39,135 nt of DNA from Opitutus sp. GAS368 (lineage in GTDB: Bacteria > Verrucomicrobiota > Verrucomicrobiia > Opitutales > Opitutaceae), in NCBI GenBank assembly GCA_945871005.1, contig CAMBUJ010000010.1:1-39135 (forward strand), given 5' to 3'. The stretch's first letter is position 1. The number at the start of each line of letters is the position of its first letter. The translations under genes and the position numbers were made by a program. Under the pieces are notes generated by a model, which saw only the letters and a program-made list of their open reading frames with translations, had not been told where the DNA came from and searched no databases. This document shows, piece after piece, positions 1 to 39,135 of the stretch.

Positions 1-46
1 CCTTGATCGTAAGGTCGTGGGGGTTCGAGTCCCCCCCCGGGCACCA
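1..46 (+). tRNA. 3' part of a tRNA-Leu-like gene (5' part outside the window); left boundary of the integrative element
   Basis: Variable-arm hairpin (GATC/GGTC), T-arm GGGGG-TTCGAGT-CCCCC, acceptor CCCGGGC, A, CCA. Aligns without gaps to 7653-7698 (41/46 identical). Confidence 0.8.
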
Positions 47-105
47 GCTTCAAGGGCAATAACTTACGGGAGTTAAGTGGGCTGTTTCAGGGATCAGTGA
101 AATGA

Positions 106-462
106 TCAGGTGTCCCCTTGGTGTCCCCTTTTTTCACTCCACCTTTTCCCGAGTTCGGGCCGATGGTGTCGGTTAAGTCGATGTGATCGGGCCTCGCGGA
201 TCGCGGAGGCAGTGAGCTTGCCGCCGGTCGCTTCGACTGCGCGCTGCACCACCTCTTCGCGGCGGGCGGGTTCGACTCGGGATAGCTCGCGGGCTTGGCG
301 TTCGGACGTGATAGCTGATTTGTCCCCCATGGGGGACACGACCTCGGCGGCATCCATCAGCCGGTATGCCTGTGACTTCTTCATGTTCCACCGGCTGATG
401 CAGTAGTCCTCAAACGTGCCGTGGGTGGCGCGGTACAGCTTGCCCTCGCGGATCGCGGATAG
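106..462 (-). pseudogene. 5'-truncated phage/plasmid-type DNA-binding-like protein
   Basis: The frame of the 92-aa ORF stays open upstream of its ATG: LSAIREGKLYRATHGTFEDYCISRWNMKKSQAYRLMDAAEVV..., until an in-frame TAG at 463-465. The conserved-looking block starts without an initiation codon. Confidence 0.5.
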
Positions 463-669
463 CTACCGGCTGATGCCAATATATTTCCCCTTGGCGTCGT
501 AGTGCATCACCTCGGGCTTGCCGGTGGCGGCGTTGGTGCGGACCTCATCGCGGCCAGCGTAGCGTCCGGCGGCGTCGGTGCGGTGAGTGGTCGGGATCGG
601 GGTGGGCGTGATGCCTGGCGAAGCGCAACCAGCGAGCAGCAGCAGGGCGAAGAAGGGAATGCGGCGCAT
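463..669 (-). CDS. Small putative lipoprotein
   Basis: MRRIPFFALLLLAGCASPG: signal peptide plus LAGC lipobox; ORF open to TAG at 463-465. Confidence 0.6.
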   Translation of the reverse strand: MRRIPFFALLLLAGCASPGITPTPIPTTHRTDAAGRYAGRDEVRTNAATGKPEVMHYDAKGKYIGISR

Positions 670-791
670 GGTGAACCGATGGCAGAGCAGCCGGCGAATG
701 GACACGAAAAAGCCCGCCCCCCATCAAAGAGGCGGGCTACTGCGCGCAAAACCGGCCGCTCCCATGAAAGAAAAGCGGCCGGAAAGTAAAA

Positions 792-1736
792 TCAGGCCGC
801 GCGCTTGGCCTTGGTGGTGATCGTGACGCCTTGAGCGGTGGCGAGTTCGGCGCGTGCCTGGACAAGCAACGGTTCGACCTCGGCCAGCCGGGCGGCGGCG
901 TTGTGGTAGGTGGCGGCCATGACTTCGACTGGTAGGTCCAGCGCCCGGGTGGGGTTTTCCCCGCCTAGGAAGACCGCGCCATGCAGACCGATTAACGAAT
1001 GGGATGCGAACCGCATGAACAGACCGCTTCCTTGAAATAGCTTCCGGCGGTGCGGCTCAGCGAGTTCGAGGGCGGCGATACGGATTCCAAAAATATCGAA
1101 AGCGATTTCGGCCAGCTCATGGATCGCGGCGTTTGCGGCTTCGATCTTCGAGAGCGTTTCCTTACTGGCCTCCAGCAAGTGGCAGGCAAGCGGGTATCCC
1201 TCGCGCGCGTCGTGGGCCTTCAGGGTGTCTTCGGCGGCTTTGACGGCATCGCCAAGGGCGATGCGCTCAAGGATAGCAGTTTCCCCGATGACGGCGCGCG
1301 CGTAGAATTTCAGGCCGTCTTTGAACCCACTCAGGGCCTTGAAGTCGGCTGGCATGGCTCGATCGCGTGCGGCTTCGAGGTCGGCGACGATGGCGCGGCG
1401 CTTGGCGATGAACTCCCACGCCTTGGCGAAGGAAACGGGCAGGCCCTTGAATGATTCGGGCAGTGGCGCGGGCTTGGCTCGCTCAGGGGCGGCGGGCTTC
1501 GCTGGGGCGTCGGCAGCGGGAACCAGTTGGCCGTCGTTACCGACGCGCCCGATGCGCTCGGCGGTGCCGCCTGCGACCAAATCGCGGGCGTCGGCCTCGG
1601 TCATATCGAGGACAGAACCGGCGGCGGTGTGCTGGGTGTCCAGTTTCCCGGCGGGGCGGGCCATGGTGGCGGAGAGGATTTTAACGCGGACGATTTTCTC
1701 GGCGCGGGTGGGTTTGATGAAATCGAGGAAGGACAT
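792..1736 (-). CDS. Hypothetical protein (element cargo)
   Basis: 314-aa ORF MSFLDFIKPTRAEKIVRVKIL...; consistent with the minus-strand gene run. Confidence 0.6.
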   Translation of the reverse strand: MSFLDFIKPTRAEKIVRVKILSATMARPAGKLDTQHTAAGSVLDMTEADARDLVAGGTAERIGRVGNDGQLVPAADAPAKPAAPERAKPAPLPESFKGLPVSFAKAWEFIAKRRAIVADLEAARDRAMPADFKALSGFKDGLKFYARAVIGETAILERIALGDAVKAAEDTLKAHDAREGYPLACHLLEASKETLSKIEAANAAIHELAEIAFDIFGIRIAALELAEPHRRKLFQGSGLFMRFASHSLIGLHGAVFLGGENPTRALDLPVEVMAATYHNAAARLAEVEPLLVQARAELATAQGVTITTKAKRAA

Positions 1737-1759
1737 GGGTGGCGGGTTCTCGGCTGGAT

Positions 1760-2059
1760 TTACTGGCGGGCGAATTGGATGCCGCTGCGGCCGTCGGTTT
1801 CGCCACTGGCGGAGCGGGTGACTCCGGGCGCGCGGGCATTTACGCGGTGCAGGCCGTTCTTGGCGGCGCGCGTCTCGGCGTCGGTGGTATCGACCGCGGC
1901 GCGAACGAGGGCGGGCGAAAATAGGGGCTCACCCGAGCCGGAGCGGCCAGAGGGTGCGATACTGAAGGAACGGAAAAGCGCCTCGGCAGAAGCGCGAAGG
2001 GCTACGGGTAGGGCGGCGACGATTTGGCCGCGTGATTGGTGGGTGGTTGCCATGCCCAA
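1760..2059 (-). CDS. Hypothetical protein
   Basis: 99-aa ORF in the same strand run; no recognised domain. Confidence 0.4.
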   Translation of the reverse strand: MGMATTHQSRGQIVAALPVALRASAEALFRSFSIAPSGRSGSGEPLFSPALVRAAVDTTDAETRAAKNGLHRVNARAPGVTRSASGETDGRSGIQFARQ

Positions 2060-2062
2060 AAT

Positions 2063-2320
2063 TTACCCGCCCCACGGCCGGCCGCCACTCGGCGACGCGC
2101 CCGATGAGCCGGACGCGGACAAACCTTTTGAGCGGGTCGCATAAAAGACGGCGGCGTCCACGTCGGCCACCATGTAAGTCTTGGCTCCCAGGCGAACCGC
2201 TGGGAGTTGGCCGCTGTGAATCAGGCGGAGAATCGTTTTCGCCGAGCATCCCCAGAGGACGGCAAGGTCGGCGTGGTGGCGGCCACGGGGCGGGCGGGCG
2301 TCGGGTTGGATGGTGTTCAT
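2063..2320 (-). CDS. Helix-turn-helix (excisionase/MerR-like) protein
   Basis: MNTIQPDARPPRGRHHADLAVLWGCSAKTILRLIHSGQLPAVRLGAKTYMVADVDAAVFY: winged-HTH Xis-like pattern. Confidence 0.65.
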   Translation of the reverse strand: MNTIQPDARPPRGRHHADLAVLWGCSAKTILRLIHSGQLPAVRLGAKTYMVADVDAAVFYATRSKGLSASGSSGASPSGGRPWGG

Positions 2321-2682
2321 AAAAGGGGAATCGGTTGCAGTCGGTGTTTCAGCCACTCGCGGGACTCGGTGCAGGTGTTGGGCTGGGGAGGCGTGGGGAC
2401 GTTGCGAAATGGCTTCCAGCGTGGGTTGGCGGCCAACCAAGCCACGGCATCGGCTGGGCGGATATATAGACGCCGGGCCACCGGCATCCCGTCGGCTAGC
2501 ATGGCGCGTCTCAGCTTGTGGACGGCGCGGGGTTGCCAGACGTGATGTTTCATCAGCCGGGACCGGCCGCGAAGGATGCCGGTGGCGTTGAACCAGGCAG
2601 CGACCTCGGCGGGTGATGCGAACCGCTGGGGATCAGGAAGCGAGCCGGTGCCGTGTTTTGCGGTGATTTGCGGTGAATCCAT
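2317..2682 (-). CDS. Hypothetical protein, possibly HTH-like
   Basis: 121-aa ORF MDSPQITAKHGTGSLPDPQRFASPAEVAAWFNATGI...; 4-bp overlap with the downstream HTH gene. Confidence 0.55.
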   Translation of the reverse strand: MDSPQITAKHGTGSLPDPQRFASPAEVAAWFNATGILRGRSRLMKHHVWQPRAVHKLRRAMLADGMPVARRLYIRPADAVAWLAANPRWKPFRNVPTPPQPNTCTESREWLKHRLQPIPLL

Positions 2683-2958
2683 GTGATTTTGCCTAGGTAG
2701 GGGGGGGGGGAGTGCCCCTATCGAAACTCCCTTTGTTTCTGCGGAAAGACCAGGTGCGGTCTTTGTTTGTTAAGCGGTAGACTTTCACCCTCCCCCCGGG
2801 GTTGGGGGCTTGGCCTGGGTGGATTTGGTGAGTGGGTGGTGGTGGATCTTGGATTACCCGGTGCAGCCCCTTCCCCCGTCCCCTTTGCGCCTCTATATAG
2901 GCGCGACGGGGGACGGGGAAAGGTGTGGGGGAACCCCGTCACGGGGTTAAATACGGGG

Positions 2959-4368
2959 TTAGACGGGGGACGGGGGAACCATTTCCCATTGTCCTCTAAC
3001 CCCATTGCTTTTAATGACTTTGCAATCAACCATTGCTTGCTTGCGGTCTTCAGCCGCGCTCGGGCCTATGTCATGGATTAACCCCAGCGCGTTGAGTATT
3101 TCTGAAGTCTTGCAGACGGGGTTCGTTTCGGGGTTCAAGGCGTTGCCCCAGACATGATCCCAAACGGCCTCGGCATCGGCAAAAGCCTTGGCCTTCTCCC
3201 TGTGTTCCTGGACTTCTTCTTTGCTCGCCACCGAGACGTGCATCTTGGCTTCATCGCTATAGGCCCAGCGGGGGGCGTTCTTCTTTAGAATCGGCGCGCC
3301 TCTGTTCTTGGTGCTGAACACCACTGTCACCTCGCTGGAATCCTTTTCAAGGGTGAGGTTAAACGCGGCCTTGCGGGCGAGTTGCTTGCCGAGGTGACCA
3401 CGGGCGGAGGCGTCGGCGTCCTTGCCTTCGTTGCGATGGATCACGGCGATGATCGGGCAAGCGGCCTCGCGGGCGTGCCCGTGCACCTCACGAACCAACT
3501 CTTGCGACTCGCTCAGGTCGTTGGGGTCGTCGCACAAGTCGGCAATGCCGTCGATGACGACGAACCAGACCGGAACCCCTTCGGCTTTTAAGCCTGCCAG
3601 CTTGGCCGTGATCATCGCCCGGATCTCGCCGGGGGCCGCGCCTACCAGGTTGTAGGGCAGCACCCAATCGGGGAGGACCGGCACGCCAGCACGGCGGGCG
3701 GCACGCTGGGCAAGGTCGAATTGGTCCGCCTCCGATTGCTCGGTATCGAATAGCAAGACGATGCCGTTCGTGGGGCGCGCGCCTGCGACGATGCCGAGGC
3801 AGTCCGCCGGCGTGGTGATGCCCTCGCCACTAACAACGGCGGCGGCGATGATAGCGCCACACAATGCAGACTTGCCGCTTTTGGCCGGTGCCAGGATCGC
3901 GGTGATATCGCCACGGGTTGCGACCGGCACGCCAGCGCAGAGCAGCACGGGCTCAGGCCTTGGCGGTGGTGCGGATAAATTGAGGCGGCGGGCCTCGAGT
4001 GCTTCAACGCCTGGGCCTTTCTTGAATTTCTTGGGCAGCGTCTCTTTCCATTTATCGACCTTGTCGAAGCCCATCACGGCGAGGGCTTGCAGATAAACAT
4101 TCTGGCGGGCGGTAAAGTATTTAATCCCGCTCGAGCCCTTGCAGAGGTATTTGATTCCTACGTCCATCACCTCTTCGTAGGTGGTGGTAGATTTTAGCGC
4201 CTGCCACGTCTTACGGTGTTCGTAATCCTCAAATGCCAGGGCGGGCAGGTCCCGGCACTGGTTCAAGTAATCCATATCCATGTCCGAAACGATATCCCCT
4301 AGAAAAAGCTCCTCCCAATCGACCCCCGCTGGTTTCTTCAGCAGTTCGTTTAATTTGTCGGCTCTCAT
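2959..4368 (-). CDS. RepA/AAA_25-type RecA-fold ATPase
   Basis: Walker A-like ILAPAKSGKSALCGAII, GIVLLFDTEQSEADQFDLAQRAARRAG, Walker B-like WFVVIDGIADLCDDPND, AVIHRNEG: RepA-family helicase pattern. Confidence 0.8.
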   Translation of the reverse strand: MRADKLNELLKKPAGVDWEELFLGDIVSDMDMDYLNQCRDLPALAFEDYEHRKTWQALKSTTTYEEVMDVGIKYLCKGSSGIKYFTARQNVYLQALAVMGFDKVDKWKETLPKKFKKGPGVEALEARRLNLSAPPPRPEPVLLCAGVPVATRGDITAILAPAKSGKSALCGAIIAAAVVSGEGITTPADCLGIVAGARPTNGIVLLFDTEQSEADQFDLAQRAARRAGVPVLPDWVLPYNLVGAAPGEIRAMITAKLAGLKAEGVPVWFVVIDGIADLCDDPNDLSESQELVREVHGHAREAACPIIAVIHRNEGKDADASARGHLGKQLARKAAFNLTLEKDSSEVTVVFSTKNRGAPILKKNAPRWAYSDEAKMHVSVASKEEVQEHREKAKAFADAEAVWDHVWGNALNPETNPVCKTSEILNALGLIHDIGPSAAEDRKQAMVDCKVIKSNGVRGQWEMVPPSPV

Positions 4369-4628
4369 TTGGCATGGGTACCTCCGTTTTGGATGGTGTT
4401 GATGGCTTCGCGGACGCGTTTGATTTCGGCCAATTTTAAGACGCGGGCGACGGGGTCTAAATCGTCGTGATTAAACTGATGGCAAAGATCGTCGAAGCGC
4501 TCGCGTAGGGCTTCGACGGTTACGCCTTGACCGGAGCAGTCGGCGCTCACAGTCTGCAGTTCTTCTTTTTTCTTCAGCTCTGAGTTTAGCCACTCAGGGT
4601 TTTTTCGTTTTTCTAGGTCGGGCTTCAT
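4365..4628 (-). CDS. Hypothetical protein
   Basis: 87-aa ORF, 4-bp ATGA-type overlap with the ATPase gene. Confidence 0.55.
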   Translation of the reverse strand: MKPDLEKRKNPEWLNSELKKKEELQTVSADCSGQGVTVEALRERFDDLCHQFNHDDLDPVARVLKLAEIKRVREAINTIQNGGTHAK

Positions 4629-4843
4629 GGTGTTTTTTTCGTAGCGGCGGACATGGATTTTTCGTGGGTGCAGTAGGATCGAAGGGCGGATGCGTGACGC
4701 ATTTTCGCCAGCTCGGTGTCTTCGGGATTCGCCAGGGCTAGGCGCTTGGCGGCGGTCAGTAGCTCGTGCTCAAGAAACCGGCGCTTGCGCAGGGCCAGCA
4801 CGGCGGAGCGGTGGGCTTCATTCTTGAATTGGTGGGTAATCAC
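4625..4843 (-). CDS. Hypothetical protein
   Basis: 72-aa ORF, overlaps neighbours by 4 bp. Confidence 0.5.
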   Translation of the reverse strand: MITHQFKNEAHRSAVLALRKRRFLEHELLTAAKRLALANPEDTELAKMRHASALRSYCTHEKSMSAATKKTP

Positions 4844-5115
4844 TGGGCGGCGGACCCTCCCTTGGTTGAGGATTTGTGGGCGGGCCAGTCTGCCAGCGCC
4901 TGCTCGATTGCTTCCTCGATGCAGTTGGCCGCCTCACGTTTAGAGCCGCGCTTAAGGTCGATTTCGTCGTCCAGCAGTTTCTGGCGGACGTTTTCGGCGA
5001 TGTACCGCAGTTGGTCTTCGGACTCGGGGAAGCTCCCAGCGGGTTGGCGGGCCTTCCAATCGCGGTAAAAGTTGGGGCCGACCGGCTCCCATTCGGGCTT
5101 GGTGGTGGTGTCCAT
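4840..5115 (-). CDS. Hypothetical protein
   Basis: 91-aa ORF MDTTTKPEWEPVGPNFYRDWKARQP..., translationally coupled. Confidence 0.55.
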   Translation of the reverse strand: MDTTTKPEWEPVGPNFYRDWKARQPAGSFPESEDQLRYIAENVRQKLLDDEIDLKRGSKREAANCIEEAIEQALADWPAHKSSTKGGSAAQ

Positions 5116-5121
5116 GGTGCT

Positions 5122-5397
5122 TCAGTTCTTCAGCCAAGCTGTGATCTCGGGGAAATCCTTCTGGTTGAGAAAACACGTCGCTCCCTCGTCGCATAGGAAG
5201 GCGCAGCTCGATACCAGGGCGGCGCGGGTGTAGTCTTCGACGGTCATGTCGTGTTGGTCGGCGATGGCCGAGAGCGCGGCGGCGAGGTTGCCGGTGATCT
5301 CGACGGAGAACGGGGCGGCGGGCGGCACGTCGAACGCGGTGATCGGGCATTCCTCGGTGAGGTTGGACGGGGTGGTGGTGGTGGTGGCGGTGCTCAT
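5122..5397 (-). CDS. Hypothetical protein
   Basis: 91-aa ORF MSTATTTTTPSNLTEECPITAFDVPPAAPFSVEI... in the same strand run. Confidence 0.5.
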   Translation of the reverse strand: MSTATTTTTPSNLTEECPITAFDVPPAAPFSVEITGNLAAALSAIADQHDMTVEDYTRAALVSSCAFLCDEGATCFLNQKDFPEITAWLKN

Positions 5398-5406
5398 GGT
5401 CGTGGC

Positions 5407-5613
5407 TCAGGCGGCTTTGCGGCCGTTGATGAACGCGTGCACCGAGGCTTCGCTGTACCGATAGCAACGGGCGTTGAATTTAACGGCACGGATAAGCCCC
5501 TTGCGGGCATAGGCGCGGATAACGTGGCCGGTGGCGCATTTGGAGCCGAGGAGGGCGGAAACCTCCTGGCGGGTAAGAAGTCGGTCGGTGTGGGTCGTGG
5601 TGGTCATAATCAT
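5407..5613 (-). CDS. HTH (excisionase-like) DNA-binding protein
   Basis: MIMTTTTHTDRLLTRQEVSALLGSKCATGHVIRAYARKGLIRAVKFNARCYRYSEASVHAFI: Xis/AlpA-like HTH pattern. Confidence 0.65.
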   Translation of the reverse strand: MIMTTTTHTDRLLTRQEVSALLGSKCATGHVIRAYARKGLIRAVKFNARCYRYSEASVHAFINGRKAA

Positions 5614-5700
5614 GGTTTCGGTCGTTTTGGTTTTTATTGGTAATGGCTGGGAAAATCTCAGCCGTGATGCGAAACGATGCAATAAGAGTCATTAAAAGCA

Positions 5701-6168
5701 ATGGAAAACTGCATCGAAGTGCATCAGCTTACTCAAATGGCACTTACACTGAGGCTTCCAGAGGATGACGAGAAACAGCTTAAACTGTTGGCTGAGAGCG
5801 TCGGACTGATGCCGATTGATCTTGTCAGAGCGGCGGTCAAGGGCCTGCTAATTGCTGCGAAATCGAACAAGGGGAAAGTCGAGTTGCCCCTACACGTCCG
5901 AACAAAGGAAGAGGAAGCGGCCTGGGCGCAGATTTGCAGGGAGCTTACGCACGTCGCGAATCAAATCCCCCCCGACGAATATCTAGTGGGTAGTTTTCTC
6001 CACCTTGTTGACCTAATGGACACTTATGCAGCCACTGCATCCATGCCGCAAAAAGTTGAAAAAAGTGAATGGAACGATGCTGACCTAAATTGCCCTGAAA
6101 GTTTCGCGGCATACAAAGCTAGGCAGGACGCCCCTATGCCGCGCGCCAAAAAAAAGCCGACCAAGTGA
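5701..6168 (+). CDS. Ribbon-helix-helix-like N-terminus, hypothetical regulator; only clear plus-strand gene in the element
   Basis: 155-aa ORF with MALTLRLPEDDEKQLKLLAESVGLMPIDLVRAAVKGLL (RHH-like) and a Lys-rich C-terminus; divergent from 5407..5613. Confidence 0.6.
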   Translation: MENCIEVHQLTQMALTLRLPEDDEKQLKLLAESVGLMPIDLVRAAVKGLLIAAKSNKGKVELPLHVRTKEEEAAWAQICRELTHVANQIPPDEYLVGSFLHLVDLMDTYAATASMPQKVEKSEWNDADLNCPESFAAYKARQDAPMPRAKKKPTK

Positions 6169-6179
6169 TCGGTCGGCTC
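6156..6179 (+). terminator. Stem-loop overlapping the end of the plus-strand RHH-like gene
   Basis: GCCGACC...GGTCGGC inverted repeat around the stop codon; weak T-run. Confidence 0.35.
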
Positions 6180-6219
6180 GGTGGTGATGGTGTCCCCAAT
6201 TGGGGACAGCGGTACGCGC

Positions 6220-7557
6220 TTACTTCTTCTTAGGCTTGGCGGTCAAATCCACCGTAGCGGCGCGCTTGGCGACGTAGCTTGCGGCGGTGGTGGCGATGGT
6301 GGAGTGGCCTAGGTGCTGGCGTGCTGCCTCCAGGCCGAACGATGCGTAAATGAAGGAGCCGGACAGCTTGCGCAGGGCATGAAGGGGAGTGAGGTCTAAA
6401 AGCCCCTGTGCCTTCAGCCAGGCGGACAGCGTGGGCCATGCCTCGGCGCGGTACTCGTAGCCCTTGGAGACGGGCTTGGGCGGTGTGCCGGTCAGGACAT
6501 AGACCGCTTTCGGATTGGCCTTCCTGCGGGCTTTAAGGCGCTCCACCACGTCGGCAGGTAGCGGCACGGTGCGGTGAGATTCCCGGGACTTCGGGCGAAA
6601 GGTCGGGGTCACGTCGATTCGCACGGTCCCCACCTTCAGATCAACGTGTGCCCAGGGCAGCGAGTCGGCCTCACCCCGGCGCAGGCCAGCGCAGAGCAGC
6701 AGGTCGAAGGCGGTTCGAGTATCGGGATCGAGGTCGGAGGCGGCGGCGTAGAGCTTGCGCGGATCGAGGTCACACTCGAAGCGGCGGGTGGTAGCGGCGG
6801 CGGTGATTCCCTTGAACGGCAGCTCGGCGGGGAGGATGATCGTTTTACCGACCTGTTCGACGATCTCAGCCGAGAACAGGCTGCGGGCGTCCCGCAGATG
6901 AGATGCCAGGGTGTGGGCGCGGCGGTCCTTGGCAGTCTCGCCACCCGATGCCAGGGCGGCGTCGAGCTGGATCTTCTGCCAGGCCTTGACGGCCATGGGC
7001 GTGACCCTATCGAGCCGGACGGCCTCAATCTTCGCGTGCCAGGCTGCGCGGTCAGGGTGACTCTCTGAATCCTTCACGATACCAAGGACACCGGCCACCA
7101 CGCGGCGCAAAGATGCTTCATATTCGGCGAGGGTGGTAGAGCGTACTGTGGAGATGGCTTTTGCGGCTTCCAGATACTCGGCGACGGTGCAGACACGATC
7201 GGGGCGTTTATCGGGCCGCAAATCGGCAAGGACGGCGGCTAGGCCCTGCACCTGCACCCGCTGCCAGAGGTCGCGGGCCTTCGACGCGGCCAATCCACGG
7301 TTGGCCGTATCGAGGCAAAACCACGCATCCCGACCACCTTCTTTTAACCGCAGGTAAAGCTCGGGCGTCTCGGTGCCGTCCTTGAGGGTGCGGGGCCGAA
7401 CGCGGTCTTTCCAGTAGGCCACCTCGGACTTGGCTGCCCGCGTTTTTTTGGGGCCAGCGAGGGCAGCGGGAAAAGGGGACACCTCGGCCAGGTGTCCCCT
7501 TAGTGTCCCCTTTTTTTCATTCTCAAGGCTGTTTTGGGCTTCGCTTGTGTTCTTCAT
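6220..7557 (-). CDS. int: Tyrosine recombinase / integrase
   Basis: Catalytic-box pattern: LLCAGLRRGEADSLPW (R), PLHALRKLSGSF (HxxR), HLGHSTIATTAASY (H...Y). Start assigned at MKNTSEAQN; an upstream ATG at 7608 is possible. Confidence 0.92.
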   Translation of the reverse strand: MKNTSEAQNSLENEKKGTLRGHLAEVSPFPAALAGPKKTRAAKSEVAYWKDRVRPRTLKDGTETPELYLRLKEGGRDAWFCLDTANRGLAASKARDLWQRVQVQGLAAVLADLRPDKRPDRVCTVAEYLEAAKAISTVRSTTLAEYEASLRRVVAGVLGIVKDSESHPDRAAWHAKIEAVRLDRVTPMAVKAWQKIQLDAALASGGETAKDRRAHTLASHLRDARSLFSAEIVEQVGKTIILPAELPFKGITAAATTRRFECDLDPRKLYAAASDLDPDTRTAFDLLLCAGLRRGEADSLPWAHVDLKVGTVRIDVTPTFRPKSRESHRTVPLPADVVERLKARRKANPKAVYVLTGTPPKPVSKGYEYRAEAWPTLSAWLKAQGLLDLTPLHALRKLSGSFIYASFGLEAARQHLGHSTIATTAASYVAKRAATVDLTAKPKKK

Positions 7558-7636
7558 GGTGTGCCGTAAATCGCTTGTAAGCAGTAGAAAGGCAGGGTGC
7601 TTACGCAATACAAGCGAACTTGTGGTAAATTCGCAA

Positions 7637-7698
7637 GAAAGGACTTAAAATCCCTTGTTCGAAAGGACGTGCGGGTTCGAGTCCCGCCCCGGGCACCA
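7637..7698 (+). repeat. tRNA-Leu(UAA)-like remnant, right attachment-site copy
   Basis: CTTAAAA anticodon loop, variable arm GTTC/GGAC, T-arm GCGGG-TTCGAGT-CCCGC, CCCGGGCACCA. D-arm-like sequence extends upstream, but no 5' acceptor strand (GCCCGGG) was found. Confidence 0.75.
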
Positions 7699-8053
7699 GG
7701 CAGAAAGCGGTAGGAATGCACCGAGCCCAAGGGTGTTGCCGCAATCGACCGGACCGCGCCGCCCCAAAGTCCCCCCCCGGTGTTAAAAAACATCCCGCGG
7801 GTTGGCACGCCGGCTGCATTATTGACTGCGTTCAGCCCAACACCGCTGCCCGCCATGCAACCCACCACCCGCCCTCGCCGATCCGCCCGTCTCCTTGCCA
7901 AGAGCCAAACGACCGGTGGGCAACAACCCCATACTAACTCGAAAGACATCCGCTAAAATCAAAGGCGAATGACCCGATCCTAACGAGCTCCCTGCTCCGC
8001 CGCTCGGTCACCCAACCCAACCACACCTCCTCATTCTTTTCCACCGCTTCTGT

Positions 8054-8458
8054 ATGAACACGCTCACTCCTCTGCTCAGCACCGTTAGTCGCCGCACCAC
8101 CACCGCCCCGGTTCCCACCGTGACGGTGCGCAAGCCGCACTACGACTGCCAAGAGCAGGAGTCCGCCTGCGAAATCATCGTCTATGTGCCGGGCGTGGAG
8201 TCGGCGGGCGTTGAAATCACCTCCAACGGCACCGACCTGCTGATCAACGCCCGCAAGCACCACTACGTGAGGGTTAATTTTGGGGCCCTTAATCTCGAGG
8301 GTGTCCAGCATGACTACCAGCTGAGCCTGCGCCTCGGCCGGAGCCTCGATTACGCCGCCCTGCAGGCCGAATTCCATCAGGGCGTGTTGACCCTGAGAAT
8401 CCCCAAGAAACAGCCCCCCAATGTGGTGGCCCTGCCCAGTTTTTCCCGGGCCGCCTGA
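8054..8458 (+). CDS. Hsp20/alpha-crystallin-family small heat-shock protein
   Basis: YDCQEQESACEIIVYVPGVESAGVEITSNGTDLLINARK...EFHQGVLTLRIPKKQ: alpha-crystallin-domain pattern. Confidence 0.8.
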   Translation: MNTLTPLLSTVSRRTTTAPVPTVTVRKPHYDCQEQESACEIIVYVPGVESAGVEITSNGTDLLINARKHHYVRVNFGALNLEGVQHDYQLSLRLGRSLDYAALQAEFHQGVLTLRIPKKQPPNVVALPSFSRAA

Positions 8459-8517
8459 GCCGCTCCCGCCTTGGGGTTGCACCCCCACCCGTGACGCCGT
8501 GGGTTGATCACCCCGCG

Positions 8518-8558
8518 CCTGCCCGTCCGCCCCAGCGGACGGGCTTTTTTTGGTTTTT
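8518..8558 (+). terminator. Rho-independent terminator
   Basis: GCCCGTCCGCCCCAGCGGACGGGC followed by TTTTTTT. Confidence 0.8.
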
Positions 8559-8636
8559 TTGAGCGCAGCGACATTTTTCACTCAATTTTTCCGCCGACCG
8601 GGCCGATAGAGGGAGGTATTCCCCCCTACCCTGACC

Positions 8637-8840
8637 ATGATTTTGCACGGACACACGCCCCCCGCTCGCCCCGCCGTTTCGATTGAAGCCTCCGTTCCCT
8701 TTGACGTGCTTTGGGGCAAACCCCTGTTTCGCGCCCCCAACCTGCCCGCGCCAGTCAGCGGGGCGGCCGTAATTCCCTTCACCGCGCACCGCGTCACCGA
8801 ACCGCGCCGCATCCAAAACACTCCCCGGCGCTCCGCCTAG
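8637..8840 (+). CDS. Small hypothetical ORF
   Basis: 67-aa ORF MILHGHTPPARPAVSIEASVPFDVLWGKPLF...; no domain. Confidence 0.3.
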   Translation: MILHGHTPPARPAVSIEASVPFDVLWGKPLFRAPNLPAPVSGAAVIPFTAHRVTEPRRIQNTPRRSA

Positions 8841-9544
8841 TAGGTAGCCACCTGGATTTTCGCCGATCGAAATCGATTGTCTCGCGAAGAAGGGGGGTGG
8901 GCTCGAAGGAATAGGCCCGCACCGCTTTGCTTTGGTGCGTCTTCCAGCTTCGCGCCCGTCGACGAGCCCCCTTGGTAAGCTCGCAGTCAATACGTTGCGG
9001 CAGGAATAACGCGAAGGATGAACCTGAGTGAAAGTTGAGCGGAATTCAGGGCGCCTGTGGAGCAGAGAACCGGCAACGACGAACTCCGAGGGGCAAAATG
9101 GTGCGCGAATGGTTCGAATCCAGGCGCCTAAATGATGCCAGACCAAAACAGGTGGGGAAGCGGCGAGGCACTGAAGCAGGCCTTGATGGACCAGTCCGAC
9201 CTAGATGTGCCGGTTGATGGGCGCCGAGCTTGTGGCCGGACGGAGGCGCGACACCAAAGAGATTGGCGGTGGAGAAACGGGGATCCTAATGCACCGGTCT
9301 TCATCAGTGGTTAACCCATGCCGCCGCACCGGATCGCCACGGAATACCCTCCCTGATGAGACCCCATAATCACCGATTAAAACCCGCGCCCGAATTGCCT
9401 GGTTGGCGGGACGACTGTGTCGGGGCCCGCCTGGATGCCACACCCGGAGACCACCCACCGGTCAAATCCGTCAGCGGAGTTGACGCATCCGGCGGAGGTG
9501 ACACTTTCCCCCCGACCCGTCACTTTTAACCCAACTCAACACCC

Positions 9545-10177
<633 letters not shown>

Positions 10178-10211
10178 TTCCGTCCGCGCGTTTTTCCCCC
10201 GAAAAATCCGC

Positions 10212-10256
10212 CCACAAAAAAGCCGTCCCGCACTGAGCGGGACGGCTTTTTTTGTG
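10212..10256 (+). terminator. Rho-independent (possibly bidirectional) terminator
   Basis: AAAAAAGCCGTCCCGC ACTGA GCGGGACGGCTTTTTTT. Confidence 0.85.
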
Positions 10257-10279
10257 TATCCGTTGGCCGGATCCGCTCC

Positions 10280-11476
10280 TCAGCGCAACCAGGCACTCGC
10301 CTGGGAGGTCTGCTTGAGCTGGGCGGAACTCAACCGGGTGGTCTTGCCAGTCTCGGTGTCGAGCAGGCAGATGGTGCGTTTATTGGCGCTGCGCTCGGTG
10401 TAGATCAAGTGGCGACCGTCGGCCAACCAGGAGGGCTCCACCGCGTCGACGGGGGCCTTCGACACCTGCTTAGCCGGGGTCCGCTTAGCCATGTCGTAAA
10501 CGGCGATCTGGTAGCTGCTGCCGATACGCGTGGTGAAGGCGATCTTGTTGGGGTCGCCCGCGCTCCAGTCCGGCTCGGCGCAATAACCGCTGATGCTGGT
10601 GGGCACCCGCGACATGGTGCCGCCGCCCGCGGGCATGGTGTAAAGCTGCGGACCACCGGCGGCGTCGGAAGTGAAGATCAGCCGCGAGCTGTCCGGCGAC
10701 CAAGCCGGCGAAGCCTCGACGGAGGGCGTACGAGTGCGGCGGGCCACCCCGCGGCCCTGGGCGTTACTCACATAGATCTCGGGGTTGCCCTCGCCGGAGA
10801 GCACCAGCGCGACCTGCGAGCCGTTGGGGCTGAAGCGGGCGCCGCTGTTGGTGCCCTTGAAGCTCACGAAGGTCGTGCGCTGCAGGCTATTGAGGTCGAG
10901 CATGAAGATGTCGGGAAAGCCCGACTTGTAGAAGCTGGTGTAGAGGATCTTGCCGCCATCCGGCGACCAGCGGGGGGTGATCGCCTGGGCGTTATCCTTG
11001 GTGATCTGGCGCACCTCGCCGAAAAACAAGTCACCGGTGAACACCTCGGATTTGCCCGAGTACTCGCTGATGAAGGCGAGGCGGGAGGCGAAGAAGCCCT
11101 TCAGGCCAGTGACCGCGGTGACGGCTGCATCGGCTGCGCGGAAAAAGGCGTTGCGCGCGCTCGTGCCCTGGGCGACCTGGTTAAGAACCACCGCACCACC
11201 CTTGGTCACGGTGACCTGAACCTGGTTGGCCGCAACCGGAGCGAACTTGACGTCAAAGCTGCCGCTGGTGGGGACCAAGCGGATACGGCCATGGGCCTTG
11301 AAGGCGAGATTCGCCAGTTGGGTCAGCTCGGGGGTGGCCCCGGAGACGCTCACGGCGATGGTTTTCAGATCGGCGGAAATGACGACATCGCCGAGATTGC
11401 GGCTGGGGGTTTGGGCAAAAACCGAAACCGGCGCGAGAATCGCCAAGGCGACGAGAGTTCGAAGCAGAGATTTCAT
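10280..11476 (-). CDS. tolB: TolB-like beta-propeller periplasmic protein
   Basis: Signal peptide; WD40-like repeats (SPDGGKILYTSFYKSGFPDIFMLDL, SPNGSQVALVLSGEGNPEIYV, SPDSSRLIFTSDAAGGPQLYTM). Confidence 0.8.
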   Translation of the reverse strand: MKSLLRTLVALAILAPVSVFAQTPSRNLGDVVISADLKTIAVSVSGATPELTQLANLAFKAHGRIRLVPTSGSFDVKFAPVAANQVQVTVTKGGAVVLNQVAQGTSARNAFFRAADAAVTAVTGLKGFFASRLAFISEYSGKSEVFTGDLFFGEVRQITKDNAQAITPRWSPDGGKILYTSFYKSGFPDIFMLDLNSLQRTTFVSFKGTNSGARFSPNGSQVALVLSGEGNPEIYVSNAQGRGVARRTRTPSVEASPAWSPDSSRLIFTSDAAGGPQLYTMPAGGGTMSRVPTSISGYCAEPDWSAGDPNKIAFTTRIGSSYQIAVYDMAKRTPAKQVSKAPVDAVEPSWLADGRHLIYTERSANKRTICLLDTETGKTTRLSSAQLKQTSQASAWLR

Positions 11477-11595
11477 GACAGAAAAGGGAGACGTAATGTT
11501 ACGAGACGACAGGGCATTTCTATTTACAGCCCCGCCCGCTATAACAACGTAAAACCCTCCACGTTCCCATTTTTCCCGCTTTACCTATTTCTACT

Positions 11596-12678
11596 GTGAC
11601 TCCCGACGACATCAAAGAAGCCCTTAAGCAAGTGAAGTATCCCGGCTTTAGCCGTGACATCGTCTCCTTCGGACTGGTGCGCTCGGCCGCAATGGTCGGC
11701 GACACCATCAAGGTTTCGCTCTCCCTGACGACCTCCGATCACAAAATCCCCCTGCACCTCAAGCAGGAGGTGGACAAATGCCTGCGCGCCCTGCCCGGGG
11801 TGGCCGCCACGGTGATCGACATCGCCGTCGCTCCCGCGCGCACGCCGGCTGCTGGCGGGGGTAACCTCGGCGGCAACGCCGCGGCACCCAAGACGATCAA
11901 ATACGCCGTCGCCATCGCCTCGGGCAAAGGCGGGGTCGGCAAGAGCACCTTTGCGGTTAACCTCGCCTGCGCTCTCGCCCAGTTGCTCACCGCCCAGGGT
12001 CGCCCGGGCCGCGTCGGCCTGATGGACTGCGACATTTACGGACCCTCGGTGCCGCTGATGATGGGCATCGACGGTCCCCCCCAAGTCGAAGGCGACAACC
12101 TGCTGCCGCTGGAAAACCACGGGGTGAAAGTCATGAGCATGGGCTTCCTCGTCGACGACAACACCCCTGTGGTCTGGCGCGGACCGATGATCATGAAGAC
12201 GATCCAGCAATTCGTGCAAAACGTGAAATGGGGCGAGTTGGACATCCTCTTGGTCGATCTTCCCCCAGGCACCGGTGACGCCCAGCTCTCGTTGGTGCAA
12301 ACCCTGCCGCTCGACGGGGCCGTGCTCGTGACCACCCCGCAACCTGCCGCCACCAACGTGGCCCGCAAGGGCGGCCTGATGTTCCAAAAGGTTAACGTGC
12401 CCCTGCTCGGCGTCGCCGAAAACATGAGCTACTTCCTCGATCCCGCCGGCCTCAAACACCAGCTGTTTGGCGAAGGTGGCGGCCAGAAAACCGCCGATTC
12501 CCTCGGCACCGTGCTGCTCGGCCAGGTCCCCCTTGCCCCTGAAATCCGCGTCGGCGGCGATGCCGGTAAACCGATCGTAATCACCGCTCCCGACAGCCCG
12601 GCCGCCGGCATTTTCCGCGATATCGGCGACCAAATCCTCCTTCAGCTTTCCCGCAAGCCACTGACGACCAACGCCTGA
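11596..12678 (+). CDS. apbC: Mrp/NBP35-family Fe-S carrier P-loop ATPase
   Basis: Deviant Walker A SGKGGVGKSTFAVNLA, DCDIYGPSVPLMMG, LPPGTGDAQLSLVQ; GTG start. Confidence 0.95.
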   Translation: MTPDDIKEALKQVKYPGFSRDIVSFGLVRSAAMVGDTIKVSLSLTTSDHKIPLHLKQEVDKCLRALPGVAATVIDIAVAPARTPAAGGGNLGGNAAAPKTIKYAVAIASGKGGVGKSTFAVNLACALAQLLTAQGRPGRVGLMDCDIYGPSVPLMMGIDGPPQVEGDNLLPLENHGVKVMSMGFLVDDNTPVVWRGPMIMKTIQQFVQNVKWGELDILLVDLPPGTGDAQLSLVQTLPLDGAVLVTTPQPAATNVARKGGLMFQKVNVPLLGVAENMSYFLDPAGLKHQLFGEGGGQKTADSLGTVLLGQVPLAPEIRVGGDAGKPIVITAPDSPAAGIFRDIGDQILLQLSRKPLTTNA

Positions 12679-12912
12679 GATTGTAAAAAAACTGCGAAAC
12701 TCACGCAGGGAATTCGCTCAATTGACAGCCCTGCGCGAGCGGCTAGCTTGGACCACGCATGCCGCTTTTAACGACCGAGGTTCGGCGCTCAGGGTTAAAA
12801 TCCGCAGCAAACAAGCTTTCACACCATTTTATGCTTAAGAGACTTCAATCCGAGCCGATTTTAAGAGGCAGTGCTAGCTAGTCGGCCGATTGCACCCACC
12901 GCCATGGTCGCC

Positions 12913-13212
12913 ATGAATCCCTCCCCTTCCAAACCATCCGACTCCTCCTCGCGTGAGTTCGTGAAGCAATCGAGCCTGTATCAGGAATTTCTAGCTGAGC
13001 GGGAAGAGGTGCTACGGCATAAATGGCTGGAGTCCGAACGTCTTGGTCACGACATCGGCTTTGAGCGCGCCCTGCTTGATTGGATCCGCAAGCACCGCGA
13101 GAGCTGGCGGGTTGCCCGTCGTTCCCATGCTCCCAGCGGTCAAGGCGGCGTCGCCTCGATCCAATACGCCTCCTCCTCGTCTTCGTTCAAAATCGCCAGC
13201 TCGGCCAAGTAG
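12913..13212 (+). CDS. DUF4032-like small protein
   Basis: REFVKQSSLYQEFLAEREEVLRHKWLESERLGHDIGFERALLDWIRKHRESWRVARR resembles a recurrent small DUF4032-type family. Confidence 0.55.
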   Translation: MNPSPSKPSDSSSREFVKQSSLYQEFLAEREEVLRHKWLESERLGHDIGFERALLDWIRKHRESWRVARRSHAPSGQGGVASIQYASSSSSFKIASSAK

Positions 13213-13331
13213 CCTGGGGCGTGCGGGCCGGATCCGTTCCGCCGAGAGGCTTCAGTGTCGGCCGGTGCGATCGGCCAAACAGGTGGCGCAGTGCTCGGGC
13301 TAACCGCCCCCGTTGTTGCAGCTAGCAAAGA

Positions 13332-16085
13332 GTGCGTGCAATCAACGCACCGTCCGCCCAGTTTTTTGCCCGTCCCGTGAACGCCCCTGTCGCCACTTTT
13401 CCTTCGCCCGAACTCGCCCTGCTGGTGCTCGACGCTACCGGCACGGTGCGGGCTGCCAATGAGGTCGCTGGCCGGCTTTGGCAAACCCCCGCCGCTGACC
13501 TCGCAGGACAACCGGTCGTCACCCTCTTTGCTTTAAACACCAGCGCGGACAGCCCCGGGGCACGCCGGTCTCAATGGGAAGCGCTCATCGCCACCGCGCT
13601 GGCCCGCCCACTGCGGCTGATGGCCCAACCCTTCGAACCGGTCGCCGCCGTGGCTGTGACCATCGAGTTACAGGCCGCCCACGGCCCTGACTCGGTTTAT
13701 TTCGCCAAGGTCGAAGCCCTCCCCTTGCCCCAGGCCAAGCTCCCCGCCCCGCCCCCCGCGATCACTGCGGCTGGAGCGATCACTGCGGCGGCCGCAGTAC
13801 CCCTGAGCAGCCCCGCCCCCTCTATCGTGACCGACGGCCCCGGGTTGCTGGCCGACCGCGGCCCGCTGGGCTTCTTTGACCTGGATCTGCAAACTGGTCG
13901 CCTGGTCAGTTCGCCGGCGTGGAAACGCATGCTCGGCTACGAGCCCGACGAATTACCCGACACCCACGCATCCTGGCGCGCGTTGATCCACCCCGATGAC
14001 ACCGCCGCCCTGCCCGACCAAGTCGCCAAACCGCCCCTCACCGACCACCGCGAATTCACCTTCGAATGCCGCCTGCGCCACCGCCTCGGCCACTACATCT
14101 GGGTGCAATCGTCAGGTATCCAACTGTTCAGCTCAGACCGCAGACTACTCCGGGTGATCGGCCTGAATGCCGACATCCATGAGCGCAAGGAAACCGAGGA
14201 AATCGGCCTGACCAGCGAAGACCGGATAGCCCGGTTAACCGATAACGCCGGACTCGCGTTGTTCGACCTCGATTTCACCGGCGGAGTGCATTGGTTCTCC
14301 CCTGCCTGCTCCGCCCTGTTCGGCGCAGGCCCGGCCGCCCCCTCCCTGGAAACCCTCGAACAGGCGCTGCCCCGCCAAGCAGCACAATCAGGCCTCGCCG
14401 CGTATCTGGACAACTTCGCTCCGGGTGAGCCCTATGCCTCACTCGGAATCAGCCTGCGCTTGGCCGACGGCCGGGAAACACCCGCGGTGCTCGGCGTCCA
14501 TCGCCAATGGTCGCGCAAGCGTATTCTGACCCGCGTGATCGGCTTCATCCAGCCCCTGCCCGCCGGCACCGGCCCACTCTCCGCCGCCGTGCAGGAGGGC
14601 CTGCTCGATACCCTCAGCGAGGCCGTCATCGTCACCGACGCGCACGCTCAGGTCCTCTACCTCAACGTCAAAGCAAGCCGCTTAACCGGCTGGCCACTGG
14701 CCGACGCCCGCGCCTTTAAGCTCAACGACGTGTTTAAGCTGGTCGATGCCGAGTCCGGCCGCCCTGACGACACGGCAGTCGACTCGGTACTCGCCGCGGG
14801 TGAGCCCAACCGACTCCACGCCGCTCACTCGCTAGTCGGGGCAACCGACGGAAAAACCCGCCGCATCAACTGGACGGCCAAGCTCATTGCCGCGCCCGGC
14901 GGCGGCATCGAGGGCGTGGTGGTGGTGTTCCGCGACCCCCAGGAAATGACGCTCAGTCCGGAGGAACTCATTCGCGCCAATCGCTTCGAATCCCTCGGCC
15001 AGTTGGCCGGCGGCATCTCCCACGATTTCAATAACTTGCTCACCACCATCCTCGGGGGCATTTCCACCGCCAAGGACAACCGCGATTACACCAAGCTCGA
15101 GGATGCCGAGCGCGCCTGTTTTGCGGCCAAAGCCCTCACCCGCCAGTTGCTCACCGCGGCCCGCGGCGGGGTCACCACCGATCAACAAGCCGTTGCCCCT
15201 GGAGAAATCCTCACGGACGCGATGCGCATTGCCACCGCCGGCACCACCGCAGTGGTGGTGCTCGATGCGCCCGAAAACATCGCCCCGATCCATGTCGACC
15301 GCGGCCAGATCATCCAGGTTTTCCAAAACCTGATCATCAATGCCCTCCAAGCCATGCCCGACTTGGCCAAGGGGCGCGTCCAACTGCGGGCCGTCGATGT
15401 CCGCCTCGAGTCCCACGCGGTTCCACCCCTGGCCGCCGGCGATTACGTGCAAATCGAGGTGCAGGACAACGGCAGTGGCATTCCGACCGCGCACCTCGAC
15501 AAAATTTTCGATCCGTTTTACACCACCAAAAAACACGGCACGGGTTTGGGGTTGGCCACGGTCCGCACGATCGTGCGACAGCACGGGGGCCAGATCACGG
15601 TCGCGTCCACGGTGGGCACCGGCACCACCTTCACCTTGCACTTCCCCCGCGCTGCCCGGCCGGTGGCCACGGTTGCCCGTATCGCCCCTTCCCTGCGTTT
15701 CGGCACCGGGCGCATCCTCCTGCTCGATGACGACCCCAAGATCGGCGAACTCACCGGCGGCATGCTCGCCAGCCTCGACTACACCTACGACGTGGTCCGC
15801 ACTGGCGAAGACGCGATCACCTTTTACCGTCGTTACCTCAACGTCGGGCGCCCCTACGACGTTGTGATTTTGGACCTCAACATCGTCGGCGGCATGGGCG
15901 GCGAAGCGTGTTTTGAGCAACTCCGCGCCCTACATCCCGCGATCCGCGCCATCGTCAACAGCGGCTACGATAGCGAGGAGTTGGCCCAACGGTTCAGGGA
16001 GAAGGGCTTCGTCGGTTACCTAACCAAGCCCTACCGGGTCGGCGACCTTGGCCGAGTGATCAAGCTCGCCCTCGGCAAGGCTTAG
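13332..16085 (+). CDS. PAS-domain hybrid sensor histidine kinase with C-terminal receiver
   Basis: PAS-like blocks, H-box FESLGQLAGGISHDFNNLLTTI, N/G boxes (QNLIINALQAM, GTGLGLATVRTIV), receiver (LLLDDDPKIGEL...VVILDLN...TKPYR). No obvious TM segments. Confidence 0.95.
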   Translation: MRAINAPSAQFFARPVNAPVATFPSPELALLVLDATGTVRAANEVAGRLWQTPAADLAGQPVVTLFALNTSADSPGARRSQWEALIATALARPLRLMAQPFEPVAAVAVTIELQAAHGPDSVYFAKVEALPLPQAKLPAPPPAITAAGAITAAAAVPLSSPAPSIVTDGPGLLADRGPLGFFDLDLQTGRLVSSPAWKRMLGYEPDELPDTHASWRALIHPDDTAALPDQVAKPPLTDHREFTFECRLRHRLGHYIWVQSSGIQLFSSDRRLLRVIGLNADIHERKETEEIGLTSEDRIARLTDNAGLALFDLDFTGGVHWFSPACSALFGAGPAAPSLETLEQALPRQAAQSGLAAYLDNFAPGEPYASLGISLRLADGRETPAVLGVHRQWSRKRILTRVIGFIQPLPAGTGPLSAAVQEGLLDTLSEAVIVTDAHAQVLYLNVKASRLTGWPLADARAFKLNDVFKLVDAESGRPDDTAVDSVLAAGEPNRLHAAHSLVGATDGKTRRINWTAKLIAAPGGGIEGVVVVFRDPQEMTLSPEELIRANRFESLGQLAGGISHDFNNLLTTILGGISTAKDNRDYTKLEDAERACFAAKALTRQLLTAARGGVTTDQQAVAPGEILTDAMRIATAGTTAVVVLDAPENIAPIHVDRGQIIQVFQNLIINALQAMPDLAKGRVQLRAVDVRLESHAVPPLAAGDYVQIEVQDNGSGIPTAHLDKIFDPFYTTKKHGTGLGLATVRTIVRQHGGQITVASTVGTGTTFTLHFPRAARPVATVARIAPSLRFGTGRILLLDDDPKIGELTGGMLASLDYTYDVVRTGEDAITFYRRYLNVGRPYDVVILDLNIVGGMGGEACFEQLRALHPAIRAIVNSGYDSEELAQRFREKGFVGYLTKPYRVGDLGRVIKLALGKA

Positions 16086-16116
16086 CGCCTTGTCCGGGGC
16101 CAACCGCCGCTGGATA

Positions 16117-17859
16117 TCAGAGGCTAAACCAGGTCCAAAGCCCGGCCGCACTGGCGATGGCCAAGGCCAGCCAGAGTTTATAGTTAGCATACCATTCCAC
16201 TTGTTCGTCGGCCTCGGCAAAGGTCGCGCCTTGGATAGTGGTGGTCGCCAATTGCTCAGCCGTGGCCTGCTTGGTGAACAAGCTCACCACCACCAGCACC
16301 GTCACACTGACACAACCCGAGACCATCGCGGTGTGCAGGAAGGGTTTGAGGTAGGGGTTATCCATAAAGGGAATGAAGGTCGCCCCACCCTCCCCCATCT
16401 GCACGCTGTTCCACATAAACACGCAGGACGACACCAACGCGGTGCCCACGCAGGTCAGCACACCGGCCGTGGTGATCCGCTTCCAGAACACGCCGAGGAA
16501 GAAAATCGCGGCGAAGGGAATCATCATATACGCCTGCACCGCTTGCAGGTAGTCGAACATCGACTTGGCTTTGCCGATCAACGGAGCCCAGGCCGCACCG
16601 AGGATAAAGACCACAAACACTGCCCAGCGGCCCACCCGGATCTGGCTGGCCGAATCGGCGTCCGGCTTGAACTTCAGGTAAAGGTCGCGGGTAACCAGGG
16701 TGGAGATCGAGTTGTAGGTGGCGGAAATGTGGCCCATGAGCGCGGCGGCGATGCCGGCGACGGTCAGACCCAGCAGGCCGTGCGGCATGAGGGCACCAAG
16801 CAAAGTCGGGTAAGCCGCATCGTTGATCGCCTTGCCCTGCTCATCGAGAGGCATCGCCAGCTTGCCTTGATGATAAAGCGCCAGCGCGATGATGCCGGGC
16901 ATCACCAGAATGAAGGGCGTGGCCAGTTTGAGGAAACCGCAGAAGGTCGCGCCCAGGCGGCCTTCGTTGATGCTCTTGGCGGCGAACACGCGTTGCACCA
17001 AGACCTGGTCCATCGACCAGTAAAACGAGCCCACCAGCACGGTGGCCGTCATCATGCCGAACCAAGGCACCGAGGCATCGGTGGCCGGCTGGATCATGTT
17101 GAGGTAGTCGCGGCCGGTCTGCGCTTTGGCGATGTCCAGACCTTGCTTCATTCCCTCCCAGCCGCCGACTGCGTCCAGGCCCTTCCAAAGCAGAATAAAA
17201 CCGGCGACCAGCAGCACGATCGACTGCAACGAGTCGGTGTAAACCACCGCCTTGAGTCCGCCCTTCATGGTGTAGAGTGCGGTCATCAGGCCGATCGTCC
17301 AAATCAGCACCGTGTTGCCACTGAAATGCATACCAAGGAGGTCGACGCCGTTGGTCAGACCGAAGACGGGCACCATCACCAAGGAGGCGGCCCAGAGCGA
17401 AATCGAGATCTTGGCCAGCACCGAGAGCACAATCATGAACAACGAGAAGGTCATGCGCACCGAGGGGCCGAAGCGGCGCTCCAAGAACTCCGGCACGGTG
17501 TAGATCTTGTTGCGGATATAAAACGGCAAAAACAGCAGGATAAGCGGGGCCAAGCAAAACACCGCCGACCATTCCCAGCCGGCGATGGCGATACCGACCG
17601 CGAAACCGCTGCCGGCCAGCGCAACGAAGTGCTCGGCGGAGATGTTGGCCGCGAACAGCGAGGCGCCGATCATCGGCCAGCGCAGCGAGCGCCCGGCGAG
17701 AAAGTAGGACTCACTGCTCTCTTGCTTGCGAGTGACCATGAAGCCGACCGCGAGGATGACCAGGGCGTAAATGGCCACGATGGCCCAATCGATGCCGGTC
17801 AGTTGAATGGTGCTGGCGCCTTCAGTGGCGGCAACGGCGAGGAATAAGGAAGACGTCAT
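16117..17859 (-). CDS. Sodium/solute symporter (SSS family), probable sugar symporter
   Basis: Multi-TM; GFMVTRKQESSESYFLAGRSLRWPMIGASLFAANISAEHFVALAGSGF; adjacent to xylA/xylB. Confidence 0.92.
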   Translation of the reverse strand: MTSSLFLAVAATEGASTIQLTGIDWAIVAIYALVILAVGFMVTRKQESSESYFLAGRSLRWPMIGASLFAANISAEHFVALAGSGFAVGIAIAGWEWSAVFCLAPLILLFLPFYIRNKIYTVPEFLERRFGPSVRMTFSLFMIVLSVLAKISISLWAASLVMVPVFGLTNGVDLLGMHFSGNTVLIWTIGLMTALYTMKGGLKAVVYTDSLQSIVLLVAGFILLWKGLDAVGGWEGMKQGLDIAKAQTGRDYLNMIQPATDASVPWFGMMTATVLVGSFYWSMDQVLVQRVFAAKSINEGRLGATFCGFLKLATPFILVMPGIIALALYHQGKLAMPLDEQGKAINDAAYPTLLGALMPHGLLGLTVAGIAAALMGHISATYNSISTLVTRDLYLKFKPDADSASQIRVGRWAVFVVFILGAAWAPLIGKAKSMFDYLQAVQAYMMIPFAAIFFLGVFWKRITTAGVLTCVGTALVSSCVFMWNSVQMGEGGATFIPFMDNPYLKPFLHTAMVSGCVSVTVLVVVSLFTKQATAEQLATTTIQGATFAEADEQVEWYANYKLWLALAIASAAGLWTWFSL

Positions 17860-17984
17860 AAAAGCTACGGGAAGGGTGGCGGCGGCCGGCAAACCGGAGC
17901 AGCCAAGCTAAAAACGAAAAAACAGGAATGGGGCCGCAGTCGGCTGCGGCCCCTTTCCTGGCATCATTGCAAAGCGCGTCTACT

Positions 17985-19328
17985 TCAGATGTGGCGGAGT
18001 AGGATGCTCTCGTAGAGCTCCTGCTTGCCGCTCTTCGGAGTGACTTCGCCCTGCTCGTGGGCGATCTTGTGCAGGTCGGCGAGCGTGAGTTTGCCCTGCT
18101 CGTAAGCCTGGCCCTGGCCGGCGTCGAAGCTGGCGTAGCGGGTTTTCACCAGACCGGGAATTTCCGACTTGTTGAGCACCTTCTCGGCGGCGATCGCGGC
18201 GCGGGCAAACGCGTCCATGCCGGAAACGTGGGCGATGAACAGGTCGTCGAGATCGGTCGAGTTACGACGGATCTTGGCGTCGAAGTTAACACCGCCATGG
18301 GTGAAGCCGCCTGCCTTGAGGATCACCATCATGGCCTCAGTCAGCTCGAGCGGGTCGATCGGGAACTGGTCGGTGTCCCAGCCGTTTTGCACGTCGCCGC
18401 GGTTGGCATCGACGCTGCCGAGAAGGCCGGCGTCTGCGGAGACCTGGAGCTCATGCGGGAAGGTGTGGCCGGCGAGGGTGGCGTGGTTGACCTCGATGTT
18501 GAGGGCGAAGTCGCCGAGGAGGTTAAACTCGCGCAGGAAGCCGATCACGGTGGCGGCGTCAAAGTCGTACTGGTGCTTGGTCGGCTCGCAGGGCTTGGGC
18601 TCGATGAAGAATTTACCCTTAAAACCCTGGCTGCGGGCGTAGTCGCGGCCGATGGTGAGGAAACGGCCGAGGTGCTCGCGCTCGCGTTTCATGTCGGTGT
18701 TGAGCAGCGACAGGTAACCCTCGCGGCCGCCCCAGAACACGTAGCCTTCGCCGCCGAGGGCGATGGTGGAATCAATCGCGGTCTTCAACTGGCCGCCAGC
18801 GCGAGCCAAAATGGAGAACTCGGGGTTGGTGCCGGCGCCGTTCATGTAGCGCGGGTTGCTAAAAAGATTGGCGGTGCCCCAGAGCAGTTTCACACCGGAG
18901 GCGGCCTGCTTTTCCTTGAGGTAGGCGGTGATGGCGGCGAGGCGCTTTTCCGACTCGGCCAGGGTGCCGGCTTCGTCAACGATGTCGGTGTCGTGGAAAC
19001 AGTAATACGGCACGCCGAGTTTGGTGATGAACTCAAAGGCGGCGTCGGCCTTGTCCTTGGCGCGTTGCACCGGGTCGGCGGCGGTCAACCAGGGCATCGG
19101 ACGGGTGGGCGAACCGAACGGATCGGCGCCGTTACCACAGAAGCTGTGCCAGTAGGAGACGGCGTAGCGCATCCAGTCCTGGAGCGGGCGACCGGCGACG
19201 ATGCGGCTGGCGTCGTAATAGCGGAAGGCGAGCGGGTTGGTGCTCTCGGGGCCTTCGTAGGCGATGCGGCCGATGTTAGGGAAATAGGCTTTGGAGCCGA
19301 GGGTGAGTTTGGTGGTAGCGATGGACAT
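17985..19328 (-). CDS. xylA: Xylose isomerase
   Basis: YFPNIGRIAYEGPESTNPLAFRYYD, YCFHDTDI, YVFWGGREGY, FFIEPKPCEPTKHQYDFD, NIEVNHATLAGHTF. Confidence 0.98.
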   Translation of the reverse strand: MSIATTKLTLGSKAYFPNIGRIAYEGPESTNPLAFRYYDASRIVAGRPLQDWMRYAVSYWHSFCGNGADPFGSPTRPMPWLTAADPVQRAKDKADAAFEFITKLGVPYYCFHDTDIVDEAGTLAESEKRLAAITAYLKEKQAASGVKLLWGTANLFSNPRYMNGAGTNPEFSILARAGGQLKTAIDSTIALGGEGYVFWGGREGYLSLLNTDMKREREHLGRFLTIGRDYARSQGFKGKFFIEPKPCEPTKHQYDFDAATVIGFLREFNLLGDFALNIEVNHATLAGHTFPHELQVSADAGLLGSVDANRGDVQNGWDTDQFPIDPLELTEAMMVILKAGGFTHGGVNFDAKIRRNSTDLDDLFIAHVSGMDAFARAAIAAEKVLNKSEIPGLVKTRYASFDAGQGQAYEQGKLTLADLHKIAHEQGEVTPKSGKQELYESILLRHI

Positions 19329-19354
19329 GATGGGTTTGAGGGAAAGTGTTTTTT

Positions 19355-19641
19355 GAGCTTGGAGCTTGGAGCTTGGAGCTTGGAGCTTGGAGCTTGGAGC
19401 TTGGAGCTTGGAGCTTGGAGCGATGAGCTTGGAGCGATGAGCTTGGAGCGATGAGCTGGTGGCTCTTAGCTCTTAGCTCTTAGCTCTTAGCTCTTAGCTC
19501 ACAGCTCTTAGCTCTTAGCTCTTAGCTCTTAGCTCACAGCTCTTAGCTCTTAGCTCACAGCTCTTAGCTCTTAGCTCACAGCTCTTAGCTCTTAGCTCAC
19601 AGCTCTTAGCTCTTAGCTCACAGCTCTTAGCTCACAGCTCA
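19355..19641. repeat. 7-bp-register tandem repeat array (about 41 heptads) between xylB and xylA
   Basis: GAGCTTG x9, then GAGCGAT/GAGCTTG alternation, then TAGCTCT / TAGCTCA CAGCTCT blocks, register kept throughout. Confidence 0.95.
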
Positions 19642-19643
19642 TT

Positions 19644-21122
19644 TCAGCCGAGGGCCTTGGCCAGGCCGGCTTCCCAGCGGGCGGCGGCTTCCTGGCAAGG
19701 ACCGACTAACTCGGGGTTGGGTTCGATCGTAGTGATGACTTCGAGGCCGGCGAAGGCCGCCGCCGGCGTTGCGTAGATGCCCGCGCCCAAGCCCGCACCG
19801 CGAGCGGCACCGGCAGCGCCATCGGTGCGGATCAGCTCGATGCTCACCCCGAGGGTGGCCGCGAGGGTGTCACGGAAAACCGCGCTCTTGAACAAGTTGG
19901 CGTCACCCGCGCGCAGGCGCTTGGGGGTGAGCCCGGTGGCTTTCATGCCGGCGATCCCGTGGCTAAACGAGAAGGCGATGCCCTCCTGGGCGGCGCGGGC
20001 CAGGTGGCCGGGCGTGTGGCGGAGGAAGTCGAGACCGAGCCACTGGGCCCCGATGCGACGGTTGCCCAACATGCGCTCGGCGCCGTTGCCGAAGGGCAAG
20101 ACACTCAGGCCTTCGCTGCCGGCGGGAACGGCGGCGGCCAGGGCGTTGAGTTCCGGATACGAGAGATTGGCTCCGAGAGTGCGGCGCAGCCAGGCGTAGA
20201 GGATGCCGGTGCCGTTGATGCAAAGCAGCACGCCGATGCGCGGGTCGGCCGCAGTGTGGTTGACGTGGGCAAAGCCGTTCACCCGGCTCTGCGGATCGTA
20301 GGCGAGGCGATCGGTGACGCCGTAGACCACACCCGAGGTGCCACCGGTCGCGGCGATTTCGCCGGGGTTGAGCACGTTGAGTGAGAAGGCGTTGTTGGGC
20401 TGGTCGCCGGCGCGGTAAGCCACCGGGATGCCGGCTGGCAGGCCGAGTTCAGCGGCGACTGAGGCGAGCACTCCGGCTTGTTTGCCAAAAGTGGGCGTGA
20501 GCGCGGGCAGCAGGGAGGCGTCGAGGCCCCACTGCTTGAGGAGGAATTCGGCCGGGGCGTTCTTCGAGAAATCCCAGAGCGTGCCCTCCGACAGGCCGGA
20601 GGCGGTGGTCTGAACTTCGCCAGTCAGGCGTAGCGCGAGGTAATCGCCCGGTAGCATGATCTTGCGGATGCGGCGGAAGTTCTCCGGCTCATTCTGTTGA
20701 ACCCAGCGCAGCTTGGAAGCGGTGAAATTGCCCGGGGAATTGAGCAGGCGACCGAGGCAGGCGTCGGTGCCGAGTTCGGCAAAAGCCTGGGCGCCGATTT
20801 CCACCGCGCGGCTGTCGCACCAGATGATGGCGGGACGCACCGGCTGGTTTCGTTCATCGAGGGTCACCAGGCCGTGCATCTGGTAGGAGATGCCGATGGC
20901 GGCGATCTGGGAAACGTCCTGGCCGGCGCAGGCGGCGCGGATGGCGAGGGCGGTGTGTTGCCACCACTGGGCCGGATCTTGCTCGGCCCAACCGGGGCGC
21001 GGCGCGGAAATCGGCATCTCCTGCTGCGGAGACTGGGCGGCAGCGATCACGCGGCCGGTGGCGGCATCAAGAAGGGAGGCTTTTACTGCAGAACTACCGA
21101 GATCGAGTCCGAGGAGAAACAT
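19644..21122 (-). CDS. xylB: Xylulokinase (FGGY family)
   Basis: MFLLGLDLGSSAVKASLLD...GWAEQDPAQWW...GISYQMHGLVTLDE...AIIWCDSRA. Confidence 0.95.
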   Translation of the reverse strand: MFLLGLDLGSSAVKASLLDAATGRVIAAAQSPQQEMPISAPRPGWAEQDPAQWWQHTALAIRAACAGQDVSQIAAIGISYQMHGLVTLDERNQPVRPAIIWCDSRAVEIGAQAFAELGTDACLGRLLNSPGNFTASKLRWVQQNEPENFRRIRKIMLPGDYLALRLTGEVQTTASGLSEGTLWDFSKNAPAEFLLKQWGLDASLLPALTPTFGKQAGVLASVAAELGLPAGIPVAYRAGDQPNNAFSLNVLNPGEIAATGGTSGVVYGVTDRLAYDPQSRVNGFAHVNHTAADPRIGVLLCINGTGILYAWLRRTLGANLSYPELNALAAAVPAGSEGLSVLPFGNGAERMLGNRRIGAQWLGLDFLRHTPGHLARAAQEGIAFSFSHGIAGMKATGLTPKRLRAGDANLFKSAVFRDTLAATLGVSIELIRTDGAAGAARGAGLGAGIYATPAAAFAGLEVITTIEPNPELVGPCQEAAARWEAGLAKALG

Positions 21123-21220
21123 GGTGGGGATTGGAGTATGCCTACCTTATCACGACACAAATGCCCCCCGCCTTAACAAAAAGACCGATTTATCTTCTGA
21201 TTAGCACAAAAGGCCCGAAA

Positions 21221-22123
21221 TCAGATCCGCTCACTGCGGCGAAAGTCCGAGGGGGTGCGTCCGGCGACCAGGCGGAACTGGCGGGCGAAGTAGTTGCTAT
21301 CCCCAAAGCCGACTTCGAGGGCGATCTCCGTCATCCCTAAGTCACTCTGGCGCAGTAGACGCTTAGCCGCTTCGATGCGTAGGCAGATGAGGTAATCGAT
21401 GGGGGATTTGCCGGTGGCCTGGCGAAACACCCTCAGTAAACTCGTGCGCGAGTGGCCGGCAAAACGCGCGAGTTGCGCCAGCGTCCAGGGCTCGTGGTAG
21501 CGCTTTTCCAGGGCGCTAATCAGCTTACCCATCTGCAGCAGCGACTGGCTTTCATTGACCTCACTCTCGCCGTAGCGGCGGGAAAGAAAAACCATCAGCT
21601 CCACAAGCAGCCCGAGCAGAACCGCCTCGTGGCCGGGCAGGGCCCCGGCAGACTCTTTTTCGATGCGCTCGGACAACGCTTCGGCGATGCCCAATCCCTC
21701 GCGATCGAGCTGTAGGCGGCTGGAAAACTGGTGCGCGCTACGGAAGGTCGGCTCCAGCATAAAGAGAGCACTGTAGCCCGGCAGGCGCCGCAGCAGGCCG
21801 TTGGGCAGGGGCAGGCGAATCGGGTCATACATGACATTAACCAACACCAGATCCACCCGGTCGCGGAAGCAGTGCACCTGCTGGCCCTGCACCACGAATA
21901 CGTTGCCCGCCGTAACCGGAAACGATTCCCCCTCCAGCACGTGCCGCCCTCGACCGCTCAGCACGAGGACCAATTCACAGAAATCATGATAGTGATCCAC
22001 CTCGGTGATATCGTAAGCGTGCGAAGGCCGACCGGCGGGCTCGGTGCGCACCCGCCGCACGGTTACAGGAAAGCCTTCTGCGCCAAAATAATCGAGGCCT
22101 TGGGCGAGGATCGGCATATTCAC
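21221..22123 (-). CDS. AraC-family transcriptional regulator, probable xylose-locus regulator
   Basis: N-terminal cupin (DHYHDFCELVLVLSGRGRHVLEGE), C-terminal AraC HTH (LARFAGHSRTSLLRVFRQATGKSPIDYL...EIALEVGFGDSNYFARQFRLVAGRTPSDFR). Confidence 0.93.
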   Translation of the reverse strand: MNMPILAQGLDYFGAEGFPVTVRRVRTEPAGRPSHAYDITEVDHYHDFCELVLVLSGRGRHVLEGESFPVTAGNVFVVQGQQVHCFRDRVDLVLVNVMYDPIRLPLPNGLLRRLPGYSALFMLEPTFRSAHQFSSRLQLDREGLGIAEALSERIEKESAGALPGHEAVLLGLLVELMVFLSRRYGESEVNESQSLLQMGKLISALEKRYHEPWTLAQLARFAGHSRTSLLRVFRQATGKSPIDYLICLRIEAAKRLLRQSDLGMTEIALEVGFGDSNYFARQFRLVAGRTPSDFRRSERI

Positions 22124-22150
22124 TTAGCACTAAGGGATTCACCCTAGTCG

Positions 22151-22182
22151 GCGCAAGCCCGGTGACGGGCTCGCACCTACAA
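22151..22182. repeat. REP-like imperfect palindrome
   Basis: cGGCGCAAGCCCGGTGACGGGCTCGCACCTAC; AGCCCG/CGGGCT stem with flanking GC pairs; intergenic, just overlapping the end of the 106-aa ORF. Confidence 0.4.
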
Positions 22183-22497
22183 AACCTTCGCCGCCCAAGC
22201 CGGCAAAACCAGGCGCCGGCCGCAGGCGTGGTCGGCCAACAAGTTTTGCAGCCAAGGCCGCGAACACGAGCAGGTCAGAATTTCCACGAAATGTTGCCCG
22301 TTCTCGCTGCTGAGGCGGTAGCTGTCGACGCGCACGTTGACCGCCTCGCTCTCACCCACCAACTCGCAGACGAGGGCCACGGTTTTGGCGCGCGAATCGA
22401 TCTTGAGCTCCCGCACCTGCCCGTAGCGAGTGATCAGGCCGTTGACGTATGTCCGGGCGGCTTGGCTGGCGACGGCGTCCTTGGCGGCGGTGAACAT
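22177..22497 (-). CDS. Conserved-looking hypothetical protein
   Basis: 106-aa ORF MFTAAKDAVASQAARTYVNGLITRYGQVRELKIDSRAKTVALVCELVGE...; lies in the gap between flanking genes. Confidence 0.6.
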   Translation of the reverse strand: MFTAAKDAVASQAARTYVNGLITRYGQVRELKIDSRAKTVALVCELVGESEAVNVRVDSYRLSSENGQHFVEILTCSCSRPWLQNLLADHACGRRLVLPAWAAKVL

Positions 22498-22612
22498 GGT
22501 TCAATCGCGATCTCGCCACCCCGACTTGGCAACAACTTCTTGCCACGTGTGGTCCCGAGGTAGCGCATCTGCGTTTGACCCGATGAAGCCGTGCGTGGAG
22601 TGTGCGCCAACC

Positions 22613-23551
22613 ATGACGTTGGCCGATATCACCCAAGCGCTCCTCGCCTCCTACGAAACCGCAGGCGGCATCAACCATCTCGACGGCATCAACCTGCCCT
22701 CGGAGGACGCCGTGGATCGGCTTGCCACCGACTTCATGCACCTGCTGTTCCCCGGGTTCTTCGAGCCGCAGCCCGTGAGTAAAAAGGATGTACCCGCCCT
22801 CACCACCGCGCGGCTCGTCTCGATCCAAACCCGACTGGCCGACAACATCGAAAAGGCCCTGCGTCACGCCCGAGAAACGGAACCGGCCGCGCGCGCCGCC
22901 GCGTTGTCCATGCAGTTGCTCAGCCGCCTGCCCAACGTTCGCCAAATCGTGCAAACCGACGTTCAGGCCGCCTATGCCGGAGACCCCGCCGCCCGTAGCC
23001 TCGAGGAGATCATCCTGGCCTACCCCTGCGTGCTGGTCATCTCGCTACAGCGCATCGCCCATGAACTCTACCAACTGGGCGTCCCGTTGCTGCCGCGCAT
23101 GCTCACCGAATATGCCCATGAACGCACTGGCACCGACATCCACCCCGGGGCGCGGATCGGCAGCCACTTCTTCATCGACCACTGCACCGGCGTGGTCATC
23201 GGCGAGACGGCCACCATCGGCAACCACGTAAAAATCTACCAGGGAGTGACTCTCGGGGCGAAGTCCTTCGAGGTCGATAACGACGGCAACCCGATCAAAG
23301 GGGTCAAACGCCACCCCGACATCGAAGACCACGTGACGATCTACGCCCACGCCACCATCCTGGGCGGCAACACCCGCATCGGCGCCCACTCGATTGTCGG
23401 TGCCAATGTCTGGATCATGGAACCAGTCCCCGCCAACAGCATCGCTTACTTCAAAAACGAGAGCTTGGTGATCCGCTCCCGGCGCAAAACCGAAAAAGCC
23501 CTCGAGTCCGCCGAATCCAGCGAGATGCAGGCCTGGGACTGCTCGATCTAG
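22613..23551 (+). CDS. cysE: Serine O-acetyltransferase
   Basis: Left-handed beta-helix hexapeptides: GTDIHPGARIGSHFFIDHCTGVVIGETATIGNHVKIYQGVTLGAKSF...KRHPDIEDHVTIYAHATILGGNTRIG. Confidence 0.95.
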   Translation: MTLADITQALLASYETAGGINHLDGINLPSEDAVDRLATDFMHLLFPGFFEPQPVSKKDVPALTTARLVSIQTRLADNIEKALRHARETEPAARAAALSMQLLSRLPNVRQIVQTDVQAAYAGDPAARSLEEIILAYPCVLVISLQRIAHELYQLGVPLLPRMLTEYAHERTGTDIHPGARIGSHFFIDHCTGVVIGETATIGNHVKIYQGVTLGAKSFEVDNDGNPIKGVKRHPDIEDHVTIYAHATILGGNTRIGAHSIVGANVWIMEPVPANSIAYFKNESLVIRSRRKTEKALESAESSEMQAWDCSI

Positions 23552-23607
23552 ACCGACGCCGGTGAAACTGGGGCTGTCCCCGTTTCACCGGTGCAGTACC
23601 CGATAGC

Positions 23608-23667
23608 CACAAAAAAGGCCGGGGCTGGAAACCTGGCTTAAAGCCCTGGCTCCCCGCCCCGGCCTGC
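23608..23667. terminator. Strong stem-loop between convergent cysE and glgC
   Basis: AAAAAAGGCCGGGGC...GCCCCGGCC; A-run on the left fits termination of the minus-strand glgC. Confidence 0.6.
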
Positions 23668-23681
23668 GTGAATGCAGCCGA

Positions 23682-24968
23682 TCAGATGACCGCGCCGCTG
23701 GGGATAATCGCTCCCTTGGGAACGACCAGCACGCCGTCGCGGATAATCACCCCGTGCGGGTACTCGCCGTCGGCTTTACCCGCCGAGGAGAGCTTCACGT
23801 TGTCGCCAATGCGGGCGTTTTTATCGATGATCGTGTGCGAGATCTCGCAGTTGCGACCGACGCCGATGTTAAACACCCCGCGCGCGGCATTGGCCGCCTG
23901 CTGCTCGGGAGTCTCGTAGTAATCCGCGCCCATCATCACGACTTCGGATAACTTGGTGCCTTCGCCGACGTAGGAACGAATACCGAGCACGCAGCGCTTG
24001 ATCGAGCAATCGGTAATAATCGAGCCATCGCCGATGACCGCGTGGTCGATGGCGCACTTGTTGAGCTTGGAGGCCGGCAGATAACGATCCTGGGTGTAGA
24101 TCGGCGCGGTCGGGTCAAAGAAGTTGAAGGGAGGCAGCGGGTCGGACAGCGCGAGGTTGGTGTCGAAGAACGCCTTCACGGTGCCGATATCCTCCCAGTA
24201 GCCTTCGAAAATGTGAGCGAACAGACGCTTTTTACCGAGCAGCGACGGGATGACCTCTTTACCGAAGTCAGTCATGTTGTTGTCGAGCGCGTCGGCCAAA
24301 ACCTGGCGGTTGAAAACGTAGATACCCATCGACGCGAGGCAGTGCTTTTCGCCCGTGGAGGAGTGCAGCGAGGCCTCCAACTTGGGGCTGAGCGTCAGCC
24401 CTTGGATGACGGCCGGATCCTTCGGCTTCTCGACGAAGCGGTTCACCGACAGGTCATCGTTGACCTGCATCAGGCCCAGACCCTCGACCTTTGAAACGGG
24501 GAAAGGAATCGCCGCGATGCTCACGTCCGCCTTGCTGGCGATGTGGTCCGCGATGATTTTGCGGAAGTCCATCCGGTAGAGCTGGTCGCCCGAAAGGATC
24601 AGCACCAGATCATGGGGGAAGCTGCGGAAATGCTGGAGATTGCGACGGACCGCGTCGGCCGTGCCCTGGTACCAGTTGGTGTTTTTCTCGGTCTGCTCGG
24701 CAGAGAGGATATCCACAAAGCCACCACCGAACGGGTCGAAATTGTAGGTGCTCTGGGTGTGGCGGTGGAGCGAGGCGGTGTGGAACTGCGTGAGCAGGAA
24801 GATCCGATTGATGTCGGAGTTGATGCAGTTGCTGATCGGGATGTCGACCAGACGGTACTTGCCCGCGAGGGGGACAGCCGGTTTGCACCGCTCCATGGTC
24901 AACGGATAGAGACGCGAGCCGCGCCCGCCGCCCATGACTACCGCCAAGACTTTTTTCTGCATGCTCAT
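23682..24968 (-). CDS. glgC: Glucose-1-phosphate adenylyltransferase
   Basis: VVMGGGRGSRLYPLTMERCKPAVPLAGKYRLVDIPISNCINS...GTADAVRRN...LSGDQLYRMDF. Confidence 0.97.
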   Translation of the reverse strand: MSMQKKVLAVVMGGGRGSRLYPLTMERCKPAVPLAGKYRLVDIPISNCINSDINRIFLLTQFHTASLHRHTQSTYNFDPFGGGFVDILSAEQTEKNTNWYQGTADAVRRNLQHFRSFPHDLVLILSGDQLYRMDFRKIIADHIASKADVSIAAIPFPVSKVEGLGLMQVNDDLSVNRFVEKPKDPAVIQGLTLSPKLEASLHSSTGEKHCLASMGIYVFNRQVLADALDNNMTDFGKEVIPSLLGKKRLFAHIFEGYWEDIGTVKAFFDTNLALSDPLPPFNFFDPTAPIYTQDRYLPASKLNKCAIDHAVIGDGSIITDCSIKRCVLGIRSYVGEGTKLSEVVMMGADYYETPEQQAANAARGVFNIGVGRNCEISHTIIDKNARIGDNVKLSSAGKADGEYPHGVIIRDGVLVVPKGAIIPSGAVI

Positions 24969-25084
24969 AAGAGTAGGAATCGAGAACTAGGGTTAGAGAC
25001 AACTAGGGTTAAGGGATCAGGGTATAACCTTGCTCCACGCTTAAAGCCCCCCGTAAATTCGCGAGCTTAAACCTGTAAATATTT

Positions 25085-26938
<1,854 letters not shown>

Positions 26939-26946
26939 TTTTTGAA

Positions 26947-27030
26947 GTAGCGGGTAGCGAGTAGTGAGTAGCGAGCATGCTCCGATCTCCGGACTACTCG
27001 CTACCCGCTACTCACTACTAGCTACTGATC
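26947..27030. repeat. 7-bp-register inverted array (12 heptads) between glmS and trpE
   Basis: GTAGCGG GTAGCGA GTAGTGA GTAGCGA GCATGCT CCGATCT CCGGACT ACTCGCT ACCCGCT ACTCACT ACTAGCT ACTGATC. Confidence 0.9.
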
Positions 27031-27051
27031 CCCCTGCTACTTTTTCCCTCC

Positions 27052-28554
27052 ATGAACATTTTCCCCCGCCGCGAGGACTTCCTTAAACTCGCCACCCAGG
27101 GCAACGTCATCCCGGTTTACGCCGACCTGATGGCGGATTTCGAGACACCCGTCTCCGCCTACGCCAAGCTCAAGGCCGCCGGCCCTTCCTACCTGCTCGA
27201 GTCGGTCGAGGGCGGTGAACAACTCTCCCGCTACAGCTTCATCGGCTGCCGACCGCGCAAGATCTTCATCTGCGGACCACAGACCACCGAGATTCGCATC
27301 CCCGCGCAATCAGGCCAACCCGCACGCACCGAGACCGTAGCCACCCCGCAGGATCCGCTCACCTTGATCGAGGCCGAGATGGCCGGCCACCATCCCGTGA
27401 GTCTGCCCGGCCTACCGCGATTCACCGGTGGCGCCGTCGGCTTCATCGGCTACGAATACGTCACCCGCATCGAGCCCACTGTACCGGCCGCAGCCAAGGA
27501 CGAGCTCGGCATGCCGCTGCTCTATTTCATGCTGTCGGACTCCTTGCTCATTTTCGACCGCGCCAAACAAACCCTGCGTCTTTGCGTCAACGCCCACCTG
27601 CGCACCGCCGCCGATCCTGCCGCTGCCTACGACGCCGCCGTGGCCGAACTCCAGTCACTCTTTGCCCTACTGCGCGAGCCGCGCGCCCTTGCCCCTGCCC
27701 CGCTCGTGGAAACCGGCGTGGTGGCCGTGCCCCCAGGCAACTTCACTCAAACCGCCTTCGAGGCCGTGGTTGAAGGCACCAAGGAGTTCATCCGCTCGGG
27801 CGACATTATCCAGATCGTGCCCTCGCAGCGCTTCACCCAGCCGTTCACCAAAACCCCACTCGACCTCTACCGCGCGCTGCGCACGGTCAACCCGTCGCCC
27901 TACATGTTCATCCTCGAGACCGAGGATTTCGCGATCGTCGGAGCCTCCCCCGAAGTGCACGTGCGTCTGACCGACGGGTTGGTGGAGATCCGCCCGATCG
28001 CCGGAACGCGCAAACGCGGGCTCACTCATGCCGACGACCTAGCACTGGAAAAAGACCTGCTCGCCGACGAAAAAGAGCGTGCCGAGCACCTCATGCTCGT
28101 TGACCTCGCCCGCAACGACATCGGCCGGGTATGCGAATTTGGCAGCGTAACCGTGCCCGAGATGATGGTCATCGAGCGCTATTCGCACGTCATGCACATC
28201 GTCTCCCAAGTGGAGGGCAAGATCGCCAAGGACAAGACCGCCTACGACCTGCTGCGCGCCACCTTCCCCGCCGGCACCGTGAGCGGCGCACCCAAGATCC
28301 GCGCCATGCAGCTCATCGCCCAGAACGAGCCCTCCCAGCGCGGCTTTTATGCGGGTGCACTCGGCTACTTTGGCTACGACGGCAACAGCGACACCTGCAT
28401 CATGCTGCGCACCTCGCTGATCAAAGACGGCCGCATCCACATTCAAGCCGGGGCAGGCGTCGTGGCCGACTCCGTACCGACTTCGGAATACCAGGAAACC
28501 GTCAACAAGGCGTCAGCCCTGTTCAAGGCCGTCGCCATGGCCGAGCAGTTTTAA
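27052..28554 (+). CDS. trpE: Anthranilate synthase component I
   Basis: YLLESVEGGEQLSRYSFIG, DIIQIVPSQRF, SPYMFILE, IRPIAGTRKRG, HLMLVDLARNDIGRV, GTVSGAPKIRAMQLI. Confidence 0.96.
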   Translation: MNIFPRREDFLKLATQGNVIPVYADLMADFETPVSAYAKLKAAGPSYLLESVEGGEQLSRYSFIGCRPRKIFICGPQTTEIRIPAQSGQPARTETVATPQDPLTLIEAEMAGHHPVSLPGLPRFTGGAVGFIGYEYVTRIEPTVPAAAKDELGMPLLYFMLSDSLLIFDRAKQTLRLCVNAHLRTAADPAAAYDAAVAELQSLFALLREPRALAPAPLVETGVVAVPPGNFTQTAFEAVVEGTKEFIRSGDIIQIVPSQRFTQPFTKTPLDLYRALRTVNPSPYMFILETEDFAIVGASPEVHVRLTDGLVEIRPIAGTRKRGLTHADDLALEKDLLADEKERAEHLMLVDLARNDIGRVCEFGSVTVPEMMVIERYSHVMHIVSQVEGKIAKDKTAYDLLRATFPAGTVSGAPKIRAMQLIAQNEPSQRGFYAGALGYFGYDGNSDTCIMLRTSLIKDGRIHIQAGAGVVADSVPTSEYQETVNKASALFKAVAMAEQF

Positions 28555-28585
28555 GCCCCAAACCACAGCGGCGATCCGCACAGCC

Positions 28586-28618
28586 CCGAGGCAAACGTCT
28601 CGGGGCTTTTTTTCGCCT
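28586..28618 (+). terminator. Rho-independent terminator after trpE
   Basis: AGCCCCGAGGCAAACGTCTCGGGGCTTTTTTT. Confidence 0.85.
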
Positions 28619-29546
28619 AAAGATCGCCCTGCTCCACCACCCGGCCGAAGTCCTGAGTCACGGCCTCACACAAGCCGGCGAAGGTTTCCTCCGCCAGCGG
28701 CAGCTTGCGCCCCTTCAGGAACGAAACGCCCCAGCGTCGCTTGAGTTTACGCTTTCCTAGGGGCAACGAAACCAACACGCCCTTGGCCAGCTCATCCCGC
28801 GCAATCCAAGGAGACAGCACCCCCGCCCCCATACCAATTTTCACCAACTCCTTGATCGCCTCCATACTGCCCAGCTCGATTACGTTTTTCAGCTCGATGC
28901 CCTCCTCACGAAAATACTTATCCACCATCCTAAAGGTGTAACTGTTCTTGTTGTAGAGGATCAGGCTCTCGGCCCCGATCGCCTCGGCCGGAGCCCGCCG
29001 CTTGGCCGCCCAGGGGTGCATCGGTGAAACCAGAAACTTGAGCTCGTCCTCAAACAACGGCCTAAACACCAAATCCGCCGCGTTCGCCTCGGACTCCAGG
29101 GTGAGCGCAATATCCACCTGATTACTGCGCAACAGTTCCATTTGCCGCGGATGGTCGCCGGATTCGATTTTGATCAGGCAGGAGGGAAAGCTCTGTTTGA
29201 ATTCGCGCAGCACCGTAGGAAGGATGTGGTGACAGGCGGTCGTGCTGGCCCCCACCCGCAAGCGGCCCTGCCCCCAATTCTGCAATTCCTCGAGTGCGGT
29301 GCGCGCATCCTGCATCTCCCGCAAGATGCGCTCGGCATGGGGCATCAACTGTTCGCCCCCCTGCGTCAGGTGTACGCGTTTGCCCACCCGATCAAAAAGA
29401 CGCACCCCGGCATCACGCTCCAAGGTCTTGATCGTATGGCTCACCGCCGACTGGGTCAGAAACAGGTCCTTGGCCGCCAAGGTGAAACTCCCCCGTCGGG
29501 CCAGAGTTACAAAGGCAAGCAGCTGCCGACTATCGAGCGTACTCAT
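28617..29546 (-). CDS. LysR-family transcriptional regulator
   Basis: MSTLDSRQLLAFVTLARRGSFTLAAKDLFLTQSAVSHTIKTLERDAGVRLFDR; divergent from the nitrogen-assimilation genes. Confidence 0.95.
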   Translation of the reverse strand: MSTLDSRQLLAFVTLARRGSFTLAAKDLFLTQSAVSHTIKTLERDAGVRLFDRVGKRVHLTQGGEQLMPHAERILREMQDARTALEELQNWGQGRLRVGASTTACHHILPTVLREFKQSFPSCLIKIESGDHPRQMELLRSNQVDIALTLESEANAADLVFRPLFEDELKFLVSPMHPWAAKRRAPAEAIGAESLILYNKNSYTFRMVDKYFREEGIELKNVIELGSMEAIKELVKIGMGAGVLSPWIARDELAKGVLVSLPLGKRKLKRRWGVSFLKGRKLPLAEETFAGLCEAVTQDFGRVVEQGDL

Positions 29547-29649
29547 ACATGAAGCCTTCTCATCGTTTTCATTAAAACAAACAGAAGCATTTCTTAGGCC
29601 AGCGGGGGTGAGTTGGCATGTCATCAGCTAAAGTAACGGTTATCCACGC

Positions 29650-30738
29650 ATGCCGTCCCTTCGCCCAATGAAACCCCGCTCCTCCGCCGCGCATACCGCG
29701 CTGCGCATCGGTTTCATCGCGCTCAATGACGCCGCCCCGATCATCGTGGCACAGGAACACGGTTTTTTTAAAAAACACGGCTTGGCGGTCACCCTAAGCC
29801 GCGAAGTCGGCTGGGCGACCATCCGCGACAAAGTCATCCACCGTGAGCTGGATGCCGCCCATGCCCTCGGTGCGATGCTCATCAGCACCCGCCTCGGCAT
29901 CAACTGCCTGCCGACCGACTGCCTGACCGCCTTTGTCCTAAACACCAACGGCAACTGCATCACCCTTTCCGAGGAACTCTGGCAGCGCGGCGTGCGCGAT
30001 GCCCGCTCGCTGCGCGATGAAATCGTGCGCTCTCGGCACGAGCGCACCTACGTCTTCGGCGTCGTTTTCGCCCATTCCGCCCAACGCATCCTGCTCTGCG
30101 ACTGGTTGCGCAGCGGCGGGATCGACCCGGAAAAGGACGTGCGCATCGTGATCGTTCCGCCCCCCCAGCTTTTCAGGAATTTGGCTGCCGGTACCATTGA
30201 CGGCTACTGTGTGGGCGACCCGTGGAACTCCCTCGCGGTGCGCGAAAAAATCGGCTGGTGCCCCGACCTCAGCCCAACCCTCGCCACCGGTCACGCCGAA
30301 AAGGTGCTGATGGTATTAAACGACTTCGCCGAGACCCGCGCTGACGAACACTTCGCTCTCGTGGCCGCCCTGGCCGAAGCCGCCGCGCTCTGCGACCAAC
30401 CCGCTTTCCGTCCCGAACTCAGCACCCTGCTTGCCCGTAAGGAGTACCTCAACGTCCCCGCCCGCGTCATCCAATCGAGTTTGGTTGGCCCGTTCGAGGC
30501 CGGCCACAACACCCGTTTTCCCGCCGCCGACTTCATTCAGTTTCACCGTGACGGAGCCAACGATCCAACCGAAGCCAAGGCCTCCTGGCTGATCGAGGGA
30601 TTTAAACGCAATCGCTTCCTGCCCGCAGGCGTGACCCTGCCCGCCGACTTAGGCCCAAAAACTTTCCGTTCCGACCTCCACCATCTCGCACTGAAAACCG
30701 CTAAAATTGAAATCAACCATGAGCTCCTCCACGCCTGA
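29650..30738 (+). CDS. NrtA/CmpA-family nitrate-binding-like protein without signal peptide (NasS-like)
   Basis: LRIGFIALNDAAPIIVAQEHGFFKKHGLAVTLSREVGWATIRDKVIHRELDAAHALG; N-terminus MPSLRPMKPRSSAAHTA lacks a Sec/Tat signal. Confidence 0.85.
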   Translation: MPSLRPMKPRSSAAHTALRIGFIALNDAAPIIVAQEHGFFKKHGLAVTLSREVGWATIRDKVIHRELDAAHALGAMLISTRLGINCLPTDCLTAFVLNTNGNCITLSEELWQRGVRDARSLRDEIVRSRHERTYVFGVVFAHSAQRILLCDWLRSGGIDPEKDVRIVIVPPPQLFRNLAAGTIDGYCVGDPWNSLAVREKIGWCPDLSPTLATGHAEKVLMVLNDFAETRADEHFALVAALAEAAALCDQPAFRPELSTLLARKEYLNVPARVIQSSLVGPFEAGHNTRFPAADFIQFHRDGANDPTEAKASWLIEGFKRNRFLPAGVTLPADLGPKTFRSDLHHLALKTAKIEINHELLHA

Positions 30739-32008
30739 TTCACTTAACTTGGGCCGCCTCAACCGCCGAGCCTTCTTCACTACGGCCGCCAAGGGCCTCG
30801 GCGCCGCCGCCTTGCTCTCCAACCTGCCCAAGGGCTGGTCCGCTCCCGATGTAGGCACCTCCGAGGCCCCCGAATCGCCCAACGTGAACTTCGGCATGAT
30901 CGCCCTCACCGATTGCTCGCCCATCGTCATCGCTCACGAAAAGGGCCTGTTCAAGAAATACGGTATCAACTCCACCGTGACCAAGGGCGCCAACTGGGCC
31001 GCCATTCGCGACAGCCTCTCATCCGGCTCGATTCAGGCCACCCACATGCTCACCGGCATGCCCTTCGCCTCGACCATGGGCCTACTCGGTTCTCCGAAGA
31101 AACCCATGATTATTCCGTGGCTGATGAACCGCAACGGCCAGGCCATCACCCTCAAGCAGGAGTGGAACGGCAAGGTCGGCGCCGACCCGAAGGCCATCAA
31201 GCCGTTCGCCGATGCCGCCAAGGCCAAGGGCGAGCCGCTCACCTTCGCAATGACCTTCCCGCCCGGCACCCACGCCATGTGGATGCGTTACTACCTGGCC
31301 GCCGGCGGCATCCACCCGGACACCGATGTCAGCCTGATCACCGTCCCGCCCGCCCAGATGGTCGCCAACATGAAGATCGGCAAAATGGACGGCTTCTGCG
31401 TCGGCGAGCCCTGGGGCGCCCGCTCCATCGCCGACAAAATCGGCTACACCTCGGTCACCACTCAGGACCTCTGGAAGGACCACCCCGAGAAGGTCTGCGC
31501 CTTTACCGAGGAGTTCGCCGAAAAGAACCCGAAGACCGTCAAGGCCGTCCTCAAGGCGCTGCACGAAGCCAGCGTCTGGCTCGACGACATGGCCAACCGC
31601 GCCGAGCAGTGCGAAATCGTCTCCAAGGCGACCTACATCAACTGCCCGCCGAGCATCATTCTCGGCCGCCTTATGGGCGACCTCGACTACGGTGACGGCC
31701 GCAAGGTCAAGGACGAGTACTACATGCACTTCAGCAAGCGGAACTGTAACTACCCGCAGCCCAAATACGGCACCTGGTGGCTCTCGCAGTTCCGCCGTTG
31801 GGGCATGGTCACCGGCGCGCCCGACTACGAGGGCATCGTCAAAAAGGTCATGCGCACCGATATCTACGAGGAAGCCATGAAGGAAATCGGCTATGTGCAC
31901 GGCGGCCTCGACAACTCCAAGGAGACCCTCTTCGACGGCGTCACCTTCGATCCCGCTGATCCCGAGGGCTACGCGAAGTCCTTCGCGATTAATAGCATCA
32001 AGGGATGA
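30719..32008 (+). CDS. nrtA: Tat-exported ABC substrate-binding protein (nitrate/nitrite/cyanate; NrtA family)
   Basis: NRRAFFTTAAKGLGAAALLSNLPKG Tat-like signal; NFGMIALTDCSPIVIAHEKGLFKKYGINSTVTKGANWAAIRD; DGFCVGEPWGARSI. Confidence 0.93.
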   Translation: MSSSTPDSLNLGRLNRRAFFTTAAKGLGAAALLSNLPKGWSAPDVGTSEAPESPNVNFGMIALTDCSPIVIAHEKGLFKKYGINSTVTKGANWAAIRDSLSSGSIQATHMLTGMPFASTMGLLGSPKKPMIIPWLMNRNGQAITLKQEWNGKVGADPKAIKPFADAAKAKGEPLTFAMTFPPGTHAMWMRYYLAAGGIHPDTDVSLITVPPAQMVANMKIGKMDGFCVGEPWGARSIADKIGYTSVTTQDLWKDHPEKVCAFTEEFAEKNPKTVKAVLKALHEASVWLDDMANRAEQCEIVSKATYINCPPSIILGRLMGDLDYGDGRKVKDEYYMHFSKRNCNYPQPKYGTWWLSQFRRWGMVTGAPDYEGIVKKVMRTDIYEEAMKEIGYVHGGLDNSKETLFDGVTFDPADPEGYAKSFAINSIKG

Positions 32009-32265
32009 GCCCCACCGGTCGCCTGATTCAGCGCGCGCTCGCCGATCCCTCCGTCTGGGCCCGGGCTGCCAAGCTCGGGCTCAGCGTGGGTCTCGTGCAG
32101 GCCGCGCTCAATCAGGGCGACCACTGGTTCAACCACCGCGTGGATGCCATCGTTGTCCTCAAGACCGTCCTGTCCCCATTAATCACCTTTTCCGTAGCGC
32201 TCTGCTCGTCGGTCGCCACCCGCGTCGAAAGCCTTAAATCCACCCGAACCAACACCACTTTATGA
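32005..32265 (+). CDS. Small membrane protein resembling NrtS (nitrate/nitrite transporter) family
   Basis: 86 aa, two predicted TM segments, AALNQGDHWFNHRVDAIVVLKTVLSPLITFSVALCSSVA; overlaps nrtA stop and nrtB start by 4 bp. Confidence 0.6.
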   Translation: MSPTGRLIQRALADPSVWARAAKLGLSVGLVQAALNQGDHWFNHRVDAIVVLKTVLSPLITFSVALCSSVATRVESLKSTRTNTTL

Positions 32266-33071
32266 ACAGTCAGAAATTCGATCACTTCGTCCGCCGCTTC
32301 GTGGATTTGATTCTCCTTCCGTGCATCGGACTGGGTATTGTCCTCGTGCTTTGGTCGATCTCCAGCGCCACCTGGGCCAAGGAACTCCCCTCGCCCACCA
32401 AGACCTGGGAAGCCAGCAAACCATACGTGGTCGAACCGTTCGCCAAACGAGGAGAGATGGACCAGGGCATTTTGCGCTTCACCTGGTATTCCCTGCAGCT
32501 CGTCGCCAAGGGCTACGTGATCGCCCTGCTCATCGGCACGCCCATCGGCTTCTTCCTGGGTCTCTCCAAGACCTTCACCAAAATTTTCGATCCGCTGATC
32601 CAAATCCTTCGGCCGGTTTCGCCGCTGGCGTGGCTGCCGCTCGGATTGGTTCTCTTCATCAGTATGGGTAAGGAGGCCGGCACCTATGGCGCGCTGTTCA
32701 CCATCGCCATCTGCTCGATGTGGCCAACCGTCCTCAACACCGCCGTCGGGGTCCGTGCCGTTCCGCAGGACTACCTCAATGTCGGCCGCGTGCTGAAACT
32801 CTCCCGCTGGAAGACGCTCACCACGATTCTGCTGCCGGCCACCCTGCCCTACATGTTTACCGGCTTTCGCCTGAGCCTGGGCATCTCCTGGCTGGTGATT
32901 GTCGCCGCCGAAATGCTCACCGGCACCCCCGGCGTAGGCGGCTTCCTCTGGCAGGAATACAACAGCCTCATTTATGAACACATCATCCTGTCGATTATCG
33001 TCATCGGCGTGGTCGGTTTCATCCTCGACCGCCTGATGAGCCTGGTGGAAAGCCGCTTCAAGACCGCCTGA
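32262..33071 (+). CDS. nrtB: Nitrate/cyanate-type ABC transporter permease
   Basis: SsuC/NrtB-like: [41 protein letters not shown]...[27 protein letters not shown]. Confidence 0.95.
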
Positions 33072-33076
33072 GCATC

Positions 33077-33967
33077 ATGAGCTTTTTAGAACTCAAAAAC
33101 GTTTCCAAGTCCTACGGCGGCACGCCCGTGCTGCGCGATGTCAACCTGTCCATCGCCGAGGGGGAGTTCGTCGCCATCGTGGGCTACTCCGGCCAGGGCA
33201 AGACGACGCTCATGTCCCTCATCGCGGGCCTGACCAAACCCGACTCCGGCTCACTCACCCTCTCCGGTCAACCCATCACCGGCCCCGGACCGGACCGCGG
33301 TTTGGTTTTCCAAAACTACTCCCTCCTGCCGTGGCTGACGGTGGCGGAAAACATCGAGCTCGCCGTGAAGGCGGTGTTTCCCGACCAGACGCCCGCTGAG
33401 TGCACCGCCCACGTCGATAAATACATCGCCATGGTGAAGCTCTCCCACGCCAAGGACCGCCGCCCCAGCCAGCTCTCCGGCGGCATGCGTCAACGTGTAT
33501 CCGTCGCCCGCACACTCGCCATCAACCCGCGCATCCTCCTGCTCGACGAACCGCTCTCCGCCCTCGATGCGCTCACCCGCGCCAATCTACAGGATGAGAT
33601 TTCCTCGATCTGGCAGAGCGACCGCAAAACCGTGGTTCTCATCACCAACTCCGTCGACGAGGCCCTCCTCCTGGCCGACCGGGTTATCCCGCTGACCCTC
33701 GGCCCCGGCGCCACTCTCGCCGCGTCCATCCCGATCGACCTGCCCCGGCCGCGCGACCGCAAAGCTCTCAATCACGACCCCCAGTTCAAGCGCCTGCGCG
33801 CCCAAATCACCGAACAACTCCTCGGCTTCGGTGCCAGTCGCACCTCTTCGACCACGCGCAAACTTGTCCTTCCCGACATTATGCCCGAGAACCTCGACGC
33901 CCCGCGCGTCAATCGCCCCCCGCGCCGTCTCTCCGAGGAAAAACAAGAAACCGTCGTCTCGCTCTAA
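33077..33967 (+). CDS. ABC transporter ATP-binding protein (NrtC/NrtD-type, no NrtA-like C-terminal domain)
   Basis: Walker [11 protein letters not shown], signature LSGGMRQRV, Walker [13 protein letters not shown]; extended C-terminus. Confidence 0.95.
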
Positions 33968-33970
33968 CCC

Positions 33971-34843
33971 ATGAGTTCCTTCCTCGAAATTTCCCAACTC
34001 CACAAAACCTTCCCCACCCCGAAGGGCCCGCTCACCGTCGTCGAGGACTTCAACCTCAAGATCCGCAAGGGAGAATTCATCGCCCTGATCGGCCACTCCG
34101 GCTGCGGTAAATCCACGGTCTTGTCCATGATCGCCGGCCTCGCCGACATCTCTGAGGGCGGCATTATTCTCTCGGGCAAGGAGGTCACGGACGCCGGTCC
34201 CGACCGCGGCGTCGTCTTCCAATCGCCCTGCCTGCTGCCTTGGATGACCGCCTTCGAGAACGTCATGCTCGGGGTCAACCAGGTCTACTACACCGCCAGC
34301 AAACTCGAACGCACCCAGATCGCCGAGTATTACCTGTCTTTGGTTGGCCTGGGGGACGCCATGCACAAACGCTCCAGCGAACTCTCCCAGGGCATGAAAC
34401 AGCGCTGCGGCATCGCCCGTGCCTTCGCCCTCTCGCCCAAGATGCTCCTGCTCGACGAGCCCTTCGGCATGTTGGACAACCTCACCAAAATGGAGCTTCA
34501 GGACGTACTCCTCGACCTGTGGCAGCGCGACCAGAAAACCGCCCTCATCGTCACCCACGACGTCGACGAAGCCCTCTACCTCGCCGACCGCGTGGTCATG
34601 ATGACCGACGGGCCCAACGCCACCGTCGGTGACATCCTGGAAGTTAACTTCCCGCGGCCGCGCAACCGCAAACAACTCCTGGAGGACCCCGCCTATTACG
34701 CCGCCCGCGAACACCTGATCACCTTCCTCGAAGAACGCTCCCACCACCGCCCCCATCGCCCCGCCCAAGACCGTCCGCCCGCTGCGCCCGCCCCGTCTGC
34801 CGGCGGCCTGCGCAAGCTCTTCGGCTCCTTCGCCTCCACCTGA
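33971..34843 (+). CDS. nrtD: ABC transporter ATP-binding protein (NrtD-type)
   Basis: Walker [11 protein letters not shown], signature LSQGMKQRC, Walker [13 protein letters not shown]. Confidence 0.95.
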
Positions 34844-34894
34844 ACCACCCGGGACCGGTTCTTAAAATCACTTTCCTCCAGTAATCCACCAACC

Positions 34895-36232
34895 ATGAAA
34901 ACGCACCTCCACTCCATTGCATTGATCGCCACACTCGGCGCCGCCTCCCTGGGAGCCCAGACGGCAGCCTACCCGGCAGCTCCAGTTGCACCGGCTGCCC
35001 CAGCCGCTGCGCCCGCCAAGCCCACCTCCTTCACCGAAGCCCTCACCATGGGCAAGGTTTCCGTCAACGCCCGTCTCCGTTACGAGCATATCGACCAGCC
35101 CACAACCAGGGCCGACGCCCTCACCGTGCGCACCCGTCTCGGCTACAAAACCGCCTCCTACCTGGGTTTGCAGGCCTTCATTGAGGGCGAAAACACCACC
35201 GAACTCGTCGACCAATTCCGTCCGGGCCCTAACGAGCCGACCAACACCACCAAATCAGTGGTTTCCGACCCCGAAGTCACCGACGTTTCCCAGGCTTGGG
35301 TGGGTTACACCCACGACAAAACCGGCCTCACTACGGGTCGCCAGAAAGTCATTTTGGACAACTCGCGCTGGGTCGGCGATGTCGGCTTTCGCCAGAGCGG
35401 CCAAAGCTTCGACTCCGTGTTCGTGAAGGATAATACCGTCAAGGACCTGAGCCTCACCTACGGCTACGTGTGGAACGTCAAACGCTGGTTTGCCGACACC
35501 GCCACCAATCCCGACTTCCAGTCCAACTCCCACATCATCAATGCCGCCTACAAGGTTTCCGACTATGGCACCTTAACGGGCTACGGCTACCTGCTCGATT
35601 TCGAGCACGGCGCCCCTGCTACTGCCCTCCAATCCACCAACGTCACTGACAACTCCAGCGCCACCTACGGTGCGAGCTTCGTGGGTGCCGCGCCGGTGAC
35701 CGATACGCTCAAGGCCACTTACCGCGCCGAATACGCCACCCAGTCGGACTACGGTAGCAATCGTAACACCTACACGGCCGACTACTACATCGCTGAACTC
35801 GGCGCCGCCCTCAAAAGCGGTTACGCCCTGAAGTTTGGCTACGAGGTACTCGGGCAAGATGGCAGCACGCCTGATGCGAACAAAGTTATCCGCACCCCGA
35901 TCGCCACCCAGCACGCTCATAACGGCTGGGCCGACGTCTTCCTTCGTACGCCCGACGGTGGCTTGGTCGACTCCTATGTATCCGTTGCCGTGCCGCTTCC
36001 TGGCGCCGTGACCCTGACCACGATTTATCACAGGTACCAAGCCGATGTCGGGGGTGCCGACTTCGGAGACGAAATCGACGTGGTCGCTGGCTACAAGGTG
36101 AACAAAAACCTCAGCCTCACCGCCAAGACCGCCTTCTACAATGGCGCGGGCGACAGCAAAGTTGCGGCAGCCTCAGCAGCCGTGAAATCCGACAAGACCG
36201 TCTACTGGCTCCAGGCCGACTACGCGTTCTAA
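34895..36232 (+). CDS. Outer-membrane porin-like beta-barrel (alginate-export-like family)
   Basis: Signal peptide, Ala/Pro-rich linker, alternating beta-strand pattern, RLRYEHIDQPTTRADALTVRTRLGYKTASYLGLQAFIEGENTT, C-terminal aromatic YWLQADYAF. Confidence 0.75.
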   Translation: MKTHLHSIALIATLGAASLGAQTAAYPAAPVAPAAPAAAPAKPTSFTEALTMGKVSVNARLRYEHIDQPTTRADALTVRTRLGYKTASYLGLQAFIEGENTTELVDQFRPGPNEPTNTTKSVVSDPEVTDVSQAWVGYTHDKTGLTTGRQKVILDNSRWVGDVGFRQSGQSFDSVFVKDNTVKDLSLTYGYVWNVKRWFADTATNPDFQSNSHIINAAYKVSDYGTLTGYGYLLDFEHGAPATALQSTNVTDNSSATYGASFVGAAPVTDTLKATYRAEYATQSDYGSNRNTYTADYYIAELGAALKSGYALKFGYEVLGQDGSTPDANKVIRTPIATQHAHNGWADVFLRTPDGGLVDSYVSVAVPLPGAVTLTTIYHRYQADVGGADFGDEIDVVAGYKVNKNLSLTAKTAFYNGAGDSKVAAASAAVKSDKTVYWLQADYAF

Positions 36233-36252
36233 ACCGTTAAACTCAATCCACC

Positions 36253-36292
36253 GCCCCACCCAAGCGAACCTTGGCGTGGGGCTTTTTTATAC
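36253..36292 (+). terminator. Rho-independent terminator
   Basis: GCCCCACCCAAGCGAACCTTGGCGTGGGGCTTTTTT. Confidence 0.8.
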
Positions 36293-36301
36293 ACTTTCAC
36301 C

Positions 36302-36745
36302 ATGACCAAAGCCGCTCTCACCGCCGCCATCCTCGCCGCCAAAAAGTCCAAGCAGCTCACCTGGGCCGCCCTCGCCAACGCCGCCGGACTATCCGAGGTC
36401 TACACCACCTCCGCCTGCCTGGGCGAAAACGCCCTGCCACCCGACGCCGCCGCGCGCGTCGCCGCCGCCCTCGAACTCGGACCCGACATCGCCGAGGCCC
36501 TCACCGAATTCTGCAACAAGGGCGAAGCCGCCGCCACCGTCACCAAGGAGCCACTCCAATACCGCTTCCAGGAAATCATCTACGTCTACGGCCCCACCCT
36601 GAAGGCCCTCATCGAGGAGAAGTTCGGCCCCGGCATCATGAGCGCCATCGACTTCACCATGTCGGTCGACCGCGTGGCCGACCCCAAAGGAGACCGGGTT
36701 AAAATCGAAATGTGCGGCAAGTTTCTCGGCTACAAAACCTGGTAA
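36302..36745 (+). CDS. cynS: Cyanate hydratase (cyanase)
   Basis: 147 aa; YRFQEIIYVYGPTLKALIEEKFGPGIMSAIDFTMSVDR matches the cyanase catalytic region. Confidence 0.97.
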   Translation: MTKAALTAAILAAKKSKQLTWAALANAAGLSEVYTTSACLGENALPPDAAARVAAALELGPDIAEALTEFCNKGEAAATVTKEPLQYRFQEIIYVYGPTLKALIEEKFGPGIMSAIDFTMSVDRVADPKGDRVKIEMCGKFLGYKTW

Positions 36746-36773
36746 TCACCCCCGGCCCGTCTCCGCTTCGCGA

Positions 36774-36812
36774 AGCCCGCTCACGATCATGAGCGGGCTT
36801 CATTGTTTTATA
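36774..36812 (+). terminator. Stem-loop terminator after cynS
   Basis: AGCCCGCTCACGATCATGAGCGGGCTTCATTGTTTT. Confidence 0.65.
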
Positions 36813-36869
36813 AAAAACCATTCAACGCTTTAATCATCCACTCCGGGCTTCTGGCACCCTGACTGCTAA

Positions 36870-38756
36870 ATGTCGGGAGTGAACGCCGTCTCCGCTCCCT
36901 CCTCCACACCCTTCTCCGCCGACCAGAAAGAATACCTGCAAGGTTTCATGGCCGGCGTGGCCGCCTCCGGCCAATTCCCCCTTTCCTCCGGCGCGGCTCC
37001 TTCCTCGTCTGCCCCAGTCCCCGCGGCCACCGTCGAACCCACCGTCCACGGCACCCCGCTCGCCGACCTCTGCAAAGAGGAAAAATGGAAGCACGACGAG
37101 AACCCGCTCGATTCCTGGGAGCGGTTGCTCGCCCACTCGAGTGCCGACAAATTCCCTGATGCGGAGAACATGTATCGATTTAAAACCCACGGGCTGTTCT
37201 ACGTCGCCCCCGCCCAGGACAGTTTTATGATCCGTCTGCGGGTGCCAGCCTGTGAAATCAGCGCCCACCAATTTCACGGTCTCGCCGAGCTCGCCGCTGA
37301 TGTCGGCAACGGCCACGTCGACCTGACCACCCGCGGCAACCTTCAGCTGCGCGAACTACGCCCGCGCGACCTAGTGACTGTGCTCACCCGGGTGCGCGAA
37401 CTCGGCCTCACTTCACAGGGCGCCGGGGCCGACAACATCCGCAACGTCACCGCCTCGCCCAACAGCGGCTTTGACCCCAAGGAATTGCTCGACGTGCGCC
37501 CCTACGCCAAAGCGGTGCACCACTACATCATGAACCACCGCGACTGCTACGGGCTGCCGCGCAAGTTCAACATCGCCTTCGACAACGGCGGCAGCCTCAC
37601 CGTGGCCGCCGACACCAACGACATCGCCTTCATCGCCACCCGCGTCGTCGGTCGCGCCGCCGGCTCGACCGACGACGCGATTTCAAATCTGAAATTTCAA
37701 ATCTCAAACTCAGACTCTGAGATTTCAGATATCAAATCTCAGATCGCAGATCCCCTCTCTGAAATATCAAATTTCAAATCTGCGATCCCCTCCCCGGGGG
37801 TCTATTTCCGAGTGCAACTGGGTGGCATCACCGGCCATCAAGACTTCGCCCGCGACACGGGCCTGTTGATCAAACCCGCCGAAGCAACTGCGGTGGCCGC
37901 TGCCATGGTCCGCGTTTTTGCCGAAAACGGCGATCGCACCAACCGCAAAAAGGCCCGCCTCAAATACCTCCTGGATAAATGGGGCTTTGAGCGTTTCCTC
38001 GAAGAGACCCAGAAAAAGCTCTCCTTCCCGCTGGTGCGCGTGCCGCTGACGGCCTGCGAGCCGCGCCGCCCACTGATTAAGCACGGCTGGATTGGCCCGT
38101 ACCACCAAGCGCAACCGGGCCTCACCTCGATCGGCGTCGGTATTCCGATCGGGCGCATGTCATCCAAACAAATGCACGGCCTGGCTACGCTCGCGGCCAA
38201 TTTTGGCAAAGGCGAACTGCGCCTGACCATCTGGCAAAACGTGATGATTCCCCACGTGCCCAACGCACTGGTCGCCTCAGCCTGCCGGCAGTTAAAGAAC
38301 CTGGGCTTCACCACCGAGGCGTCCAGCACCACCAGCGGTATCGTGGCCTGCACTGGCAGCCGTGGCTGCAAATACGCCGCTGCCGACACCAAAGGCGCTG
38401 CCGCATCCCTCGCCAAGCACCTCGACCACTCCAACCTCGCGGTCGAACAACCGGTCAACCTGCACTTCACCGGCTGTGCGCATTCCTGTGCCCAGCACTA
38501 CTGCGGCGACATCGGCTACATCGGCGCCAAACAGCCCGACGGCACCGATGGTTTCCACTTGGTCCTGGGTGGCGGACTCGATCTCGAGCAAGGCATCGCC
38601 CGCGAAGTTTTTCGTGGGGTACGAGCCACCGAGGTCAACGCCCTGACCGAAAAAATCCTCGGCACCTACCAGTCGCGCAAAACCTCTGGTGAAACCTTCG
38701 TGGAGTGGAGCCGCCGTCACAGCGTCAAAGAGCTGCAAGAGCTCATCAACGCCTAG
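36870..38756 (+). CDS. nirA: NirA-type siroheme/4Fe-4S nitrite (or sulfite) reductase, carrying an in-frame repeat insertion
   Basis: [101 protein letters not shown]. Confidence 0.93.
37679..37790. repeat. 7-bp-register array (16 heptads, RATYTCA-like) inside the nirA coding sequence
   Basis: GATTTCA AATCTGA AATTTCA AATCTCA AACTCAG ACTCTGA GATTTCA GATATCA AATCTCA GATCGCA GATCCCC TCTCTGA AATATCA AATTTCA AATCTGC GATCCCC. Confidence 0.92.
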
Positions 38757-38818
38757 CTTCCCGCCTACTCGTTCTCCCTCCGACTTCCGCCCTCCGCCCA
38801 CCTCCCCTTTCCGCCCAA

Positions 38819-39135
38819 ATGAGCACCGTCCCTCTCATCCCCGAGTCCGCCCCTTTTTCGCCCGAACAACGCGCCTGGCTCAACGGCTTCCTCGCCGGTA
38901 TTTTCAGCCGAGCGCCCGGCGATGGAATCTCAAATCTAAAATCTGAGATTTCAAATCGCGCCACCGCTCTGACCCCGCTCGCGATTCTCTTTGGCACCCA
39001 GACGGGCACCGCCGAAAGCCTCGCCAAACAGGCAGCCAAGGAAGCAGGAAAACGCGGTTTCGCCGCCACGATTCTCGACGTGGCTGCGGTCAGCGTCGAT
39101 CAGTTGCCCGCACACAACAACCTGCTGTTGATCAC
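38819..39135 (+). CDS. Flavodoxin-domain reductase (sulfite reductase flavoprotein/CysJ-like), 3' truncated by window end
   Basis: [81 protein letters not shown]: flavodoxin FMN loop FGTQTGTAE. Open to the window end. Confidence 0.85.
38926..38960. repeat. 7-bp-register array (5 heptads, same consensus as in nirA) inside the flavoprotein coding sequence
   Basis: AATCTCA AATCTAA AATCTGA GATTTCA AATCGCG. Confidence 0.85.

Follow-up and report, generated by a model that had tools for sequence, protein, structure and literature searches.

Results

A small mobile element in a tRNA-Leu gene

The window, a stretch of 39,135 nucleotides, begins inside a host tRNA-Leu(taa) gene at a contig end. The 3' part of this gene occupies positions 1–46 (+ strand) and forms the attachment site on the side away from the integrase gene (int); contig C120, which overlaps window positions 1–149 at 100%, carries the intact 86-base tRNA-Leu(taa). 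The int-side attachment site is a 59-bp repeat of the tRNA-Leu 3' part at 7641–7699 (+ strand; L003 1381–1439 compared with window 7641–7699), with 91.5% identity to the tRNA on C120. Positions 1 to about 7699 are a small mobile element inserted in tRNA-Leu(taa) of a Verrucomicrobia genome.

Between the two attachment sites, profile matches identify an AAA_25/DnaB-like ATPase (2959–4368, − strand), which would serve as cargo or in replication. Two small DNA-binding proteins are encoded on the same strand. The one at 5407–5613, HTH_17/MerR-like, adjoins int and matches HTH_17 and phrog_66 (excisionase and regulator), which makes it, on sequence grounds, the best candidate for an excision factor. 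The other, at 2063–2320, resembles the excisionase family (HTH_17, E = 2.5e-6; TIGR01764, E = 1e-5, under the curated cut-off). Two further open reading frames (ORFs), at 106–462 and 5701–6168, have no NCBIfam or Pfam match. The translation of 106–462 (− strand) reads as a repeat-domain protein, whether a remnant or a small ORF (LYRATHGTFEDYC...SPMGDK...TSERQARELSRVEPARR); it has a 60% identical homologue in genome G389 and no match among phage records.

The gene at 6220–7557 (− strand) encodes a tyrosine integrase of 445 aa. Its catalytic domain (residues 268–432) places it in the tyrosine recombinase family: it matches Pfam Phage_integrase (PF00589, E = 9.8e-14), its AlphaFold2 model matches the Tn1549 and lambda Int folds, and R293, K323, H393, R396 and Y428 are invariant. 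A predicted arm-binding domain, made up of three strands plus one helix, spans about residues 46–112, modelled with high confidence over the domain (strands 54–57, 63–73 and 76–81, helix 87–104), and residues 1–33 are predicted to be disordered. When the isolated domain was searched against PDB folds, a type of search that has low power for small domains, no match was found at E ≤ 0.001, and the arm-binding domains 3rmp and 3jtz appeared only at E 1.3–1.6.

A tandem repeat marks both ends of the element

The word GTGTCCCC occurs seven times in the window, at 110, 121, 332(−), 6190, 7475(−), 7492 and 7503, all within the element. Shuffled windows contain a mean of 1.85 copies and a maximum of 6, and none reaches 7. 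The whole genome holds 51 copies in 3.48 Mb, compared with 53 for a reversed-word control, and these counts rule out a generic chromosomal repeat. Because 7 of the 51 copies fall within 7.65 kb, the element is about 75 times denser in the word than the rest of the genome, so the refuting condition named in the initial annotation, an equally dense chromosome, does not hold. Two further copies at the end of contig C120 represent the same left end.

The tandem pairs with 11-bp spacing at both ends, the near-identical repeats of about 28 bp that contain them and the inverted copy at 7475 were all recovered as that annotation had described them. The distal arm (107–134, + strand) contains the pair 110–117 and 121–128, 11 bp from start to start and about 62 bp in from the end on the tRNA side; the 3' end of the 106–462 ORF enters this arm. 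The int-proximal pair (7492–7510, − strand) occupies int codons 16–22, reads AAGGGGACACTAAGGGGACAC on the int strand and keeps its frame across relatives, and a third copy, inverted relative to the pair (7475–7482, + strand), lies in int codons 26–28. The right-hand copies fall inside the int reading frame, and those at 332(−) and 6190 belong to palindromes. The 28-bp repeats at 107–134 and 7489–7516 are 96% identical and carry GGGGACAC. A genome-wide search for the 11-bp tandem pattern with ≤2 mismatches matched element ends only, namely this element, the C120 overlap, a sister element on contig C5 and a left-end-like site beside tRNA-Arg on C271.

Related elements keep the layout and change the word in concert

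The sister element on C5 (L008) lies in the same genome at a different tRNA and encodes an integrase 75% identical to that of the window. It has the same five-site layout, with 5/5 copies reading GTGTACCC instead of GTGTCCCC: its distal pair (6136/6147) has the position and orientation of the window's distal arm, and the same inverted third copy is present (12913). The sister repeat is GGGTACAC, and another repeat type is GTGGCCAAG.

Among related integrases, an exact 8-mer tandem at 11 bp was found in 37 of 44 int 5' regions, compared with 0–7 of 44 for other spacings from 8 to 40 bp and a background of 1.5%; near-tandems are visible on inspection in several of the seven loci without an exact one (L062, L033, L095). 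An element's own motif recurs as a far-end tandem beside the tRNA in 16 elements. In a swapped-motif control, the own motif was found in 11/25 testable loci and unrelated motifs in 18/510, about half of the latter being the true site seen via a similar motif; in the other 14 of the 25 loci with enough sequence, the far-end tandem is absent within about 18 kb. In the 16 elements, one motif stands at both ends and changes in concert between elements. The repeats also flank the attachment core, as arm-type sites should: the distance from the core repeat to the int-side tandem is 129–136 bp in 14 elements at eight tRNA types and 129–130 bp in the window. IMG/VR contributed six relatives, of which a close one (L187, D77) shows the expected GGGGACAC and four diverged ones with R77 have no exact tandem.

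The motif follows the arm-binding domain of the integrase

Motif class (GGAC or GGCC-like) follows integrase residue 77 (D/E/G or R, respectively) in 57 of 57 classed elements, with motif phase and class assigned by hand and odd motifs left out of the test (L078, L088/L089/L163, L090, L169 and L172–L175). L088, outside the test, combines Q77 with AGTACAG. The closest contrast is between the window (D77, GGGGAC), L008 (G77, GGGTAC) and L023 (D77, GGGGAC). The six most informative of 397 alignment columns are 77, 72, 78, 54, 56 and 68, all in the N-terminal arm-binding sheet. On a tree built without the arm-binding domain the motif class switches 11 times, and independent pairs on well-supported branches agree in 5/5 cases (sign test p = 0.06 on those branches alone).

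Because motif class tracks residue 77 and the top columns lie in the arm-binding domain, the reader of the repeats would be the integrase rather than an excisionase or a repressor. Since repeat and DNA-reading domain change together in dozens of related elements, we consider it very probable, from sequence comparison, that the element's own tyrosine integrase uses the GTGTCCCC tandem pairs as arm-type (accessory) binding sites. This was one option in the initial annotation, and it gains strong support from the concerted change, the conserved layout and the co-variation with the arm-binding domain.

Palindromes and other readings of the repeats

Two 18-bp palindromes, TGTCCCCCATGGGGGACA at 321–338 and TGTCCCCAATTGGGGACA at 6191–6208, had been proposed to form one network with the tandems. 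Both are perfect and lie where they had been placed, but neither is conserved in sister elements. TGTCCCC-N4-GGGGACA occurs in 56 genomes only at these two places. The first palindrome, absent from the 55 other genomes, lies within codons for V-S-P-M-G-D-K of the 106–462 protein, further homologues of which carry SPIGD or SPMGD, and is probably a coding coincidence of the SPMGDK codons. The second lies in the gap between the convergent int and 5701–6168 ORF; as a terminator it was rejected (hairpin z-score −0.83, no T-run). The SPMGDK codons and the absence of both palindromes from sister elements likewise led us to reject a conserved operator pair and leave the proposed network unsupported.

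It is very improbable that the GTGTCCCC copies are operators of an HTH or RHH-like element regulator controlling both ends. The two palindromes do contain the 7-bp core, and both they and the RHH-like ORF 5701–6168 are limited to this element among the related loci compared; sister elements, however, keep the tandems with neither the palindromes nor this ORF, the palindrome at 321–338 is coding, and 11 other elements represented by both ends lack any equivalent of the palindrome pairing. Sites of a recombination directionality factor (the HTH_17 protein at 5407 or 2063) bending the ends for excision are also improbable, if somewhat less so. Such factors too bind short direct repeats near attachment sites, and homologues of the 5407 protein, with its phrog_66 excisionase match, adjoin int in several sister elements, but the motif is tied more closely to the arm-binding sheet than to other parts of the integrase, and the tandem is found throughout the integrase family. 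The Xis-site and HTH/RHH-operator options of the initial annotation are unsupported for the tandem copies, although these may partly overlap Xis sites.

There is scarcely any chance that the repeats are conserved for an encoded peptide, KKGTLRGH, near the integrase N-terminus. The region is translated, the flanking peptide NSLENEK is common to the window integrase and that of L008, and the distance from the tandem to W49, which runs from 42 to 183 nt when one degenerate gene is set aside, has the same remainder modulo 3 in all members of a motif class. Yet because the 11-bp period is not divisible by 3, the two copies are translated into different residues, and the two motif classes lie in different frames; period and frames together rule out a repeated peptide. 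Moreover, far-end copies lie outside int, in L075, L077, L078 and L175 the open frame starts only downstream of the tandem, and residues 1–33 are predicted to be disordered.

Discussion

Our case for arm-type sites is built from positions, layout, concerted change, reading frame and co-variation, all read from DNA and predicted protein. In the mechanism that we infer, the three-stranded domain at the N-terminus of the integrase would bind the 11-bp repeats while the catalytic domain acts at the tRNA core, which would keep the two ends together during integration and excision. A probable by-product would be that the integrase represses its own gene.

We also lean, by a modest degree, towards a broader reading in which a large Verrucomicrobiota integrase family has kept its attP layout constant, with 11-bp tandems that lie within int codons at about 130 bp from the tRNA core, even as its arm motif changed class many times; residue 77 (D/E or R, aided by 72, 78, 54, 56 and 68) would be a readable specificity switch. 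If this is true, arm-binding domains would have what is in effect a recognition code, and neighbouring elements in one cell could thereby avoid cross-talk. Knowledge of arm-site specificity comes from a handful of phages, and the link between arm site and residue in the searchable literature rested on a few mycobacteriophages; with dozens of integrase/site pairs and repeated switches available from sequence alone, one can propose a recognition code and test it by changing single residues. An 11-bp tandem at a constant distance from a tRNA also offers a practical rule for locating exact element ends in the genomes of Verrucomicrobiota, a group whose elements of this kind have received little description in the literature searched. 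Where the site lies inside int, the same DNA is under constraint both as coding sequence and for recombination, and possibly for self-repression too. The kind of site is already known; we did not find described its family-wide placement inside int or a co-variation set of this size.

Lambda Int has arm sites on both sides of the core that are read by an N-terminal beta-sheet domain. The full-length integrase model matches lambda Int (PDB 1z1b, 5j0n), whereas the elements described here differ in sequence, in their tRNA core and in having the int-proximal arm in the 5' coding part of int, and no IHF or Xis sites were identified in them. Tn1549 Int is the best match of the full model by fold, at only 14–16% identity and with hosts here in the Verrucomicrobiota; the arm-binding domain has three strands and a helix, as in the Tn916/Tn1549 integrase subgroup (PMC8138268). 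For KplE1 IntS, sites overlap the control region (promoter) of the tRNA-proximal integrase gene, which is autoregulated (PMC2951348). In the present element the pair is instead internal to the coding sequence, and by likeness to KplE1 IntS self-repression of int may be expected.

A further close likeness is to mycobacteriophage Cluster K integrases which, in the passages of PMC3203893 drawn on here, have 11-bp repeat pairs on both sides of the attP core, with an arm-site sequence that varies from one relative to another in step with residues 17 and 19 near the integrase N-terminus. Paired 11-bp repeats on both sides and co-variation with N-terminal residues are thus common to both systems. One Cluster K set is inverted (CrimD), whereas both pairs are direct here, and those passages describe no sites inside int, as are present here. 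The Cluster K co-variation, as given there, concerns a few phages, compared with 57 classed elements, 11 switches and one column separating all in the present family.

Organization of the element and its tRNA

The window begins at a contig end, within a tRNA. Another contig of the assembly, C120, overlaps window positions 1-149 at 100% and carries the intact tRNA-Leu(taa), whose 3' part recurs over 59 bp at 7641-7699 (91.5% identity to the tRNA on C120). Between the tRNA parts are a tyrosine integrase gene (int, 6220-7557, minus strand), genes for two small HTH_17 proteins and a DnaB/AAA-like ATPase, and small unknown ORFs, and we conclude that the whole is a small integrative element that targets a tRNA. 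Compensatory T-stem changes (GGGGG/CCCCC versus GCGGG/CCCGC) distinguish the 3' halves of tRNA-Leu at 1-47 and 7653-7699; the element therefore brought in a replacement 3' half still able to fold, probably derived from another tRNA-Leu allele.

A perfect 18-bp inverted repeat, CCATTGCTTTTAATGACT, at the 3' end of the ATPase gene (3002-3019) and the start of the RHH-like ORF (5687-5704), looks like a duplication junction. This ORF (5701-6168) matches nothing in Pfam or NCBIfam and lacks relatives among the loci compared, being present only in the palindrome-bearing element. A small lipoprotein-like ORF (463-705, ending in YDAKGKYIGISR) is shared with an element of a related genome (G005, left end of locus L093), where the arm sites directly follow it; in the window about 330 bp, comprising the remnant of a repeat-domain protein (106-462), lie between.

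All seven copies of GTGTCCCC in the 39-kb window fall in its first 7.5 kb, each where the initial annotation had placed it, and the near-identical ~28-bp repeat carrying the tandem pairs (two 8-bp copies, 11 bp start to start) was recovered at 107-134 and 7489-7516 with 96% identity. The whole assembly (3.48 Mb) contains 51 copies, compared to 53 for the reversed word, which rules out a chromosomal repeat; yet 7 of the 51 lie within the element's 7.65 kb. Allowing up to two mismatches, the tandem pattern matches five places in the assembly: the two ends in the window, the same left end again on C120, and element ends on contigs C5 and C271.

The initial annotation had also linked two 18-bp palindromes (321-338 and 6191-6208) to a shared motif network. 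Both are indeed perfect, but among 56 genomes they occur only in the window element and are missing from sister elements; placing them in that network is not supported. Most of the symmetry at 321-338 arises because the palindrome encodes SPMGDK in the repeat-domain remnant, whose homologues carry SPMGD or SPIGD. The palindrome at 6191-6208 lies between convergent genes and is not convincing as a terminator.

Concerted motif change in a sister element

A second, complete element in the same genome (contig C5; locus L008, 5998-13150) adjoins tRNA-Met. Its integrase is 75% identical to that of the window, and the two elements have little in common except integrase, an HTH protein and arm sites. 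The five-site layout is identical, with an 11-bp-spaced pair at the tRNA-side end and an 11-bp-spaced pair plus one inverted copy on the int side, and the motif is changed throughout: all five copies read GTGTACCC in place of GTGTCCCC, which was not found in the sister's 20-kb stretch. Such in-step change at five separated sites has no easy explanation other than a single protein that reads them all.

The arm motifs of these two co-resident elements thus differ, which would limit cross-talk. On C271 (locus L009), tRNA-Arg (3427-3503) is followed near the contig end by a mixed pair, GTGTACCC-TGA-GTGTCCCC (3589-3607), a candidate left end either of a third element or of a relic whose motif is intermediate.

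The tandem across the integrase family

Relatives came from integrase alignments, run at genus, family, order and phylum level in GTDB genomes and also on named contigs of Opitutaceae, Geminisphaera and other Verrucomicrobiota, with flanks added. In 37 of 44 loci the int 5' region contains an 8-mer that recurs without mismatch precisely 11 bp on (background 1.5%); the remaining spacings between 8 and 40 bp each gave 0-7 of 44. The motif itself differs among relatives (GGGGACAC, GGGTACAC, CCGGACAC, CCGGACAG, GTGGCCAAG, GTGGCGGAG, GTGTCCAAG, AGTACAG and others), and 14 loci have a third copy, direct or inverted, close to the int-side pair.

In the window this pair occupies int codons 16-22. Across loci, the tandem lies at 26 distinct distances from the conserved W49 codon, mostly 42 to 183 nt, yet the distance is constant modulo 3 within each motif class, with few exceptions (L077, L086 and L170 differ; L031 is a degenerate integrase; L069 fits when anchored on GGAC). 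Since an in-frame ATG also lies upstream in 45 of 52, the tandem is usually translated; at a few loci it is upstream of the int open frame. Because the 11-bp period does not divide by 3 and the reading frame differs between the two classes, what is conserved is the DNA and not the peptide.

At the far end, 1.7 to 16 kb away, the int-side motif recurs as an 11-bp tandem in the same orientation in 16 elements. An element's own motif was found there at 11 of 25 testable loci; swapped, unrelated motifs matched in 18 of 510 trials, about half of these being the true site via a similar motif. The tRNA repeat starts within about 45-82 bp after far-end tandems. In 14 elements, which use tRNA-Met, Asn, Leu, Lys, His, Phe, Gln or Arg, the repeat's other edge and the int-side tandem are 129-136 bp apart (129-130 bp in the window by the same measure). 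A tRNA T-arm signature is found 143-193 bp upstream of the tandem at 62 of 63 loci, with 37 falling at about 158-167 bp. The attachment architecture is fixed and the motif drifts.

Over the 63 int loci, T-arm to arm-pair distances group near 160-166, 170-176 and 182-193 bp and may reflect increments of roughly one helical turn; long variable arms may be part of the cause. One 1.7-kb relic (L032, G011:C22), whose integrase is truncated but which retains the tRNA repeat and the GGGACAGA tandem pair at each end, is a near-minimal element.

Integrase residues that vary with the motif

Integrases were aligned together with each element's motif, and 57 elements were assigned to a motif class. Residue 77, directly after a well conserved basic position, splits all 57: D/E (26) or G (1) with GGAC-type motifs versus R (30) with GGCC-type motifs. 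The single G77 belongs to the sister element, with GGGTAC; in its relatives, the window and L023, D77 goes with GGGGAC. The six most class-informative of 397 columns (77, 72, 78, 54, 56 and 68) all lie in the N-terminal sheet, and mean association is lower in the core-binding and catalytic domains (0.17 vs 0.25, first set). On a tree of those two domains only, motif class switches 11 times; independent contrasts on well-supported branches agree with residue 77 in 5/5 cases (sign test p=0.06, five pairs being too few to reach 0.05).

Proposed mechanism and comparison with known systems

The sequences themselves show where the sites lie, their constant spacing, their concerted change, their overlap with coding sequence and the co-variation. 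Going beyond this, we propose that at both arms the 11-bp repeats are bound by the integrase N-terminal domain, with the catalytic domains at work on the tRNA core, keeping attP or attL/attR in one complex. Directionality would probably come from an HTH_17 protein, and integrase bound to its own first codons may, by analogy with KplE1, impede int transcription.

Arm-type sites are a known class, as is their recognition by an N-terminal domain. In the openly accessible literature searched, we found no description of this Verrucomicrobiota integrase family, nor of family-wide arm sites within the int 5' coding region. In the AlphaFold2 model of the window integrase, strands 54-57, 63-73 and 76-81 precede a helix (87-104), the three-strands-then-helix arrangement described for arm-binding domains (PMC8138268). 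The isolated N-terminal domain gave no significant PDB match in the structure search; the full-length model matches Tn1549 and lambda integrases. In KplE1, the integrase hinders its own transcription from sites at a promoter (PMC2951348), whereas the window pair lies within the first codons of int. A parallel in co-variation comes from Cluster K mycobacteriophages, whose 11-bp arm repeats vary together with two N-terminal integrase residues (PMC3203893).
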